A DNA stretch of 64,000 bases from Streptomyces sp. HUAS CB01 (GTDB taxonomy: Bacteria; Actinomycetota; Actinomycetes; Streptomycetales; Streptomycetaceae). The stretch lies in assembly GCF_030406905.1 (NCBI RefSeq), contig NZ_CP129137.1, forward strand, positions 7,099,501-7,163,500. The letters run 5' to 3'. This document shows positions 1-64,000 of the stretch, piece after piece. Made by a program: the position numbers and the translations under genes. The notes beneath the pieces are model-generated. The model did not search any database and was not told where the DNA came from. It saw only the letters and a list, made by a program, of their open reading frames with translations. Within the stretch, counting starts at the first letter, position 1. Every line of letters starts with the position of its first letter.

Positions 1-867
1 AAGGAGTGCCACGCCCGCAATCCGCAGCTGGTCTACGGCCGGATGACCGGCTGGGGCCAGGAGGGCCCGCTCGCCCAGCGCGCCGGGCACGACATCGCCT
101 ACATCGCGATCACCGGCACCCTCGGCATGATCGGGAAGGCGGACGAGCCGCCCGCTGTCCCCGCGAACCTCGTCGGCGACTACGCGGGCGGTTCGCTGTA
201 CCTCGTCATCGGCGTGCTGGCGGCACTGCGGCACGCCCGCACCCCCGGCGGCACCGGCCAGGTCGTCGACGCGGCGATCGTGGACGGCGCCGCGCACCTC
301 GCCACGATGATCCACGGGATGATGGCCGCAGGCGGCTGGCGGGACCGCCGCGGCACGAACCTCCTCGACGGGGGCTGCCCCTTCTACGGGACCTACGAGA
401 CCGCCGACGGCCAGTACATGGCAGTCGGGGCGCTCGAGCAGCAGTTCTACGACGAGTTCATCAGGCTGCTCGGCATCGAGGGCGAGGCACCCGCCCGCAA
501 GGACTTCGCCCGCTGGGGAGAACTGCGGGCCGCCGTCGCCGAGCGGTTCCGCACGAGGACGCGGGACGAGTGGACCGCGGTCTTCGAGGGCTCCGACGCC
601 TGCGTGGCCCCCGTCCTCTCGCTGGCAGAGGCGCCGGGGCATCCGCACCTCGCGGCCCGCGGCACCTTCACCGACCACGGCGGGATCACCCAGCCGGCCC
701 CGGCCCCCCGCTTCTCCGCCACCCCCGGCGCCGTCCGCCGGCCGCCGGCGCAGCCCGGCGCCGACGCCGAGGAGATCGCCCGCGACTGGGACGCTCCCGG
801 CATCCTGGACGACGGCGGAACCCGACCCGACCCGACCGCAGCCGGCTCGAAGGGGCTTCAGGCATGA
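1..867 (+). CDS. Alpha-methylacyl-CoA racemase / CaiB-BaiF family protein, 5' end missing
   Basis: The reading frame is open from base 1, so the start lies outside the window; the first residues seen are KECHARNPQLVYGR. The stretch GRMTGWGQEGP...AGHDI...VGDYAGG is the racemase branch of the family III CoA-transferase fold: the His of AGHDI and the Asp of VGDYAGG match the proton-shuttling pair of mycobacterial alpha-methylacyl-CoA racemase. That enzyme epimerises 2-methyl-branched acyl-CoAs so that they can enter beta-oxidation. The stop overlaps the next start (ATGA at 864-867), so it is translationally coupled to the acyl-CoA dehydrogenase, which supports a role in branched acyl-CoA breakdown. 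A CoA-transferase role is possible but fits the motifs less well. Confidence 0.85.
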   Translation, partial: KECHARNPQLVYGRMTGWGQEGPLAQRAGHDIAYIAITGTLGMIGKADEPPAVPANLVGDYAGGSLYLVIGVLAALRHARTPGGTGQVVDAAIVDGAAHLATMIHGMMAAGGWRDRRGTNLLDGGCPFYGTYETADGQYMAVGALEQQFYDEFIRLLGIEGEAPARKDFARWGELRAAVAERFRTRTRDEWTAVFEGSDACVAPVLSLAEAPGHPHLAARGTFTDHGGITQPAPAPRFSATPGAVRRPPAQPGADAEEIARDWDAPGILDDGGTRPDPTAAGSKGLQA

Positions 868-2006
868 AACGACAGATCTTCGACGCCGAGCACGACGCGT
901 TCCGCGAGACCGTCCGCACCTTCCTCGACAAGGAGGTGCTGCCGTACTACGAGCAGTGGGAGAAGGACGGCATCGTCTCGCGCGACGCCTGGCTCGCGGC
1001 CGGACGCCAGGGCCTGCTGGGCCTGGCCGTGCCCGAGGAGTACGGCGGCGGCGGGAACACCGACTTCCGCTACAGCGCCGTCCTGGCCGAGGAGTTCACC
1101 CGGGCCGGCGCCCCCGGCCTCGCGATCGGCCTGCACAACGACATCATCGGCCCGTACCTCACCTCCCTCGCGACCGAGGAGCAGAAGCGGCGCTGGCTTC
1201 CCGGCTTCTGCAGCGGCGAGATCATCACGGCCATCGCGATGACCGAACCGGGCGCCGGCTCCGACCTCCAGGGCATCCGCACCACCGCCGAGGACCGGGG
1301 CGACCACTGGCTGCTCAACGGTTCCAAGACCTTCATCTCCAACGGCATCCTCGCCGACCTGGTGGTCGTCGTCGCCAGGACCACGCCGGAGGGGGGCGCC
1401 AAGGGGCTGTCGCTGCTGGTCGTGGAGCGGGGGGCGGAGGGCTTCGAGCGCGGCCGCAACCTCGACAAGATCGGCCAGCACGCGCAGGACACGGCCGAGC
1501 TGTTCTTCCACGACGTGCGGGTGCCCAAGGAGAACCTCCTCGGGCAGCTCAACGGCGCGTTCGTCCACCTGATGACGAATCTGGCCCAGGAGCGGCTGAA
1601 CATCGCGGTCGCCGGCATCGCCGCCGCCGAGTACCTGCTGGAGATCACGACGCGGTACGTGAAGGAGCGCGAGGCGTTCGGCCGCCCGCTGGCGAAGCTC
1701 CAGCACATCCGCTTCGAGATAGCGGAGATGGCCACCGAGTGCGCCGTCACCCGGACCTTCCTCGACCGCTGCATCGTCGACCACTCCGCCGGGCAGCTCG
1801 ACGCGGTGCACGCCTCGATGGCCAAATGGTGGGCGACGGAACTGCAGAAGCGGGTCGCCGACCGCTGTCTGCAGCTCCACGGCGGCTACGGCTACATGAC
1901 GGAGTACCGGGTCGCCAAGGCCTTCACGGACGGCCGCATCCAGACGATCTACGGTGGCACCACCGAGATCATGAAGGAGATCATCGGCCGCGCGCTGCTC
2001 TCCTGA
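864..2006 (+). CDS. Acyl-CoA dehydrogenase
   Basis: 380 residues, the usual size for the family. FAD-dependent alpha,beta-dehydrogenation of acyl-CoA, the first step of beta-oxidation. Visible signatures are MTEPGAGSDL (about residue 125), a C-terminal YGGTTEIM motif and LHGGYGYMTEY. The medium-chain-type catalytic Glu of YEGT is Gly here (YGGT). A Glu at residue 243 in AQERL sits where long-chain and isovaleryl-type enzymes carry their base, so a long or branched substrate is more likely than a medium straight chain; this is inference. The ATG at 864 overlaps the stop of the racemase-like gene. It is followed by a hairpin and then the thiolase gene. Confidence 0.93.
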   Translation: MKRQIFDAEHDAFRETVRTFLDKEVLPYYEQWEKDGIVSRDAWLAAGRQGLLGLAVPEEYGGGGNTDFRYSAVLAEEFTRAGAPGLAIGLHNDIIGPYLTSLATEEQKRRWLPGFCSGEIITAIAMTEPGAGSDLQGIRTTAEDRGDHWLLNGSKTFISNGILADLVVVVARTTPEGGAKGLSLLVVERGAEGFERGRNLDKIGQHAQDTAELFFHDVRVPKENLLGQLNGAFVHLMTNLAQERLNIAVAGIAAAEYLLEITTRYVKEREAFGRPLAKLQHIRFEIAEMATECAVTRTFLDRCIVDHSAGQLDAVHASMAKWWATELQKRVADRCLQLHGGYGYMTEYRVAKAFTDGRIQTIYGGTTEIMKEIIGRALLS

Positions 2007-2030
2007 CCGGCCGCTCCCGCGATCGGCCGG
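2007..2030 (+). terminator. Hairpin directly after the acyl-CoA dehydrogenase stop
   Basis: A perfect 7-bp stem (CCGGCCG / CGGCCGG) with a 10-nt loop begins on the first base after the stop codon. No U tract follows, as is common in Streptomyces. It could terminate or attenuate transcription between the dehydrogenase and thiolase genes, which are 159 bp apart; the rest of this gap shows nothing. Confidence 0.4.
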
Positions 2031-2165
2031 TGTGCGCCTCCGCCCGCTCGCGGCCGGCGTCCCCGCTGCCTCCCGGCGGATTCCCGGGCGGGCGGCAGCG
2101 GCCCGCCGTCCGTCCGCCGTCCGCCCCGAACCTCACCCCTCACCCGTGATGCGAAAGGCTCTGTT

Positions 2166-3380
2166 GTGAGTACCGAAGCGTATGTGTACGACGCGATCCG
2201 CACCCCGCGCGGCCGCGGCAAGGCCAACGGCGCCCTGCACGGCACCAAGCCGATCGACCTCGTCGTCGGCCTGATCCACGAGATCCGCTCCCGGTTCCCG
2301 GGGCTGGATCCCGCGGCGATCGACGACATCGTGCTCGGCGTCGTGGGCCCGGTCGGCGACCAGGGTTCGGACATCGCCCGGATCTCCGCCATCGCGGCCG
2401 GACTGCCCGACACCGTCGCCGGCGTCCAGGAGAACCGCTTCTGCGCCTCGGGCCTGGAGGCCGTCAACATGGCGGCGATGAAGGTCCGCTCCGGCTGGGA
2501 GGACCTGGTGCTGGCGGGCGGCGTCGAGTCGATGTCGCGCGTGCCGATGGCGTCCGACGGCGGTGCCTGGTTCGCGGATCCGATGACCAACTTCGACACC
2601 CACTTCGTACCGCAGGGCATCGGCGCCGACCTGATCGCCACCATCGAGGGCTTCTCCCGGCGCGACGTGGACGAGTACGCGGCGCTGTCCCAGGAGCGGG
2701 CGGCCGCGGCCTGGAAGGACGGCCGTTTCGACCGCTCCGTCGTCCCGGTGAAGGACCGCAACGGCCTCGTCGTCCTCGACCACGACGAGCACATGCGCCC
2801 CGGCACCACCGCGGACTCCCTGGCCGCGCTCAAGCCGTCGTTCGCGGGCATCGGGGACATGGGCGGCTTCGACGCCGTCGCGCTCCAGACGTACCACTGG
2901 GTGGAGAAGATCGACCACGTCCACCACGCGGGCAACTCCTCGGGCATCGTGGACGGGGCCTCGCTCGTGGCCGTCGGCTCCAAGCAGGTCGGCGAGCGGT
3001 ACGGGCTCACGCCCCGCGCCCGGATCGTCTCCGCGGCGGTCTCCGGCTCCGAGCCCACCATCATGCTCACCGGCCCCGCGCCCGCCGCGCACAAGGCGCT
3101 CGCCAAGGCCGGGCTGACGATCGACGACATCGACCTCGTCGAGATCAACGAGGCCTTCGCCGCCGTCGTCCTGCGCTTCGTGAAGGACATGGGGATCTCC
3201 CTCGACAAGGTCAACGTCAACGGCGGGGCCATCGCGCTGGGCCACCCCCTCGGCGCCACCGGCGCGATGATCCTCGGCAGCCTCATCGACGAACTGGAGC
3301 GCCAGGACAGGCGGTACGGCCTCGCCACCCTCTGCGTCGGCGGCGGCATGGGCATCGCCACGATCGTCGAACGCATCTGA
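2166..3380 (+). CDS. Acetyl-CoA C-acyltransferase (thiolase)
   Basis: 404 residues with a GTG start. Thiolytic cleavage of 3-ketoacyl-CoA, the last step of beta-oxidation. The catalytic nucleophile is Cys93 in [10 protein letters not shown]. The other active-site blocks are present: NEAFAA, the His motif [15 protein letters not shown] and the C-terminal Cys in LCVGGGMG. It lies between the acyl-CoA dehydrogenase and the FadB/FadJ-type protein, giving a complete beta-oxidation set. With the next protein it probably forms an actinobacterial trifunctional-type FadA/FadB pair; the pairing is inferred from adjacency (43 bp). Confidence 0.95.
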
Positions 3381-3423
3381 CCCCTCGTCCCTCCCGCCCC
3401 TTCCCCCGTACGGAGAAGCAGCA

Positions 3424-5622
3424 ATGACCGCAACGCCGACGAGCACCACCATCCGCTGGGAGCAGGACGAGACCGGCATCGTCACCCTCGTCCTGGACGA
3501 CCCGGACCAGTCCGCCAACACCATGAACCAGGCCTTCCGCGAGTCGATCGCCGCGATCGCCGACCGGGCCGAGGCCGAGAAGGACTCCATCCGCGGCATC
3601 GTCGTCACCTCCGCCAAGAAGACCTTCTTCGCGGGCGGCGACCTCAAGGACATGATCAAGGTCGGCCCCGAGCACGCCCAGCAGGCGTTCGACATGGGCA
3701 TGGGCATCAAGCGGGCACTGCGCCGCATCGAGACCCTGGGCAAGCCCGTCGTCGCCGCCATCAACGGCGCCGCGCTGGGCGGCGGTTACGAGATCGCCCT
3801 CGCCTGCCACCACCGCATCGCCCTCGACGCACCCGGCTCCAAGATCGGTCTGCCGGAGGTCACGCTCGGACTGCTGCCCGCCGGCGGCGGCGTCACCCGC
3901 ACCGTGCGCCTCATGGGCATCGCCGACGCCCTGCTGAAGGTGCTCCTGCAGGGCACCCAGTACTCCCCGCAGCGCGCGCTCGAGAACGGTCTCGTCCACG
4001 AAGTCGCCACCACGCCCGAGGAGATGATGGCCAAGGCGCGCGCCTTCATCGAGGCACACCCCGAGTCGCAGCAGCCCTGGGACGTCAAGGGCTACCGGAT
4101 CCCCGGCGGTACGCCGTCGAACCCGAAGTTCGCCGCGAACCTGCCCGCCTTCCCGGCCAACCTCAAGAAGCAGCTCAACGGCGCCCCGTTCCCGGCACCG
4201 CGCAACATCCTCGCGGCCGCCGTCGAGGGCTCGCAGGTGGACTTCGAGACCGCCCAGGTCATCGAGGCGCGGTACTTCACCGAGCTGCTCACCGGCCAGA
4301 CCGCCAAGAACATGATCCAGGCGTTCTTCTTCGACCTCCAGGCGGTCAACTCCGGCGCGAACCGCCCCAAGGGCATCGAGCGGCGCACGGTCCGCAAGGT
4401 CGCCGTCCTCGGCGCCGGGATGATGGGCGCGGGCATCGCGTACTCCTGCGCCCGGGCCGGGATCGAGGTCGTCCTCAAGGACGTCAACGCCGACGCCGCC
4501 GAGCGGGGCAAGGCGTACTCGGAGAAGCTGCTGGACAAGGCGCTGAGCCGGGGCCGCACGACCGAGGCGAAGCGCGCCGAGCTGCTCGCCCGGATCACGC
4601 CGACGGCCGACCCCGCGGACCTCGCGGGCTGCGACGCCGTCATCGAGGCCGTCTTCGAGGACCCGGCGCTCAAGCACAAGGTGTTCCAGGAGATCCAGGA
4701 CGTCGTCGAGCCGGACGCGCTGCTGTGCTCCAACACCTCGACCCTGCCGATCACCCTGCTCGCCGAAGGCGTGGAGCGGCCCGTCGACTTCATCGGTCTG
4801 CACTTCTTCTCGCCCGTGGACAAGATGCCGCTGGTCGAGATCATCAAGGGGGAGCGCACCGGGGACGAGGCGCTGGCGCGCGCCTTCGACCTCGTCCGTC
4901 AGATCAACAAGACGCCGATCGTCGTGAACGACTCCCGCGGGTTCTTCACCTCGCGGGTGATCGGGCAGTTCATCAACGAGGGCGTGGCGATGGTCGGCGA
5001 GGGCGTCGAGCCCGCGTCGGTCGAGCAGGCCGCGGCCCAGGCGGGCTACCCGGCGAAGGTCCTCTCGCTGATGGACGAGCTCACGCTCACCCTGCCGCGC
5101 AAGATCCGCAACGAGACGCGGCGGGCCGTGGAGGAGTCAGGCGGCACCTGGACCCCGCACCCGGCGGACGCCGTCATCGACCGGCTGGTCGACGACTTCG
5201 GGCGCACGGGGCGCAGCGGCGGCGCGGGCTTCTACGACTACGTGGACGGCAGGCGTGCCGGGCTGTGGCCGGGGCTGCGCGAGCACTTCGCCGATCCCGG
5301 CGTGCACGTCCCGTTCGAGGACATGAAGGAGCGGATGCTCTTCTCCGAGGCACTGGACACCGTCCGGTGCCTGGAGGAGGGCGTGCTGACGTCGGTCGCC
5401 GACGCCAACATCGGCTCCATCATGGGCATCGGCTTCCCGGCGTGGACGGGCGGCGTCCTGCAGTACATCAACGGGTACGAGGGCCGTGACGGGGTGGGCA
5501 ACGGCCTGCCCGGCTTCGTCGCACGGGCGCGCCGGCTGGCGGAGGCCTACGGCGAGCGCTTCGAACCCCCGGCGCTCCTGGTGGAGAAGGCCGAGCGGGG
5601 CGAGGTCTTCACCGACGGATGA
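3424..5622 (+). CDS. Fused enoyl-CoA hydratase / 3-hydroxyacyl-CoA dehydrogenase (FadB/FadJ type)
   Basis: 732 residues. The N-terminal crotonase domain (about 10-300) has both catalytic glutamates, in LGGGYEIALA and GLPEVTLGLLP. The middle domain (about 320-510) is a Rossmann dehydrogenase beginning VAVLGAGMMGAGIA, with the catalytic His in GLHFFSPVDKMPLVE. A C-terminal dimerisation domain follows (about 515-720). It hydrates 2-enoyl-CoA and oxidises the 3-hydroxyacyl-CoA. ATG with GGAGAAGCA just upstream. The stop overlaps a possible start of the next frame, but the VOC gene more likely starts further in. The neighbouring thiolase is the probable partner subunit. Confidence 0.95.
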   Translation: MTATPTSTTIRWEQDETGIVTLVLDDPDQSANTMNQAFRESIAAIADRAEAEKDSIRGIVVTSAKKTFFAGGDLKDMIKVGPEHAQQAFDMGMGIKRALRRIETLGKPVVAAINGAALGGGYEIALACHHRIALDAPGSKIGLPEVTLGLLPAGGGVTRTVRLMGIADALLKVLLQGTQYSPQRALENGLVHEVATTPEEMMAKARAFIEAHPESQQPWDVKGYRIPGGTPSNPKFAANLPAFPANLKKQLNGAPFPAPRNILAAAVEGSQVDFETAQVIEARYFTELLTGQTAKNMIQAFFFDLQAVNSGANRPKGIERRTVRKVAVLGAGMMGAGIAYSCARAGIEVVLKDVNADAAERGKAYSEKLLDKALSRGRTTEAKRAELLARITPTADPADLAGCDAVIEAVFEDPALKHKVFQEIQDVVEPDALLCSNTSTLPITLLAEGVERPVDFIGLHFFSPVDKMPLVEIIKGERTGDEALARAFDLVRQINKTPIVVNDSRGFFTSRVIGQFINEGVAMVGEGVEPASVEQAAAQAGYPAKVLSLMDELTLTLPRKIRNETRRAVEESGGTWTPHPADAVIDRLVDDFGRTGRSGGAGFYDYVDGRRAGLWPGLREHFADPGVHVPFEDMKERMLFSEALDTVRCLEEGVLTSVADANIGSIMGIGFPAWTGGVLQYINGYEGRDGVGNGLPGFVARARRLAEAYGERFEPPALLVEKAERGEVFTDG

Positions 5623-5717
5623 CACGGCACGCCCGGCCGGGTGCGGACCCGGCCGGGACGCGTGCGACGGGCCCGCCCCTGGTGCGGGCCCGTCCCGTCC
5701 CGGCAGGGTGGTGGGCC

Positions 5718-6128
5718 ATGACGCGACCCTCGCCGACAGGACGACCCCGGCCGCGCCTGAGCGGCACCTCGCTGGACGCCCCCGACGCCCGTCTGCTCGC
5801 CGGCTTCTACCGGCGGCTGCTGGGCTGGACGGTGGTGGCGGACGAGCCGGACTGGGTGAAGCTCGCGCCGCCGGACGGTGGGACGGCGCTGTCGTTCCAG
5901 ACCGAACCGCACTACGTCCCGCCGGTCTGGCCCGCGGTGCCGGGCGGGCAGCAGATGCAGGCCCACCTGGAGATCGAGGTCGCCGACCTGGACGCGGCCG
6001 TGGCCGAGGCGCTCGCGCTCGGCGCGACGACGGCCGCGTTCCAGCCGCAGGACGACGTCCGGGTGTGTCTGGACCCGGCGGGACACCCGTTCTGCCTGTG
6101 GCTGGGCGGGGCGGGCGCGGACGAGTAG
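5718..6128 (+). CDS. VOC (glyoxalase/bleomycin-resistance fold) protein
   Basis: 136 residues if started at the ATG at 5718. The frame stays open upstream to 5619, overlapping the previous stop, but that extension is Pro/Arg-rich and unlike a VOC domain. LSGTSLDAPDARLLAGFYRRLLGW is the typical first beta-alpha motif. HLEIEVADLDAAVAEALALGA and the end CLDPAGHPFCLWL complete the two-repeat fold. Members are small metal-dependent or metal-free enzymes or binding proteins. The substrate cannot be read from the sequence, and nothing besides adjacency links it to beta-oxidation. Confidence 0.8.
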   Translation: MTRPSPTGRPRPRLSGTSLDAPDARLLAGFYRRLLGWTVVADEPDWVKLAPPDGGTALSFQTEPHYVPPVWPAVPGGQQMQAHLEIEVADLDAAVAEALALGATTAAFQPQDDVRVCLDPAGHPFCLWLGGAGADE

Positions 6129-6302
6129 CCGTGCGGTCGGGGACGGTGAGCCGGCGGACCGGTCCGGGCCGGGGCACGGCACGGGCGGGGCCGGGCTGAG
6201 CCGGGTCGGGTCGGTGCGGGTGCGGTTCGGGCGCCGGACAGTGCCGGTGCGCCCGGCTCGGCGACCGAGGCCCCTGGCCGACTCCCCGCCCGGACGGAGC
6301 CG

Positions 6303-6376
6303 CGACCGGCGCGGGGTGTGGTGGTCAGGGCGTGTCCGGCGACCGGCGCGGTGTGTGGTTGTCAGGGCGTGTCCGG
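6303..6376. repeat. Two tandem copies of a 37-bp repeat at the merR 3' end
   Basis: Two near-identical copies start at 6303 and 6340, each beginning CGACCGGCGCGG and containing GTCAGGGCGTGTCCGG, with two differences. The second copy contains the stop codon of the MerR-type gene on the minus strand. The convergent intergenic space therefore seems to have grown by duplication. Confidence 0.85.
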
Positions 6377-7180
6377 CGACGGTTCCGTACCCGGGGTGTC
6401 CACCGCTCCGGCAGGGTCCCCGGGCCGCGGCCCCCGCTCGGCCGGGGGCACTCCCGCCGAGCCGAAGGCGGCTCGGAGTTCCTCCCGCAGCGACCGCTGG
6501 AATGCCGTGACCAGGGCCTGGATCACCATCGGCTGCATATGGGCCGAGAGGGACTTCATCGCGGCGACGTGGTCCGTATCCGACTCGCGCTCGCGGTACG
6601 GGCCCCACACCTCGTCGCGGAACAGCCGGCTCAGCTCCTGGGCGGCGGCGCGTGCGTGCTCCAGCAGGACCGTGCGGGAGGCGAGGATCGTCTCGTGGGC
6701 GATCGGGACGTCGAGCAGTTCGACCCCGAGCCGCAACAGCCCGCCGTCCAGCCGGAACACGTCGGGCGTGGCGGTCCGGTCCAGCACGCCCATGGCCGCG
6801 AGCCGGTCGACGTCCTCGTCCGACAGCGGCCGCCCGGCCCGGCGCACCAGCTCCTGCAGCCCGGTCTCCTCGGCGGACTCGGGCGCCCAGGAGGACACCA
6901 GGGCCCGGTGGATCGCCAGATCCTGGGCGGACAGCCCCGGCGGCAGCTGTTCAAGGTAGCGTTCGATGGCGGCGAGCGTCATGCCCTGGTGCTGCAGTTC
7001 CTCGATCAGGGCCAGCCGGGAGAGGTGTTCCGCGCCGTAGTGGCCCACGCGGCGCGGGCCGATCTGCGGGGGCGGCAGCAGACCGCGGGTGCTGTAGAAC
7101 CGGATGGTGCGGACGGTGACGCCCGCGCGTGCGGCCAGCTCGTCGACGGTCAGCGTCGGCCCCTCGGTTTCGGTCGCCAT
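6362..7180 (-). CDS. MerR-family transcriptional regulator
   Basis: 272 residues. LTVDELAARAGVTVRTIRFYSTRGLLPPP is the MerR winged helix-turn-helix; RRVGHYGAEHLSRLALIEELQHQGMTLAAI continues it into the dimerisation helix. The long C-terminal part (about 90-250) is helical, has no cysteine metal site and probably senses a ligand; its end is Pro-rich. The ATG at 7180 follows GGGAGCGAGGAGGACG, a strong ribosome site, so longer frames are unlikely. It converges on the beta-oxidation operon and may control it, although no matching operator is seen there inside the window. It has an operator-like palindrome upstream. Confidence 0.88.
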   Translation of the reverse strand: MATETEGPTLTVDELAARAGVTVRTIRFYSTRGLLPPPQIGPRRVGHYGAEHLSRLALIEELQHQGMTLAAIERYLEQLPPGLSAQDLAIHRALVSSWAPESAEETGLQELVRRAGRPLSDEDVDRLAAMGVLDRTATPDVFRLDGGLLRLGVELLDVPIAHETILASRTVLLEHARAAAQELSRLFRDEVWGPYRERESDTDHVAAMKSLSAHMQPMVIQALVTAFQRSLREELRAAFGSAGVPPAERGPRPGDPAGAVDTPGTEPSPDTP

Positions 7181-7565
7181 CGTCCTCCTCGCTCCCTGCA
7201 GGTGCCGGTCGGTGCAACAGTATTGCTGTCTCACCAGAGTTGTGAAACCTGCAGGGCGGTCCGGGCCGCTCGTCCGAGCGCGACCGGGTAGGCGGCAGCC
7301 GGCGTGAGCGCCTCGGTTCGCCCGCCGGGGCGGATTCCCCACCCGTGCCGACCCTGCCCCAGGTGCGCCGGCACACGCTCCCGCAGCCTCCGTGCCGTGA
7401 CCGCCGTGGGTGGGAACGGACCGCTTCGGCTACTCCGCGAAGTGCTGAAGCCGACGGTCCACCGCTTCATGACGGCCGACGAGGTCCTCGGCGCGTCCCG
7501 GTAGGACGGACGGGCGGGAACGGCTGCGGGCGCACGATGTCAGAGGCGCCTCGTACGGTGGTGCC
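7181..7565. other. Intergenic space between merR and the macro-domain gene
   Basis: 385 bp holding the merR promoter and operator at 7200-7250. The rest has only short frames with no ribosome site or recognisable protein on either strand. I see no gene in it. Confidence 0.5.
7211..7235 (-). promoter_or_regulatory. Probable MerR autoregulatory operator
   Basis: Symmetric palindrome with arms GGTG-nn-ACAG and CTGT-nn-CACC around a TATTG centre. It lies 31-55 nt upstream of the merR start. Read on the minus strand, TTCACA and TACTGT are spaced by 18 bp and could be the -35 and -10 elements, with the palindrome over the spacer and -10. That layout is typical of MerR-type promoters. Confidence 0.5.
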
Positions 7566-8072
7566 ATGACGGGGATCACGTACGTACGGGGGGACGCCAC
7601 CGCGCCGCACGGCAAGGGCGTCAAGCTGATCGCGCATGTCTGCAACGATCTGGGCGGCTGGGGCAAGGGCTTCGTCGTCGCCGTCTCGCGCCGCTGGCCG
7701 GAGCCGGAGAAGGCGTACCGGCGCTGGCACCGGGAGCGGGCCGGCAACGACTTCGGTCTCGGTGCGGCCCAGTTCGTCCGCGTCGGGCCGTACGTCTGGG
7801 TGGCGAACATGGTGGGTCAGCGGGGGATGCGCACGGGAAGCAAGGGGGTCCCCGTGCGGTACGAGGCCATCGACACGGCGCTCGGCGCGGTCGCCGCCAA
7901 GGCCGCCGAACTGGGGGCCTCCGTCCATATGCCGAGGATCGGCTGCGGACTCGCGGGCGGCACCTGGTCCCGGGTGGAGCCGCTGGTGCGGGCCCGGCTC
8001 GTCGAGCAGGGCATAGCGGTGACGGTGTACGACCACGGCGAGGAGCCCGCGCGCGGCTCGGTGCGCGCCTGA
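7566..8072 (+). CDS. Macro-domain (ADP-ribose-binding) protein
   Basis: 168 residues. ITYVRGDATAP, LIAHVCNDLGGWGKGF and the second loop MPRIGCGLAGGTW are the ADP-ribose binding loops of macro (Appr-1''-phosphatase-like) domains. Family members bind ADP-ribose or remove it from proteins or phosphates. The domain fills the whole protein; there is no signal peptide or fused domain. The Asn in HVCND and the glycine-rich loops are kept, so hydrolase activity is plausible. No ADP-ribosyltransferase gene is nearby. Confidence 0.88.
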   Translation: MTGITYVRGDATAPHGKGVKLIAHVCNDLGGWGKGFVVAVSRRWPEPEKAYRRWHRERAGNDFGLGAAQFVRVGPYVWVANMVGQRGMRTGSKGVPVRYEAIDTALGAVAAKAAELGASVHMPRIGCGLAGGTWSRVEPLVRARLVEQGIAVTVYDHGEEPARGSVRA

Positions 8073-8123
8073 CGCTAGAGTGCGGTGCTTGTTCGAACGG
8101 CGCACGTCGGAGCGGGGGAGAGC

Positions 8124-8660
8124 ATGAGTGCGCAACTGAGGGAGACCGCCACGGAGTTGGCGGACGTCCTGTGGCGTGAGCACACGGTGTACCGGGACCA
8201 CGCGGGAGGTGTGGTCATCCGGGGCGAGCACGTCCGACGCTGGATCAGTCTCGCGCCGAGCGGCGGCCGCGACGAGATCCTCCTGCGCGCCGGCCGCATA
8301 CTCGACGGCGGCACGACGGCCCCCGCGCGCTTGGAGGCGGTGGTGCACGTCAAGGCCGGTACGGCCGAACTGGCCGCGGTCTGCCGCCGACTGCTCGCCG
8401 AGACCGCCGCGGACCCTTCGCCGCGTGTGGTTCCCCCGGCCCTTGCGCCCGCAGGGCGGGCCAAGCGCTTCTCCGTACGCTCCGGGGGTTCCCCGCGGCC
8501 CGCCCGCCCGGCCCGTGCCGCTCGCGCCGGCCGCGAGCGGACCCCGCGCACCGGACGGCGCACCGTGCGCCACACGGGCTTCGGCTCCTGGGTGGTGATC
8601 GTCTGCGTGGCCGCGACCATCGCGCTGTACGCCTGGAGCGCCGCCGCCTGGTACCGGTAG
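8124..8660 (+). CDS. Uncharacterised protein with one C-terminal membrane helix
   Basis: 178 residues, family not recognised. The N-terminal half (about 1-110) is a compact, charged alpha/beta region. Residues 110-155 form an Arg/Pro/Ala-rich linker. The C-terminus has one hydrophobic helix (SWVVIVCVAATIALYAWSAA) ending after the membrane, which suggests tail anchoring with the N-terminus in the cytoplasm. The ATG at 8124 follows GGAGCGGGGGAG. It lies 51 bp after the macro-domain gene on the same strand and may be cotranscribed. Confidence 0.7.
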   Translation: MSAQLRETATELADVLWREHTVYRDHAGGVVIRGEHVRRWISLAPSGGRDEILLRAGRILDGGTTAPARLEAVVHVKAGTAELAAVCRRLLAETAADPSPRVVPPALAPAGRAKRFSVRSGGSPRPARPARAARAGRERTPRTGRRTVRHTGFGSWVVIVCVAATIALYAWSAAAWYR

Positions 8661-9006
8661 GAGCGGTACGCCGCCGGGAGGGGCGCCGGCCCCGGCACCG
8701 CACGATCAGCACCGGCCTCGGCACCGCACGCTCAGTACCGCACGACCGGCACGGGCACCGGTGACGCCGCGGCCGTACCACCGGCGCCGGACGCTCATCG
8801 GGCCGAGCGGCCACCGGCGTGGCGCGCCCACCGGCGTGGCGCGCCCACCGGCGTGGCGCGCCCACCGGCGTGGCGCGGTCATGGCACCGAGCCGAGCCGA
8901 GCCGTCACGTCACCGGGCCGGCAGGCGGCCGGGCCTTGCGGTCACGGGTTGGCTCGGCGGTCCTGCGGACGGTCACGGGCCGATGTGCGCGGTTCGGGCC
9001 GGGCGG
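8661..9006. other. Convergent intergenic region with low-complexity DNA
   Basis: 346 bp between convergent genes. It starts with degenerate CGGCACCGCACG motifs (about 8690-8760), continues with the perfect 17-bp tandem repeat at 8811-8878 and ends with GC-rich sequence. The overlapping frames are repetitive Arg/Gly/Pro translations and I do not consider them coding. Confidence 0.6.
8811..8878. repeat. Four tandem copies of a 17-bp unit
   Basis: The unit CCACCGGCGTGGCGCGC occurs four times head to tail; the last base of the final copy differs. It lies between convergent genes. The unit includes the short inverted repeat CCACC/GGTGG with mismatch and is GC-only apart from A and T at one position each. 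Confidence 0.95.
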
Positions 9007-10110
9007 TCACCGGGCGAAGTGGTGGTCGAGCGCGGCGTGCGGGTCCTGCCCGGCCGCGCCCGCGTGGTCGATGTGCACGGTCGCGCCCGTCAGCCGGGGC
9101 ACCGCGTGGAGCAGGGCGTGTTCGGCGGAGACCGCCACGGCGTGGGCCTGCACGACCGTGAGTCCGGGGTCGACCTCGACCGAGGTCTCGGCGCGCAGCG
9201 CGTGCCCGATCCACCGCATCCGCACGGCCCCCACGGCCCGTACGCCCTCGACGTGGGAGAGCGCGTGCTCGGCCGCGTCGACCAGGGCCGGGTCCACGGC
9301 GTCCATCAGACGGTGCCAGATCTCGCGCGCCGCGCCGCGCAGCACGAGGAGGATCGCCCCGGTGATGACGAGACCGACGAGGGGGTCCGCGTACCGCCAC
9401 CCCAGTGCCGCGCCGCCGGCTCCGAGCAGGACGGCGAGGGAGGTGAACCCGTCGGTGCGGGCGTGCAGTCCGTCCGCCACCAGCGCGGCGGAGCCGATGC
9501 GGCGCCCCGTGCGGATCCGGGCGCGCGCCACCCACTCGTTGCCCGCGAACCCCACCAGGCCGGCCGCGGCGACCGCCGGGAGGTGGGTGATGTCCTGCGG
9601 GTCCAGCAGCCGCCGGACCGCCTCGTACCCGGCGAAGGCCGCGGAGGCGGCGATCACGAGGACGACGAACACCCCCGCCAGGTCCTCGGCGCGGCCGAAG
9701 CCGTAGGTGTAGCGACGGGTCGCGGCCCGCCGGCCCAGCACGAACGCCAGCGCCAGGGGCAGCGCGGTGAGCGCGTCGGTCGCGTTGTGGACGGTGTCGC
9801 CGAGCAGCGCGACCGACCCCGACAGCGCGGCGATGACCGCCTGGACGACGGTGGTCGCGGCCAGGACGGCGAACGAGAACCAGAGCGTGCGCAGCCCTTC
9901 GGCCGAGCCTTCGAGTGCGGAGTCGATGCGCTCGCCGTGGTGGTGATGGTGGTGGTGTCCACGGCCGCGGCCCCGTGGGTGCCCGTGGCCCCGGGCGCGC
10001 CCGTGGCTGTGCGCGGACCCGTGGTCCCGGCCGCCCCCGTGGGCATGGCCGTCCGAGTGGTCCTCCGCGTGCCCGTGTATGTGCCCCTGACCCGTCATGG
10101 ACACCACCAT
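9007..10110 (-). CDS. CDF-family cation (zinc-type) exporter with His-rich N-terminus
   Basis: 367 residues, or 363 from the ATG at 10098. The first 60 residues carry many His (HIHGHAEDHSDGHAHG and a run of seven His) that could bind Zn2+ or similar ions. Six membrane helices follow. Both metal-site motifs are present: HNATD in helix 2 and HARTD in helix 5. The cytoplasmic C-terminal domain (about 270-360) has the dimer-type fold and further His at the end. CDF proteins exchange protons for divalent metal. It shares this window with another CDF protein at 37.2-38.2 kb from a different branch. Confidence 0.92.
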   Translation of the reverse strand: MVVSMTGQGHIHGHAEDHSDGHAHGGGRDHGSAHSHGRARGHGHPRGRGRGHHHHHHHGERIDSALEGSAEGLRTLWFSFAVLAATTVVQAVIAALSGSVALLGDTVHNATDALTALPLALAFVLGRRAATRRYTYGFGRAEDLAGVFVVLVIAASAAFAGYEAVRRLLDPQDITHLPAVAAAGLVGFAGNEWVARARIRTGRRIGSAALVADGLHARTDGFTSLAVLLGAGGAALGWRYADPLVGLVITGAILLVLRGAAREIWHRLMDAVDPALVDAAEHALSHVEGVRAVGAVRMRWIGHALRAETSVEVDPGLTVVQAHAVAVSAEHALLHAVPRLTGATVHIDHAGAAGQDPHAALDHHFAR

Positions 10111-10190
10111 GACAGCCGGACAGGCTTGCAGCCACTGTCGAAGAGCGGCCCCTGACCAGCTGCGAAGGCCTTGCGACTACGCCTTCCCGG

Positions 10191-11192
10191 CTACTGCCCC
10201 GAAGCGGCGACCGGGTAGTGGTCCGAGAGGTTGGTGTAGGTGTAGTCGGTGCCCCAGCTGGTGACCGTCCAGGCCGCGCTCCGCTCCTTGATCACCTCGT
10301 TGCGCCAGCCGGCCGGGCGGGCGTGACCCGCCCGGTGCAGCACGTAGTCCAGGTCCTCGCGCGGTTCGCCCGGGTACCGGTCGGCCGCGATCGAGTTGTC
10401 CTGCGGGTCGAAGGAGTACGCGTGCCCGGTCCGGCTGTCCGCGCCGGTGAGCCCGCCGTCCGTCAGCATGGTCGCGTACTCGGGAGTGCGGGAGTCGACG
10501 TTGAAGTCGCCTGCCACCAGGACCTGTTCGGAGGCCGGGATGTTCTTGGCGTCGAGGAAGGCGTCCAGCGCCCTGAACTGGCGGCTGCGCATCAGCGCCG
10601 CCTCGCCCGCCGCGCAGCCCGGATCGGTCGACTGCGCGTGGGTCCCGACCACGTGCACCCGGCTGCCGTTCACGTCCAGCACCGCGTACACGAAGCCCTT
10701 GTTGGACCACCAGTCCGATCCGCAGGCGTCCTTGTAGACGTACTGCTCCTTGCGCGTGATGGGCCACTTGCTGAGGACCGTGACCCCGCCGTCCTCCGGG
10801 ACCGTCGCCGAGTAGGCGCCGCCCGTGGCGTCCCAGCCGTTCTTGCTGCGGCCCATCACGGGGGTCTGGTACGGGTACTGGGGGCGGGCGTTGCGCTGCA
10901 GCGCGTCGGAGGAGGAGTTGTCGAAGGCCTCCTGGAGCACGACGACGTCGTTGCCCTGGAAGTACGGGGCCCTGGGGATCTCGGCGGCCCGGTGGTCCTG
11001 GCCCCAGTTGGGGTACAGGGTCTTGCTGAAGAGGAAGACGTTGTACGTCAGTACCTTCAGCGACGGCGTCGCCGCGGCGGTCTGCGCGGCGGGGGAGGCG
11101 GACGCCGACGGCGCGGCGACCGCCAGGGTCGCGGCGGCGAGGGCCGTGGAGAGGGCTGCGCTGGACGCGCGGCGGAGCACGGACTGCGGCAC
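10191..11192 (-). CDS. sph: Secreted sphingomyelinase-type phosphodiesterase
   Basis: 333 residues with a GTG start after GGGAG. A signal peptide is clear (RR, then ALSTALAAATLAVAAPSASA). The mature protein is an endonuclease/exonuclease/phosphatase-fold enzyme. LTYNVF, VVLQEAFD (metal Glu), GTHAQS, AGDFNVDS, DLDYVLH and SDHYPV match bacterial neutral sphingomyelinases, including the final catalytic His. It should hydrolyse sphingomyelin or similar phospholipids outside the cell using Mg2+. It is alone on its strand with its own promoter region. Confidence 0.88.
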   Translation of the reverse strand: MPQSVLRRASSAALSTALAAATLAVAAPSASASPAAQTAAATPSLKVLTYNVFLFSKTLYPNWGQDHRAAEIPRAPYFQGNDVVVLQEAFDNSSSDALQRNARPQYPYQTPVMGRSKNGWDATGGAYSATVPEDGGVTVLSKWPITRKEQYVYKDACGSDWWSNKGFVYAVLDVNGSRVHVVGTHAQSTDPGCAAGEAALMRSRQFRALDAFLDAKNIPASEQVLVAGDFNVDSRTPEYATMLTDGGLTGADSRTGHAYSFDPQDNSIAADRYPGEPREDLDYVLHRAGHARPAGWRNEVIKERSAAWTVTSWGTDYTYTNLSDHYPVAASGQ

Positions 11193-11461
11193 TGGGACTC
11201 CCGTTTCTGGTGGGGGGTGATACCGGCGCGCACATCAAAGCAGCGGCAGTTACCTTCGGGTAACCGTCAGGTGCCGGGTTTCTTGCCGGAGTTCCACGTT
11301 CCTCGGAACGTGTACGGACAATTCGCGCCCCGGGGACCGCCAAGGGGACTTCCCGGGACGGACCGGTCATCGGCCCGTCCCTCCCGCCGGCCGTGATCGC
11401 ATACTGGAACCGTGAGAACGAGCGCACCGCACCGCGCCCGCCGGCCGCCCGGAGCCCAGCC

Positions 11462-12379
11462 GTGACCGGGTCGCGGTACCCCCTGACGCGGACGACGGAA
11501 GGCACGGCCGGACCGGACCCCCTGCCCCCGCCGCCGGGCGGTGTCCTGTGGACCCTCGTCGGTGACGTCCGCGGGCTGCTGATGCTCCCCGCCGCGCTCG
11601 CCCTGCAGGTCGCGCACCCCGCCGTCGGCGCGGGCGTGGACGAGCACTCCGTCTTCCGCACCGACCCCTGGGGTCGCGGCGAGCGCTCCCTGCGCTCGCT
11701 CCAGCTGTGGGTGTACGGCGGTGACACCGCCGCCGAGGAGGGCCGCCGACTGCGCCGGCTGCACCGGGACATCCAGGGCACCGACGGGCGGGGACGCCGC
11801 TACCACGCGCTGGCCCCCGAGAACTACGCGTGGGTCCACGCCACCGGGTTCCCCGTCCACCACCACGCCATCCGCTATCTGTACCGCCCGTTCACCGAGG
11901 CCCAGGAGCGCCGGCTGTACGAGGAATGGCTGAGGGTCGGCCGGGTGCTCGGCATCCGTGACCGGGACATGCCGGGCACCATCGAGGAGTTCTGGCCCTA
12001 CTACCGCTCGGTCCTCGCCGACGAACTGGAGGCCACCGCCGTCGTCCGGGAACTCCTCGCCACGGACGTCCGGCTGCCGCCGCCCGCTCTCGGACCCCCG
12101 CCGGTGCGGCTGCTGCTGCGCCTGTGCTGGCCGCTGGTCCTGCCGCGGTTCCTCCGGCTGAGGCGCTTCCTCACCGTCGGGCTGATGCCGCCGGACGCCC
12201 GCGAGGCCATCGGACTGTCGTGGACGGACGCGCAGGAACGGCGGCTCCGGCGCCTCGGCCGGGTCGTCCGGGTCGTCGTGCCGCTGCTTCCGGAGCGGCT
12301 GCGCTATCTGCCGCAGGCCGCACAGGCCCGCCGCCGGGCCCGGGCCGAGGGGAGGCTCCCGCCGAGGCGGGCGCGCTGA
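11462..12379 (+). CDS. MpaB/DUF2236 family oxygenase-like protein
   Basis: About 305 residues from the GTG at 11462, which follows GGAGCC; an upstream GTG at 11393 in the same frame is less likely. [36 protein letters not shown] and the YEEWLRVGRVLGI region match the family that includes mycophenolic-acid MpaB and latex-clearing-protein-like haem enzymes. Conserved His residues (in AHPAV and VHHHAI) could bind haem; this is inferred from the family. No signal peptide is seen. The C-terminal Arg-rich tail looks disordered. The substrate is unknown. Confidence 0.8.
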   Translation: MTGSRYPLTRTTEGTAGPDPLPPPPGGVLWTLVGDVRGLLMLPAALALQVAHPAVGAGVDEHSVFRTDPWGRGERSLRSLQLWVYGGDTAAEEGRRLRRLHRDIQGTDGRGRRYHALAPENYAWVHATGFPVHHHAIRYLYRPFTEAQERRLYEEWLRVGRVLGIRDRDMPGTIEEFWPYYRSVLADELEATAVVRELLATDVRLPPPALGPPPVRLLLRLCWPLVLPRFLRLRRFLTVGLMPPDAREAIGLSWTDAQERRLRRLGRVVRVVVPLLPERLRYLPQAAQARRRARAEGRLPPRRAR

Positions 12380-12485
12380 CGCCTCCCGCCGTGTGGGAGC
12401 GGCGATGTCCGGAGCATGGGCCACGCACCCCGGGCCCACGAGCGCCGTCGGGCACCGCTCGTGCTGCGGCCGGCCCCGGGAAGCC

Positions 12486-13529
12486 TCAGGCCGAGGCGCG
12501 CCGTACCAGCGTCGTCGGTGTGATCACCGAGGCCGGGGGAGCGGATTCCGCCTCCCGCCCGTCCAGCAGTTCCATCAGCAGCCGTACCATCAGCCGGCCG
12601 TTGCCCTCGATGTCCTGACGGACCGTCGTCAGCGCCGGATCGGTGCGCTCCGCCACGGAGGCCATGTCGTCGAAGCCGACCACCGCGATGTCGTCCGGCA
12701 CTCGCAGCCCGCGCTCGCGCAGCAGCCTCAGCGCCCCCGAGGCCATCAGGTCGTTCGAGGCGAAGACGGCGTCGGGCGCGGGGCCCGGTCCGTCCAGCAG
12801 CCGGGCCATCGCCTGCTCCCCGCTGTGCGCCGTGAAGTCGCCCTGCACGGTCAGCCCGGGGCCGGCGTCCGCCAGCACGTCCCGGTAGCCGTGGAGCCGG
12901 TCGAGCGCCGATGTCTGGTCCTGGGGGCCCGCGATGTGCGCGATCCGGGTGCGGCCCAGACCGACGAGATGGCGCACCGCCGCGCGGGCCCCGCCCCGGT
13001 TGTCGCAGTCCACGTAGGGCACTGCGTGCTCCGATCCGGCGCCGGGCCCGCCGGGGCGGCCCCCGAACACCGCGGGCACTCCCGAACCCCGCACCACCGA
13101 GGGGAGTTCGTCGCTCTCGTGGAGTGAGAAGGCGAGCGCGCCGTCGACGTGGCCGCCGCCGAGGTAGCGGGCTATCCGGTCGTGGTCGTCCGGGCCCTCG
13201 ACCCACAGCAGCACCAGCTGAGAGTCGTGGACGACCAGTTCACGGCTGATGCCGCGCACCTGGCGCTCGAAGAACGGGTCGGAGAAGACCCGGAACTCCG
13301 GTTCGGCGATGATCACGGCGACCGCACCGCTGCGCCGGGTGACCAGGCTCCGGGCCGCCTGGTTGGGTACGTAGCCGAGTTCCGCGACCGCCTCCCGCAC
13401 CCGGTCGGCCAGGAGAGCGCGCACCCCGGCCCCGCCGTTGACGACGCGGGACACCGTGGCCCGGGAGACCCCGGCCCGTGCGGCGACGGCTTCCAGAGTG
13501 GGTCTGGGCCCACTGCTCCGATCGGGCAC
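12486..13529 (-). CDS. LacI-family transcriptional regulator
   Basis: 347 residues from the GTG at 13529, chosen because GTGAGGAGCG lies 5 nt ahead; longer frames add sequence that does not belong to the family. TLEAVAARAGVSRATVSRVVNGGAGV is the LacI helix-turn-helix plus hinge start. The rest is a periplasmic-binding-protein-like ligand domain (VAVIIAEPEFRVFSDPFF, FASNDLMASGALRLL, VGFDDM) that normally binds a sugar. No sugar-use genes flank it; the nearest carbohydrate gene is the decayed alpha-galactosidase far away at 60 kb. The target is unknown. Confidence 0.92.
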   Translation of the reverse strand: MPDRSSGPRPTLEAVAARAGVSRATVSRVVNGGAGVRALLADRVREAVAELGYVPNQAARSLVTRRSGAVAVIIAEPEFRVFSDPFFERQVRGISRELVVHDSQLVLLWVEGPDDHDRIARYLGGGHVDGALAFSLHESDELPSVVRGSGVPAVFGGRPGGPGAGSEHAVPYVDCDNRGGARAAVRHLVGLGRTRIAHIAGPQDQTSALDRLHGYRDVLADAGPGLTVQGDFTAHSGEQAMARLLDGPGPAPDAVFASNDLMASGALRLLRERGLRVPDDIAVVGFDDMASVAERTDPALTTVRQDIEGNGRLMVRLLMELLDGREAESAPPASVITPTTLVRRASA

Positions 13530-13753
13530 GGGACGCTCCTCACCGGCGGTGTCCGTACGGATGACACAGGTCGTGCGGGGGCCAGCGTAACCGCAGGCGC
13601 CTCCGGCCCGGAGCGGGTCGGCGGCGCCCCGCGTCACCCGGCCGCGTGCGACGTCACGGGGCGGCTGCGACGGAGATCACCGGCTGGGCCCGATGTCCCC
13701 GGCTGCGCCGGAGAACACCGCTGCGCCCGGTGTCACCCCGGCGGCACCGGGTC

Positions 13754-15376
13754 TCACCGCCGGCGGCCCGGATCACGGTCGCCGGTGGGATCGCGGTCGT
13801 CTCCGTGGTCGTGTTCGCCGTCGTGATCGCGGTCGCGTCCGTGGTCGTGCACCGTGTCGGTCGCGGCGATCTTCCGGTACGACCTGGGCTCGGCCGGCCG
13901 GACCTCGGACCGCCCGCCGCGCGGTGCCTGCGCCGCCCCGCCCGTCGCTCCCGCCGGCGCGCCTGGTTTCGACGGCTCGTACAGCCAGGTCGCGAAGAGT
14001 TCCACGAGCCGTTCGCCGGAGACCTTCTCGGCGTACTCCACGAAGTCGGCGACGCTCGCGTTGCCGTCGGCGTGGGCGGCCGGCCAGCCCTTGAGCACGG
14101 CGAAGAAGTCCTCGTCGCCGATCTTGTTGCGCAGCGCCTGCAGGGCGAGCGCGCCGCGGTCGTACACGGCGATGTCGAACTGCTTGTCCGGTCCCGGATC
14201 GCCCGGCTTCACCGTCCAGAAGGGGTCGTCGGCCGGATGCAGGGCGTACACGTGGTCGGCCAGCTCCTGTGCCGTGCCCTCGCCCTCCTTCTCCGACCAC
14301 AGCCACTGGCTGTAGCGGGCGAACCCCTCGTTGATCCAGATGTCCTTCCAGCCCTTGACGGAGACGCTGTCCCCGTACCACTGGTGGGCGAGCTCGTGCA
14401 CGACGACCGAGACGTTCGCGCCGTTGGCGAACTGCCGCGGGCTGTAGAACGGCCGGGTCTGCGTCTCCAGGGCGTACCCGCTGGGCACGTTCGGGACGTA
14501 GCCGCCGAGCGCGTTGAACGGATACGGCCCGAAGACGCCCTCCAGCCACTCCGCTACCTCGGCGGTCCGCTCGATGCTCGCCCGCGCCGCGCCCGCGTTG
14601 CCCCCGAGGTCCTTGCTGTACGCGTTGAGGACCGGCAGCCCGTTCGCGGTCGTGTCCGTGGTGATGTCGAACTTGCCGACGGCGAGCGTGGCGAGATACG
14701 TGGCCTGCGGTCTGTCGGACCGCCAGTTGTAGCGGGTCCAGCCGAGCCGTGACGACCGGGACTGCAGCACGCCGTTGCTGATCGCCTGGGTGCCGTCCGG
14801 GACGGAGACGGAGACGTCGAAGGTGGCCTTGTCGAGCGGATGGTCGTTGGACGGGAACCACCACACGGCCGAGGCCGGCTCCTGCGCGGCGACACCGCCG
14901 TCCGGGGTGCGGTGCCAGGCGGTCCAGCCGTCGATCTTCAGTTCGGAGGGCTTTCCGGCGTACCGGACGACGACCGAGACCGGCCGGTTCTTCGCCAGCG
15001 GTGCGACGGGCGTGATCTCAAGCTCCTGGTCGCCGCTCCTGGCGAACGCCGCCTTGCGGCCGTTCACCCGCACCTCACGGACCGTCAGACCGAAGTCGAG
15101 ATTGAAGGTGGAGAGGTCCTGCCGGGTGGTGGCGAGAATCGTCGCCGTGCCCTCCAGGAGATCCGTCGCCGGCTGGTATTTCAGCCGTAGGTCGTAATGC
15201 GCCACGTCGTATCCGCCGTTTCCACTGGCCGGATAGTAGGGGTCGCCGATACCGGGGGCCCCGGGCGTGCCGTCTTCCCCGGGGGATCTCCCCGGGCCCC
15301 CGGCCGCGGCGGATGCCGGGATCGCCAGCAGAAGAGATGCCGCGAGCGCACTCGGGACGAGAATTCTGCGGTGCAC
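13754..15376 (-). CDS. Secreted M1-family zinc metallopeptidase
   Basis: 540 residues from the GTG at 15376 (GGAGC 5 nt upstream); an ATG five codons earlier is the alternative. The signal peptide reads RRILVPSALAASLLLAIPASAAAG. The M1 signature is complete: VVVHELAHQWYG gives two zinc His and the catalytic Glu, and the third ligand is the Glu in WINEGFARY. An aminopeptidase N-type beta domain precedes it. The helical C-terminal domain of full-length aminopeptidase N is missing, so it belongs to the short M1 type. It ends in a His/Asp-rich tail (DHGRDRDHDGEHDHGDDRD) that may hold metal. It is divergent from the S15/M14 pair, making a secreted-peptidase cluster. Confidence 0.93.
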   Translation of the reverse strand: MHRRILVPSALAASLLLAIPASAAAGGPGRSPGEDGTPGAPGIGDPYYPASGNGGYDVAHYDLRLKYQPATDLLEGTATILATTRQDLSTFNLDFGLTVREVRVNGRKAAFARSGDQELEITPVAPLAKNRPVSVVVRYAGKPSELKIDGWTAWHRTPDGGVAAQEPASAVWWFPSNDHPLDKATFDVSVSVPDGTQAISNGVLQSRSSRLGWTRYNWRSDRPQATYLATLAVGKFDITTDTTANGLPVLNAYSKDLGGNAGAARASIERTAEVAEWLEGVFGPYPFNALGGYVPNVPSGYALETQTRPFYSPRQFANGANVSVVVHELAHQWYGDSVSVKGWKDIWINEGFARYSQWLWSEKEGEGTAQELADHVYALHPADDPFWTVKPGDPGPDKQFDIAVYDRGALALQALRNKIGDEDFFAVLKGWPAAHADGNASVADFVEYAEKVSGERLVELFATWLYEPSKPGAPAGATGGAAQAPRGGRSEVRPAEPRSYRKIAATDTVHDHGRDRDHDGEHDHGDDRDPTGDRDPGRRR

Positions 15377-15576
15377 GAATGCTCCAAACATCAGGGGTGG
15401 ATGATCTCTTCGGACCCTATTCACGCGTCCGGCGCTCCGGTGTGTCCATGGCGCCCGCCGTCACACGATCGCCAATCGGCCGACATGGTGCACGGTCCCC
15501 CATTCGTCACTCCTGTCCTCGAACGGCTCACTACTGCCCTCTGTCGCACGGCAGTTGACGGGAGTACCGTCCGCCC

Positions 15577-17553
15577 ATGCCGATACGTGTGCACCGCATC
15601 CGACTCACCGGCAGAACCATCGCCGCGGCGGCCGCAACCGCCCTGATGTCCGTCCTCGTCCCGCAGAGTGGCGCACACGGCGCCCCGCCCCGCGAGAGCG
15701 GACCCGTCTACTCGTACGACGACGCGATACGGGAATCCGTCTGGGTCGACACCCGGCTCGACGGCGACGGGGACGGCCGGAACGACCGCGTCGCCGTCGA
15801 CATCGTCCGGCCGCGGGAACCGGCGCAACATGGCCGGAAAATACCCGTCATCATGGACGCCAGCCCGTATTACTCCTGCTGCGGGCGCGGCAACGAGAGC
15901 CAGAAGAAGACCTACGACGCCGACGGCGATCCCGTCGCCTTCCCGCTCTACTACGACAACTACTTCGTGCCGCGCGGCTATGCCTTCGTCGCCGTCGACC
16001 TCGCCGGCACCAGCCGCTCCGACGGCTGTGTCGACGTCGGAGGACGCTCCGACGTCCAGTCGGCCAGGGCCGTCGTCGACTGGCTGAACGGCCGCGCCCG
16101 CGCCTTCACCACCCGCACCGGCACCCGGCGCGCCGCCGCCCCCTGGACCACCGGGAACGTGGGGATGATCGGCAAGAGCTGGGACGGCACCATCGCCAAC
16201 GGCGTCGCCGCCACCGGGGTCGAGGGACTGCGCACCGTCGTGCCCATCGCCGCCATCTCCTCCTGGTACGACTACTACTTCGCCCAGGGCGCGCCGCTCT
16301 ACGACTCGGGGCCCGACTGGCTCTCCGGCTACGTCAACAGCCCGGAGGCGCGCGCCCGCTGCCGGGCCGTGCAGCAGCGGCTGGTGGACGGGGCCCCGCG
16401 CACCGGCGACCTGACCCGGCTGTGGAGCGAGCGCGACTACGTCCGCGACGCCGGGAACGTGAGGGCCAGCGTCCTCGCCGTCCACGGCATGCAGGACCTC
16501 AACGTCCGCGCCAAGCACTTCGGACAGTGGTGGGACGCCCTCGCCGCCCACGGCGTCGAACGCAAGGTCTGGCTCTCGCAGACCGGGCACGTCGACCCCT
16601 TCGACTTCCGCCGTGCCGAATGGGTCAGGACCCTCCACCGCTGGTTCGACCACTACCTCCTCGGCCACGACAACGGCATCGACCGCGAGCCCATGGCCGA
16701 CATCGAACGCGCTCCCGGACAGTGGTCCACCGACCGCGCCTGGCCGCCCCGGTCCACCGCCACCACCGTCCTGCGTCCCCGCAGCGGGGACGTGCCCGGC
16801 GTCGGCACCCTCGGACTGCGGCCCGCACGGCCCGGGGCCACGGAGACCTTCACCGACGACCCGTCACTCGGCGGGAACGACTGGGCCGCCGACATCGACC
16901 GCGCCACGCCCGCCAAGGCCGGCTTCACCACACGGCCGCTGAGCCGCGCACTGCGCCTCTCGGGCTCACCGAAGGTCACCGTCACCGCGACCCCGACCAC
17001 GAGCACCGCCCATCTGACGGCGGTACTCGTCGACCTCGGCCCCGACACCATCCGCGACTACGCCCACGCGGGCGAGGGCATCACCACCCTTCCCGAGCGC
17101 ACCTGCTGGGGAGCGAGCACCGCGGGGGACAGCTCCTGCTACAAGGAGACCGCGGCACGCACGGCGGACGTCGAGTACACCGTGGTCAGCCGCGGCTGGG
17201 CCGACCTCGGCAATCACGCCTCACCCGCCGTGGGACGGCCGCTCACACCCGGCAGGCCCTACACCGTCACCCTCGACCTGCACGCAACGGACCACGTCGT
17301 CCCCGCCGGCCACCGGCTGGCCCTGATCGTCGGCGGCACCGACGCGGGCCTCATCGACCCGCCCGCCGGCCGTCCCGCACTGACCCTCGATCTGTCCCGC
17401 ACCTCGGCGCGGCTGCCGTTCGGCGGTGGCACGGCCGCCTTCCTGCGGGCCACCGCCGGCCACGCCCCGCGGTCCGGACCGCCCCACGGCGCCCGGCTCG
17501 ACGGAGTGAGCGCACAGCGTCCGATCCGACCCGTCCCCGGAGGCAGCAACTGA
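15577..17553 (+). CDS. Secreted X-Pro dipeptidyl-peptidase (S15 family)
   Basis: 658 residues. The N-terminal signal ([22 protein letters not shown]) suggests secretion. The alpha/beta-hydrolase core has the nucleophile Ser in [10 protein letters not shown], the acid Asp around GMQDLNV and His in QTGHVDPF. The C-terminal beta-jellyroll domain (about 400-640) is the usual CocE/NonD/PepX C-terminal domain. It releases X-Pro dipeptides or acts on related acyl substrates. The stop shares a base with the next start (TGATG at 17551), so the two proteases are translated together. Confidence 0.9.
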
Positions 17554-18845
17554 TGCACCGTCGTATCCGCACCCTCGCCGTGGCGGCCTCCGCACTGGCG
17601 GCCGCCGCCGTGACCGTACCCGCGCCGGTCCAGGCCGCCGCCGGCCACACCGACGTGCCGCGCACCGGATTCGAGTCCTCCGGTGGTGCGCGCTGGACCA
17701 CCGAGCCCGAGGAACGGGCGTTCCTCGCCGCCGTCGACCGGTCGAGCGACCGCATGTCGCTGCGCACCATCGGCACGACCGGACAGGGCCGCCCGCTCCA
17801 GCTCGTACGCATCGGCGGCGACCGGCCCACCTCGAACACCGTGCTGCTGATCTGCAGTCAGCACGGCGACGAACCGTCCGGACGCGAGGCGTGCCTCATC
17901 ACCGTCCGCGATCTCGCCCGGGCCGGGGACGCAGTGACCCGCCGCTTCCTGGACCGTACGACCGTCCTCGTCGTCCCCACCGCCAACCCCGACGGACGCG
18001 CGGCCGACACCCGCGGCAACGCCGACGGCGTGGACGTCAACCGCGACCACATCGCGCTGAGGACCGCCGAGGGCCGGGCCGTGGCCGCGGTCGTCCGCGA
18101 CCACCGCCCCGACATCGTCTACGACCTGCACGAGTACGGCGCCACCCCCGGCTACTACGACAAGGACCTGCTGGCGCTGTGGCCGCGGAACCTCAACACC
18201 GCCCCGGCCGTGCACCGGGAGGCGCACGCCCTCTCCGAGCGCTACGTCCGCCCCGCCGCCGGCGAGGCCGGATTCAGCAGCGGCATCTACGGCATCTGGA
18301 CCGATCCCGTCACCGGTGAGCCCGTCCGGCAGGTCGCCGGCGACGGGCAGGAACGCATCCTGCGCAACACGGCGGGCGTGAAGCACTCCGTCGGCCTGCT
18401 CGTCGAGACCCGGGTGGACGCCCTCACCGACGCCGAGAAGGCGGACCCCGCCCTCAACAACCGGCGCCGTGTCGACTCCCAGCTCGCCGCCCTGGACGGT
18501 GCTCTCGCCTTCGCGGGGGAGCGGCGCGGTCGGATCGAGGCCGCGACGACCGCGGCCCGGCTCACCGGGTTCGCCGACCGGGGCCCGGTGTGGACCGGCG
18601 GCGCCGACAACGACCCCGCGACACCGGACGAGACCATCCAGGACCCGCCCTGCGGATACCGGCTCACGGCCGCGCAGTACACCGACGTCAAGGACGAACT
18701 CGCCCTGCACGGGGTGGTCTCCAGGACCGCACCGGACGGCGCCGTCGTACCGCTCCGGCAGTCGCTGCGGGCGCTCGTGCCCCTGCTGCTCGACGAGCGG
18801 GCCGCCTACCGCCTCACGACCGGGAGTCCGATCACCCGCTGCTGA
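17553..18845 (+). CDS. Secreted M14-family zinc carboxypeptidase
   Basis: 430 residues. Signal peptide: [26 protein letters not shown]. The zinc motif HxxE is in [12 protein letters not shown], the third zinc His is probably in YDLHEYG, and the catalytic Glu lies in [32 protein letters not shown] is the typical substrate-side loop. It removes C-terminal residues or cuts cell-wall peptides. The start lies in TGATG after CGGAGGCAGC. With the S15 and M1 enzymes it forms an extracellular peptide-degrading set. Confidence 0.92.
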
Positions 18846-18928
18846 TTCCGTATGAACCGCGTCACATGTGGTAGGAGGGCCTACGGAGAACGAAGCCCGG
18901 CTCCGTTTACCCGCGAAAGGGGCCTTCC

Positions 18929-20638
18929 GTGCCGCACGACGAGTCGCATGACGCAGAACAGCCGGACGGCCGGGGAGATCCGCCGGTGACGGACTTCCCC
19001 GTCCGGCCGGAACCGACGAGGAACGGTCCCGTCACGGACCGGGTGGTCTTCGGCGTCACGGCCGTCCTCACGGTCGCGTTCGTGGTCTGGGGCTCCGTCG
19101 CCACGGACACACTCGAGCGCGTGTCCAGCGGCATGCTGTCGGCACTCATCCACAACGGCGGCTGGGCGTTCGTCCTGGCCGCCTCCGGCTTCGTGATCTT
19201 CGCGCTCTGGCTCGCCATGAGCCGCTACGGACGGATCCCGCTGGGCCGGGAGGACGAGGAACCCGAGTTCCGCACCGTCTCCTGGATCGCGATGATGTTC
19301 AGCGCGGGCATGGGCATCGGCCTGATGTTCTACGGAGTCAGCGAACCCCTCGCCCACTTCACCGACCCGCCGCCGGGCACCGATCCCGCCGACGCGGCCC
19401 AGTCCATGCAGACGGCGATGGCCACGACGCTGTTCCACTGGACGCTGCACCCGTGGGCCATCTACGCCGTCGTCGGCCTCGCCATCGCGTACAGCACCTT
19501 CCGGCGCCGCCGCCGCCAGACGGTCAGCGCGGTCTTCGAGCCGCTGATCGGCAGGAAGCACGCCTACGGATGGGGCGGACGGGTCATCGACATCCTCGCC
19601 ATCTTCGCCACGCTGTTCGGCTCGGCCGCCTCCCTCGGACTCGGCGCCCTCCAGATCGGCAGCGGCGTCAGCGAACTGGGCTGGATGACCAGGGTGAGCA
19701 CGGCGCTGCTCGTCGTCATCATCGCCGTGCTGACGCTCGCGTTCGTCCTCTCCGCCGTCTCCGGCATCGAGAAGGGCATCCAGTGGCTGTCCAACACCAA
19801 CATGGTGCTGGCCCTGCTGCTCGCCGTGTTCCTCTTCGTCGCCGGACCGACCGTCATCGTGCTCGACCTCCTCCCCACCTCGATCGCCACCTACTTCGGC
19901 GAACTGCCGCAGCTGATCGGCCGGACCGAGGCGTCCAGCGGTGCCGGGGTCGCCGACTGGCTCGGCAACTGGACGGTCTTCTACTGGGCCTGGTGGATCT
20001 CCTGGACACCGTTCGTGGGCATGTTCATCGCCCGTATCAGCCGCGGCCGGACCATCCGCCAGTTCGTCGGCGGCGTGATCCTCGTGCCCAGCGCGGTCAG
20101 CCTCTGCTGGTTCGCGATCTTCGGCGGTACGGCGATGACGCTCCGGGAGCGCGGCCGGCTGGGCGAGGAGGCCACGCCCGAGGGCCGGCTGTTCGCGGTG
20201 CTCCAGCAGTACCCCGCCGCCACGGTCACGAGCCTGCTCGTGATGGTCCTGGTCGGCATCTTCTTCGTCTCCGGCGCCGACGCGGCGTCCCTCGTGATGG
20301 GCACGCTGTCGCAGAAGGGCGCCCTGGAGCCGGGCCGTTCCGTGGTGGTGTTCTGGGGCACCGTCACCGGCGCCGTCGCGGCCGTGATGCTGCTGATCGG
20401 CGGCGGGAAGGGCGACGCGCTCGCCGGACTGCAGAATCTCACGATCCTGGTCGCGGCACCGTTCCTCGTGGTGATGATCGCGATGTGCTTCGCGCTGATG
20501 CGCGATCTGCGCCACGATCCGATCATCGTGCGCGGCGAACGCGGCGAGGAGGCCGTCGATCTCGCCGTCATCGCGGGACACGAGAAGTACGACGGCGCGT
20601 TCGAGCTCCGCATCGGGCCGACCCCACCGGAGAAGTGA
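18929..20638 (+). CDS. BCCT-family (betaine/choline/carnitine) transporter
   Basis: 569 residues with a GTG start. About 12 membrane helices follow a hydrophilic N-terminus of some 35 residues. The family signature is clear: WAIYAVVGLAIAYSTFRR, FWAWWISW-type WWISWTPFVGMFIARISRGRTIR and NTNMVLAL. It imports quaternary amines such as glycine betaine, usually for osmotic protection, driven by Na+ or H+. The C-terminal cytosolic tail (about 530-569) is short. A GTAGG/CCTAC inverted repeat at 18871-18884 lies in the upstream gap. The neighbouring D-amino-acid oxidase is convergent and not cotranscribed. Confidence 0.93.
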   Translation: MPHDESHDAEQPDGRGDPPVTDFPVRPEPTRNGPVTDRVVFGVTAVLTVAFVVWGSVATDTLERVSSGMLSALIHNGGWAFVLAASGFVIFALWLAMSRYGRIPLGREDEEPEFRTVSWIAMMFSAGMGIGLMFYGVSEPLAHFTDPPPGTDPADAAQSMQTAMATTLFHWTLHPWAIYAVVGLAIAYSTFRRRRRQTVSAVFEPLIGRKHAYGWGGRVIDILAIFATLFGSAASLGLGALQIGSGVSELGWMTRVSTALLVVIIAVLTLAFVLSAVSGIEKGIQWLSNTNMVLALLLAVFLFVAGPTVIVLDLLPTSIATYFGELPQLIGRTEASSGAGVADWLGNWTVFYWAWWISWTPFVGMFIARISRGRTIRQFVGGVILVPSAVSLCWFAIFGGTAMTLRERGRLGEEATPEGRLFAVLQQYPAATVTSLLVMVLVGIFFVSGADAASLVMGTLSQKGALEPGRSVVVFWGTVTGAVAAVMLLIGGGKGDALAGLQNLTILVAAPFLVVMIAMCFALMRDLRHDPIIVRGERGEEAVDLAVIAGHEKYDGAFELRIGPTPPEK

Positions 20639-20643
20639 ACCCG

Positions 20644-20679
20644 GGCCGCCGCCTGGGGGCTTCCGGCCCGGCGGCGGCC
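20644..20679 (+). terminator. Hairpin after the BCCT transporter gene
   Basis: A perfect 10-bp stem (GGCCGCCGCC / GGCGGCGGCC) with a 16-nt loop begins five bases after the stop. It probably terminates the transporter transcript and may also act on the convergent oxidase gene. Confidence 0.6.
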
Positions 20680-20824
20680 GTGGTCACGGGCCGGCGCCGG
20701 GCCTCCGGTCACGGCCGGGCCTCGTCGGACCCGCCGGCAGCTGTCCGTCCGCGTCGTCGCGGGCCGGCTCCCGGCCCTCGTCCGCCGCCGACCGGTCGTC
20801 GACCAGGCAGGTCCCACGGGCCCG

Positions 20825-21781
20825 TCAGCCGGCCAGGTCCGCCGCCGCCCGAGCACACCCCCAGGCGACCGTCACACCCGCCCCGCCGTGCCCGTAGTTG
20901 TGGACCAGACGCGTGCCGTACGGCCCCGGAACCGCCGCCAGCCGCACCCCACCCGAGCGCACCGGGCGCAGACCGACCCGGTGGGCGAGGACCGGCGCGT
21001 CCGCGATCTCCGGGCGCACACGGGCGCACCGGCGGACGATCGCCTCGGCCGTCGCCGGGTCCGGCTCCGTCGACCAGGCCCCCTCGACCGCGGTACCGCC
21101 GAGGACGAGCCGGCCCGGCTGCGGGAAGAAGTACGTCAGCTCGCTCGACGCCTCGTCGGCGGCGGCGAACCACGAGTCGAACCCGGGGTTCTCCACGAGC
21201 ACCAACTGCCCCCGCACGGGCGTGAGCCGCGGGTCCGGCACCAGCTCACGCGCCGCGAGACCCGTGCAGTTGACCACGACCGGGGCCTCGGCCGACGCCT
21301 CGTCGAGCGAACCGGCCGTACGGAGCTCCACGGTGCCGCCCGCCGCCTCGAACCGGGCACGCAGCCAGCCCAGATGAGCGGGCATGTCGATGAGCGGCAG
21401 CCGCGCCCGGACCCCGGTGGCGACCCCCGCCGGCCGCTCGCCGGGCGCCGCCTCCCGCACCATCCCGGCGAGTTCACGGGCCCAGGGCCCGAGCGCGGCG
21501 GGCGAGACGCCCGACTGCACTCCCGGCACCAGCCGGACCCCGGTCTCCGCCGGCCTCGTCGCCAACTCCTCGTACACCCTCAGCGACGTCAGCGACCACG
21601 CGCCGACCAGCGCCGCCGGCTCGATCCGGTACGGCCACCACAAGGCGCCCGCCACCGCCGACGTCGTCGCCTCTGCGGGCTCACGGGTCCACATGCGCAC
21701 CCGCCGCCCGCGCTCGGCGAGTTCGACCGCCGTCGTCAGCCCGATGACCCCGCCGCCCACCACGATCACTTCGCCGCCCAT
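20825..21781 (-). CDS. D-amino-acid oxidase
   Basis: 318 residues. The FAD-binding Rossmann motif is at the start (VVGGGVIGLTTAVELAERG). VAGALWWPYR, TGLAAREL, PVRGQLVLV and the C-terminal VHNYGHGGAGVTVAWGCA are typical for DAO. The Tyr/Arg substrate residues likely lie in YFFPQ and the GLRPVR segment. It oxidises D-amino acids to keto acids, ammonia and H2O2. It is the last gene on its strand here, with 66 bp to a divergent gene upstream. Confidence 0.92.
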   Translation of the reverse strand: MGGEVIVVGGGVIGLTTAVELAERGRRVRMWTREPAEATTSAVAGALWWPYRIEPAALVGAWSLTSLRVYEELATRPAETGVRLVPGVQSGVSPAALGPWARELAGMVREAAPGERPAGVATGVRARLPLIDMPAHLGWLRARFEAAGGTVELRTAGSLDEASAEAPVVVNCTGLAARELVPDPRLTPVRGQLVLVENPGFDSWFAAADEASSELTYFFPQPGRLVLGGTAVEGAWSTEPDPATAEAIVRRCARVRPEIADAPVLAHRVGLRPVRSGGVRLAAVPGPYGTRLVHNYGHGGAGVTVAWGCARAAADLAG

Positions 21782-21847
21782 GCCGGGACCGTAACGGAAT
21801 CACCGCCACCGCGCTCACATCGCGTCGCGGCCGGGAATACTCCGGAC

Positions 21848-22870
21848 ATGTCAGCCCAGTACGCGACGTTCGCCCTGGCCCCGGCCGCCCGGGCCGGGGG
21901 ATTCCTCGCCGACGGCGGCTTCGAGGTCCACCGCGACTTCCTGGACTTCGTCGTCGACGGCCGCCCCCTGCTCCTCCTGCTCTCCGGCCTCGATGCCGTA
22001 TCCCCGCTCGCCTCCGACGTGCCCCCGGCGATCCTCGCCCGCCAGGTGCGCGGACTGCTGCTGGAGGCGGAGGCCCCGCTGCCCGGCGGCCGCCACGTCC
22101 TCTACGGCTGCCCCGACTGCGAGGAACTCGGCTGCGGAGCCGTGACCGCCGTGATCGAGCGGCAGGGGAACGACGTCGTCTGGCGGGACTTCGCCTGGCA
22201 GACGGACGAGACCGCGGACCTGGAACTCAACGGCTACCCCGGGACGGGCCCGTTCCGATTCCGCGCCGACGAGTACCGTGCCGCACTGGAACGGCTCCTC
22301 GACGGCGCCGCTGCCGGGCCGCGCCGCCGGGTCCTGCTCATCGGCGCCCGTGCCACCGCCCTCGCCGGGCTGGCCGCCGCGCTCCGGACCATCGGCGTCG
22401 GTGCCGACATCGCCCGGGACACGGCGGCGGTCCCGGCGGAGGAACTGCGGACGTACGGTGCCGTGGTCTTCGCCGGCACGGTCACCGAGCCCGACCGGAC
22501 CGCGGTCAGGGCTGCCTTCAGCGGCGCCGGAGCGGACGTCGTCTGCGTCGACGCGCTCGCCGACGTCGCACCGCTCGTCGTCGCCCAGGTGGAGCAGGCG
22601 CTCTACCGGGCTCCCGCCGAACACCGCCGGCTGACCGGCCTCACCGCCACCGGCCGCACGGTATCGGTGACCGTCGCCTCCGTCTGCCGCGTCCGGCTGG
22701 TCGCCCACCGCCTCGACCGGCTCCACCGCACCCGTACCCACGAGGTCTTCGACGGCACCCTGGAGCCGGGCACCCACCGGATACCGCTGGACGGCAGCGC
22801 CGCGAGGGGGAGGTCGTTCGTGGTGGCGCGCGCGGGCGGGGGTGTCCTGGTGGCGGAGGTGACGGGCTGA
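21848..22870 (+). CDS. Uncharacterised oxidoreductase-like protein
   Basis: 340 residues, family not firmly recognised. The N-terminal part has a YGCPDCEELGCGAVT segment with three Cys that could bind metal or form a disulfide. The middle part (RRRVLLIGARATALAGLAAALRTIGVGADIA, about 155-185) looks like a Rossmann-type nucleotide or dehydrogenase-like segment, but the glycine pattern is not standard. The C-terminus (FDGTLEPGTHRIPLDG) is like short beta motifs. It is divergent from the D-amino-acid oxidase gene. Function open. Confidence 0.6.
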   Translation: MSAQYATFALAPAARAGGFLADGGFEVHRDFLDFVVDGRPLLLLLSGLDAVSPLASDVPPAILARQVRGLLLEAEAPLPGGRHVLYGCPDCEELGCGAVTAVIERQGNDVVWRDFAWQTDETADLELNGYPGTGPFRFRADEYRAALERLLDGAAAGPRRRVLLIGARATALAGLAAALRTIGVGADIARDTAAVPAEELRTYGAVVFAGTVTEPDRTAVRAAFSGAGADVVCVDALADVAPLVVAQVEQALYRAPAEHRRLTGLTATGRTVSVTVASVCRVRLVAHRLDRLHRTRTHEVFDGTLEPGTHRIPLDGSAARGRSFVVARAGGGVLVAEVTG

Positions 22871-23467
22871 GGCAGGCGCGACGGTCGCGGTGGGGCGGTG
22901 GCGGCACGCCGAGACGGGCGCCGTGGCTGCGCGGGTGGTGCGCCGAGAGGGGAGTCCTGGGGGTGGTGCGCCGAGACGGTGGTTCCGGCCGGTGCGCCGA
23001 GACGGTGGCCGTGGGCCGGCGTCGGACCGCGGGTGGTCGACGGCCGCGCGGGAGGTGTGGCGCTTCGTCGCCGGGGCAGCAGGACCCCGCCGGGTCGCGG
23101 ACTCGGGCCGGCAGGGGCTCGTGGCGGTGGTCGGGGTGCCGGTGGCGACGGTCGCGCGGGTGTCGACGGCCGGGCGGGGTGGGCGTCCGTCGCCCGGCCG
23201 GCCCGGGCCGCAGGGCCACCTTCCCGGCCCGGGCTGCCGGACCACCCGCCCGGGCTCCGGATCCGCACGCCGTCGTACGCCGTACGCGGTGCCGGCCGCC
23301 TGGGTGCCGGAGTCCGTCGGGCGGGCCACCGGGTCGCCCCGGCGCGTCCGGCCGGGTCCGGAGGAGTCCCCCGGACCCGGCCGTGCTGACCGTGGTGCCG
23401 GTCGCCGGCCGGTTCGCCCGGCCTCCGCACACTCGCCCGGCTGCTCTGACCTAGGATCGGTCCCCTG
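22871..23467. other. 597-bp gap with degenerate GGTGCGCCGAGA repeats
   Basis: Imperfect direct repeats built on GGTGCGCCGAGACGGTGG recur at about 22935, 22973 and 23001, with a related GGCACGCCGAGACGGG near 22908. The remainder is Gly/Arg-coding low-complexity GC sequence with several overlapping frames but no ribosome site or known family. The ABC-F promoter lies at its right end (TAGGAT at about 23452). Confidence 0.6.
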
Positions 23468-25105
23468 ATGACCGCAACCCTCGTCGCCAAGGACCTCGCC
23501 GCCGGACACGGCGACCGCACCCTCTTCGCCGGGCTCGACCTCGTCGTCGCCCCCGGTGACGTGATCGGCCTCGTCGGCGTCAACGGCGCCGGGAAGTCGA
23601 CCCTCCTCCGGCTGCTCGCCGGGCTCGACACCCCGGAACACGGTGAGCTGCGGCTCTCCCCGCCGACCGCCGTGGTGGGCCACCTGCCGCAGGAGCCGGA
23701 ACGGCGCGACGGGGAGTCCGTACGGGAGTTCCTCGCCCGCCGGACCGGGGTCGCCGCCGCCCAGAGCGCCATGGACGAGGCCACCCAGGGCCTCGTCGAC
23801 GGCACGCCGGGAGCCGACGACGCCTACGCGGCGAGCCTGGAGCGCTGGCTGGCGCTCGGCGGCGCCGACCTGGACGAGCGCGCCGAGGAGGTCGCCGGCA
23901 CCCTGGGCCTCGCCGTCGGCCTCGACCAGCCGATGACCTCCCTCTCCGGCGGACAGGCCGCCCGTGCCGGGCTCGCCTCACTGCTGCTGTCCCGCTACGA
24001 CGTCTTCCTCCTCGACGAGCCGACCAACGACCTCGACCTGGACGGTCTGGAGCGGCTGGAGGAGTTCGTCAGCGGGCTCCGCGCCGGCACGGTCGTCGTC
24101 AGCCACGACCGCGAGTTCCTCACCCGCACGGTCACCAAGGTCCTCGAACTCGACCTCGCCCAGCAGCAGATCACCCTCTACGGCGGCGGTTACGCCGCCT
24201 ACCTGGAGGAACGGGAGACCGCGCGGCGGCACGCCCGCGACGACTACGAGGAGTACGCCGACAAGAAGGCCGCCCTCGAGGGCCGGGCCCGGATGCAGCG
24301 CTCCTGGATGGACAAGGGCGTCAAGAACGCGCGGCGCAAGGCGGGCGACAACGACAAGATCGGTCGCAAGTTCCGCAGCGAGGCGAGCGAGAAGCAGGCC
24401 GCGAAGGCCCGCCAGACCCAGCGCATGATCGAACGCCTCGACGTGGTCGAGGAACCCCGCAAGGAGTGGGAGCTGCGGATGGAGATCGCGGCCGCGCCCC
24501 GCTCGGGGTCGGTCGTGGCGACCCTCCGTGACGCGGAGGTGCGGCGGGGCGACTTCCGGTTCGGGCCGGTGTCGCTGCAGATCGACTGGGCCGACCGCGT
24601 CGCCGTCACCGGTGCCAACGGTGCCGGCAAGTCGACGCTGCTCGCCGCCCTCCTCGGCAGACTGACCCTGGACGCCGGGCACGCGGCCCTCGGCTCCGGC
24701 GTCGTCGTCGGCGAGGTCGACCAGGCCCGCCGGCTGTTCCACGGCACGGACTCGCTGCTGGACGCGTTCTGCGCGGCGGTGCCCGACACCGAGCCCGCCG
24801 ACGTCCGCACCCTCCTCGCCAAGTTCGGCCTCAAGGCGGACCACGTCATGCGGCCGGCGGTGAGCCTGTCCCCGGGTGAACGGACCCGGGCGGCGCTTGC
24901 CCTGCTCCAGGGCAGGGGCGTCAATCTGCTCGTCCTCGACGAGCCCACGAACCACCTCGATCTGCCCGCCATCGAACAGCTGGAGTCCGCGCTCTCCTCG
25001 TACACGGGCACGCTGCTCCTGGTCACCCACGACCGGCGGATGCTGGACACCGTTCGCACGACCCGGCGCCTGGAAGTGGCGCACGGCAAGGTCACCGAGT
25101 CCTGA
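23468..25105 (+). CDS. ABC-F family ATPase (ribosome-associated type)
   Basis: 545 residues with two ABC domains and no membrane part. Walker A is GVNGAGKST (about residue 38) and GANGAGKST (about 382). The signature sequences are SLSGGQAARA and SLSPGERTRA. Walker B is LLDEPTNDLD and VLDEPTNHLD. A charged linker (about 245-320, EEYADKKAALEGRARMQRSW) separates the domains. ABC-F proteins work on the ribosome as translation factors or antibiotic-protection proteins; the exact role cannot be told here. No Shine-Dalgarno is visible. A -10-like TAGGAT ends about 11 nt before the ATG, suggesting an almost leaderless transcript. Confidence 0.93.
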   Translation: MTATLVAKDLAAGHGDRTLFAGLDLVVAPGDVIGLVGVNGAGKSTLLRLLAGLDTPEHGELRLSPPTAVVGHLPQEPERRDGESVREFLARRTGVAAAQSAMDEATQGLVDGTPGADDAYAASLERWLALGGADLDERAEEVAGTLGLAVGLDQPMTSLSGGQAARAGLASLLLSRYDVFLLDEPTNDLDLDGLERLEEFVSGLRAGTVVVSHDREFLTRTVTKVLELDLAQQQITLYGGGYAAYLEERETARRHARDDYEEYADKKAALEGRARMQRSWMDKGVKNARRKAGDNDKIGRKFRSEASEKQAAKARQTQRMIERLDVVEEPRKEWELRMEIAAAPRSGSVVATLRDAEVRRGDFRFGPVSLQIDWADRVAVTGANGAGKSTLLAALLGRLTLDAGHAALGSGVVVGEVDQARRLFHGTDSLLDAFCAAVPDTEPADVRTLLAKFGLKADHVMRPAVSLSPGERTRAALALLQGRGVNLLVLDEPTNHLDLPAIEQLESALSSYTGTLLLVTHDRRMLDTVRTTRRLEVAHGKVTES

Positions 25106-25118
25106 GGAAGGCCGAGCC

Positions 25119-25535
25119 ATGACGACCGACCCCCTGAACCGGCTGCTGGAACTCCTCGACAGCCTCGAATCCGTCGACGAGGCCATCGACCTCGCGGACG
25201 CCGTCGCGGCGTCGGGCGACCGTGCGCTGCTGCCGCGACTGGAGGCGGCGCTGGCACGCTTCATCGACGAAGGGAACTTCTACGCGCGCGAGATGCTGGG
25301 CGGTGTGATCGCGTCCCTGGGCGGCGTCGTCACGCTTCCGCTGCTGCTCCGCGCCTCGGCCGTCGACCTCGGCGACGACCAGGACGGCCTGGCGACAGAG
25401 ATCGTCGCCCTGGTGCAGTCCGATCCGGACGGGGCCCGCGCCCTGCTGGAGCCGCTGACGAAGGACACCGACCCGGTCGTCGCCGAACGGGCGGCCTGGG
25501 CGCTGCGCTTTCTGCCGGGGCCCTCGCACGCCTGA
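25119..25535 (+). CDS. Small HEAT-repeat-like helical protein
   Basis: 138 residues, family not named. The sequence alternates amphipathic helices (LLELLDSLESVDEAIDLADAV, LLPRLEAALARFIDEGN, LLEPLTKDTDPVVAERAAWALRFL) like HEAT/ARM-type scaffolds. The ATG at 25119 follows GAGGAAGG, 13 bp after the ABC-F stop, so the two genes are probably one operon. A binding role next to the ABC-F protein is possible but unproven. Confidence 0.75.
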   Translation: MTTDPLNRLLELLDSLESVDEAIDLADAVAASGDRALLPRLEAALARFIDEGNFYAREMLGGVIASLGGVVTLPLLLRASAVDLGDDQDGLATEIVALVQSDPDGARALLEPLTKDTDPVVAERAAWALRFLPGPSHA

Positions 25536-25540
25536 CCGCG

Positions 25541-25554
25541 GGAGGGCGCCCTCC
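25541..25554. repeat. Perfect 14-bp palindrome after the HEAT-like gene
   Basis: GGAGGGCGCCCTCC is self-complementary and starts five bases after the stop codon. It could be part of a terminator or a protein-binding site; there is no loop, so a hairpin would need rearrangement. The rest of the 277-bp gap to the next gene shows nothing clear. Confidence 0.5.
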
Positions 25555-25812
25555 GGCGGGCAGCGGGTGGCGGTCTCGCCCTGCCGGGGGCCCGGGACCG
25601 ACCGCTGCCCGTCCACGCCGGGACGCCCGTCACCGGCGGCCCCCGACGGCCCCGGCGCTGTGCAAGGCCGTGACGGACGCTCCCGGTCCCCGGACAGGAC
25701 GCTGCCGACCCGCCCTGGACTGCGGAGACACGTAGCCTGATCCCGGCCTCCGGTACGGACGTGACACCCGGGCCGTACGCAGCCCCGTACAGCGGAACGC
25801 CGGGCTACGGGA

Positions 25813-26325
25813 TCAGGCCGCCGTGGCGAGCAGTCCGCGCAGCGTGCCCCGGTGGAGGTCGGCGATCGGGGCCAGCAGGTCCGGGTGGCGCAGCAGCGGC
25901 GCCGCGCGGTGGTCGCGCTGACTGGGAACGGTCAGTCGTCGCGCGGCCCCCACCGAGCCGGCGCCGTGATGGGTGGCGGCGACGCAGACCGCCGCCGTGG
26001 CCGCGAGTTCCGCGTCGGCGAGCAGGCAGGCCGCCCAGCTGACGACGGTCTCGTCCACCCAGCTGCGCCAGACGCGTTCGGCCTCCTCCGGCGGGTGCAC
26101 GTCGGCGCCGGTGATCTCGTCGAGTCGTGCGGAGCCCCCGGGACCGAGCAGGTGCATCAGCTCCGCGTCCAGCACCGTGGGGTAGCGCAGGGCGGCGGCG
26201 ATGGTCGCCGCGTGTCCGGCCTGGGCCTCGGCCAGCGCACGGTCGAGCGCACCGGCCTCCGGCGGGAACGCCGAGAGCAGCCAGCGGGTGGCCGCTGCGA
26301 TGACGGGGGTCAGATCACTGGGCAT
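25813..26325 (-). CDS. Uncharacterised helical protein
   Basis: 170 residues from the ATG at 26325. Family not recognised. Almost all alpha-helical and Ala/Leu-rich, without membrane segments or signal peptide. LLGPGGSARLDEITGADVHPPEEAERVWRSWVDETV is the most conserved-looking stretch. No good ribosome site precedes this ATG, and the frame stays open far upstream into low-complexity DNA, so the start is uncertain. It stands alone on its strand. Confidence 0.6.
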   Translation of the reverse strand: MPSDLTPVIAAATRWLLSAFPPEAGALDRALAEAQAGHAATIAAALRYPTVLDAELMHLLGPGGSARLDEITGADVHPPEEAERVWRSWVDETVVSWAACLLADAELAATAAVCVAATHHGAGSVGAARRLTVPSQRDHRAAPLLRHPDLLAPIADLHRGTLRGLLATAA

Positions 26326-26730
26326 GCGGGGGAGACCGTCCTTGGCATGTGCTCGCCGTGGTTCTGCCGGGGCCGGCGAGCACCTCGCGCCGGGCGCGCG
26401 AGCGGCAGGCAAGCGTAAGGGCGCCGGCTCGCGGGCCGACAGGACGCAGGTCACAGCCGCCCTGCGTGCCCGTGTCGTCACGCGTGGTCGGAGGGACCGG
26501 AGGGGCGGGCGGAAGTACGTCACCCCGTGGTTCGCACCGTCGGCCACTGCCGACGTCAGGCGCGGGCCGTCGGGCATTCGCCCCGGGGGGACGCGCCCCG
26601 GCCGACCGCCGTCAGCCGGCCGGCGTCCGCGTTCCGTGCCCGGGCTGCCTTCACGGCCGACGGGCAACCGCCGTCCGTTACGTACCGGCCGCCGGGGCAC
26701 CGCGTCCTGCCCCTCGCCCCAGCGAACCGG
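26326..26730. other. Intergenic DNA before the 14-bp repeat array
   Basis: About 400 bp with no convincing gene. A 9-bp inverted repeat (TGCTCGCCG at 26350-26358, CGGCGAGCA at 26374-26382) lies just upstream of the minus-strand gene and could be part of its control region. The rest is plain GC-rich sequence. Confidence 0.5.
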
Positions 26731-27082
26731 AACCGGTCCACGGGGACCGCTCCACGCCGGCGGTCCACGCGAACCTGTCCATCGGAACCGGTCCCTGCGA
26801 ACCGGTCCCTGCGAACCGGTGCCTGCGAACCGGTGCCTGCGAACCGGTCCACGCGAACCTGCCCACCGGAGACGGTCCATCGGAAACGGTCCACCGAGGA
26901 AACGGTCCACCGGAACCGGTCCCTGCGAACCGGTCCCTGCGAACCGGTGCCTGCGAACCGGTCCACGCGAACCTGCCCACCGGAGACGGTCCACCGGAAA
27001 GGCGCCACCGGAACCGGTGCCGGCCAACCGTGGCCGCGCGGACCGGCCCCTGCGAACCGCTCCGCACGAACCCGTGGCCGCG
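26731..27082. repeat. About 25 tandem copies of a degenerate 14-bp unit
   Basis: The unit reads AACCGGTCCCTGCG, with common variants AACCGGTGCCTGCG, AACCGGTCCACGCG, AACCTGCCCACCGG and AAACGGTCCACCGG. Period 14 holds almost throughout, with an occasional 13- or 16-bp unit. Most copies contain the palindrome ACCGGT. Blocks of seven to nine units are themselves repeated (about 26787-26900 and 26928-27010). The last unit ends at 27082, one base before the tex stop codon. A 14-bp period is not a multiple of 3, so this is not a coding repeat. It is unlike CRISPR because there are no spacers. Confidence 0.92.
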
Positions 27083-29473
27083 TCAGCGCCCCCCGCGGCC
27101 CTTGTCGTCCAGGAGGCCGGCCCGGCGCAGGGCGTCCGCCATCGCGCTGTTGCCGGGGGGCGCCGCCTGGCGGCCGCCGCCCGTACCCGAGCCGGCACCC
27201 GCGCGGCGCTCGCGGCCGGCCTGACGCTGCTGCGGCGGCCGGCCGCCGCCCTGACCGCGTTCACGGCGCTGGCCCTGGCCGCCACCGCCGCCGGACTGCG
27301 CCGCGGCCTCGTCGTCCAGCCGCAGCGTCAGCGAGATCCGCTTGCGCGTGATGTCGACGTCGAGGACCTTCACCTTGACCACGTCGCCCGGCTTGACCAC
27401 GTCCCGAGGGTCCTTGACGAACGTGCGCGACATCGCGGAGACGTGCACGAGGCCGTCCTGGTGGACGCCCACGTCCACGAACGCCCCGAAGGCCGCCACG
27501 TTGGTGACGACGCCTTCCAGGACCATCCCGGACGCCAGGTCGGAGATCTTCTCGACGCCCTCCTTGAAGGTCGCCGTCCGGAACGCGGGCCGCGGGTCGC
27601 GTCCGGGCTTCTCCAGCTCCCGAAGGATGTCCGTCACGGTCGGCAGACCGAAGGTCTCGTCGACGAAGTCGTCGGGGCGCAGCGACCGCAGCACGCCGGT
27701 GTTGCCGATGAGCGACGCGACCTCGCTGCCGCTCGTCTTCACCATGCGCCGCACCACCGGGTACGCCTCGGGGTGCACGCTGGACGCGTCGAGCGGGTCG
27801 TCGCCGCCGCGGATCCGCAGGAAGCCCGCGCACTGCTCGTACGCCTTCGGGCCGAGCCGCGCCACGTTCTTGAGCTCCTTGCGGGAGTGGAACGGGCCGT
27901 TCTGGTCGCGGTGGGCCACGATGTTCTCGGCGAGGCCCGTCCCGATGCCCGAGACCCGGGAGAGCAGCGGCGCGGAGGCGGTGTTCACGTCGACGCCGAC
28001 GCCGTTCACACAGTCCTCGACGACCGCGTCGAGCGAGCGCGAGAGCTTCACCTCGGACAGGTCGTGCTGGTACTGGCCCACCCCGATCGACTTGGGGTCG
28101 ATCTTCACCAGCTCCGCGAGGGGGTCCTGGAGGCGGCGGGCGATGGAGACCGCGCCGCGCAACGACACATCGAGACCCGGCAGTTCCTGCGAGGCGAACG
28201 CGGACGCCGAGTACACCGACGCCCCCGCCTCCGACACCATCACCTTGGTGAGCTTCAGCTCCGGGTGCCTGGCGATCAGGTCGGCGGCCAGCTTGTCCGT
28301 CTCGCGGGACGCGGTGCCGTTGCCGATGGCGACCAGCTCGACGGCGTGCTCCTTCGCCAGCCGTGCCAGCTTCGCCAGCGACTCGTCCCACTTGTTCGCG
28401 GGCACGTGCGGGTAGATCGTGTCGGTGGCCACGACCTTGCCGGTCGCGTCCACGACCGCCACCTTCACCCCGGTGCGGAAGCCGGGGTCGAGGCCGAGCG
28501 TGGCGCGCGTACCGGCGGGGGCGGCGAGCAGCAGGTCCCGCAGGTTCGCGGCGAAGACCCGTACGGCCTCGTCCTCGGCCGCCGTCCGCAGCCTCAGCCG
28601 CAGATCGATGCCGAGGTGCACGAGGATCCGCGTCCGCCACGCCCATCGCACCGTGTCCTGCAGCCACTTGTCCGCGGGGCGCCCGCGGTCGGCGACGCCG
28701 AAGCGCCGGGCGACCATGCCCTCGTACGTCGACGGGCCGTCCGTGGGCTCCTCGGGCTCCAGCTCCAGGCTGAGCACGTCCTCCTTCTCGCCGCGGAGCA
28801 TCGCGAGCACACGGTGGGAGGGGAGTTCGGTGAACGGCTCGGCGAAGTCGAAGTAGTCCGCGAACTTCGCGCCGGCCTCCTCCTTGCCCTCACGGACCTT
28901 CGCCACCAGCCGGCCCCGGGTCCACATCCGCTCACGCAGCTCGCCGATGAGGTCGGCGTCCTCGGAGAAGCGCTCGGTGAGGATCGCCCGGGCGCCCTCC
29001 AGTGCGGCCGCGGCGTCGGCGACGCCCTTGTCGGCGTCGACGAACGCGGCGGCGGCCGCGAGGGGTTCGACCGTCGCGTCGCCGAGCAGACCCTCGGCGA
29101 GCGGCTCCAGCCCGGCCTCCCGGGCGATCTGCGCCTTGGTGCGCCGCTTGGGCTTGAAGGGGAGGTAGATGTCCTCCAGGCGGGCCTTGGTGTCGGCGGC
29201 CCGGATCTGCGTCTCGAGCTCGTCGGTGAGCTTGCCCTGCTCGCGGACGGACTCCAGGACCGCGGTCCGCCGCTCCTCCAGCTCCCGCAGATAGCGCAGC
29301 CGCTCCTCGAGCGTGCGCAACTGCGCGTCGTCGAGCATCTCGGTCGCTTCCTTGCGGTAGCGCGCGATGAACGGGACGGTGGACCCGCCGTCGAGCAGCT
29401 CGACGGCCGCCTTCACCTGCCGCTCCCGTACGCCGAGCTCCTCGGCGATCCTGCCTTCGATGGACGTCGTCAC
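27083..29473 (-). CDS. tex: Tex-type S1 RNA-binding protein
   Basis: 796 residues from the GTG at 29473. The order of parts is typical: an N-terminal helical Tex domain ([35 protein letters not shown]), a YqgF-like RNase H fold ([18 protein letters not shown]), a helix-hairpin-helix block (about 500-570, [20 protein letters not shown]) and a C-terminal S1 domain ([31 protein letters not shown]). It ends in a Gly/Gln/Arg-rich tail. Tex acts in transcription and RNA binding. A longer upstream frame adds sequence unlike the family. A 14-bp repeat array begins right after the stop. Confidence 0.95.
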
Positions 29474-29589
29474 GGTTCCCGACTCGCCTTCCGATACCGG
29501 CTGTGCCTGGAGGCCGCGCGGACCGGTGCCCGCGCGATCTCTTCGGCTGCATTCTGCCGGGTGGGCGGGGGCCCTGTCGCGCGTCCCCC

Positions 29590-29727
29590 CTACGCGCGGC
29601 GCGTGCGTCGTCCGCGACCGGCCGCCGCGCCGCCGAAGAGTCGGGCCAGCAGTCGGAACGGGAAGGTGACGACGGCGGCGACGATGCCGCCGACGGTCCT
29701 GAGCGCGTCGGCGATGGCACGGAACAC
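29590..29727 (-). CDS. LPFR-motif-type small protein (45 residues)
   Basis: GTG at 29727 preceded by GAGGAGG with a 6-nt gap. It encodes a 45-residue peptide: an amphipathic/hydrophobic stretch ([20 protein letters not shown]) then [13 protein letters not shown] and a basic tail (RGRRTRRA). I recognise the FPFR-x-LARLFGG core as that of the small streptomycete LPFR-motif family; function is unknown. It lies between tex and the SCO6745-type gene on the same strand. The hydrophobic half and basic tail suggest association with the membrane. Confidence 0.8.
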
Positions 29728-29837
29728 GGTTGGCCTCCTCGGTTCGGGCACGTTGTCGTGCTCGGTTCCGGGTTGCCGTGCCCCGTGCCGCCAAACGTCC
29801 TCCCGGCCCTCGCGACGGCCCGCGGCCGTGCCTGGCG

Positions 29838-30701
29838 TCAGCCCTTGCCGGTGAGTCCGTCGGGGAAGGCGCCGGCCGCGGCGGCCGCCATGAGGAACCC
29901 GCGGCCCAGCTCGGTGAGGCGTTCGACGCCCGCCGCGCCCAGGTGCTCGTACGGCGCGAGGTCGATCCGGTCGGTGTGCTCCTCCAGGTCGGCACGGAGC
30001 GCCGTGCCCGCCTCGGTCAGCTCGCCTCCGGCGTCGAGGAGGCCCCGCTCACGCAGCCGGTCGCAGGCGGCCTCCCAGTCGGTGCGCCGCCAGCCGCGGC
30101 TGGCGAGGATCCAGCGCGGTGACATGCCCTTGCCGGTCGCGGTGTGGCTGACCAGCGCCTCGAGCGGGTCGAGCCCGGCGGACAGCAGCGCGGTGAGATG
30201 GCCGTCGCCGCGGTGCTCGCGCAGGAGCGTCGCCGCGTGCCAGAAGGCGAGGTGCGGTGCCTCGGGCACCGGCAGGTCGGCGTGCGCGGCGTACAGCGGG
30301 CGGGCGGGCCTCGTGCAGGCCTCCGTGGCGCGCAGCGCCAGACGGGCCGCCTCCGCCATCTCCGGTGAGGCGACGGTGTCCTCGCCGAGCAGCCGGCGCA
30401 GCGTCGCGTCCACCGCCCGCAGCCGCGCGTCCAGCACCGTGGCGGGGGAGGCGGTGTCCCACACCGCGGGGAGGTGCCGGGCGATCAGCTCGTGGCTGAA
30501 GTTGTAGAACGTGGCCGCGACCGTGCCCGGTCCGACCGCGCCCAGGGCGGCGGCGCGGCCGGCGAAGTACGCGGCGCTGGTGTCCTCGACACCGATCCCC
30601 GCGAGCTCCTTCGCGTAGTCGGGCGAGAAGTACACGGTGGAGTGGAGCGGGTTGACGGCGTTGTGGCAGCGCCGCCCCGCGCGCGGTTCGAGAGAGCTCA
30701 T
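29838..30701 (-). CDS. SCO6745-family helical protein
   Basis: 287 residues. The start [27 protein letters not shown] is highly characteristic of the actinobacterial family that databases call SCO6745 family (name from memory). The N-terminal part has His/Cys/Asn in [12 protein letters not shown] that could bind a ligand. The C-terminal half resembles winged-helix segments ([31 protein letters not shown]). Function unknown. A 16-bp palindrome lies 12 bp upstream of the start and may control it together with the divergent regulator gene. Confidence 0.8.
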
Positions 30702-30712
30702 GCCCCGCACGT

Positions 30713-30728
30713 TACCGACTGGTCGGTA
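30713..30728. promoter_or_regulatory. TetR-type operator-like palindrome
   Basis: TACCGACTGGTCGGTA has 7-bp arms (TACCGAC / GTCGGTA) and a TG centre. It resembles the ACCGACC/GGTCGGT sites of many actinobacterial TetR repressors. It sits in the divergent space between the SCO6745-type gene (start 30701) and the AraC-type gene (start 30826). No TetR gene is in the window. Confidence 0.55.
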
Positions 30729-30825
30729 CGACGTGAAGACTCGGGTTCGCCTCCGAACCCCGATGGCAGGAAAGGTGGGGTGCTCGTCATTGCGGCCATG
30801 TGCCGGCTGCCAGGACGATGGAGGC

Positions 30826-31788
30826 ATGCAGCAGCGAACCGTGCTCGTGGTGCTCTTCGACGGAGTGCAGAGCCTCGACGTCACCGGCCCGGTCGAGGTC
30901 TTCACCGGAGCCAACCAGGCTCCGCACGCACCGTTCCGGTACGCCGTCCGCACCGCCTCGCTCGACGGCCGGCCCGTGCGCACCTCCAGCGGGCTCACCG
31001 TCGTCCCGGACGAGGTCCTCGGCGACGGCGACCCGCCGCACACGCTGATCGTGCCGGGCGGGGAGGGCACGCGCCGGCCCGACCCCGCGCTCGTCGACTG
31101 GCTCCGCACAGACGCCCGCGGCGCCACCCGCCTCGTCTCGGTGTGCACCGGCGCCCTGCTGCTGGCCGAGGCCGGGCTGCTCGACGGCCACCGGGTGACC
31201 ACCCACTGGTCCGTCTGCGACCTGCTCGCGCGTACCTATCCCGACGTGGAGGTCGACCCGGAGCCGATCTTCGTACGGGACGGTGCGCTCGCCACCTCGG
31301 CCGGGGTCACCGCGGGCATCGACCTGGCGCTCGCCCTGGTCGAGGAGGACCTGGGGCGCAGGACGGCGTTGACCATCGCCCGCCATCTGGTGGTGTTCCT
31401 GCGCCGGCCCGGCAACCAGTCGCAGTTCAGCGCCCAGTTGGCCGCCCAGAGCGCCCGGCGCGAACCGCTGCGCGACGTGCAGCAGTACATCACCGACCAC
31501 CCGGACGGCGATCTGTCCGTGGACGCGTTGGCCGGCCTGGCCAGGCTCTCGCCGCGCCAGTTCGCCCGCGCGTTCCGCGCCGAGACCGGGACCACCCCGG
31601 GGAAGTACGTCGACCGGGTGCGCCTGGAGCACGCCCGCCGGCTGCTGGAGGACACCGGCCACGGGATCGAGGAGGTCTCCCGCGCCTGCGGTTACGGGAC
31701 GCCCGAGGCGATGCGCCGCGCCTTCGTGAAGGCCCTCGGCACGGCGCCCGCCGAGTACCGGCGCCGCTTCCACGTACCCGCCCGCTGA
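30826..31788 (+). CDS. GlxA-type transcriptional regulator (DJ-1/PfpI domain + AraC helix-turn-helix)
   Basis: 320 residues. An N-terminal DJ-1/PfpI-like domain (1-180) has the conserved Cys nucleophile region VCTGALLLAEAGLLDGHRVTTHW. The C-terminal AraC domain (about 215-320) has two helix-turn-helix units: LSVDALAGLARLSPRQFARAFRAETG and IEEVSRACGYGTPEAMRRAF. Regulators of this form usually sense small amine or aldehyde-related metabolites. It starts at ATG with GATGGAGGC just before. A gene for a stand-alone DJ-1 protein follows after a repeat-filled gap, which suggests that the two are functionally linked. Confidence 0.9.
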   Translation: MQQRTVLVVLFDGVQSLDVTGPVEVFTGANQAPHAPFRYAVRTASLDGRPVRTSSGLTVVPDEVLGDGDPPHTLIVPGGEGTRRPDPALVDWLRTDARGATRLVSVCTGALLLAEAGLLDGHRVTTHWSVCDLLARTYPDVEVDPEPIFVRDGALATSAGVTAGIDLALALVEEDLGRRTALTIARHLVVFLRRPGNQSQFSAQLAAQSARREPLRDVQQYITDHPDGDLSVDALAGLARLSPRQFARAFRAETGTTPGKYVDRVRLEHARRLLEDTGHGIEEVSRACGYGTPEAMRRAFVKALGTAPAEYRRRFHVPAR

Positions 31789-31850
31789 CCCCGCCGGCCG
31801 TCGGGACGGCGGGCACACAGGAGGACGACCACCGGACGGGCGCCGGACCG

Positions 31851-31979
31851 ACCGCGAGAACGACCGCCCGGGCGTACCGGGATCGACCGCGAGACCGCGA
31901 GAACGACCGCCCGGGCGTACCGGGATCGACCGCGAGACCGCGAGAACGACCGCCCGGGCGTACCGGGATCGACCGCGAG
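31851..31979. repeat. Three tandem copies of a 43-bp unit upstream of the DJ-1 gene
   Basis: Three perfect copies start at 31851, 31894 and 31937. The unit begins ACCGCGAGAACGACCGCCCG and contains GGCGTACCGGGATC. The array lies in the 214-bp gap between the GlxA-type regulator and the DJ-1/PfpI gene and ends 23 bp before that gene's start. It could hold repeated binding sites for the regulator, or just be a minisatellite. Confidence 0.95.
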
Positions 31980-32002
31980 ACCGACCGCCGAAAGGACCCG
32001 CC

Positions 32003-32647
32003 ATGCAGATCGCCATCGTGCTCTACGACGAGTTCACCAGCCTCGACGCCATCGGCCCCTACGAGTTGCTGTCCCGGCTTCCCGGAGCGGAGACCGTCTT
32101 CGTCGCCAAGGAGGCCGGTCCCGTGCGGAACGACCAGGGCACCCTCGTGGTGGTCGCCGACCGGGCGCTGCACGAGGTGACCGCGCCGGACATCGTGCTC
32201 GTCCCGGGCGGCCCCGGTTCACGGCGGGCCATGCTCGACGGGACCGTCCTCGACTGGCTGCGCACGGCCGACGCGACCAGCACCTGGACCACGTCCGTGT
32301 GCACCGGCTCGCACCTGCTGGCCGCCGCCGGGCTCCTCGAGGGCCGCCGGGCCACGTCCCACTGGCTCGCCCTGGACGACATCGTGCCGTTCGGCGCGGA
32401 GCCGACGGGGGAGCGCGTGGTCTTCGACGGCAAGTACGTCACCGCCGCGGGCGTCTCCGCCGGGATCGACATGGCGCTTCATCTGCTGGGCCGGATCGCG
32501 GGCGACGAGGTCGCCCAGACGGTCCAGTTGCTGACCGAGTACGATCCGCAGCCGCCGTACGACGCGGGATCGCCGGCCAAGGCCCCGGCGGGGATGGTGG
32601 CGCAGTGGCGCGGTCACGCGGGGCTGGTCCTGGGGCAGGACGCCTGA
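32003..32647 (+). CDS. Stand-alone DJ-1/PfpI family protein
   Basis: 214 residues. Conserved nucleophile-elbow Cys in TSVCTGSHLLAAAGLLEGRRATSHW, and the typical start QIAIVLYDEFTSLDAIGPYELLSRLPG. ATG at 32003 after GAAAGGACCC. Proteins of this kind include isonitrile hydratases, chaperones and glyoxalases; the sequence does not tell which. Its sequence resembles the N-terminal domain of the regulator just upstream (IPGPYE/TGPVEV, VCTG, LLEGRRATSHW versus LLDGHRVTTHW), so the pair may have arisen by duplication of one domain. Confidence 0.9.
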   Translation: MQIAIVLYDEFTSLDAIGPYELLSRLPGAETVFVAKEAGPVRNDQGTLVVVADRALHEVTAPDIVLVPGGPGSRRAMLDGTVLDWLRTADATSTWTTSVCTGSHLLAAAGLLEGRRATSHWLALDDIVPFGAEPTGERVVFDGKYVTAAGVSAGIDMALHLLGRIAGDEVAQTVQLLTEYDPQPPYDAGSPAKAPAGMVAQWRGHAGLVLGQDA

Positions 32648-32797
32648 GCCCCGGCCGGGCGGTCCCGGACACCGGCCCGTCCCGGTCCCTCGCCGTCCCT
32701 CGCCTTCCCGGTCCGCGCCGTCCCGCGCCGTCCTGCGCCGTGCCGTGCGGCGCCGGTCCGTCCGTACGGCGGCCCCGCCGGATCCGGTCGTCCCGCC

Positions 32798-33574
32798 TCA
32801 CACGCTCCAGGTGAAGCGGGGCGGCCTGCGCTCCAGGAAGGCGGCGATGCCCTCGGCGGTGTCGCCGCTGCCGCGCGCCTGCTCCGCCCAGTGGGCGTCG
32901 CGGTCGGTGCGCCCCGACGCGAACTCCTTCGCTGCCGCCTGCGTCAGCTGCGACCGGGACGCCAGGACGCGGGCGAACTCGGCCACCCGCCTGCCCAGTT
33001 CGCCCGTCGGCAGCACCTCGTCCACCAGACCGGTGCGCAGCGCACGCTCCGTGCCGATCAACTCGCCGGAGAACAGCAGGTACTTCGCGGTGGCCGGGCC
33101 GACGAGCGAGACCAGCCGCCGGGTCGAGGACGCGGGGTAGACGATGCCGAGCTTCGCCGGGGTGATCCCGAAGGAGGCGCCCTCCTCGGCGAACCGCAGA
33201 TCGCAGGCGGCCGCCAGCTGGCAGCCGCCGCCCACGCAGTAGCCGCGGACAGCCGCCAGCGACGGCTTGGGGAACGCCGCGAGCGCCTCCTCGGCCCGTA
33301 CGGCCAGCTCCTGCGGCGGCTCGTCCGGGGCGGGCGCGCTCAGGGAGGTGATGTCGGCGCCGGCGCAGAAGGTGCCGCCGTCGCCGGTCAGCACCAGCAC
33401 CCGTACGGCCGGGTCGCGGCCCAGCCCGTCCAGCAGCCCGGGCAGTTCCCGCCACATCGCGGCCGTCATCGCGTTGCGCCTGGCGGGATGGCTGATGACG
33501 ACGGTCGCGACCCCGTCCGCCACCGTGTGCCGCACCTCCGGCTCCGCCTCGTGCGCCTCGTTCGTCCGGTCCAT
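32798..33574 (-). CDS. Enoyl-CoA hydratase/isomerase family protein
   Basis: 258 residues of crotonase fold. The oxyanion-hole segments are in CAGADITSL and GYCVGGGCQLAAACDLRFA. The second catalytic Glu of true hydratases is not at its usual place: the region reads FGITPAKLGIVYP with Ala-Lys instead of Pro-Glu. It may therefore be an isomerase or another crotonase activity. ATG start 33574 with a -10-like TAGCAT just upstream, so the transcript may be leaderless. It stands alone and is convergent with the DJ-1 gene. Confidence 0.88.
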   Translation of the reverse strand: MDRTNEAHEAEPEVRHTVADGVATVVISHPARRNAMTAAMWRELPGLLDGLGRDPAVRVLVLTGDGGTFCAGADITSLSAPAPDEPPQELAVRAEEALAAFPKPSLAAVRGYCVGGGCQLAAACDLRFAEEGASFGITPAKLGIVYPASSTRRLVSLVGPATAKYLLFSGELIGTERALRTGLVDEVLPTGELGRRVAEFARVLASRSQLTQAAAKEFASGRTDRDAHWAEQARGSGDTAEGIAAFLERRPPRFTWSV

Positions 33575-33749
33575 GCGCCGGATGCTATCCGCCGGACCCG
33601 TACCTATGATCAAGAAGGGGTGCCGGCGCCGACGACCGGCGAGGGCAACGGTGATGACGGCAGTGGCGACGGAGCCGGCGCAAGCGGCGGAGACCGCGGA
33701 ACCGGCGAGGACGACAGCGACCGGGGAGGGGCACGACGAGGAGGCACCC

Positions 33750-34349
33750 ATGACCGGTCCCGCCCAGGAGGGCAGAAAGCTCCGCCGCAGCTTCGGCTGG
33801 CTGGCGGCCCTCGGGGTGATCCTCGTGATCGCCGGGATCGTGGGCCTCGTCTACGTCGGCGTCGCCACCCTCACGTCGATGCTGCTGTTCGGCTGGCTGC
33901 TGCTCGTCGGCGGGCTGGTCGGACTGCTCCACGCGATCGAGTCGCGCGGCAGCAGCTTCTTCTGGCTGGGCGTCGTCGTCGCCGCCCTGAACATCGCGGC
34001 CGGTGTGGTCGTCATCCGCCACCCGGAGGGCAGCGCCGAGGCGCTGACGATGTTCGCCGCGCTGCTCTTCCTCACCGGCGGACTGTTCCGGCTGGTGGGC
34101 AGCCTCGTCGTGCGGGGGCCGCAGTTCGGCTGGACCCTGCTCCAGGGCGCGTTCGGTCTGCTGCTGGGCATCCTGGTGCTCGTGAACTGGCCCGAGAGCA
34201 GCCGCTACGTCATCGGCACGTTCTTCTCCCTGGCCCTGCTCTTCGACGGGCTCGGGCTGATCGCCATCGGCGTGGGCGGCCGCCGGATCGCCGAGATGGT
34301 CACGGAGGGGGCAACCCAGGAAAGCCGGGGTAGCCGGGACAGCCGGTGA
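33750..34349 (+). CDS. HdeD-family membrane protein
   Basis: 199 residues, six predicted membrane helices in HdeD style (LAALGVILVIAGIVGLVYVGVATLTSMLLFGWLLLVGGLVGLL repeated three times in pattern, with charged ends). The ATG at 33750 follows GAGGAGG with a 5-nt gap, preferred over an upstream ATG at 33655 that would add 32 Ala/Thr/Glu-rich residues. HdeD proteins are linked to acid resistance in enterobacteria; in actinobacteria the role is unclear. It stands between a minus-strand crotonase gene and an anti-sigma-type kinase gene. Confidence 0.85.
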   Translation: MTGPAQEGRKLRRSFGWLAALGVILVIAGIVGLVYVGVATLTSMLLFGWLLLVGGLVGLLHAIESRGSSFFWLGVVVAALNIAAGVVVIRHPEGSAEALTMFAALLFLTGGLFRLVGSLVVRGPQFGWTLLQGAFGLLLGILVLVNWPESSRYVIGTFFSLALLFDGLGLIAIGVGGRRIAEMVTEGATQESRGSRDSR

Positions 34350-34459
34350 GGTGCCGGTTCGGCCGCCGCCGACGCGTCCGAGAGGCCGTCGGAAGAGCAT
34401 CCGGATCGATCGAAGACCTGACCGGAACGCACTATCCCGGTCCGGAACTGTCGATAGAA

Positions 34460-34476
34460 GCTGACTTCTGGTCAGC
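34460..34476 (+). terminator. Short hairpin between the HdeD and HATPase genes
   Basis: GCTGAC and GTCAGC form a perfect 6-bp stem with a 5-nt loop. It lies 110 bp after the HdeD-type stop and 83 bp before the next start, and could be a weak terminator. The same 209-bp gap carries two GTTCCCA direct repeats (about 34497 and 34532) close to the promoter position. Confidence 0.35.
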
Positions 34477-34558
34477 AGCCCGGTATGGACCAGCGCGTTC
34501 CCAACACTCGTGTACACAACAGTTCCCAGCGACGTTTCACGAGGGTGGGTGCGGGACT

Positions 34559-35029
34559 ATGGAGAGCCCCGGGAGCGTCCCGGCCCGGCCACTGTCGTAC
34601 GAAGGCGTCTGGCGGTTCACCGCACCCGCACTCGACGTGTCCGTACCGCAGGCCCGGCACGCCGTCCGCGATCTGGTCCGCCGCCAGGGCGTACCGGTCC
34701 ACGACGAGGTCCTGCAGGGACTGCTGCTGATCGTGTCCGAGCTCGTCACCAACGCCGTCCGGCACGCGGCCCTGCTCTCGCCGCAGGTGGCGGTCGAGGT
34801 CGCGGTCGGCCCGGAGTGGATCCGGGTGGCCGTCGAGGACAACCACCCCTACCGGCCCAAGGCCCTGGAGAGCGACTCCGCCCAGACGGGCGGCCGGGGA
34901 CTGCTCCTCGTCAAGGAGATCACCCGGGAGGCGGGCGGGGAGTGCGACGTCGAGCACACGTCGAACGGCGGAAAGATCATCTGGGCCGCACTGCCGCTCG
35001 TCCCCGTGAGCGGCGCGGCACCCCTGTAG
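34559..35029 (+). CDS. HATPase-domain (RsbW/anti-sigma-type) ATP-binding protein
   Basis: 156 residues, a single GHKL domain. The N-box is IVSELVTNAVRHA. ATP-lid glycines are in QTGGRGLLLVKEITREAGG. Such small kinases are numerous in Streptomyces and bind sigma factors or anti-anti-sigma proteins. No partner sigma factor or STAS-domain gene is adjacent in this window. A start at ATG 34559 lies about 10 nt after GAGGGTGGG. Function as an anti-sigma kinase is inferred from the fold. Confidence 0.88.
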   Translation: MESPGSVPARPLSYEGVWRFTAPALDVSVPQARHAVRDLVRRQGVPVHDEVLQGLLLIVSELVTNAVRHAALLSPQVAVEVAVGPEWIRVAVEDNHPYRPKALESDSAQTGGRGLLLVKEITREAGGECDVEHTSNGGKIIWAALPLVPVSGAAPL

Positions 35030-35068
35030 GGCGCCGCGCCGCGGGACCTCACACGGAGGTCCGGTGGG

Positions 35069-35662
35069 TCACCAGCCGCCGGCCGGGCCCGTGAGCTCCC
35101 TGATCGCCGGGCGAGCGGAGTCCAGCACCGTCATGAACCAGGCCGAGAACGTGTCCCGCGCATGCCGCTCCGTCAGCTCCGCCGCCGTCACGAACACCGT
35201 CTCGCCGACCTCTTCCGGGTCGGGGCGCAGCGGCGACTGCACCAGTCCCACGAAGAGATGGTTGAACTCCTGCTCGACCAGGCCCGAGGCCGGATCGGGA
35301 TGGTTGTAGCGGACGGTGCCGGCCTCGGCCAGGAGCGACGGCGAGACGCCCAGCTCCTCGTGCGTGCGCCTGGCGGCGGCCGTGAACGGGGCCTCGCCCG
35401 GATACGGGTGGCCACAGCAGGTGTTCGACCAGACTCCGGGGGAGTGGTACTTGCCGAGCGCCCGCCGCTGCAGCAGCAGTCGCCCGTGCTCGTCGAAGAG
35501 GAACACGGAGAAAGCCCGGTGCAGCTGTCCCGGCGCCTGATGGGCGGAGAGCTTCTCCGCGGTGCCGATGGTTCGGCCGGTCTCGTCGACCAGTTCCAGC
35601 AAGATCGGTTGCGTGGTGCCGTTCGACGAGCTGTTCGGCGCGGTGGCGGGTGTGATCGGCAT
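35069..35662 (-). CDS. idi: Isopentenyl-diphosphate delta-isomerase, type 1
   Basis: 197 residues from the ATG at 35662 (GAAGGA 5 nt ahead); an ATG two codons earlier is equally in frame. The Nudix-like fold has the catalytic Cys in WSNTCCGHPYPGE and the Glu/metal residues in EFNHLFVG; FSVFLFDEHGRLLLQRRA is the usual N-terminal strand region. It interconverts IPP and DMAPP, which feed the polyprenyl synthase and squalene steps in the hopanoid cluster 12 kb away. It is convergent with the HATPase gene. Confidence 0.95.
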   Translation of the reverse strand: MPITPATAPNSSSNGTTQPILLELVDETGRTIGTAEKLSAHQAPGQLHRAFSVFLFDEHGRLLLQRRALGKYHSPGVWSNTCCGHPYPGEAPFTAAARRTHEELGVSPSLLAEAGTVRYNHPDPASGLVEQEFNHLFVGLVQSPLRPDPEEVGETVFVTAAELTERHARDTFSAWFMTVLDSARPAIRELTGPAGGW

Positions 35663-35798
35663 AGCCATCCTTCGCTTCGGTCCTCGGCCCTGAGGGGCGC
35701 ACCCAGTCTGCCGTACAAAAGCGGCTTGTCCGCACTTCACCGCCCGTGGGCATGTCCGTGCCCGTGGTGCGGGGAGCACGACGGGCACGGACGGCGGC

Positions 35799-37052
35799 TC
35801 AGACCCCGAACGCCTCCGGGTACATGATCATGCCCTGTGGCGCCTCCGGGGAACCGTCCAGCACCATGGCCATCATCGCCTCGTCGGGGACCTCGAAGCC
35901 GGGTCGGATGCCGAGCCGTGAAGCGGGCCCGAATCCGAACCTCGGGTAGTACTCCGGATGACCCAGCACCACGACCAGCCGCTCACCCCGGACCCGGGCG
36001 GCGTCCAGCGCCGCCCGGATCACCGCCGAGCCCGCGCCCTGTCCCTGGTGCTCCGGGGCGGTGGCGCAGGGCGCCAGTGCCAGTGCGGGCTCGCCGCCGA
36101 CCAGGCAACGGGTGAGCAGCGCGTACGCCGCGACGGAGCCGTCGGGCGCCTCGGCCACCCAGGAGAGGCCGGGGAGCCACGCCGAAGGGTCCCGCCGCAG
36201 CGCGTCCACGAGATCCGCCTCGTCCTCCGTGGGGAAGGCGGCGGCGTTGACGGCGTGCACGGCCCGTACGTCGGCGTCCGTCTCCGGCCGGACCCGCCAG
36301 CGCGGGTCCGCGGGCCGCAGCACGTAGCCGGTGTAGCCGTACTCCGCACCGTGGTCACGGCGCACCGCGATCTCCGCCCGGGTGGCCGCCAGGGCGGCGG
36401 TCGTCGCCCGCGTCGCCGTCTCCGGATCGACGGCGGCGGCCCGGGCGCCGAGCGGGCCGTAGTACTCCTGCCAGTCGCTCTCGGGCTGACGGTGCACCCC
36501 GGCGACGTGATAGCCGGCGCCGACCGCCGCGGCCGCGTTGGCCGCCGTCGTGCGCAGCGGACAGTGCTCGTCCCAGAAGGCACGGGCAGCCGGACTCGGT
36601 TCGGCGCAGGTCCACTCGCACTCGGTGAGGACCAGGACGCCGCCCGGTGCCAGCAGGCGCCGCCAGGAGCGCAGCGCCGTGTCGAAGCCGATCGCGTACG
36701 CCGAACCCTCGGCCCAGACCAGGTCGAACGACCCGTCAGGGAAGGGCGGTGCGCCCATGTCGGCGCAGACGGTACGGATGCGGTCGGCGAGACCGCGCGC
36801 CCGGGCGGCCTGCCTCAACTCGTCCAGGAACGGCTCGTGCAGATCCACGGCCGTGACCTCCGCCCCGGCCTCGGCCGCCAGCAGCAGCGCGGCACGGCCG
36901 GGGCCGCAGCCCAGGTCGAGCACCCGCGGGCGCGGAGGCACGGGGCCGGCGAGGGCCAGCAGCCGGCGGGTGGTGTCGTCGGAGCCCGGTCCCTGCCGGG
37001 GCAGCCCGTGGTGCAGGGTGAAGAAGGCGTCACGAAAAGCGTTGTCGGACAA
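35799..37052 (-). CDS. Fusion of class I SAM methyltransferase and GNAT acetyltransferase
   Basis: 417 residues with a TTG start. Residues 1-240 are a SAM-dependent methyltransferase: motif I VLDLGCGPG (44-52), TAVDLHEPFL, and PDGSFDLVWAEGSAY. Residues 252-417 are a GNAT acetyltransferase with the acetyl-CoA P-loop region EHQGQGAGSAVI (about 333-345) and the GFGPASRLGIRPG end. The two are joined by an Arg-rich linker without a gap, so this is a real fusion and not two genes. The palindrome GTTGTC-G-GACAAC overlaps the start codon. The substrates are unknown; the domains may modify the same small molecule in succession. Confidence 0.85.
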   Translation of the reverse strand: MSDNAFRDAFFTLHHGLPRQGPGSDDTTRRLLALAGPVPPRPRVLDLGCGPGRAALLLAAEAGAEVTAVDLHEPFLDELRQAARARGLADRIRTVCADMGAPPFPDGSFDLVWAEGSAYAIGFDTALRSWRRLLAPGGVLVLTECEWTCAEPSPAARAFWDEHCPLRTTAANAAAAVGAGYHVAGVHRQPESDWQEYYGPLGARAAAVDPETATRATTAALAATRAEIAVRRDHGAEYGYTGYVLRPADPRWRVRPETDADVRAVHAVNAAAFPTEDEADLVDALRRDPSAWLPGLSWVAEAPDGSVAAYALLTRCLVGGEPALALAPCATAPEHQGQGAGSAVIRAALDAARVRGERLVVVLGHPEYYPRFGFGPASRLGIRPGFEVPDEAMMAMVLDGSPEAPQGMIMYPEAFGV

Positions 37053-37244
37053 CGTGGGGAACCCTTTGGATGAGACGGGTCCCAGCCGACGTACGGATCA
37101 GGTCAGCGTACGGAGAATGACCGGTCGGGAACCCGGAGGTCGATGGTGGACGGTGCGCTGCGCGGGGCAGCGTCGACTGCGACCGTCATCAACCTCAGCT
37201 CCTCTCGGTCCCGTACGGACACGGCTGCGCCAATGTAGCAGCCC

Positions 37245-38186
37245 TCAGTGACAGTAGCCCGCCTCGTGCTCGGCGTGACCGCCGGGCTCCAACTGGAACG
37301 TGCAGTGCTCCACGTCGAAGTGAGAGCCGAGGCAGCTCTGCAGCTCGTGCAGCATCTTCTCGTGGCCCACCGCGTCCAGGAGGTCGGGCGCCACCACCAC
37401 GTGCGCGGAGAGGACCGGCATGCCGGAGGTGATCGTCCAGGCGTGCAGATCGTGGACGTCCAGGACGCCGGGCAGGGCCTGGATGTGCTCGCGCACCTCG
37501 GCCATGTCCACCCCCTTCGGCGCCGCCTCCAGCAGCACGTTCAGCGTCTCCCGCAGCAGCTTCACCGTCCGCGGCACGATCATCAGGCCGATGACCAGCG
37601 AGGCGATCGGGTCGGCGGCCTGCCAGCCGGTCGCCAGGATGACGGCCGAGGAGATCAGCACCGCCACCGAGCCGAGCGCGTCCGCGAGCACCTCCAGATA
37701 CGCGCCGTGCACGTTGAGGCTCTCCTGCTGCCCCCGCTTCAGCAGGAACAGCGACACCGCGTTCGCGGCCAGACCGACGAGGGCGAAGGAGACGGCGACC
37801 CCGCCCTTGGTCTCGGCCGGGGTGATGAAGCGCTGGATCGCCTCGTACAGCAGGAACCCGCCGACGCCGAGCAGCAGGACGCAGTTCGCGAGCGCGGCGA
37901 GGATCTCGGCCCTGGCGAGGCCGAAGGTGCGGCTCGCGTCCGCCGGCCGGTTGGCGAAGTGGATCGCGAGCAGCGCCATGGCGAGGCCCAGACCGTCCGT
38001 GGCCATGTGCGCGGCGTCGGCGATCAGGGCGAGCGAGTCCGCCAGCACACCGCCGGCGATCTCCAGGAACATCACGCCCAGCGTGATCGCCAGGGCGACG
38101 CGCAGCCGCCCCCGGTAGGCGGCGGCCGCGGTCCCCGCCGGCGGGCGACCGCCGTGCGCGTGTCCGTGGTCGTGCCCTGCCCCCAT
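37245..38186 (-). CDS. CDF-family cation exporter (CzcD-like)
   Basis: 313 residues from the ATG at 38186, with GGGAGG 8 nt upstream. A short His-rich N-terminus (GHDHGHAHGG) is followed by six membrane helices and a C-terminal cytoplasmic domain ending in HAEHEAGYCH. Helix 2 has HMATD as expected. Helix 5 has EVLAD where many CzcD proteins have HVLGD or HVLAD, so one metal-binding His is Glu. This could change metal preference. An inverted repeat at 38263-38285 lies in its promoter region. Confidence 0.92.
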   Translation of the reverse strand: MGAGHDHGHAHGGRPPAGTAAAAYRGRLRVALAITLGVMFLEIAGGVLADSLALIADAAHMATDGLGLAMALLAIHFANRPADASRTFGLARAEILAALANCVLLLGVGGFLLYEAIQRFITPAETKGGVAVSFALVGLAANAVSLFLLKRGQQESLNVHGAYLEVLADALGSVAVLISSAVILATGWQAADPIASLVIGLMIVPRTVKLLRETLNVLLEAAPKGVDMAEVREHIQALPGVLDVHDLHAWTITSGMPVLSAHVVVAPDLLDAVGHEKMLHELQSCLGSHFDVEHCTFQLEPGGHAEHEAGYCH

Positions 38187-38262
38187 GCGACAAGCCTCCC
38201 GGATCACGGTGAACGATCTGTCCGAGTGGCCAGTGAACTACGGGTGGGGGGTACCGGGCAAC

Positions 38263-38285
38263 ATGACGGTGAACACCGTTGTCAT
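38263..38285. promoter_or_regulatory. Imperfect inverted repeat upstream of the CDF exporter
   Basis: ATGAC and GTCAT flank a GGTG-AA-CACC core within 23 bp, 77-99 nt upstream of the exporter start. It could bind a metal-sensing repressor. The symmetry is offset by 2-3 bp, so I call it a candidate only. Confidence 0.35.
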
Positions 38286-38290
38286 ATGCC

Positions 38291-38318
38291 CTGACCTGCG
38301 GATACGTCCGCAGGTCAG
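38291..38318 (-). terminator. Strong hairpin downstream of galE
   Basis: Perfect 12-bp stem CTGACCTGCGGA / TCCGCAGGTCAG with a TACG tetraloop. It starts 24 bp after the galE stop on the minus strand and so fits a galE terminator. It separates galE from the CDF exporter. Confidence 0.8.
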
Positions 38319-38342
38319 CGTGCCGGGCAGTCGCCGGCGCGG

Positions 38343-39326
38343 TCAGCGGCGGGCGGCCTCCGGGCGGTGCAGCAGCCAGCCCTCCCACGCCGACTCGACC
38401 ATCTCGCGCACACCGCGCGAAGCCGTCCAGCCGAGCTCCTCGCCGATGCGCTCGACCGACGCGACGGCCCGCGCCGCGTCCCCGGGACGGCGCGGCTCGA
38501 CCACCGCCGGCGTGCCGTGACCGGTCACCTCGGCGACGACACGGGCCAGCGTGAGCACCGAGACGCCCTCGCCGCGGCCGACGTTCACCGTGAGGTCGCC
38601 GGCCCCGTCCTGGCCGGCCAGCCGGCGGGCCACGGCCAGATGGGCGTCGGCGAGATCGGCGACGTGGATGTAGTCGCGGACGCAGGTGCCGTCGGGCGTC
38701 GGATAGTCGTCGCCGAAGATCCTCGGGGCGTCACCCCGGGTGATCCGGTCGAAGAACATCGGGACGACGTTGAACACCCCGGTGTCCGCGAGCTCGGGAC
38801 GGGCCGTGCCCGCGACGTTGAAGTAGCGCAGACAGGCGGTGGCGAGACCGTGCGCCCGGCCCGCCGCCCGCACCAGCCACTCGCCGGCGAGCTTGGTCTC
38901 GCCGTACGGGTTGATCGGCACGGCCGGGGTGTCCTCCGTGATCAGCTCCACGTCGGCCATCCCGTACACCGCCGCCGACGAGGAGAAGAGGAACCGCTTC
39001 ACGCCCGCGTCCACGACGGACTCGAGCAGCACGGTCAGCCCGTGGACGTTCTCCCGGTAGTAGCGCAGCGGCTGCTCAACGGACTCGCCGACCTGCTTCC
39101 TCGCCGCCAGGTGCACCACTCCCGTGACCGCGTGCTCGGCGAGGACGCGGTCCAGCAGCTCCCTGTCCAGCAGGGTGCCCCTGACCAGCGGCACCCCCTC
39201 GGGCAGCCGCTCCGCGTTGCCCGTCGAGACGTCGTCGAGCACGACGACCCGCTCCCCGGCGCCGGTCATGGCGTGCGCCACGTGCGCTCCGATGTACCCC
39301 GCCCCGCCTGTGATCAGCCAAGTCAT
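38343..39326 (-). CDS. galE: UDP-glucose 4-epimerase (GalE-type)
   Basis: 327 residues. NAD-binding GGAGYIG at the start; active-site Tyr-x3-Lys in NPYGETK; Ser in FSSSAAVYG. Interconverts UDP-glucose and UDP-galactose or a related pair. It is divergent from the polymer cassette that starts at 39627, and so may supply the sugar nucleotide to the GT2 glycosyltransferase; this is inference from position. A -10-like TAGGGT lies directly before the start, hinting at a short or absent leader. Confidence 0.93.
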   Translation of the reverse strand: MTWLITGGAGYIGAHVAHAMTGAGERVVVLDDVSTGNAERLPEGVPLVRGTLLDRELLDRVLAEHAVTGVVHLAARKQVGESVEQPLRYYRENVHGLTVLLESVVDAGVKRFLFSSSAAVYGMADVELITEDTPAVPINPYGETKLAGEWLVRAAGRAHGLATACLRYFNVAGTARPELADTGVFNVVPMFFDRITRGDAPRIFGDDYPTPDGTCVRDYIHVADLADAHLAVARRLAGQDGAGDLTVNVGRGEGVSVLTLARVVAEVTGHGTPAVVEPRRPGDAARAVASVERIGEELGWTASRGVREMVESAWEGWLLHRPEAARR

Positions 39327-39626
39327 GCCCGCCACCCTAACCAGGCGGCGTCCGGGGCGGCCCTGCCCCAGGGAGCGGGTTTGTGGGGTCGGCCACTGAT
39401 CGACAATGATGATCTCGGTCGCGGCACCGGCGGCCGGTCCCGGTCCGGGCAAGGGACGCCCGGACCGAGGACGAGGCCGGCGGGACGAACGGGAGTGTCC
39501 TCACCGGGAAACCTCAGTGAACTCGTGCTTCCGTTCATCCGATAGCCTCAGCCGACATGCCGCCGCCCGGTCCCGGGCCGAGCCGCCGTGCCCACCCATC
39601 CGATGAGCGCCAAGGAGTGAGTCCGT

Positions 39627-41489
39627 CTGTCGACCGCCATCCTCACCGGTCCGCCGGTACCCGGATCGCCGCTCGAGGGCGATCTGCGGTCGCTGGGCTT
39701 CGACGTACGCATCGCCTCCGGGGCCGACGAGGCGGCTGACCTGCTCGCCGCCGTCCCGGCCGCCGAGCGGGCCGCGCTCGTGGACCCGCGCTTCGTCGGC
39801 CACCTCCACGCACTCCGCCTCGGCCTGACGGACCCCCGCTTCCCGGCCGCCGCGATCCCCGGCGCCGCCACCGCCCGGCCCGAGGCGCGCGCCGCCCTGC
39901 TCGCGGCCCTGCGGCAGGCGGCCCCGCAGTCCGCCGTGCAGTCGTCCCCCGACCCCGCGTCCCCGTCCCCCGGGGCCGCGGCCACCGACACCGTCCCCGC
40001 GGCGGCCGGCGTGCTCCCCGACCTCGTCGCCGATGCCCTCGCCGCCGAGGGCGCCGCTCCGCACCGGCCAGAGCTGGGGACGCTGGTGGCGACCGTGCCC
40101 GGCGACCCCCAGGCCCGCAACGAGGCCCGGCAGGCCGTGGCCGCCGTCGACGACGAGGACGTCCGGCTGCGCTCCGCGGTGAAGGCGCGTGACGGGTTCT
40201 TCACGACCTTCTTCATCAGCCCGTACTCGCGCTACATCGCCCGCTGGTGCGCGCGGCGCGGGCTGACCCCGAACCAGGTCACCACCGCCTCGCTGATCAC
40301 CGCGCTCATAGCGGCCGCCGCCGCGGCCACCGGCACCCGGGGCGGCTTCGTCGCCGCCGGCGTGCTGCTGATCCTCTCCTTCGTCCTCGACTGCACCGAC
40401 GGGCAGCTCGCCCGCTACTCCCTGCAGTACTCCACGCTCGGCGCCTGGCTCGACGCCACCTTCGACCGGGCGAAGGAGTACGCCTACTACGCGGGCCTCG
40501 CGCTCGGCGCCGCACGCGGCGGGGACGACGTCTGGGCCCTGGCGCTCGGCGCGATGGTGCTCCAGACCTGCCGCCACGTGGTCGACTTCTCCTTCAACGA
40601 GGCCAACCACGACGCGACCGGCAACACCAGCCCCACCGCCGCCCTCTCCGACCGGCTCGACAGCGTCGGCTGGACGGTGTGGGTCCGGCGCATGATCGTG
40701 CTCCCGATCGGCGAGCGCTGGGCCATGATCGCCGTGCTGACCGCCGTCACCACCCCGCGGATCGTCTTCTACGCCCTGCTGATCGGCTGCGGCTTCGCCG
40801 CCGCGTACACCACCGCCGGCCGCGTGCTGCGCTCGCTCACCCGCAAGGCCCGCAGGACCGACCGCGCGGCACAGGCGCTCGCCGACCTCGCCGACTCCGG
40901 TCCGGTGGCGGACGGCTTCGCCGCCGCGTTCAAGGGCTTCGCCCGTCGGCTGCCGTCGCTCGCACCGCCCGTGATCGCCGCGCTCGGCGCCGCGGCGGTC
41001 ACCCTCACCGCGTGGCTCGCCCCCTACGGCAGCCCCTGGACGGTCGTCGCCGCCCTCGGCTACGCCCTCACCTCCGGCCTCGCCGTCGCGCGCCCGCTCA
41101 AGGGTGCTCTCGACTGGCTGGTGCCCCCGGTCTTCCGCGCCGCGGAGTACGGCACGATCCTGATCCTCGCCGCCCGGGCGGACGTGAACGGGGCCCTTCC
41201 CGCGGCATTCGGCCTGGTGGCCGCGGTCGCCTACCATCACTACGACACGGTGTACCGCATCCGCGGGGGCACCGGCGCGCCCCCGCGCCGGCTGGTCCGG
41301 GCGGTCGGCGGGCACGAGGGGCGGACCCTGGCGGTCGCGCTGCTGGCCACCCTGCTGGGCGCCCCGCAGTTCACGATCGCGCTGACGGTCCTCGCGGTCG
41401 CCGTGGCACTCGTGGTGGTCGCGGAGTCCGTCCGCTTCTGGGTCTCCTCCGGAGCACCCGCCGTACACGACGAAGGAGAACCCGCATGA
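39627..41489 (+). CDS. Multidomain CDP-alcohol phosphotransferase (DUF5941-like), probable CTG start
   Basis: 620 residues if started at the CTG at 39627. No ATG, GTG or TTG exists in frame between the upstream stop (39618-39620) and a GTG at 39780, yet the sequence from 39627 (STAILTGPPVPGSPLEGDLRSLGFDVRIASG) looks like a real N-terminal domain, and AAGGAG lies 9 nt upstream. From residue 180 on there is a membrane-bound CDP-alcohol phosphotransferase with the full motif DCTDGQLAR...G...DATFD. The C-terminal 250 residues add further membrane helices (DUF5941 type, from memory). The stop overlaps the next start (ATGA). It begins the phospho-alcohol cassette. Confidence 0.85.
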   Translation: MSTAILTGPPVPGSPLEGDLRSLGFDVRIASGADEAADLLAAVPAAERAALVDPRFVGHLHALRLGLTDPRFPAAAIPGAATARPEARAALLAALRQAAPQSAVQSSPDPASPSPGAAATDTVPAAAGVLPDLVADALAAEGAAPHRPELGTLVATVPGDPQARNEARQAVAAVDDEDVRLRSAVKARDGFFTTFFISPYSRYIARWCARRGLTPNQVTTASLITALIAAAAAATGTRGGFVAAGVLLILSFVLDCTDGQLARYSLQYSTLGAWLDATFDRAKEYAYYAGLALGAARGGDDVWALALGAMVLQTCRHVVDFSFNEANHDATGNTSPTAALSDRLDSVGWTVWVRRMIVLPIGERWAMIAVLTAVTTPRIVFYALLIGCGFAAAYTTAGRVLRSLTRKARRTDRAAQALADLADSGPVADGFAAAFKGFARRLPSLAPPVIAALGAAAVTLTAWLAPYGSPWTVVAALGYALTSGLAVARPLKGALDWLVPPVFRAAEYGTILILAARADVNGALPAAFGLVAAVAYHHYDTVYRIRGGTGAPPRRLVRAVGGHEGRTLAVALLATLLGAPQFTIALTVLAVAVALVVVAESVRFWVSSGAPAVHDEGEPA

Positions 41490-42223
41490 TCGGCCTTGTC
41501 CTGGCTGCCGGTGCCGGACGGCGTCTGCGCCCCTACACCGACACCCTTCCGAAGGCCCTCGTGCCCGTGGACGGGGACCTCTCGGTCCTCGACCTGACGC
41601 TGAAGAACTTCAGCGAGATCGGCCTCACCGAGGTCGCCGTCGTCGTCGGCTACCGCAAGGAGGCCGTGTACGCGCGCAAGGACGAGCTGGAGGCCACGTA
41701 CGGCCTGAAGCTCACCCTGATCGACAACGACAAGGCCGAGGAGTGGAACAACGCCTACTCCCTGTGGTGCGCGCGTGACGTCCTCAGGCGGGGCGTGATT
41801 CTCGCCAACGGCGACACCGTGCACCCGGTCTCCGTCGAGAAGACCCTGCTCGCCGCCCGCGGCGACGGCCGGAGGATCATCCTCGCCCTCGACACGGTCA
41901 AGCAGCTCGCCGACGAGGAGATGAAGGTCATCACCGCGGACGGCCAGGGCGTCCGCCGGATCACCAAGCTGATGGACCCTGCCGGTGCCACCGGTGAGTA
42001 CATCGGTGTCACCCTCATCGAGCCCGAGGCCGCCGAGGAGCTCGCCGACGCGCTGAAGGCCACCTTCGAGCGCGACCCCGACCTCTACTACGAGGACGGC
42101 TACCAGGAGCTGGTGAACCGGGGCTTCCAGATCGACGTGGCACCGATCGGCGACGTCAGCTGGGTCGAGATCGACAACCACGACGACCTCGCGAAGGGCC
42201 GGGAGATCGCGTGCCAGTACTGA
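41486..42223 (+). CDS. Nucleotidyltransferase, LicC/sugar-phosphate cytidylyltransferase type
   Basis: 245 residues. The nucleotide-binding signature is GLVLAAGAGRRLRPYTDTLPKAL. NDKAEEWNNAYSLWCARD resembles the LicC choline-phosphate cytidylyltransferase group, as does ILANGDTVHP. It should activate a phosphorylated alcohol or amine with CTP (or another NTP) to give the CDP-alcohol used by the phosphotransferases on either side. Overlap ATGA with the gene before and 13 bp with the gene after show tight coupling. The true substrate (glycerol-, inositol- or choline-phosphate-like) is not readable. Confidence 0.9.
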   Translation: MIGLVLAAGAGRRLRPYTDTLPKALVPVDGDLSVLDLTLKNFSEIGLTEVAVVVGYRKEAVYARKDELEATYGLKLTLIDNDKAEEWNNAYSLWCARDVLRRGVILANGDTVHPVSVEKTLLAARGDGRRIILALDTVKQLADEEMKVITADGQGVRRITKLMDPAGATGEYIGVTLIEPEAAEELADALKATFERDPDLYYEDGYQELVNRGFQIDVAPIGDVSWVEIDNHDDLAKGREIACQY

Positions 42224-43275
42224 CCCGGCTCATCCCGTCGCCGGTCGTCGTCGACATCGGCTGCGGGGCGATGGACGACCTGGCCGGTCTCCTGGCCGAC
42301 CAGCGCATCTCGGCGTCCGGCGAGCTGGCGATCGCGATCAGCAACGGCTCGGGGCAGGCCCTGCGCGAACGGCTGGCACCGGTGCTGCCCGGCGCCGACT
42401 GGTACGAGGTCTCGGACGGCACCATCGACTCGGCGGTCAAGCTGGCCGACGACATCAAGGGCAAGCGCCGCTACGACGCGGTCGTCGGCCTCGGCGGCGG
42501 CAAGATCATCGACGTGGCGAAGTACGCCGCGGCGCGGGTCGGGCTGCCCATGGTCGCCGTCGCCACCAACCTGGCGCACGACGGCCTGTGCTCGCCGATC
42601 TCCATCCTCGACAACGACAACGGCCGCGGCTCCTACGGCGTCCCCTCGCCGATCGCCATGGTGATCGACCTCGACGTGGTGCGCGAGGCCCCGGTCCGGT
42701 TCGTCCGCTCCGGGATCGGCGACGCGATCTCCAACATCTCCGCGATCGCCGACTGGGAGCTCTCCCGCAAGATCACCGGGGAGTCCGTCGACGGCCTGGC
42801 CGCCGCGATGGCCCGTACCGCCGGCGAGGCCGTGCTCCGCCACCCCGGGGGCGTCGGCGACGACGAGTTTCTGACGGTGCTCGCGGAGGCGCTGGTGCTC
42901 TCCGGCATCGCCATGTCGATCAGCGGTGACTCCCGGCCGTCGTCCGGCGCCTGCCACGAGATCAGCCACGCCTTCGACCTGCTCTACCCCAAGCGGGCCG
43001 CCAGCCACGGCGAGCAGGTCGGGCTGGGCGCCGCCTTCGCGATGCACCTGCGCGGCGCCGGGGAGGAGTCCGGCCTGTTCGCCGAGGTCCTCCGCAAGCA
43101 CGGGTTGCCGGTCCTCCCCGAGGACATCGGCTTCTCCGCCGACGAGTTCGTCCGGGCCGTGGAGTACGCACCGCGGACCCGGCCCGGCCGCTTCACCATC
43201 CTCGAGCACCTCGACCTGTCCACCGATCAGATCAGGGACGCGTACGCCGACTATGCCAAGACCATCCGTAGCTGA
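42211..43275 (+). CDS. Glycerol-1-phosphate dehydrogenase-like enzyme (EgsA/AraM fold)
   Basis: 354 residues with a GTG start. NAD(P)-binding GLGGGKIIDVAKYAA; metal ligands Asp in ATNLAHDGLCSP, His in ACHEISHAFD and His in SHGEQVGLG, all as in archaeal and bacterial G1P dehydrogenases. These reduce DHAP to sn-glycerol-1-phosphate; the archaeal form makes the opposite stereoisomer to normal bacterial lipids. Its place between a cytidylyltransferase and a CDP-alcohol phosphotransferase suggests that the product alcohol phosphate is activated and transferred. It overlaps both neighbours (13 and 23 bp). A general iron-containing alcohol dehydrogenase is the alternative. Confidence 0.88.
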   Translation: MPVLTRLIPSPVVVDIGCGAMDDLAGLLADQRISASGELAIAISNGSGQALRERLAPVLPGADWYEVSDGTIDSAVKLADDIKGKRRYDAVVGLGGGKIIDVAKYAAARVGLPMVAVATNLAHDGLCSPISILDNDNGRGSYGVPSPIAMVIDLDVVREAPVRFVRSGIGDAISNISAIADWELSRKITGESVDGLAAAMARTAGEAVLRHPGGVGDDEFLTVLAEALVLSGIAMSISGDSRPSSGACHEISHAFDLLYPKRAASHGEQVGLGAAFAMHLRGAGEESGLFAEVLRKHGLPVLPEDIGFSADEFVRAVEYAPRTRPGRFTILEHLDLSTDQIRDAYADYAKTIRS

Positions 43276-44032
43276 GCTCCGTCCGGTCGTTCACCCCGCG
43301 GGCGTGAAGGACCGGCGCAGTGGCGAGCACTGGGGCGGCCGCCTGTACATGCGCGAGATCTCCCTCCGCATCACCCGCGTCCTGGTCGGCACCAAGGTCA
43401 CGCCGAACCAGCTGACGTACCTGATGACCCTGGCCGGGGTCCTGGCCCTGCCGGCCCTGCTGGTGCCGGGCGTGTGGGGTGCCGTCCTCGGCGTGGTGAT
43501 GGTCCAGCTGTACCTGCTGCTGGACTGCGTGGACGGCGAGGTCGCCCGCTGGAAGAAGCAGTACTCCCTGTCCGGCGTGTACCTGGACCGGGTCGGCGCC
43601 TATCTGTGCGACGCCGCGGTGCTCGTCGGCTTCGGCCTGCGCGCCGCGGACCTGTGGGGAGGCGGGCGGATCGACTGGCTGTGGGCCTTCCTCGGCACCC
43701 TCGCGGCGCTCGGCGCGATCCTGATCAAGGCCGAGACCGACCTGGTCGGCGTCGCCCGGCACCAGGCCGGGATGGAGCCGGTCAAGGACGCGGCGGCCGA
43801 GCCGCGCTCGTCCGGCATGGCGCTCGCCCGCCGGGCCGCCTCCGCGCTGAAGTTCCACCGGCTGGTCCTCGGCATCGAGGCGTCCCTGCTGATCCTGGTG
43901 CTGGCGGTCCTCGACCAGATCCAGGGCGACCTGTTCTTCTCTCGTCTGGGTGTCGCCGTGCTGGCCGGTGTCGCGCTGCTGCAGACGGTGCTGCACCTCG
44001 TGTCCATCCTCGTCTCCAGCAGGCTGAGGTGA
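43253..44032 (+). CDS. CDP-alcohol phosphotransferase
   Basis: 259 residues, ATG at 43253 inside the previous gene. Motif DCVDGEVARWKKQYSLSGVYLDRVGAYLCD shows the D..DG..AR..(8)..G...D...D pattern of this integral membrane family. About six membrane helices. It transfers a phospho-alcohol from CDP-alcohol to an acceptor, releasing CMP. A second member of the family opens the cassette, so two transfer steps, or one transfer and one polymerising step, are likely. Six bases separate it from the glycosyltransferase gene. Confidence 0.92.
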   Translation: MPRPSVAELRPVVHPAGVKDRRSGEHWGGRLYMREISLRITRVLVGTKVTPNQLTYLMTLAGVLALPALLVPGVWGAVLGVVMVQLYLLLDCVDGEVARWKKQYSLSGVYLDRVGAYLCDAAVLVGFGLRAADLWGGGRIDWLWAFLGTLAALGAILIKAETDLVGVARHQAGMEPVKDAAAEPRSSGMALARRAASALKFHRLVLGIEASLLILVLAVLDQIQGDLFFSRLGVAVLAGVALLQTVLHLVSILVSSRLR

Positions 44033-44037
44033 GCCGT

Positions 44038-44910
44038 ATGAAGCTCGGTGCCGTCATCATCACCATGGGCAACCGGCCCGACGACCTGCGCGCCCTCATC
44101 GACTCGGTCGCCAAGCAGGACGGCGACCCCGTCGAGGTGGTCGTCGTCGGCAACGGCGCCCCGGTCACGGGCGTGCCCGACGGTGTGCGCACGGTCGACC
44201 TGCCCGAGAACCTGGGCATTCCCGGCGGCCGCAACGTCGGCATCGAGGCGTTCGGCCCGGGCGGCGGCGACGTCGACGTGCTGCTCTTCCTCGACGACGA
44301 CGGTCTGCTGCCGAAGACCGACACCGCCGAGCTGGTGCGCCGGGCGTTCGAGGAGGACCCCGCCCTCGGGATCGTCAGCTTCCGCATCGCCGACCCGGAC
44401 ACCGGCCTCACCCAGCGCCGGCACGTCCCGCGGCTGCGGGCGTCCGACCCGATGCGCTCCTCGCGCGTCACGACCTTCCTCGGCGGTGCGAACGCGGTGC
44501 GCACGAAGGTGCTGGAACAGGTCGGCGGGCTGCCGGACGAGTTCTTCTACGCCCACGAGGAGACCGACCTCGCCTGGCGGGCCCTCGACGCGGGCTGGAT
44601 GATCGACTACCGCTCCGACATGGTGCTGCACCACCCGACGACCCCGCCCTCCCGGCACGCGGTCTACCACCGCATGGTGGCCCGCAACAGGGTGTGGCTG
44701 GCCCGTCGCAACCTGCCCGCGCCCCTGGTGCCCGTCTACCTCGGGGTGTGGATCCTGCTGACTCTCCTCAGGCGGCCCTCGGCCGCGGCCCTCAGGGCAT
44801 GGTTCGGCGGCTTCAAGGAGGGCTGGACCACCCCGTGCGGGCCCCGCCGTCCCATGAAGTGGCGTACCGTGTGGCGACTGACGCGACTGGGCCGACCGCC
44901 TGTCGTCTGA
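44038..44910 (+). CDS. GT2-family glycosyltransferase
   Basis: 290 residues. Fold GT-A: GAVIITMGNRPDDLRALIDSV, DDDG in LFLDDDGLLP is the metal-binding DxD, FLGGANAVRT and the ED-type motif HEETDLAWRALDAG are family motifs. It would transfer a sugar to the phospho-alcohol lipid or polymer. The C-terminal part has a short hydrophobic segment (VPVYLGVWILLTLLRR) that may fix it to the membrane. ATG at 44038 after GAGGTGAGCC; the ABC exporter follows 91 bp later. Confidence 0.9.
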   Translation: MKLGAVIITMGNRPDDLRALIDSVAKQDGDPVEVVVVGNGAPVTGVPDGVRTVDLPENLGIPGGRNVGIEAFGPGGGDVDVLLFLDDDGLLPKTDTAELVRRAFEEDPALGIVSFRIADPDTGLTQRRHVPRLRASDPMRSSRVTTFLGGANAVRTKVLEQVGGLPDEFFYAHEETDLAWRALDAGWMIDYRSDMVLHHPTTPPSRHAVYHRMVARNRVWLARRNLPAPLVPVYLGVWILLTLLRRPSAAALRAWFGGFKEGWTTPCGPRRPMKWRTVWRLTRLGRPPVV

Positions 44911-45001
44911 CGGTCCGGATCTGAGAGCATCGGGCGTACTCCGGGACCTGGCCGCCACCTGAGGCCCAAGCCGCGCATCTTGAACACGAAAGTCTCGACT
45001 T

Positions 45002-45931
45002 GTGAGTGACACAACCCACGACGGCGCGATCGCCACGAGCGCTCGGCCGTCTCCCGACGACGGTCTGACACCGGCGGAGCTGGCCGCCAAGTACGGCCTG
45101 TCGGTGAGCGGTGCCCGCCCAGGGCTGGTCGAATACGTCAGGCAGCTCTGGGGCCGCTGGCACTTCATCCTGGCGTTCTCCCAGGCGAAGCTGACCGCCC
45201 AGTACAGCCAGGCGAAGCTCGGCCAGCTGTGGCAGGTCGCGACGCCGCTGCTGAACGCTCTCGTGTACTACCTGATCTTCGGCCTCATCCTCGGCGCGGG
45301 CCGCGGGATGTCGAAGGAGGTCTACATCCCGTTCCTGGTGACGGGCGTGTTCGTGTTCACGTTCACGCAGACGTCGGTCATGGCCGGCGTCCGGGCGATC
45401 TCCGGGAACCTGGGACTGGTGCGGGCCCTGCACTTCCCCCGGGCCTCGCTGCCGATCTCGTTCGCGCTGCAGCAGCTCCAGCAGCTGCTGTTCTCGATGA
45501 TCGTGCTCGTGCTCATCGTGGTGGCGTTCGGGAGCTACCCGTCGCTGAGCTGGCTGCTCGTGCTGCCGGCCCTGGGGCTCCAGTTCGTGTTCAACGTCGG
45601 CATGGCGCTGATCATGGCGCGGATGGGCAGCAAGACCCCCGACCTCGCCCAGCTGATGCCGTTCATCATGCGGACCTGGATGTACGGCTCGGGTGTCATG
45701 TTCTCGATCAAGGTGATGCTCGCGGACAAGCCCGCGTGGATCGCCGAGGTCCTCATGTACAACCCCGCGGCGATCTACATGGACCTGATCCGCTTCGCCC
45801 TGATCGACGGGTACGACTCGTCGAACCTGCCCTCGCACGTGTGGCTGGCCGGCGGGCTGTGGGCGCTGCTGCTGGGCGTCGCCGGGTTCGTGTACTTCTG
45901 GAAGGCGGAGGAGCGCTATGGCCGTGGCTGA
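45002..45931 (+). CDS. ABC-2 type exporter permease (TagG/Wzm-like)
   Basis: 309 residues with a GTG start. A 60-residue cytoplasmic N-terminus precedes six membrane helices. QYSQAKLGQLWQVATPLLNALVYYLIFGLIL and FWKAEERYGRG are typical for polysaccharide/teichoic-acid export permeases. It should export the lipid-linked product together with the ATPase encoded next (14-bp overlap). No clear ribosome site is seen before the GTG. A promoter could lie in the 91-bp gap after the glycosyltransferase. Confidence 0.92.
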   Translation: MSDTTHDGAIATSARPSPDDGLTPAELAAKYGLSVSGARPGLVEYVRQLWGRWHFILAFSQAKLTAQYSQAKLGQLWQVATPLLNALVYYLIFGLILGAGRGMSKEVYIPFLVTGVFVFTFTQTSVMAGVRAISGNLGLVRALHFPRASLPISFALQQLQQLLFSMIVLVLIVVAFGSYPSLSWLLVLPALGLQFVFNVGMALIMARMGSKTPDLAQLMPFIMRTWMYGSGVMFSIKVMLADKPAWIAEVLMYNPAAIYMDLIRFALIDGYDSSNLPSHVWLAGGLWALLLGVAGFVYFWKAEERYGRG

Positions 45932-46718
45932 CCACCTCGAGGACCCGCGCGACGCCCGGGTGCCCACCGTCATCGCCGACGACGTGCACATCGTGTACCG
46001 CGTCAACGGCGGCAGCGGCGGCAAGGGCAGCGCGACCGCCGCGCTGAGCCGGATCGTCAAGCGCGACCGCGGGGAGTCCCGCGGCGTCCGCAAGGTCCAC
46101 GCGGTCCGGGGCGTCTCCTTCACCGCCTACCGCGGTGAGGCGATCGGCCTGATCGGCACGAACGGCTCGGGCAAGTCGACGCTGCTGCGCGCGATCGCGG
46201 GCCTGCTGCCCACCGAGAGCGGCAAGGTCTACACCGACGGCCAGCCCTCCCTGCTGGGCGTCAACGCGGCTCTCATGGGTGATCTGACCGGTGAGCGGAA
46301 CGTCATCCTCGGCGGCCTGGCCATGGGCATGTCGCGCGAGGAGATCCGCGCCCGCTACCAGGGCATCGTCGACTTCTCCGGCATCAACGAGAAGGGCGAC
46401 TTCATCACCCTGCCGATGCGCACGTACTCCTCCGGTATGGGCGCCCGGCTCCGGTTCGCGATCGCGGCGGCCAAGAACCACGACGTGCTGATGATCGACG
46501 AGGCGCTGGCCACCGGTGACCGCAAGTTCCAGATCCGCTCCGAGGAGCGCATCAGGGAGCTGCGCCAGGAGGCGGGCACGGTCTTCCTGGTCAGCCACAG
46601 CAACAAGTCGATCCGGGACACCTGCGACCGGGTCCTGTGGCTGGAGAAGGGCGAGCTCCTGATGGACGGCCCGACCGACGAGGTCATCAGGGCGTACGAG
46701 AAGGAGACCGGGAAGTAG
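45918..46718 (+). CDS. ABC exporter ATPase (TagH/Wzt-like)
   Basis: 266 residues, one ABC domain. Walker A GTNGSGKST (about residue 78), signature YSSGMGARLRFA, Walker B DVLMIDEALATGD. The short YSSGM signature and ALATGD are typical for polysaccharide export ATPases. There is no C-terminal carbohydrate-binding domain as in some Wzt proteins, which resembles the simple TagH-like or Wzt short form. It overlaps the permease gene and ends the cassette, followed by a strong terminator. Confidence 0.93.
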   Translation: MAVADHLEDPRDARVPTVIADDVHIVYRVNGGSGGKGSATAALSRIVKRDRGESRGVRKVHAVRGVSFTAYRGEAIGLIGTNGSGKSTLLRAIAGLLPTESGKVYTDGQPSLLGVNAALMGDLTGERNVILGGLAMGMSREEIRARYQGIVDFSGINEKGDFITLPMRTYSSGMGARLRFAIAAAKNHDVLMIDEALATGDRKFQIRSEERIRELRQEAGTVFLVSHSNKSIRDTCDRVLWLEKGELLMDGPTDEVIRAYEKETGK

Positions 46719-46741
46719 CCCGGTTCCCGCAGCGGGCGGAA

Positions 46742-46773
46742 GGGCCCCCGCCGGACCGCTCCGGCGGGGGCCC
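46742..46773 (+). terminator. Strong terminator after the ABC exporter
   Basis: Perfect 14-bp stem (GGGCCCCCGCCGGA / TCCGGCGGGGGCCC) with a CCGC loop, 23 bp after the stop. It separates the phospho-alcohol cassette from the hopanoid operon. Confidence 0.85.
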
Positions 46774-47090
46774 TCGCACGGCCGGCCCCCGCCGGAGCCG
46801 GCCGGGAAGCGGGGCGGACGGAGGTCCGCGCGTAGCCGACCGGCCGTCAGGTCCTGTTCCCTCCGGGGAGGTTGACGGCGCACCGCAGGTCGACTGCGGC
46901 GCGGCCGGTGCCCCGCTGAGAGTGGGGACGAGGTGGAACGTAAGCTGTACCGGTGCTGATTCACGGCAAGTGGGGCGATACGCCCTGAGGGATCCCGGCT
47001 GCCGGGCGGCGAAGCCCCTCGTCGGGACCGGCGGCGTGTCCGAAATAGGATGTATTGGGTCGGCAGTGTAGAACGGGAGATGTGACGGCC
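46774..47090 (+). promoter_or_regulatory. Promoter region of the hopanoid operon
   Basis: The 317-bp stretch has no gene. TAGGAT at 47046-47051 is a good -10 candidate, giving a leader of some 30 nt before the 20-codon leader ORF at 47091. No clear -35 box is visible. GGAACGT at about 46934 could be the -35 of an ECF-type promoter, but I see no matching -10. Confidence 0.4.
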
Positions 47091-47153
47091 ATGACGGAAG
47101 ATCTCCAGCTCCGCGTGGGCAGTGCCGTCCCCGCACCTGGCAGCCCGCAGTGA
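47091..47153 (+). CDS. 20-codon leader ORF overlapping the hpnC start
   Basis: ATG at 47091 with GGGAG 10 nt upstream; it encodes MTEDLQLRVG and ten more residues and stops at TGA 47151-47153. That stop overlaps the hpnC start codon (GTGA). hpnC has only a weak ribosome site of its own, so translation of the leader probably delivers ribosomes to hpnC. No obvious regulatory peptide motif (for example a run of one amino acid) is visible. Confidence 0.5.
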   Translation: MTEDLQLRVGSAVPAPGSPQ

Positions 47154-48070
47154 CAGGTACCCGGCAGGTGCGCCCCGACGCCTCCATGCGCACCACGCTC
47201 GCCAAGGCCGCGGACGAGAACTTCCCCGTGGCCCCCTTCTTCCTGCCCCGCGCCTGGCGCGACGACCTCATGGCCGTCTACGGCTACGCCCGGCTCGTCG
47301 ACGACATCGGCGACGGCGATCTCGCCCCGGGCGGAGCGGACGCCCGCCACCTCGGCCTCGACCCCGCGCAGAGCGACGACCGGCTCGCGATGCTCGACGC
47401 CTTCGAGACCGATCTGCGGCGCATCTTCCCCGGCGGCGACGGAGCCCCGCGCCATCCGCTGCTGCGGGCGCTCGTGCCGACCGTGCGCCGCTGCGGGCTC
47501 ACCCCGGAGCCGTTCCTCGGCCTGATCGAGGCCAACCGCCAGGACCAGCTCGTCCGCCGCTACCGGACCTGGGACGACCTCACGCGCTACTGCGAGCTGT
47601 CCGCCGACCCCGTGGGCCGGCTCGTCCTGGCGATCACCGGTTCGGCCGACCCCGAGCGGATCCGCCGGTCCGACGCCGTGTGCACCGCCCTCCAGATCGT
47701 CGAGCACCTCCAGGACGTCGCGGAGGACCTGGCCGCGGACCGCGTCTACCTGCCGGCCGAGGACATGGAGCGCTTCGGGGTCACCGAGGACGACCTGGCC
47801 GCACCGACCGCGGGCGCACCGGTACGCGCCCTGATCGCCCACGAGGCCGCGCGGGCCGGAACGCTGCTGGAGGAGGGCATCCCGCTCGTGGGCAGCGTCC
47901 ACGGCCGGCTCAGGCTGCTGCTCGCCGGCTTCGTCGCCGGCGGGCGCGCCGCCCTCGCCGCGATCGAGGCCGCCGGCCACGACGTCCTTCCCGGGCCGCC
48001 CCGGCCCACCAGGCCCCGGCTGATGCGCGAAGTGGGAGCCGTCTTGCACAGAGCGCGCAGAGAGGGGTGA
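47150..48070 (+). CDS. hpnC: Squalene synthase-type enzyme HpnC
   Basis: 306 residues of the trans-isoprenyl synthase (SQS/PSY) family. First aspartate region LVDDIGDGD; second EHLQDVAEDLAADRVYLP. In the HpnCDE route HpnD makes presqualene diphosphate from two FPP, HpnC turns it into hydroxysqualene, and HpnE reduces that to squalene; assigned to HpnC from gene order and sequence type. GTG start overlapping a leader ORF; the stop overlaps the hpnD start (GTGA). Confidence 0.9.
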   Translation: MTGTRQVRPDASMRTTLAKAADENFPVAPFFLPRAWRDDLMAVYGYARLVDDIGDGDLAPGGADARHLGLDPAQSDDRLAMLDAFETDLRRIFPGGDGAPRHPLLRALVPTVRRCGLTPEPFLGLIEANRQDQLVRRYRTWDDLTRYCELSADPVGRLVLAITGSADPERIRRSDAVCTALQIVEHLQDVAEDLAADRVYLPAEDMERFGVTEDDLAAPTAGAPVRALIAHEAARAGTLLEEGIPLVGSVHGRLRLLLAGFVAGGRAALAAIEAAGHDVLPGPPRPTRPRLMREVGAVLHRARREG

Positions 48071-49017
48071 GCCGGGCCATGGAGGAGTTCACACACATGT
48101 CCGCGCCGGTCCGGGCCGCGTACAGCTACTGCGAGGCCGTCACCGGGACGCAGGCGCGCAACTTCGCGTACGGCATCAGGCTCCTGCCCGCCGACAAGCG
48201 CCAGGCCATGTCCGCCCTGTACGCCTTCTCCCGGCGCGTGGACGACATCGGCGACGGCCTCCTCGGCGAGACCGCCAAACGGGACCGGCTCGAGGGGACC
48301 CGCGAGCTCCTCGGCAGGATCCGGGACGGGGCGGTGGACGAGGACGACACGGACCCGGTCGCCGTGGCCCTCGCGGACGCGGCCCAGCGCTTCCCCATCC
48401 CCCTCGACGCCCTCGACGAGCTCATCGACGGCGTCCTGATGGACGTCCGCGGCGAGACGTACGAGACCTGGGACGACCTCAAGGTCTACTGCCGCTGTGT
48501 CGCGGGCGCCATCGGACGGCTCTCCCTCGGGGTGTTCGGGACCCTGCCCGGCGCGCGCGGCACCGAGCGGGCCTCCGAGTACGCCGACACGCTCGGACTC
48601 GCCCTCCAGCTCACCAACATCCTGCGCGACGTCCGCGAGGACGCGAGCAACGGCCGCACCTACCTGCCCGGCGACGACCTCGCCAAGTTCGGCTGCACCG
48701 GCGGCTTCCACCGCGCGATCCCGCCCTCGGGGGCCGACTTCACCGGCCTCGTCCACTTCGAGGTACGGCGCGCCCGGGGGCTGTTCGCCGAGGGCTACCG
48801 GCTGCTGCCCATGCTGGACCGGCGCAGCGGCGCCTGCGTCGCCGCCATGGCCGGGATCTACCGCCGCCTGCTCGAACGCATCGAGCGCGACCCCATGGCC
48901 GTCCTGCGCGGCCGGGTCTCCCTGCCCGGCCGGGAGAAGGCGTACGTCGCCGTGCGCGGCCTCTCCGGCCTCGACGCGCGGCACATCTCCCGCAAGGCCG
49001 TCAGGAGGCGCGTCTGA
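48067..49017 (+). CDS. hpnD: Presqualene diphosphate synthase HpnD
   Basis: 316 residues from the coupled GTG at 48067. ATG at 48097 after GGAGGAG is another possible start and would remove ten residues. Catalytic aspartates are in SRRVDDIGDG and TNILRDVREDASNGRTYLP, and RNFAYGIRLLPADKRQAMSALYAF is typical. It condenses two farnesyl diphosphates to presqualene diphosphate. The stop is shared with the start of a small ORF (TGATG at 49015). Confidence 0.92.
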   Translation: MSRAMEEFTHMSAPVRAAYSYCEAVTGTQARNFAYGIRLLPADKRQAMSALYAFSRRVDDIGDGLLGETAKRDRLEGTRELLGRIRDGAVDEDDTDPVAVALADAAQRFPIPLDALDELIDGVLMDVRGETYETWDDLKVYCRCVAGAIGRLSLGVFGTLPGARGTERASEYADTLGLALQLTNILRDVREDASNGRTYLPGDDLAKFGCTGGFHRAIPPSGADFTGLVHFEVRRARGLFAEGYRLLPMLDRRSGACVAAMAGIYRRLLERIERDPMAVLRGRVSLPGREKAYVAVRGLSGLDARHISRKAVRRRV

Positions 49018-49124
49018 TGGCACGGCCGACACCCCCTCGGCGCCGCACGGCCGCCGGGCCGCCCGCGGCACCCCGCCGCGCCGCGCACCCGGGTGCCCTC
49101 CCCGCCGGCGGGGAGGGCCCATGA
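49017..49124 (+). CDS. 35-codon ORF bridging hpnD and hpnE
   Basis: ATG at 49017 overlaps the hpnD stop (TGATG), and its stop overlaps the hpnE start (ATGA at 49121-49124). The 35-residue product is basic and Pro/Ala-rich (MARPTPPRRRTAAG, RRAAHPGALPAGGEGP). It has no known domain to me. The two-sided overlap means that ribosomes pass through it from hpnD to hpnE. It may be a coupling ORF or a short protein. I recall that S. coelicolor also has a small gene at this place in the cluster. Confidence 0.5.
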   Translation: MARPTPPRRRTAAGPPAAPRRAAHPGALPAGGEGP

Positions 49125-50545
49125 CGGACCGGGACAGCACCTCCGAGCGGCACGCCGTCGTCGTCGGGGGCGGGATCGCCGGGGTGACCGCCGCGCTCCG
49201 CCTCGCCGACGCCGGACTGCGCGTGACGCTCCTGGAGAACCGGCCCCGGCTCGGCGGGCTCGCCTTCTCCTTCCGGCGCGGCGAGCTGACCGTCGACAAC
49301 GGCCAGCACGTGTACCTGCGCTGCTGCACCGCGTACCGCTGGTTCCTCGACCGCGTCGACGGCGCCCGCCTCGCACCGCTCCAGCCGCGCCTCGACGTGC
49401 CCGTGCTCGATGCCGCCCACCCCGGGGGCCCCCGCCTGGGGCGGCTGCGCCGCACCGCCCTGCCCGTCCCCCTGCATCTGGCCGCGAGCCTCGCCCGGTA
49501 CCCGCACCTCTCCCTCGCCGAGCGGGCCGCCGTCGGGCGCGCCGCGTTCGCGCTGCGGGGGCTCGACCCCGCCGACCCCGCCCTCGACGGCGTCGACTTC
49601 GCGACCTGGCTGCGCCGCCACGGCCAGTCCGCGCGCGCCGTCGAGGCCCTGTGGGACCTGGTCGGGGTCGCCACCCTCAACGCCACCGCCCCGAACGCCT
49701 CCATGGCCCTGGCCGCGATGGTCTTCAGGACCGGCCTGCTCTCCGACCCCGGCGCGGCCGACATCGGCTGGGCCCGCGTCCCCCTCGGGGAGCTGCACGA
49801 CACACTGGCCCGCAAGGCCCTCGACACGGCCGGCGTCCGCACCGAACTGCGCACGCGCGTCAGCGAGGTCACCCGCGCGGACGACGGGCGCTGGAACGTC
49901 ACGGCAGGCACCGGCCCGCTCACCGCGGACGCCGTCGTCCTCGCCGTACCGCAGCGCGAGGCGCACGCCCTGCTCCCCGAGGGCGCCCTGGACGACCCCG
50001 ACCGGCTGCTCGCCATCGGGACCGCACCGATCCTCAACCTGCACGTGGTCTACGACCGCCCGGTGCTGCGCCGGCCCTTCTTCGCCGCGCTCGGCAGCCC
50101 CGTCCAGTGGGTCTTCGACCGCACGGACGCCTCCGGCATGTCGGAGGCGGGGTCCCGGGGCGACGGCGGCGGGCGGCGGGCCGGACAGTATCTGGCGCTG
50201 TCCCAGTCCGCGGCCGAGGACGAGATCGACACCCCCGTCTCCGTCCTGCGCGAGCGCTACCTTCCCGAGCTGGAACGGCTGTTGCCCGCCACCCGCGGGG
50301 CGGAGGTACGGGACTTCTTCGTGACCCGGGAGCGCACGGCGACCTTCGCCCCCGCCCCCGGTGTCGGTAGGCTCCGGCCCGCAGCCCGTACCAACGCCCC
50401 CGGCCTCTTCCTGGCCGGGTCGTGGACCGCCACCGGCTGGCCCGCGACCATGGAGGGCGCCGTGCGGAGCGGACTGAGCGCCGCCGGTGCCGCGCTCGCA
50501 GCCCTCGGCCGCCGCCATGAACATCCGCTCGAGGAGGCGGCATGA
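49121..50545 (+). CDS. hpnE: Hydroxysqualene dehydroxylase HpnE
   Basis: 474 residues of the phytoene-desaturase-like flavoprotein family. The FAD motif VVVGGGIAGVTAALRLADAGLRV lies at 14-36; NGQHVYLRCCTAYRWF and the C-terminal LFLAGSWTATGWPATMEGAVRSGL are typical. It reduces hydroxysqualene to squalene. ATG at 49121 with GGGAGG 4 nt upstream. Stop and next start overlap (ATGA at 50542). Confidence 0.92.
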   Translation: MTDRDSTSERHAVVVGGGIAGVTAALRLADAGLRVTLLENRPRLGGLAFSFRRGELTVDNGQHVYLRCCTAYRWFLDRVDGARLAPLQPRLDVPVLDAAHPGGPRLGRLRRTALPVPLHLAASLARYPHLSLAERAAVGRAAFALRGLDPADPALDGVDFATWLRRHGQSARAVEALWDLVGVATLNATAPNASMALAAMVFRTGLLSDPGAADIGWARVPLGELHDTLARKALDTAGVRTELRTRVSEVTRADDGRWNVTAGTGPLTADAVVLAVPQREAHALLPEGALDDPDRLLAIGTAPILNLHVVYDRPVLRRPFFAALGSPVQWVFDRTDASGMSEAGSRGDGGGRRAGQYLALSQSAAEDEIDTPVSVLRERYLPELERLLPATRGAEVRDFFVTRERTATFAPAPGVGRLRPAARTNAPGLFLAGSWTATGWPATMEGAVRSGLSAAGAALAALGRRHEHPLEEAA

Positions 50546-51669
50546 GAACCACGTCCGGAACCAGAGGAGAGAAAGTGCCGACTGCGCCTTCGGCGAACCC
50601 GGCTGTCGACACCGCGGCCGTCACCGCGCTGCTTGAGCGTGGGCGGACGATGTCCACCCCGGTGCTGCGCGCTGCCGTTGACAGGCTCGCGCCCCCCATG
50701 GACACCGTCGCCGCCTACCACTTCGGCTGGATCGACGCCCACGGCCGTCCCGCGGACGGCGACGGCGGCAAGGCCGTGCGCCCGGCGCTGGCGCTGCTGT
50801 CCGCCGAGGCGGCCGGTGCGGCGCCCGAGGTCGGCATCCCCGGGGCCGTCGCCGTCGAGCTGGTGCACAACTTCTCGCTGCTCCACGACGATCTGATGGA
50901 CGGTGACGAGCAGCGCCGTCACCGCGACACCGTGTGGAAGGTGCACGGCCCCGCCCAGGCCATCCTCGTCGGCGACGCGCTGTTCGCCCTCGCCAACGAG
51001 ATCCTGCTGGAACTCGGCACGGTGGAGGCGGGCCGCGCCACCCGCAGGCTCACCACCGCCAGCCGCAAGCTCATCGACGGCCAGGCCCAGGACATCTCCT
51101 ACGAGCACCGGGAGCGGGTCACCGTCGAGGAGTGCCTGGAGATGGAGGGCAACAAGACCGGCGCCCTGCTCGCCTGCGCCGTCTCCATCGGCGCGGTGCT
51201 CGGCGGCGCCGACGACCGCACCGCCGACACCCTGGAGTCGTACGGCTACCACCTCGGGCTCGCCTTCCAGGCCGTCGACGACCTGCTCGGCATCTGGGGC
51301 GACCCGGAGGCCACCGGCAAGCAGACCTGGAGCGATCTGCGCCAGCGCAAGAAGTCCCTGCCCGTCGTCGCCGCGCTCGCCGCGGGCGGCCCCGCGTCGC
51401 AGCGGCTCGGGGAACTCCTCGCCGCCGACGCCAAGGCGGATCCCGACGAGCGGCCTCCGGCCACGGGCGACTTCGACGGCTTCTCCGAGGAGGAGTTCGC
51501 CGCCCGGGCGGCGCTGATCGAGGAGGCCGGCGGCCGCGACTGGACGTCGCAGGAGGCCCGCAGGCAGCACGCCATCGCGGTGGAGGCGCTCGACCGGGTG
51601 GACATGCCCGAGCACGTCAGGGCCCAGCTCGTCGCCCTCGCCGACTTCGTCGTCGTACGCAAGAGATGA
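50542..51669 (+). CDS. Polyprenyl diphosphate synthase of the hopanoid cluster
   Basis: 375 residues from the ATG at 50542 (GAGGAGGCGGC ahead); a GTG at 50575 with its own AGGAGAG is an alternative. First aspartate-rich motif LLHDDLMDGD; the second is AVDDLLGIWGD, the usual actinobacterial form. It makes farnesyl diphosphate (or a longer chain) from IPP and DMAPP and feeds HpnD. Between its stop and shc there are 137 bp containing CATATGAG and AT-richer sequence, perhaps a second promoter. Confidence 0.92.
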   Translation: MRTTSGTRGEKVPTAPSANPAVDTAAVTALLERGRTMSTPVLRAAVDRLAPPMDTVAAYHFGWIDAHGRPADGDGGKAVRPALALLSAEAAGAAPEVGIPGAVAVELVHNFSLLHDDLMDGDEQRRHRDTVWKVHGPAQAILVGDALFALANEILLELGTVEAGRATRRLTTASRKLIDGQAQDISYEHRERVTVEECLEMEGNKTGALLACAVSIGAVLGGADDRTADTLESYGYHLGLAFQAVDDLLGIWGDPEATGKQTWSDLRQRKKSLPVVAALAAGGPASQRLGELLAADAKADPDERPPATGDFDGFSEEEFAARAALIEEAGGRDWTSQEARRQHAIAVEALDRVDMPEHVRAQLVALADFVVVRKR

Positions 51670-51806
51670 GCACCGGTGCGCGGACGGCGCCGACGGAGAT
51701 GATCACGATCAATCGCATATGAGTTCGCAGTCGCCGGCCGGTGCCCTCACGGCACCGGCCGACGGCAGACCCGAAGCAGCACGTCCGACTGCACGAAGGG
51801 GAAGCC

Positions 51807-53837
51807 ATGACAGCGACGACCGACGGAAGCGGCGGGACCCCGGCGTCCCGCGCAGCCTCGGCCAGCGAACGCACGACCGACCACCGTTCCGTTCCGGTGG
51901 ACTCCGGGAGCCTCGGCACCACCGCCCTGCTGACGGCGCAGCGCTCCGTGGAGCACCTGCTCGGCAGGCAGGACACCCAGGGCTGGTGGAAGGCCGATCT
52001 CGAGACCAACGTCACCATGGACGCCGAGGACCTGCTGCTCCGTCAGTTCCTCGGGATCCAGGACGAGAAGACCACCGCAGCCGCCGCCGTGTTCATCCGG
52101 GGCGAGCAGCGCGAGGACGGCACCTGGGCCACGTTCTACGGCGGCCCCGGCGAACTCTCCACCACCATCGAGGCGTACGTCGCCCTGCGCCTCGCCGGCG
52201 ACCGCCCGGACGATCCGCACATGGAGCGCGCCGCCGCGTGGGTCAGGGCGCAGGGCGGCATCGCCGCGAGCCGCGTCTTCACCCGGATCTGGCTGGCGCT
52301 CTTCGGCTGGTGGAAGTGGGAGGACCTGCCCGAACTGCCGCCCGAACTCATCCATCTGCCCTCGTGGTTCCCGCTCAACATCTACGACTTCGGCTGCTGG
52401 GCCCGCCAGACGATCGTGCCGCTCACCGTCGTCTCGGCCACGCGCCCCGTACGGCCCGCACCGTTCGCTCTCGACGAGCTGCACACGGACCGCCACCACC
52501 CCAACCCGCCCAGGCCCCTGGCCCCGGCCGCCAGTTGGGAGGGGATCTTCCAGCGCCTCGACCGGCTGCTGCACGGCTACCGCAAGGTGGCCCTGCGCCC
52601 GCTGCGCCGCGCGGCCATGAACAGCGCCGCCCGCTGGATCATCGAGCGGCAGGAGAACGACGGCTGCTGGGGCGGCATCCAGCCGCCCGCCGTCTACTCC
52701 GTGATCGCCCTCCATCTGCTCGGATACGACCTCGACCACCCGGTGATGCGCGCCGGGCTGGAGTCGCTGGACCGCTTCGCCGTGTGGCGGGACGAGACCA
52801 CCGGGCCGGGCGGCCGTCCGGAGGGCCCGGCGAGGATGATCGAGGCCTGTCAGTCGCCCGTGTGGGACACCTGTCTCACCGTCATCGCCCTCTCCGACGC
52901 CGGAGTGCCGGCGGACCACCCGGCACTCGTCAGGGCCGCCGACTGGATGCTCGGGGAACAGGTCACCCGGCCCGGTGACTGGTCCGTACGCAGGCCCCGT
53001 CTCGCCCCCGGCGGCTGGGCGTTCGAGTTCCACAACGACAACTACCCCGACGTCGACGACACGGCCGAGGTCGTCCTGGCCCTGCGCAGGGTCAGGCACC
53101 CGGACCCGTCCCGTGTCGAGGAGGCCGTCGCCCGGGCGGGCAACTGGACGCTGGGGATGCAGTCGAGGACCGGCGCCTGGGGAGCCTTCGACGCCGACAA
53201 CACCAGCACCTTGCCGAACCGGCTGCCGTTCTGCGACTTCGGCGAGGTCGTCGACCCGCCGTCCGCCGACGTCACGGCGCACGTCGTCGAGATGCTGGCC
53301 CACGAGGGACGGGCCCACCACCCCCGCACCCGCCGCGGAGTCGAGTGGCTGCTGCGCGAACAGGAGCCGAACGGCGCCTGGTTCGGCCGGTGGGGTGTCA
53401 ACCACCTCTACGGCACGGGCGCGGTCGTCCCGGCGCTCACCGCGGCAGGGGTGCCCGCCTCGCACCCCGCGATCCGGCGGGCCGTCGGCTGGCTGGAGTC
53501 CGTCCAGAACGACGACGGCGGCTGGGGCGAGGACCTGCGTTCCTACCGCGACGAGGCGTGGATCGGCCGGGGGGTCTCCACCCCCTCCCAGACTGGCTGG
53601 GCGCTGCTGGCTCTGCTGGCGGCGGGGGAGCGGGACGGCAGGGCCGTCGAGCGGGGCATCGCGTTCCTCGCCGCCGCGCAGGGCGAGGACGGCTCCTGGG
53701 ACGAGCCGTACTTCACCGGGACCGGCTTCCCCTGGGACTTCTCCATCAACTACCACATCTACCGGCAGGTCTTCCCGCTGATGGCCCTCGGCCGTTACGT
53801 GCACGGAGAGCCGTCCACCGGCCGGAGCGGGGGCTGA
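51807..53837 (+). CDS. shc: Squalene-hopene cyclase
   Basis: 676 residues. The catalytic acid motif DVDDTA lies at 415-420. Many QW repeats are seen (for example GGCWGGIQPP-type, RTGAWGAF, PNGAWFGRWG, DDGGWGE, EDGSWDE). HLPSWFPLNIYDFGCWARQTIVPL and FPWDFSINYHIYRQVFPLMALGRY are hallmark regions. It cyclises squalene to hopene/diplopterol at the membrane. ATG at 51807 with GGGGAAG ahead. hpnG follows directly, with no gap. Confidence 0.97.
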   Translation: MTATTDGSGGTPASRAASASERTTDHRSVPVDSGSLGTTALLTAQRSVEHLLGRQDTQGWWKADLETNVTMDAEDLLLRQFLGIQDEKTTAAAAVFIRGEQREDGTWATFYGGPGELSTTIEAYVALRLAGDRPDDPHMERAAAWVRAQGGIAASRVFTRIWLALFGWWKWEDLPELPPELIHLPSWFPLNIYDFGCWARQTIVPLTVVSATRPVRPAPFALDELHTDRHHPNPPRPLAPAASWEGIFQRLDRLLHGYRKVALRPLRRAAMNSAARWIIERQENDGCWGGIQPPAVYSVIALHLLGYDLDHPVMRAGLESLDRFAVWRDETTGPGGRPEGPARMIEACQSPVWDTCLTVIALSDAGVPADHPALVRAADWMLGEQVTRPGDWSVRRPRLAPGGWAFEFHNDNYPDVDDTAEVVLALRRVRHPDPSRVEEAVARAGNWTLGMQSRTGAWGAFDADNTSTLPNRLPFCDFGEVVDPPSADVTAHVVEMLAHEGRAHHPRTRRGVEWLLREQEPNGAWFGRWGVNHLYGTGAVVPALTAAGVPASHPAIRRAVGWLESVQNDDGGWGEDLRSYRDEAWIGRGVSTPSQTGWALLALLAAGERDGRAVERGIAFLAAAQGEDGSWDEPYFTGTGFPWDFSINYHIYRQVFPLMALGRYVHGEPSTGRSGG

Positions 53838-54527
53838 ATGGCAGCCTCCCCGGGCACGCCGCCCGACGACGCCCCGGTCCCGCCGCTGCTGATCGCCTGC
53901 GCGCTCGGCATCGAACGGCTCGCCCTGCGCGCGGGCGGCCGGGGCGGCGCGCCGGGCCCGGTGACCGTACTCCGAACGGGTATGGGGCCGAAGAACGCGG
54001 AGCGTGGCCTCGCGCGGGCGCTGGGTGACGGCGTGGAGGGCGGGGGAGACCGTACCGGGACGGTGCCGGCGGCCGGGGTCATCGCCTCCGGTTTCTGTGC
54101 GGGGCTGGCTCCCGGGATGCACCCCGGTGACGTCGTGGTGGCCGACGAGACCCGCGGGCCCTGGGGCGTCACCCCCTGCACCGCCACGGATGTGCTGACG
54201 GAGGCCCTGGCCAGGGCGGTGCCCGGGCGGACCGTGCACACCGGCCCGCTGACCGCCTCCGACCACGTGGTGCGCGGAGAGGAGCGGACGGAGCTGGCGG
54301 CGACGGGGGCGATCGCGGTGGACATGGAGTCGGCCGCGACGCTCCGCAGTGCCCTGCGAGCCGGAGTGCGCCCGGTTGCGGCCGTCCGGGTGGTCGTGGA
54401 CGCTCCAGAGCATGAGCTGGTCCGAATCGGCACGGTGCGCGGTGGAATATCAGCTTTCCGTGTCTTGTGTGCCGTAATGCCTGCTTTCTTCGAATGGCAC
54501 CGTTCTTTGCTGCTCCCCAGGAGGTGA
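53838..54527 (+). CDS. hpnG: Adenosylhopane nucleosidase/phosphorylase HpnG
   Basis: 229 residues of the MTA/SAH nucleosidase (PNP-UDP) fold. GMGPKNAERGLARAL and the base- and ribose-binding DMESAATLRSAL are typical. HpnG is known to remove adenine from adenosylhopane, giving ribosylhopane. The start follows the shc stop at once. The last codons precede the strong ribosome site AGGAGG of hpnH. Confidence 0.88.
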   Translation: MAASPGTPPDDAPVPPLLIACALGIERLALRAGGRGGAPGPVTVLRTGMGPKNAERGLARALGDGVEGGGDRTGTVPAAGVIASGFCAGLAPGMHPGDVVVADETRGPWGVTPCTATDVLTEALARAVPGRTVHTGPLTASDHVVRGEERTELAATGAIAVDMESAATLRSALRAGVRPVAAVRVVVDAPEHELVRIGTVRGGISAFRVLCAVMPAFFEWHRSLLLPRR

Positions 54528-54532
54528 GCCAG

Positions 54533-55555
54533 ATGGCCATGCCGCTCCGCCAGACCATCAGGGTCGGGACCTATCTCTTCCAACAGAAGCTCCGCAGGCG
54601 CGAGAAGTTCCCGCTGATCGTGGAGCTGGAGCCGTTGTTCGCGTGCAATCTGAAGTGCGAGGGCTGCGGGAAGATCCAGCACCCGGCCGGGATCCTCAAA
54701 CAGCGGATGCCGGTCGCCCAGGCCGTGGGCGCCGTTCTGGAGTCCGGTGCCCCGATGGTCTCGATCGCGGGCGGCGAGCCGTTGATGCACCCTCAGATCG
54801 ACGAGATCGTGCGGCAGTTGGTGGCGAGGAAGAAGTACGTCTTCCTCTGCACCAACGCCTTGCTGCTGCGCAAGAAGATGGACCGGTTCACCCCCTCGCG
54901 GTACTTCGCCTTCGCCGTCCACATCGACGGGCTGCGCGAGCGGCACGACGAGTCCGTCGCCAAGGAGGGCGTCTTCGACGAGGCGGTGGAGGCGATCAAG
55001 GAGGCCAAGCGGAGCGGTTTCCGGGTCACCACCAACTCCACCTTCTTCAACACCGACACCCCGCAGACGGTCGTCGAGGTGCTGAACTACCTCAACGACG
55101 AGCTCAGGGTCGACGAGATGATGATCTCGCCCGCGTACGCCTACGAGAAGGCACCCGACCAGGAGCACTTCCTCGGCGTCGAGCAGACCCGCGAGCTGTT
55201 CCGGAAGGCCTTCGCCGACGGCAACCGGCGGCGCTGGCGGCTGAACCACTCCCCGCTCTTCCTGGACTTCCTCGAGGGCAAGGTCGACTTCCCCTGCACC
55301 GCCTGGGCGATTCCGAACTACTCGCTCTTCGGCTGGCAGCGCCCCTGCTACCTGATGAGCGACGGTTACGTCCCCACGTACAAGGAACTGGTCGAGGACA
55401 CCGACTGGAGCAAGTACGGCCGAGGCAGGGACCCGCGCTGCGCGAACTGCATGGCCCACTGCGGCTACGAACCGACCGCCGTCCTGGCCACCATGGGCTC
55501 CCTGAAGGAGTCGTTGCGCGCCGCGCGGGAAACCGTGTCGGGTAGCGGGAGCTGA
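54533..55555 (+). CDS. hpnH: Radical SAM adenosyl-hopene transferase HpnH
   Basis: 340 residues from the ATG at 54533 after CAGGAGGTGAG. The [4Fe-4S] cysteines are 38, 42 and 45 in [21 protein letters not shown] is the GGE motif. Further Cys occur near the C-terminus ([13 protein letters not shown]), perhaps for structure or a second cluster. HpnH joins the 5'-deoxyadenosyl radical to diploptene, the first step in C35 hopanoids. dxs follows after 61 bp. Confidence 0.95.
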
Positions 55556-55616
55556 GGCCGGACGGCGGACGCCGGCCGCCCCTGCCGGAGCAACGGATCA
55601 GAGAGGGGGCACGAGC

Positions 55617-57629
55617 GTGCCGATTCTGGAGCACATCCGGGAGCCGCGCGACCTCGAGGCGCTGACGGAAGGGGAACTCGGCGAACTGGCCGAGGAGATC
55701 AGGGAGTTCCTCGTCCGGGCCGTCGCCAGGACCGGCGGTCATCTGGGACCCAACCTCGGGGTGGTGGAGCTGACCATCGCCCTGCACCGGGTCTTCGACT
55801 CGCCGGCCGACCGGATCCTCTGGGACACCGGTCACCAGAGCTACGTGCACAAGCTGCTGACCGGCCGGCAGGACTTCTCCAAGCTGCGTGGCAAGGGGGG
55901 CCTGTCCGGCTACCCGTCGCGTGCCGAGTCCGAGCACGACGTCATCGAGAACTCGCACGCCTCGACGGTCCTCGGCTGGGCGGACGGCCTGGCCAAGGCC
56001 AACGAACTGCTGCGGAGGGACGACCACGTCGTCGCGGTCATCGGTGACGGGGCCCTCACCGGCGGCATGGCCTGGGAGGCGCTGAACAACATCGCCGACG
56101 CCGAGGACCGCCCGCTCGTCATCGTCGTCAACGACAACGAGCGCTCCTACGCGCCGACCACGGGCGGCCTCGCGAGCCATCTGGCCACGCTGCGCACCAC
56201 CGACGGCTACGAGCGCTTCCTCGCCCGCGGCAAGGACCTCCTGGAGCGCACCCCCGTCGTCGGGAAGCCGCTGTACGAGACGCTGCACGGTGCCAAGAAG
56301 GGCCTGAAGGACGTCGTCGCCCCGCAGGGCCTGTTCGAGGATCTGGGCCTGAAGTACGTCGGCCCCGTCGACGGCCACGACATCGTCGCCGTGGCGTCGG
56401 CGCTGCGCCAGGCCAAGCGCTTCCGCGGGCCTGTGCTGGTCCACTGCCTCACCGAGAAGGGGCGGGGCTACCGCCCGGCCCTGGAGGACGAGGCCGACCG
56501 CTTCCACACCGTCGGCGCGATGGACCCGGCGACCTGTCTGCCGCTCGCCCCGGCGGGCGGCCCTTCCTGGACGTCGGTCTTCGGGGACGAGCTGGCGGCC
56601 ATCGGCGCCGAGCGGCCCGACGTCGTGGCGATCACGGCGGCGATGCTCCACCCGGTGGGGCTGACGGCGTTCGCCGAGCGCTTCCCCGGCCGTGTGTGGG
56701 ACGTGGGCATCGCCGAACAGCACGCCGCCGTCTCCGCCGCCGGGCTCGCGACCGGCGGACTGCACCCCGTCGTCGCCGTGTACGCCACGTTCCTCAACCG
56801 GGCCTTCGACCAGCTGCTGATGGACGTCGCCCTGCACCAGTGCGGTGTGACCTTCGTGCTGGACCGGGCCGGCGTCACCGGCACGGACGGCCCCTCGCAC
56901 AACGGCGTGTGGGACATGTCGGTCCTCCAGGTCGTCCCCGGCCTCCGGATCGCCGCCCCGCGCGACGCCGAACAGCTGCGGGTCCAGCTCCGCGAGGCCG
57001 TCGACGTCTCGGACGCGCCGACCGTGCTGCGCTTCCCCAAGGAGTCCGTCGGGGAGCCGGTGCCCGCGCTGGAGCGGATCGGCGGGATGGACGTGCTGCA
57101 CCGCGGCGCGGATCCCGAGGTGCTGATCGTGTCCGTCGGGGCGACGGCGCAGGTGTGCCTGGGGGCAGCCGAGCTGCTGGAGGCCCGGGGTCCGCGCTGC
57201 ACCGTCGTCGATCCCCGCTGGGTCAAGCCCGTCGACGAGCAGCTCGCGCCCCTCGCGGCCCGGCACCGGATCGTCGCGGTCGTGGAGGACAACAGCCGTG
57301 CCGGCGGGGTCGGTTCGGCGGTGGGACAGGCGCTGCGCGACGCCGGCGTGGACGTGCCGCTGCGGACCTTCGGCATCCCCGACGAGTTCCTCGCCCACGC
57401 CAAGCGGGCCGAGGTCCTCGCCGACATCGGGCTGACCCCGGTGGACGTCGCCGGGCGGATCGCCGCCGCCCTCACCCGGGGGAAGCGGCCGGACCCACCG
57501 GTGTCCCGCCCTCGGGCCGGGACGGCTTCGCCCACGACCGGGACGACCCGGACGGCCCGGACGGCCGGGCCGACCCCCGACACCGAGCAGTCCGAGCCAC
57601 CCGAGAAACCCCAGGAGCGCCGCGGATGA
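55617..57629 (+). CDS. dxs: 1-Deoxy-D-xylulose-5-phosphate synthase
   Basis: 670 residues with a GTG start. TPP-binding motif [16 protein letters not shown]...NDNERS; catalytic Glu in [24 protein letters not shown] at the N-terminus. It makes DXP from pyruvate and glyceraldehyde-3-phosphate, the entry of the MEP pathway. The last 45 residues (after [12 protein letters not shown]) are a Pro/Thr/Arg-rich tail not needed for the fold. It overlaps the next gene by ATGA. The ispG gene that I would expect between hpnH and dxs is missing. Confidence 0.96.
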
Positions 57630-59011
57630 CCACCGAGTTCGACCTCGCGAAGCTGCTCGCGGAGCGGGGCGGTGAGCGGTACGAGCTGCACGCCCGTCAC
57701 CTCAACCACCAACTGCCCCGCATGCTTCGGACGATCGGCTTCGACAAGGTGTACGAGCGGGGGGAGGGCGCGTACTTCTGGGACGACGAGGGCAACGACT
57801 ACCTCGACATGCTCGCCGGGTTCGGCGTCATGGGCCTCGGCCGGCACCACCCGGTCGTCCGCAAGGCGCTCCACGACGTCCTGGACGCCTCGCTCGCGGA
57901 TCTGACCCGCTTCGACTGCCCGCCCCTGCCCGGACTGCTCGCCGAGAAGCTGCTGGCCCACAGCCCCCACCTGGACCGCGTCTTCTTCTGCAACAGCGGT
58001 ACGGAGGCGGTCGAGACGGCCCTGAAGTTCGCCCGGTACGCGACCGGCCGGCCCAGGATCCTCTACTGCGCCCACGCCTTCCACGGACTGACGGCCGGCT
58101 CGCTCTCGGTCAACGGCGAGGCGTGCTTCCGGGACGGGTTCGCCCCGCTGTTCCCGGACACCGCGGTCGAGCTGGGCGATCTGTCGGCGCTGGAACGGGA
58201 GCTGGCCCGCGGCGACGTGGCGGGCTTCGTCGTGGAGCCGATCCAGGGCAAGGGCGTGCACGAGGCGCCGCCCGGATTCCTGCGCGCGGCGCAGGACCTG
58301 CTGCGCCGGCACGGGGCGCTGCTGATCGCCGACGAGGTGCAGACCGGCCTCGGCAGGACCGGGGACTTCTACGCCCACCAGCACGAGGACGGTGTGGAGC
58401 CCGACCTCGTCTGCGTGGCCAAGGCCCTGTCGGGCGGCTATGTTCCGGTCGGCGCGACCCTGGGCAAGGAGTGGATCTTCAAGAAGGTCTACTCGTCGAT
58501 GGACCGGGTGCTGGTGCACTCGGCGAGTTTCGGCTCCAACGCCCAGGCGATGGCGGCCGGTCTCGCCGTGCTGTCGGTGATCGAGGACGAGCAGGTCGTC
58601 GCGAACGCCCGGGTCACCGGGGAACTGCTGCGGACGCGGCTGGCCGCCCTCGTGGACCGTTACGAGCTGCTCCACGAGGTCCGCGGGCGCGGGTTGATGA
58701 TCGGGATCGAGTTCGGCCGGCCGTCCTCGCTCGGGCTGCGCAGCCGCTGGACGATGCTGCAGGCGGCCCGCAAGGGGCTGTTCGCCCAGATGGTGGTGGT
58801 GCCCCTGCTGCAGAGGCACCGCATCCTCACCCAGGTCTCGGGCGACCGGCTGGAAGTGATCAAGCTGATTCCGCCGCTGATCATCGGGGAGCCGGAGGTC
58901 GACCGGTTCGTCGAGGCGTTCACCGCCGTGATGGACGAGGCGCACGGCGGCAGCGGGCTGATGTGGGACTTCGGGAAGACCCTCGTGAAGCAGGCGGTCG
59001 CCAACCGCTGA
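57626..59011 (+). CDS. hpnO: Class III aminotransferase, HpnO-like
   Basis: 461 residues. PLP lysine is Lys266 in [12 protein letters not shown]; other marks are [36 protein letters not shown] and [13 protein letters not shown]. In the hopanoid pathway this enzyme would aminate the ribosylhopane-derived aldehyde to aminobacteriohopanetriol. The position after dxs, with ATGA overlap, matches the known hopanoid clusters of Streptomyces. A different acetylornithine-type substrate cannot be excluded by sequence alone. Confidence 0.9.
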
Positions 59012-59126
59012 GGCGGTGCGGCCGGGAGCACGACGGCACGGTCACCGGGCCGCGCACGACGGCCCGGAGCGGGCCCCGCCGCGCCGGTGTGCCGGGGGCG
59101 GCTCCCGGCCGAGCCGGCCTCCGCCG

Positions 59127-59942
59127 TCAGACCGTCCCGTCGACCAGGCGCTCGCGGAGCCGCTCGCGCGTCGCCGGGGTGAGGCCGAGGCCGTCCGTGA
59201 GATAGCGCTCGGTGCTGCCCCACACCTCGTCCATGGTGTCGAACGCCGCGGCCAGGTACTCGGCCCGCGCGTCGAAGAGCGGGCCCAGCAGCTCCATCAC
59301 CTCGGGCGACATCCCGGCGGGGGAGCTGTCGCTGCGGCGCACCTTGTAGCGCCGGTGGGGGTCGTTCGACTTGAGGTAGTCCGCCTCGATCGCGTCCCGC
59401 TCGACTCCCACGGCCAGCAGCGAGACGGCGATGGAGAGGCCCGCCCGGTCCTTTCCCGCGGCACAGTGCATGAGAGCCGGGGTGCTGTCCTCGGCCAGCG
59501 CGTGCAGGACACGGCTGTGCTCGGCGGTGCGTTCCTTGATGATCAGGCGGTAGGAGGCGATCATCCGCCCGGCAGCCTGGCCGTCGGCGAGGATCGACTT
59601 CAGCTGGTCCAGGTCGCCGTCGCGGACCATCCGCCAGAACTCGGCCCCGTCGGCGGGGTCGGACAGCGGGATGTTGACGTTGCGCACCCCGGCGAGCTCG
59701 ACGTCCGGGCCCTCCAGCCGCTGGTCCGCGCTGTTGCGGAAGTCGAAGATCGTGTGGAGCCCGAGCGAGGAGAGGAAGGCCGCGTCGGTGTCCGTCGCGT
59801 GTGCGAGGTGGCCGCTGCGGAAGAGCCGTCCGTACCGCACGCGCCGTCCGTCCACGGTCGGCAGTCCGCCCACGTCCCGGAAGTTGCGCACACCGGAGAG
59901 CTCGGGTTCGGTCGACGGGGTCTGGGGCAGCTGCTGCGTCAC
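59127..59942 (-). CDS. Tyrosine-protein phosphatase (IphP-type)
   Basis: 271 residues, GTG at 59942 with GGAGGAG 5 nt upstream. The active-site loop is HCAAGKDRAG with the nucleophile Cys160. The N-terminal GVRNFRDVGGLPTVDGRRVRYGRLFRSGHL is the typical start for Y_phosphatase3 proteins. Dephosphorylates phospho-Tyr (and often phosphoinositides or Ser/Thr). It is convergent with the aminotransferase; no partner kinase is seen. Confidence 0.93.
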   Translation of the reverse strand: MTQQLPQTPSTEPELSGVRNFRDVGGLPTVDGRRVRYGRLFRSGHLAHATDTDAAFLSSLGLHTIFDFRNSADQRLEGPDVELAGVRNVNIPLSDPADGAEFWRMVRDGDLDQLKSILADGQAAGRMIASYRLIIKERTAEHSRVLHALAEDSTPALMHCAAGKDRAGLSIAVSLLAVGVERDAIEADYLKSNDPHRRYKVRRSDSSPAGMSPEVMELLGPLFDARAEYLAAAFDTMDEVWGSTERYLTDGLGLTPATRERLRERLVDGTV

Positions 59943-60111
59943 GGGGGCTCCTCCGTGTCTGCGGTCGGCGCTGCTCGCCGACGATGGCGCGGTGCTGACA
60001 CTACGACATCGATTCCTCAGGCAATTATTTCGACCCGTCCCCGCCCGCCCGTTGCCCTGCGGCCGAACCTGCCCGATGTTGTGCCGAGTTGTTCGATTCT
60101 GATGGATCTGG

Positions 60112-60920
60112 ATGGTCGAGACGATCGGCGCCGATCGGATCCGGCTGCTGTTCGGCAGGAGGAGCCATGACGCACTGCTCCTCACCGACCGGGACGAACT
60201 CCTCCATCCGCACCGGGAGCAGCGCATCGGCCCGGCCGACGCCGAAGGGCCGGCCGCCGACCCCCTCGCGCCGTACCGTTCGAGTCGCCCCTGGACGGGC
60301 ACGAGGATTACCCGGTCGGGAGCGGCCCCCGCTTCGTACGCCGGCGCTGTCCGTGCGCACGCCCGAGCGCGTGGCACCGAGTGGCGTCTCGTCACGGCAC
60401 ACGGGGCCGACGGCGGGGAGGAACTGCGGCCCGACTCCGAGGGCGGGTTGCACGGGCTCGCGCTCGGCCCGCGCCACAGCCTCCGCGACGACGCGGACGT
60501 GGTCGAGCGCTGGGGCACCGTTTCGTCAGCGCGACGGCCGGGACGCTCGGCATCGGCGGCGATCTTCCCGCATGGAGCGAGGAGGAGCCGGCGGAGGGCG
60601 CGCGACTCGGTGGAGCTCCGCAAGACGATCGGGCCGCTCGTCCAGCACGGCGAGCTGTACCGGCTGCGTCCGCCGGGGGACGCAGCTGAGCGCCGTGCAG
60701 TACGTCCGCGGCGACGAGACGGCCGCCCTGGCCTGGCTGCCCTCGCAGCGTTACGGCGAGCGCCCATCGCGGCTCCGGCTGCGCGGCCTCGACCCGCGGC
60801 GGAGTACGCGGCCAGGACACGGCCGCCGCCACCGCGGCGCCGTGCCGCTCCACCACGGGCTCCACACCGGTCTCCGCGGGGACCTCGACGCCAGGGCGCT
60901 GCGCTGCCGTCGCGTGTGAG
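60112..60920 (+). pseudogene. Decayed GH36 alpha-galactosidase
   Basis: Pieces that look like an alpha-galactosidase lie in all three forward frames. They read IRLLFGRRSHDALLLTDRDELLHPH, then FESPLDGHEDYPVGSGPRFV in another frame, TPALSVRTPERVAPSG, GTEWRLVTAHGADGGEELRP and SLRDDADVVERWGT (typical of the N-terminal beta domain), then GTLGIGGDLPAWSEEE, LRKTIGPLVQHGELYRLRPP and YVRGDETAALAWLPSQRYGERPSRLRLRGLDP (C-terminal domain). At least four frameshifts are needed, and the central catalytic domain (some 400 residues) is deleted. No working enzyme can result. Family assignment is from motif memory. Confidence 0.75.
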
Positions 60921-61303
60921 TCACGGCACGTGGTGCGGGGGCGCCGGCCGGGAGCGGTCCGGCGCGGTGTGAGCGGGTGGGATGAAATCCGGCAATTGAC
61001 CCGTCGCGTGAATGGGATTCCTGCTGGACGGGCGGAAGGCGTTTTTCCGCGCCAGTCGCACCCGAAATTGCATTCCATCCATAATGGGCGATGTGTCCGA
61101 ATTGGTCGCTTTCGGATAGCGCGCCCCGGTTGCAAACGAGATGGCAACCGCCCGTGAGCTGAATCATATCCGTGACGTTCCGTGGAGTGCGCGCAGGTCC
61201 AACTCCCTTGCCCGCGTGGGATGCGAAGATCCGTAGTCCACGGAGCGTGACCGGGAAATGTGCGCTGATATCCGGCAGATCGATTCAGGGGGGAAATGAC
61301 GGC
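60921..61303 (+). other. AT-richer non-coding stretch before the riboswitch promoter
   Basis: About 380 bp with no convincing gene. It is clearly less GC-rich than the surroundings (for example GAAATCCGGCAATTGACC, ATTGCATTCCATCCATAATG), which suggests upstream regulatory DNA for the M23 gene or leftover foreign DNA next to the pseudogene. Confidence 0.5.
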
Positions 61304-61333
61304 TTGTTCGCCCCGACCCGACTCGCTTACGGT
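61304..61333 (+). promoter_or_regulatory. Candidate promoter ahead of the ydaO riboswitch
   Basis: TTGTTC (61304-61309) and TACGGT (61328-61333) with an 18-bp spacer. Transcription would begin near 61340, just before the riboswitch fold. Confidence 0.55.
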
Positions 61334-61344
61334 CACCGCAATCC

Positions 61345-61525
61345 GGTCGGAACGCCTAATCCTGCCGCCGTCCGGAATATCGCACCCACCCACATGTGGC
61401 AGGAGCGGGGGACCCAGGTACTGCGCCGTTCCGTGACCCAGGACGGCTCGGGGTGAAGCCGTGTGCACACACGGCCGGGCAGCTCCAGCCCGAACCCGAC
61501 AGCTCACCTCGCAGGCGACGGAGAG
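61345..61525 (+). ncRNA. ydaO/yuaA (cyclic di-AMP) riboswitch
   Basis: The conserved landmarks of the class occur in order: GCCTAATCCTGCCGCC, GAGCGGGGGACCCA, CGGGGTGAAGCC, then CCGAACCCGACAGCTCACCT and CGCAGGCGACGGAGAGGA leading into the ribosome site. It sits directly upstream of a LysM/M23 cell-wall hydrolase gene. ydaO riboswitches bind c-di-AMP and normally turn off such genes in actinobacteria. Limits are approximate. Confidence 0.92.
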
Positions 61526-61534
61526 GAATGCGCC

Positions 61535-62545
61535 ATGCCCGGTAAGGGGAAGCACCGCCGTCCGAGGACCAGCCCGTTCAAGCGCGGATTCGTCGCCGCC
61601 AGTACGGGCGGAGCCGTCATCGCCATCCCGTTCATCGGTGCCGCCGGCGCGAACGCCGCCGGGCAGTCCGTGCCTGCCGCCGGACACGCCGCCCCGACCA
61701 CCCACAAGGCCCTCGTCCCCCAGGCGCCGCAGACGGGCAAGGCCGCCAAGGCCTACACCGTCGTGGCGGGTGACCATCTGTCGAAGATCGCGGCCGAGCA
61801 GCACGTCGCGGGCGGCTGGAAGAAGCTCTGGGCCGACAACCGCGCCGCCGTCGGGGAGAACCCCTCGCTGATCCACCCGGGGCTGAAGCTCAGCCTCCAC
61901 GGCAAGCCGAAGGCCACGGGCGACGTCAAGCCGCAGGCGAAGGCCCAGTCGAAGCCCGAGCGCAAGGCCGACGCCCCGGTCAAGTCCGAGGCCGAGGCGC
62001 AGGCCAAGGCGCAGGCCAAGGCCCAGAAGCCGGCAGCCTCCGCCGAGCGCGCCTCCCGCACCGCCGAGCGCGGCGCCGCGGCCCCCGCGGCCGCCCCGGT
62101 CCAGGCCCCGGCCGCCGACACCGCCGTCAAGAACCTCCCCTCGGGCTACTTCGCCCCGGTGGTCGGTGGGATCAGCACCTCGTACAAGACCGCGGGTGCC
62201 ATGTGGTCCAGCGGTTACCACACCGGTGTGGACTTCATCGCCTCCACCGGCACGTCCGTGAAGTCGGTCGGCCCGGGCACCGTCGTCTCGGCCGGCTGGA
62301 GCGGTTCGTACGGCAACGAGGTCGTCATCAAGCACAACGACGGCACGTACTCCCAGTACGCCCACCTCTCCCAGCTCTCCGTCTCCTCCGGGGAGGGCGT
62401 CACCGGCGGACAGCAGATCGGCCTGTCGGGCTCGACCGGCAACTCCACCGGCCCGCACCTGCACTTCGAGATCCGCACCAGCCCCGGTTACGGATCGGAC
62501 ATCGACCCGCTGGCCTACCTGCGCCGGCACGGGGTCTCGATCTGA
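61535..62545 (+). CDS. Secreted LysM / M23 peptidoglycan endopeptidase
   Basis: 336 residues. An N-terminal secretion region (GFVAASTGGAVIAIPFIGAAGANAAG) is followed by one LysM domain (about 70-117, YTVVAGDHLSKIAAEQHVAGGWKKLW), a Lys/Ala/Gln/Pro-rich linker (about 125-195) and an M23 domain (about 215-336) with zinc ligands in YHTGVDF and HLHFEIR. It should cut peptidoglycan cross-links outside the cell. The ydaO riboswitch upstream makes it a c-di-AMP-controlled wall hydrolase. ATG at 61535 after CGGAGAGGA. Confidence 0.95.
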   Translation: MPGKGKHRRPRTSPFKRGFVAASTGGAVIAIPFIGAAGANAAGQSVPAAGHAAPTTHKALVPQAPQTGKAAKAYTVVAGDHLSKIAAEQHVAGGWKKLWADNRAAVGENPSLIHPGLKLSLHGKPKATGDVKPQAKAQSKPERKADAPVKSEAEAQAKAQAKAQKPAASAERASRTAERGAAAPAAAPVQAPAADTAVKNLPSGYFAPVVGGISTSYKTAGAMWSSGYHTGVDFIASTGTSVKSVGPGTVVSAGWSGSYGNEVVIKHNDGTYSQYAHLSQLSVSSGEGVTGGQQIGLSGSTGNSTGPHLHFEIRTSPGYGSDIDPLAYLRRHGVSI

Positions 62546-62574
62546 CGCTGCGTCGGTACCTCGCGCAGCGTCCT

Positions 62575-62610
62575 CCGTCCGCCGGCCCCGCGCAGGGGGC
62601 CGGCGGACGG
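62575..62610 (+). terminator. Strong terminator after the M23 gene
   Basis: Perfect 15-bp stem CCGTCCGCCGGCCCC / GGGGCCGGCGGACGG with a 6-nt loop, 29 bp after the stop codon. Confidence 0.85.
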
Positions 62611-62770
62611 CTTCGTGTGCCCCCACCCCGGGCCGGGCGAAGTGGGGCGCGGCACGCGACCGGTGGCTATTCCCGCTTTGCCGAAAACTGACCTGGTGGT
62701 CTATATCACGCGTCGTCAACCCCTCCCTACGGTGGCGTAGGTCACTTCGCGGGGTGAATGATGACTCGAC

Positions 62771-63562
62771 GTGGCAGATGATTCGCGATCACGAGCAAAG
62801 GACTCCTTCGGGTCGTACGCGGCGATCGGTGACAGCTTCACCGAGGGCGTCGGAGACCCCGGACCCGACGGGCGGTTCGTCGGCTGGGCGGACCGTCTCG
62901 CGGTCCTGCTGGACGACCGCCTACCGGAACACACCTTCCGCTACGCCAATCTCGCCGTACGCGGCAGGCTGCTCGACCAGATCGTGGAGGAGCAGGTCCC
63001 GCGCGCCAAGGAACTCGCCCCCGATCTGGTGACGTTCTGCGCCGGCGGGAACGACATCATCCGGCCCGGCAGCGATCCCGACGACGTCGCCGAACGCTTC
63101 GAGCGGGCGGTCGCCGACCTGACCGCCTCGGTGGGCACGGTGATGGTGACGACCGGGTTCGACACCCGCGGGGTGCCCGTGCTCCGCCATCTCCGGGGCA
63201 AGATCGCCACCTACACGGCGCACGTCCGTGCCATCGCCGACCGCTACGACTGCCCCGTCCTCGACCTCTGGTCGCTCAAGTCGGTGCAGGACCGGCGGGC
63301 GTGGGACGGCGACCGGCTGCACCTGTCACCGGAAGGGCACACGCGCGTGGCGCTGCGGGCAGCGCAGGTGCTCCGTCTGGACGTCCCGGCCGACCCGGAC
63401 CAGCCGTGGCCTCCGCTGCCGCCGCGCGGCACCCTCGAAGTCCGCCGCGACAACATCCAGTGGGCCCGCGAGCATCTCGTGCCGTGGATCGGACGGCGGC
63501 TCCGCGGCGAATCGTCGGGCGATCACGTCGAGCCGAAGCGCCCGGACCTGCTGCCGCTCTGA
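62771..63562 (+). CDS. SGNH/GDSL hydrolase
   Basis: 263 residues with a GTG start. Block I is AAIGDSFTEG with the catalytic Ser, block III CAGGNDII, block V DRLHLSPEGH with catalytic Asp and His. No signal peptide. Esterase or lipase activity on an unknown ester is likely. The long C-terminal part (about 200-263, Arg/Pro-rich) is beyond the usual domain. No good ribosome site is seen. Its 3' end overlaps the convergent radical SAM gene by 40 bp. Confidence 0.9.
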   Translation: MADDSRSRAKDSFGSYAAIGDSFTEGVGDPGPDGRFVGWADRLAVLLDDRLPEHTFRYANLAVRGRLLDQIVEEQVPRAKELAPDLVTFCAGGNDIIRPGSDPDDVAERFERAVADLTASVGTVMVTTGFDTRGVPVLRHLRGKIATYTAHVRAIADRYDCPVLDLWSLKSVQDRRAWDGDRLHLSPEGHTRVALRAAQVLRLDVPADPDQPWPPLPPRGTLEVRRDNIQWAREHLVPWIGRRLRGESSGDHVEPKRPDLLPL

Positions 63563-64000
63563 TCGCCCGGGCGCGAACCGGGACGTGGACGCGGGCCGGA
63601 ATCCTCCGGGGCCGAGCCGGGGGCCGAAGGCGGGTCCGGATCCGTCAACGGGCCCGGGCCAGGGTCCGGGGCGGAGCCCGGGCCCTGGGCGGGAGCCGGA
63701 CGGGTGTGCCCCGGGCCGGGTCCGCGTCCGACGCGCCGCGCCCGGTCCGGGGCGCTCCCGCCGCCGGGAACCGGGCCGGGATACCCCGCCGGGATCCGCT
63801 CCAGGACCCCGCCCGCGAACACGTCGTACAGCGGCAGCGACTCCAGATGGACATAGCCGATGTGGCAGTCGCACACCGCGAGCGGGCAGGCCCGCGGTCC
63901 CAGCGCCGCACGGTAGGAGCCGTCGTAGAGGTTGCCCAGCCCGGAACGCACGAAATGGCAGCGCCGCACCGTGCCGTCGCCGTCCACCGAGACGACCGAC
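63523..64000 (-). CDS. C-terminal part of an STM4011-like radical SAM protein, 5' end missing
   Basis: The frame runs into the right edge of the window, so only the last 159 residues are seen. SVDGDGTVRRCHFVRSGLGNLYDGSY, CPLAVCDCHIGYVHLESLPLYDVF is the typical C-terminus, with Cys residues of a probable auxiliary Fe-S site (RRCH, CPLAVCDC). After PAGYPGPVPGGG it continues for about 90 residues in a Pro/Gly/Asp-rich low-complexity tail that overlaps the end of the SGNH gene. The tail may be a late extension caused by loss of the original stop. Confidence 0.8.
   Translation of the reverse strand, partial: SVVSVDGDGTVRRCHFVRSGLGNLYDGSYRAALGPRACPLAVCDCHIGYVHLESLPLYDVFAGGVLERIPAGYPGPVPGGGSAPDRARRVGRGPGPGHTRPAPAQGPGSAPDPGPGPLTDPDPPSAPGSAPEDSGPRPRPGSRPGDQSGSRSGRFGST

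Follow-up and report, generated by a model that had tools for sequence, protein, structure and literature searches.

A conserved Streptomyces operon predicted to make an exported glycerophosphate glycopolymer from sn-glycerol-1-phosphate

The 64,000-nucleotide stretch of Streptomyces sp. HUAS CB01 DNA analyzed here (the window) carries, on the forward strand and at about the coordinates proposed in a first-pass annotation (39627-46718), seven consecutive genes, g1 to g7. The pairs g1/g2, g2/g3, g3/g4 and g6/g7 overlap by 4, 13, 23 and 14 nt, respectively, and g4 and g5 are 5 nt apart; the description of the genes as "tightly coupled" suits these junctions but not the one before g6, which follows g5 after a gap of 91 nt. 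Downstream of g7, a forward-strand hairpin at 46741-46774 has a 4-nt loop; the segment 46735-46782 folds at -41 kcal/mol (z -4.2), and 0 of 200 shuffles folded equally well. This hairpin had been annotated as a perfect terminator; its 15-bp stem is indeed perfect, but it lacks a T run and is not among the terminators listed by a pattern scan, and it is best called terminator-like. Upstream, and divergent from the operon as annotated, lies a galE gene on the reverse strand (38343-39452), whose predicted UDP-glucose 4-epimerase scores above the cut-off of its model (TIGR01179, 321 vs. 262 bits).

The conservation of this arrangement was followed through a scan of named genomes, in which the best 80 of 562 loci come from one Actinospica and otherwise from Streptomyces or close relatives (two of the records are labeled Microtetraspora and Streptosporangium); all seven genes occur together in 69 of these best 80, which bears out the expected synteny across Streptomyces. 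The genomes are related to each other, so that locus and genome counts here and below are not independent; locus L089 was not counted as independent of L061 because the two represent the same genome (94 of 95 sampled 60-mers in common).

The product of g3 (42211-43275) belongs to the glycerol-1-phosphate dehydrogenase (G1PDH) family of EgsA/AraM type, as had been suspected; the comparison with other dehydrogenases comes out on the G1PDH side, with profile scores of 234 bits for PRK00843 (G1PDH) vs. 88 bits for glycerol dehydrogenase. Among PDB chains, those named G1PDH match at 6e-42 (4rgq/4rfl, the best) to 4e-25, and those named glycerol dehydrogenase at 1.3e-17 or weaker, except for 3ce9 at 8.5e-41. 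The score falls below the NCBIfam equivalog cut-off of PRK00843 (413 bits); since just three of the 14 control genomes reach that cut-off, although at least four of the 14 are archaea, it is narrower than G1PDH activity. Alignment with the G1PDH chain 4rgq places the ligand positions at D171 (SGIGD), H249 (CHEISH) and H266 (HGEQ), whose equivalents we take to bind the metal in G1PDHs; of the motifs previously named as metal ligands, HEISH and HGEQ are retained and the aspartate of AHDG gives way to D171. In the best 80 of 562 named-genome loci the triad reads Asp-His-His in 75 and Glu-His-His in five, and all 80 have an [ST]RPxSG motif, which in its SRPxSG form is common to g3, 4rgq, 5fb3 and 9h4x. 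Family placement rests on the profile scores and on a published G1PDH alignment that contains a Streptomyces protein: EHN78548, a candidate orthologue of g3, is aligned with EgsA/AraM in PMC5059525. We regard g3 as a G1PDH-type enzyme with predicted activity on dihydroxyacetone phosphate, and not as a proven G1PDH. The gene occurs in all 40 Streptomyces of a 394-genome sample of the class; a recently acquired island was considered and set aside because g3 is present in 24 of 24 other members of the genus.

The preceding gene, g2 (41486-42223), encodes a LicC/COG1213-type nucleotidyltransferase, predicted to be a CTP:sn-glycerol-1-phosphate cytidylyltransferase. The LicC-like assignment agrees with an NTP_transferase domain over cut-off (PF00483) and with the top sequence matches in the PDB, which are 1jyk, a CTP:phosphocholine cytidylyltransferase, and 4jd0, which PMC12275187 calls an inositol-1-phosphate cytidylyltransferase. 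R13, K23 and D110 of g2, invariant across 16 sequences, were matched by eye to the catalytic R16, K26 and D112 described in the same paper; CTP as nucleotide and sn-glycerol-1-phosphate (G1P) as partner are inferred from two things, these relatives and the pairing with g3.

This g2-g3 pair is the core of the system. The same 13-nt overlap recurs in 78 of 79 readable loci among the best 80 of 562, and of the 29 loci that belong neither to Streptomyces nor to the Actinospica-type (the outside loci), 27 have g2 next to g3; in a 28th outside locus, L076, the g2 side is cut by a contig end. In other classes a g2-like gene adjoins a g3-like gene in 15 of 20 loci, 12 of the 15 from a single family with 14 loci. 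The g2 gene is absent beside g3 in loci L049, L065, L182 and L190. Among the best 120 of 5457 relatives in a protein search (query A1, 8000 scored candidates), neither a g2-g3 fusion nor a relative named from outside Actinomycetota was found.

Two CDP-alcohol phosphotransferases flank the pair, as predicted from the outset (PF01066 in both). The first, g1 (39627-41489), is of DIPPS/AF2299 type (PF01066, 39 bits; PDB 4o6m, E 2.2e-9) with a C-terminal DUF5941 region (PF19365, 326 bits), and in HUAS CB01 its motif is complete (D-x2-DG-x2-AR-x8-G-x3-D-x3-D); the canonical fourth aspartate was found in 71 of the best 80 of 562 loci, the other nine being unreadable by pattern. No ATG, GTG or TTG stands at 39627, and the start codon is probably CTG, which occupies that position in 55 of the best 80 of 562 loci (TTG in five, pattern unmatched in 20). 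An additional N-terminal enzyme domain in g1 was rejected: the stretch is poorly conserved, and two of ten alignment rows do not cover it. The second, g4 (43253-44032; PF01066, 33 bits; 4o6m, E 5.7e-12), has alanine or histidine in place of the fourth motif aspartate and an acidic residue four places downstream; this aspartate is missing in 61 of 61 alignment rows and in 79 of 79 readable loci of the best 80 of 562. Since the rest of the motif is present together with PF01066, g4 is taken to be a divergent relative. The best profiles for both proteins are DIPPS and archaetidylinositol- and phosphatidylinositol-phosphate synthase, all below cut-offs.

The remaining genes are consistent with the annotated GT2 glycosyltransferase and TagGH/Wzm-Wzt exporter. 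The putative glycosyltransferase g5 (44038-44910; PF00535, 48 bits) shows weak MftF/GlfT1-like profile matches below cut-offs. A Wzm/TagG-type ABC-2 permease, g6 (45002-45931; PF01061), and a Wzt/TagH-type ATPase of 266 amino acids, g7 (45918-46718; PF00005), stand side by side; NCBIfam subtype cut-offs were not reached by either, g6 matching galactan and capsule exporter permeases and g7 best matching TagH (174 bits, cut-off 320) and galactan Wzt (150 bits, cut-off 400), with nothing beyond the ATPase domain on the C-terminal side of g7. The galE gene belongs with the system: 44 of the best 80 of 562 loci have it close to the cassette, and all four Actinospica-type loci have it directly before g2, three of them between g1 and g2. 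Because galE is often found with the operon, galactose is the likely sugar.

In the 29 outside loci, where representatives were checked with Pfam, the neighbors of the core include g4 (17 loci), Wzm/Wzt exporter genes (14), LCP wall-polymer ligases (13), glycerophosphodiesterases (GDPD, 8), TagF-type genes (5, counted within the fetched stretch) and LicD-like genes (3). A TagF-type gene is present in all four Actinospica-type loci and near three of four second Streptomyces copies, all four of which sit beside L21/Obg genes; in L165, g3 has its full downstream flank, and g4-g7 are absent from it.

TagD is the usual maker of CDP-glycerol. In the 394-genome class sample (100 genomes with g3, 294 without), TagF-type proteins (PF04464 at E<=1e-30, a family that presumably also covers ribitol-type transferases) occur in 93 of 100 genomes with g3 vs. 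59 of 294 without, and a convincing TagD (at least 100 bits) in 0 of 100 vs. 30 of 294. The lack of TagD is not confined to genomes with g3: among the 59 that have TagF but not g3, 38 are likewise without a TagD of at least 100 bits. Weaker TIGR01518 matches (68 bits or less), of putative function, turn up in 19 of the 40 Streptomyces as well as in further genomes with g3. HUAS CB01 itself has no TagD candidate and no PF04464 match at E<=0.01 in its genome, and the classical TagD/TagF pathway was rejected for this strain; the transfer steps would therefore fall to g1 and g4. Its genome has eight LCP matches.

We propose, with a probability of roughly 0.6, that the operon makes a glycopolymer which contains glycerophosphate in its archaeal enantiomeric form and is exported to the cell surface. 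The enzyme g3 would reduce dihydroxyacetone phosphate to G1P, and g2 would use CTP to turn G1P into CDP-1-glycerol, a mirror image of the CDP-glycerol normally made; g1 and g4, in the membrane, would pass glycerol-1-phosphate on to an acceptor held on a lipid or to a growing chain, a task that TagB/TagF carry out elsewhere. Sugar, probably galactose, would be added by g5, and the product exported by g6-g7 and then either attached to peptidoglycan by LCP ligases or kept on its lipid anchor. The sequence of steps outlined in the first-pass annotation, from dihydroxyacetone phosphate through G1P and a CDP-alcohol to transfer and export, thus survives as a prediction, as does its teichoic-like polymer, to which the TagF, GDPD, LCP and exporter neighbors in relatives also point; its archaeal-type lipid and hopanoid link do not.

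GGGPS is needed for archaeal-type lipids, and a search for its family (PF01884, E<=1e-5) that was positive in B. subtilis and four archaea came up empty in all 41 genomes, HUAS CB01 among them and 25 of the 41 belonging to Streptomyces; a membrane lipid of archaeal stereochemistry is rejected on this ground. Of the best 80 of 562 loci, 66, nearly all Streptomyces, have a squalene/phytoene-synthase (hpnC-type) gene close to the cassette, and the other 14 do not; the gene is missing from all 29 loci of other families and all four Actinospica-type loci, though the cassette or g2-g3 core is present, and across other families and other classes of Actinomycetota the core is likewise kept with no hopanoid genes accompanying it. 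As this adjacency is not seen outside Streptomyces (0 of 33 loci), a hopanoid-linked product is rejected as well. Proximity of a G1PDH-family enzyme to a hopanoid-type synthase gene, and a survey counting Streptomyces among the genera with all three archaeal lipid genes (PMC6431249), would favor a G1P-based lipid of either kind; with the hairpin standing between cassette and hopanoid operon, and Pfam finding neither a prenyltransferase nor an acyltransferase domain among the cassette's proteins, we consider it very improbable. CDP-1-glycerol might instead yield a small headgroup of phospholipid-like or glycolipid type (such as a glycerophospho-inositol or glycerophosphoglycolipid) flipped by the ABC transporter, with no polymer; the inositol-type best profiles of g1 and g4, the lack of a TagF polymerase in the HUAS CB01 genome and the stated need of archaeal glycerophosphoinositol synthesis for CDP-1-glycerol (PMC8262930) point that way. 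That 13 of the 29 outside loci have LCP ligases as neighbors of the core argues against such a headgroup. So does the normal cargo of TagGH/Wzm-Wzt exporters, long lipid-linked glycans, and we judge it improbable.

The same architecture could also serve another alcohol, g3 reducing a different phospho-ketone and g2 activating a different polyol or sugar phosphate, with a phospho-polyol or phospho-sugar glycopolymer free of G1P as the product. The sub-cut-off score of g3, the resemblance of g1 and g4 to inositol-type phosphotransferases and the range of the LicC/COG1213 family, which takes phosphosugars, phosphocholine, phosphoglutamine and phosphoglycerate (PMC12275187), are compatible with this; yet the motif and metal ligands that g3 has in common with G1PDHs of known structure, the glycerophosphate-type TagF and GDPD neighbors, the anticorrelation of g3 with strong TagD and the published placement of EHN78548 (PMC5059525) make it rather unlikely. 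As a caveat to the glycerophosphate polymer itself, the known Streptomyces wall polymers, mainly teichulosonic acid with minor poly(diglycosyl 1-phosphate), are both glycerol-free (PMC11481543), and S. verticillus was reported to have no lipoteichoic acid (LTA) (PMC3196553); both count against our reading.

In the TagD/TagF pathway of Bacillus and Staphylococcus, CTP serves to activate glycerol phosphate, which is then passed to a lipid-linked acceptor, decorated with sugar and exported by TagGH. The operon is predicted to follow the same logic; it differs in having a G1PDH and a LicC-type enzyme instead of glycerol-3-phosphate and TagD, hence the opposite predicted enantiomer, and CDP-alcohol phosphotransferases in place of TagB/TagF. 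With the Bacillus AraM/PcrB ether lipid pathway it would share a bacterial G1PDH making G1P; in contrast to that pathway, its genome has no GGGPS/PcrB and the G1PDH is coupled to a nucleotidyltransferase. The inositol-phosphate cytidylyltransferase systems of archaea and thermophiles (IPCT-DIPPS, AF2299), which count among the closest relatives of known structure for g1, g2 and g4, likewise combine a nucleotidyltransferase with a CDP-alcohol phosphotransferase, but the operon has another predicted alcohol, a GT2 enzyme and an exporter, and its g4 lacks the fourth motif aspartate. A COG1213 enzyme for a three-carbon phosphate is known in Caulobacter CpgD, a phosphoglycerate cytidylyltransferase of an envelope pathway; unlike the prediction for g2, it uses phosphoglycerate and gives no product with G1P (PMC12275187), which counts against that prediction. 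Polyglycerolphosphate LTA, to which the predicted polymer is similar, is made by S. hygroscopicus and, by preliminary analysis, S. coelicolor; it occurs in Streptomyces and Thermobifida, actinomycetes without clear LtaS orthologues, for which the available part of PMC3196553 names only tagB/tagF orthologues as candidates, whereas the operon is a putative maker. A search of open-licence PMC for six exact terms denoting a G1P cytidylyltransferase or CDP-1-glycerol found no paper, and nothing on the cassette turned up there under SCO6750-6758, which we guessed to be its S. coelicolor tags. The shorthand "CDP-1-Gro" occurs in PMC8262930, whose reference list includes a 2020 JBC title on a stereospecific GlpQ that distinguishes two enantiomeric phosphoglycerol polymers.

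More broadly, and tentatively, Streptomyces and many other actinomycetes may carry a wall- or membrane-anchored sn-glycerol-1-phosphate polymer made from CDP-1-glycerol, in which the G1PDH and LicC-type pair replaces TagD and CDP-alcohol phosphotransferases polymerize instead of TagF/LtaS; the actinobacterial G1PDH would then be a wall-polymer enzyme and the operon the missing actinomycete LTA route, a generalization that we hold to be possible but doubtful. The best reading, if true, contradicts a printed view that CDP-1-glycerol is likely absent from bacteria; since g3 is present in 40 of 40 sampled Streptomyces, the CDP-1-glycerol route is predicted to be common in this well-studied group. 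It would give a function to the actinobacterial G1PDHs used in lipid-divide arguments (PMC6431249), as neither relics nor tokens of archaeal lipids, supply a gene set for the unsolved polyglycerolphosphate synthesis in actinomycetes without clear LtaS orthologues (PMC3196553), and add, in g4, a CDP-alcohol phosphotransferase whose active site has been remodeled. Some bacteria would thus put an "archaeal" building block into their cell surface.

The seven same-strand genes g1 to g7 (39627-46718 in the window, which spans positions 7099501-7163500 of the 8.1 Mb genome) are tightly packed: by their window coordinates, four junctions overlap (by 4, 13, 23, and 14 nt) and two leave gaps (5 and 91 nt). 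Pfam and NCBIfam scans identify g1 as a CDP-alcohol phosphotransferase with DUF5941, g2 as a nucleotidyltransferase, g3 as a member of the Fe-ADH_2 family, g4 (43253-44032) as a CDP-alcohol phosphotransferase, g5 as a GT2 protein, g6 as an ABC-2 permease, and g7 as an ABC ATPase. The seven-gene cassette described in the first-pass annotation exists, with two corrections: the metal-binding aspartate is D171 in SGIGD rather than the one in AHDG, and the apparent start codon of g1 is CTG. At the position corresponding to this apparent start (39627), CTG occurs in 55 and TTG in 5 of the 80 named loci (the best 80 of 562 from a scan of named genomes), while 20 were not matched by the pattern; this appears to be a conserved non-standard start codon within a widely conserved operon. 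A 15-bp perfect hairpin lies 3' of the operon, followed by hopanoid-type genes for a squalene/phytoene synthase, a polyprenyl synthetase, a squalene-hopene cyclase, a radical SAM protein, and DXP synthase. Elsewhere in the window, a single minus-strand ORF (35799-37052) encodes first a methyltransferase and then a GNAT acetyltransferase domain.

In a profile scan, g3 reached 234 bits with the model for sn-glycerol-1-phosphate (G1P) dehydrogenase (G1PDH) vs. 88 bits with that for glycerol dehydrogenase; since 234 bits falls short of the curated G1PDH equivalog cut-off, g3 is called G1PDH-type here. Its closest PDB chains are the M. jannaschii G1PDH structures 4rgq/4rfl (6e-42), then 3ce9 (8.5e-41), deposited as a glycerol dehydrogenase, and the G1PDH 5fb3 (1e-34); the remaining glycerol dehydrogenases begin at 1.3e-17. 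A g3-family profile searched against solved chains ranked 3ce9 at the top and the G1PDHs second, with the remaining glycerol dehydrogenases much weaker. The stretch SRPxSG is common to g3, 4rgq, 5fb3, and 9h4x, and the metal site (Asp or Glu, His, His) is present in all 80 named loci (best 80 of 562).

The core of the operon is g2-g3. All seven genes occur in 69 of the 80 named loci; the remaining 11 lack at least one gene, and in five of these, on stretches of 12-13 kb, g7 alone is absent; g2 is readable beside g3 in 79 loci, with an identical 13-nt overlap in 78 (all from the best 80 of 562). Of the 394 class genomes sampled, 100 carry a g3 homolog: all 40 Streptomyces (the genome holding the window included) and 60 others with long matches at 47-56% identity. 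Forty class stretches were compared (6 Streptomyces, 4 Actinospica-type, and 29 other, here termed outside loci; L079, with a weak homolog only, was left out). In the outside loci, g2 adjoins g3 in 27 of 29; in L076 the contig stops within g2, and L049 has none. A g2-like gene also adjoins a g3-like gene in 15 of 20 stretches from other classes of the phylum, 12 of these pairs coming from one family (f51, 14 loci); among the remaining five, a g2-like gene is absent from L182 and L190 and stands 3 kb off in L183; L184 is ambiguous, and L197 begins at a contig end. At L190 the g3-like gene, a second one in its genome, overlaps a CDP-alcohol phosphotransferase gene (8679-10323). Two loci labeled Microtetraspora glauca (L149, with Streptomyces-like gene order) and Streptosporangium nondiastaticum (L153) fall among the Streptomyces-type loci, and their organism names may be wrong.

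The nearest solved proteins to g2 are the CTP:phosphocholine cytidylyltransferase LicC (1jyk) and 4jd0. In the available text of PMC12275187, 4jd0 is named an inositol-1-phosphate cytidylyltransferase, the COG1213 substrates are given as phosphosugars, phosphocholine, phosphoglutamine and, newly, phosphoglycerate, and the COG1213 enzyme under study gave no product with G1P. Because the g2-g3 pairing is conserved across loci, the predicted substrate of g2 is most likely the product of g3.

The gene neighborhoods of this core in related genomes were surveyed by phmmer (>40 bits, with Pfam-identified representatives as queries; the LicD match is short, at 35 bits). The 29 outside loci include g1 in 14, g4 in 17, g5 in 16, and the exporter genes in 14, accompanied by an LCP ligase (13), a glycerophosphodiesterase (8), a TagF-type PF04464 gene (5), a LicD-like gene (3), or galE (2). 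All four Actinospica-type loci share the order galE-g2-g3-g4-g5-g6-g7 with a TagF-type gene nearby; g1 precedes galE in three of them, and in L062 it lies beyond the TagF gene. Second g3 copies in four Streptomyces loci (L064, L065, L067, L068) have neither g1 nor g4-g7; g2 is present in three, TagF-type genes are nearby in three, and all four adjoin gene clusters whose L064 members Pfam assigns to ribosomal protein L21 and Obg. The neighbors of the core point toward cell-surface glycerophosphate polymers. The Actinospica-type operons are trailed by two clustering genes (L060, 14101-16250), one of the PF00756 esterase family and the other without a Pfam match, possibly polymer-modifying enzymes. 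In three loci of one family (L042, L044, L053), the core sits amid a repeated protein family (12 members in the three loci, mostly ~370-480 aa; no Pfam match in the three members scanned), together with a LicD-like protein and, in L044, a GlfT2-like galactofuranosyltransferase.

Across the 394 class genomes, PF04464 (E<=1e-30) occurs in 93 of 100 genomes with g3 vs. 59 of 294 without it (Fisher value 1.9e-40, which ignores genome relatedness), and in 55 of 60 vs. 59 of 294 once Streptomyces is removed. TagD, the usual CDP-glycerol maker, scores at least 100 bits (TIGR01518; a cut picked after the scores were seen) in none of the 100 g3 genomes vs. 30 of the 294 others. Two observations run against this pattern: TagF is carried by 38 genomes that lack both g3 and a strong TagD, and g3 genomes, 19 of the 40 Streptomyces among them, show weaker matches to the TagD model (<=68 bits). 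PF04464 is absent from seven g3 genomes, among them one further Streptomyces and the genome holding the window, where no match appears even at E<=0.01; in such genomes the operon must do without TagF, and the likely transferases are then g1 and g4.

The first-pass annotation had also considered an archaeal-type membrane lipid, linked to the adjacent hopanoid genes. The available text of a survey lists the genus Streptomyces with all three archaeal lipid genes (PMC6431249); however, none of the 41 genomes searched, the one holding the window included, gave a match to GGGPS (PF01884), which acts next in making archaeal-type lipids, and the Pfam scan of g1-g7 revealed no prenyl- or acyltransferase domain, so that this claim is not supported. 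An hpnC-type gene is near 66 of the 80 named loci (best 80 of 562) but, by phmmer, near none of the 29 outside loci, and the hopanoid link is not supported by this distribution. Of the 14 named loci without it (best 80 of 562), ten are in 10-13 kb stretches, one of which (L111) still carries a polyprenyl synthetase gene, and four are full-length (L132, L133, L150, and L089, which shares its genome with L061). Another of the ten short ones, L165 from S. viridiviolaceus, has g3 by itself where the contig begins (73-1131), and its full downstream flank of 9 kb holds neither g4-g7 nor hopanoid genes.

In the glycerophosphate polymer pathway proposed instead, g3 would reduce dihydroxyacetone phosphate to G1P, g2 would convert G1P to CDP-1-glycerol, and g1 and g4 would move glycerol-1-phosphate onto a lipid-linked acceptor; g5 would glycosylate the product (galE is near 44 of the 80 named loci, best 80 of 562), g6-g7 would export it, and LCP ligation or lipid anchoring would complete the process (the genome holding the window has 8 LCP matches). 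The fourth motif aspartate is the general base in solved CDP-alcohol phosphotransferases. It is retained in g1 and absent from g4 in 61 of 61 aligned rows (a few represent the same gene twice) and in all 79 readable named loci (best 80 of 562), replaced by Ala or His, with an acidic residue four places on (D3+8) in every readable sequence. Speculatively, a different base may serve g4, or its acceptor may be more acidic, for example a phosphate.

The available text of PMC3196553 describes a polyglycerolphosphate lipoteichoic acid in Streptomyces hygroscopicus that closely resembles its wall teichoic acid, the same type in S. coelicolor by preliminary analysis, none obtained from S. verticillus, and actinobacteria without clear LtaS orthologs. 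In the part available of a 2026 synteny study, this gene neighborhood in Streptomyces is associated with teichoic acid, with no chemistry proposed (PMC13118837); the pathway proposed here was not found stated in the open-licence PMC literature. Overall, the operon is read, with a probability of roughly 0.6, as synthesizing a glycerophosphate glycopolymer via a predicted enantiomeric CDP-glycerol. The fuller version, an sn-G1P polymer for which a G1PDH and LicC-type pair would replace TagD and CDP-alcohol phosphotransferases would polymerize instead of TagF or LtaS, is tentative and rather unlikely as a whole. The operon itself is real, conserved, and informative.
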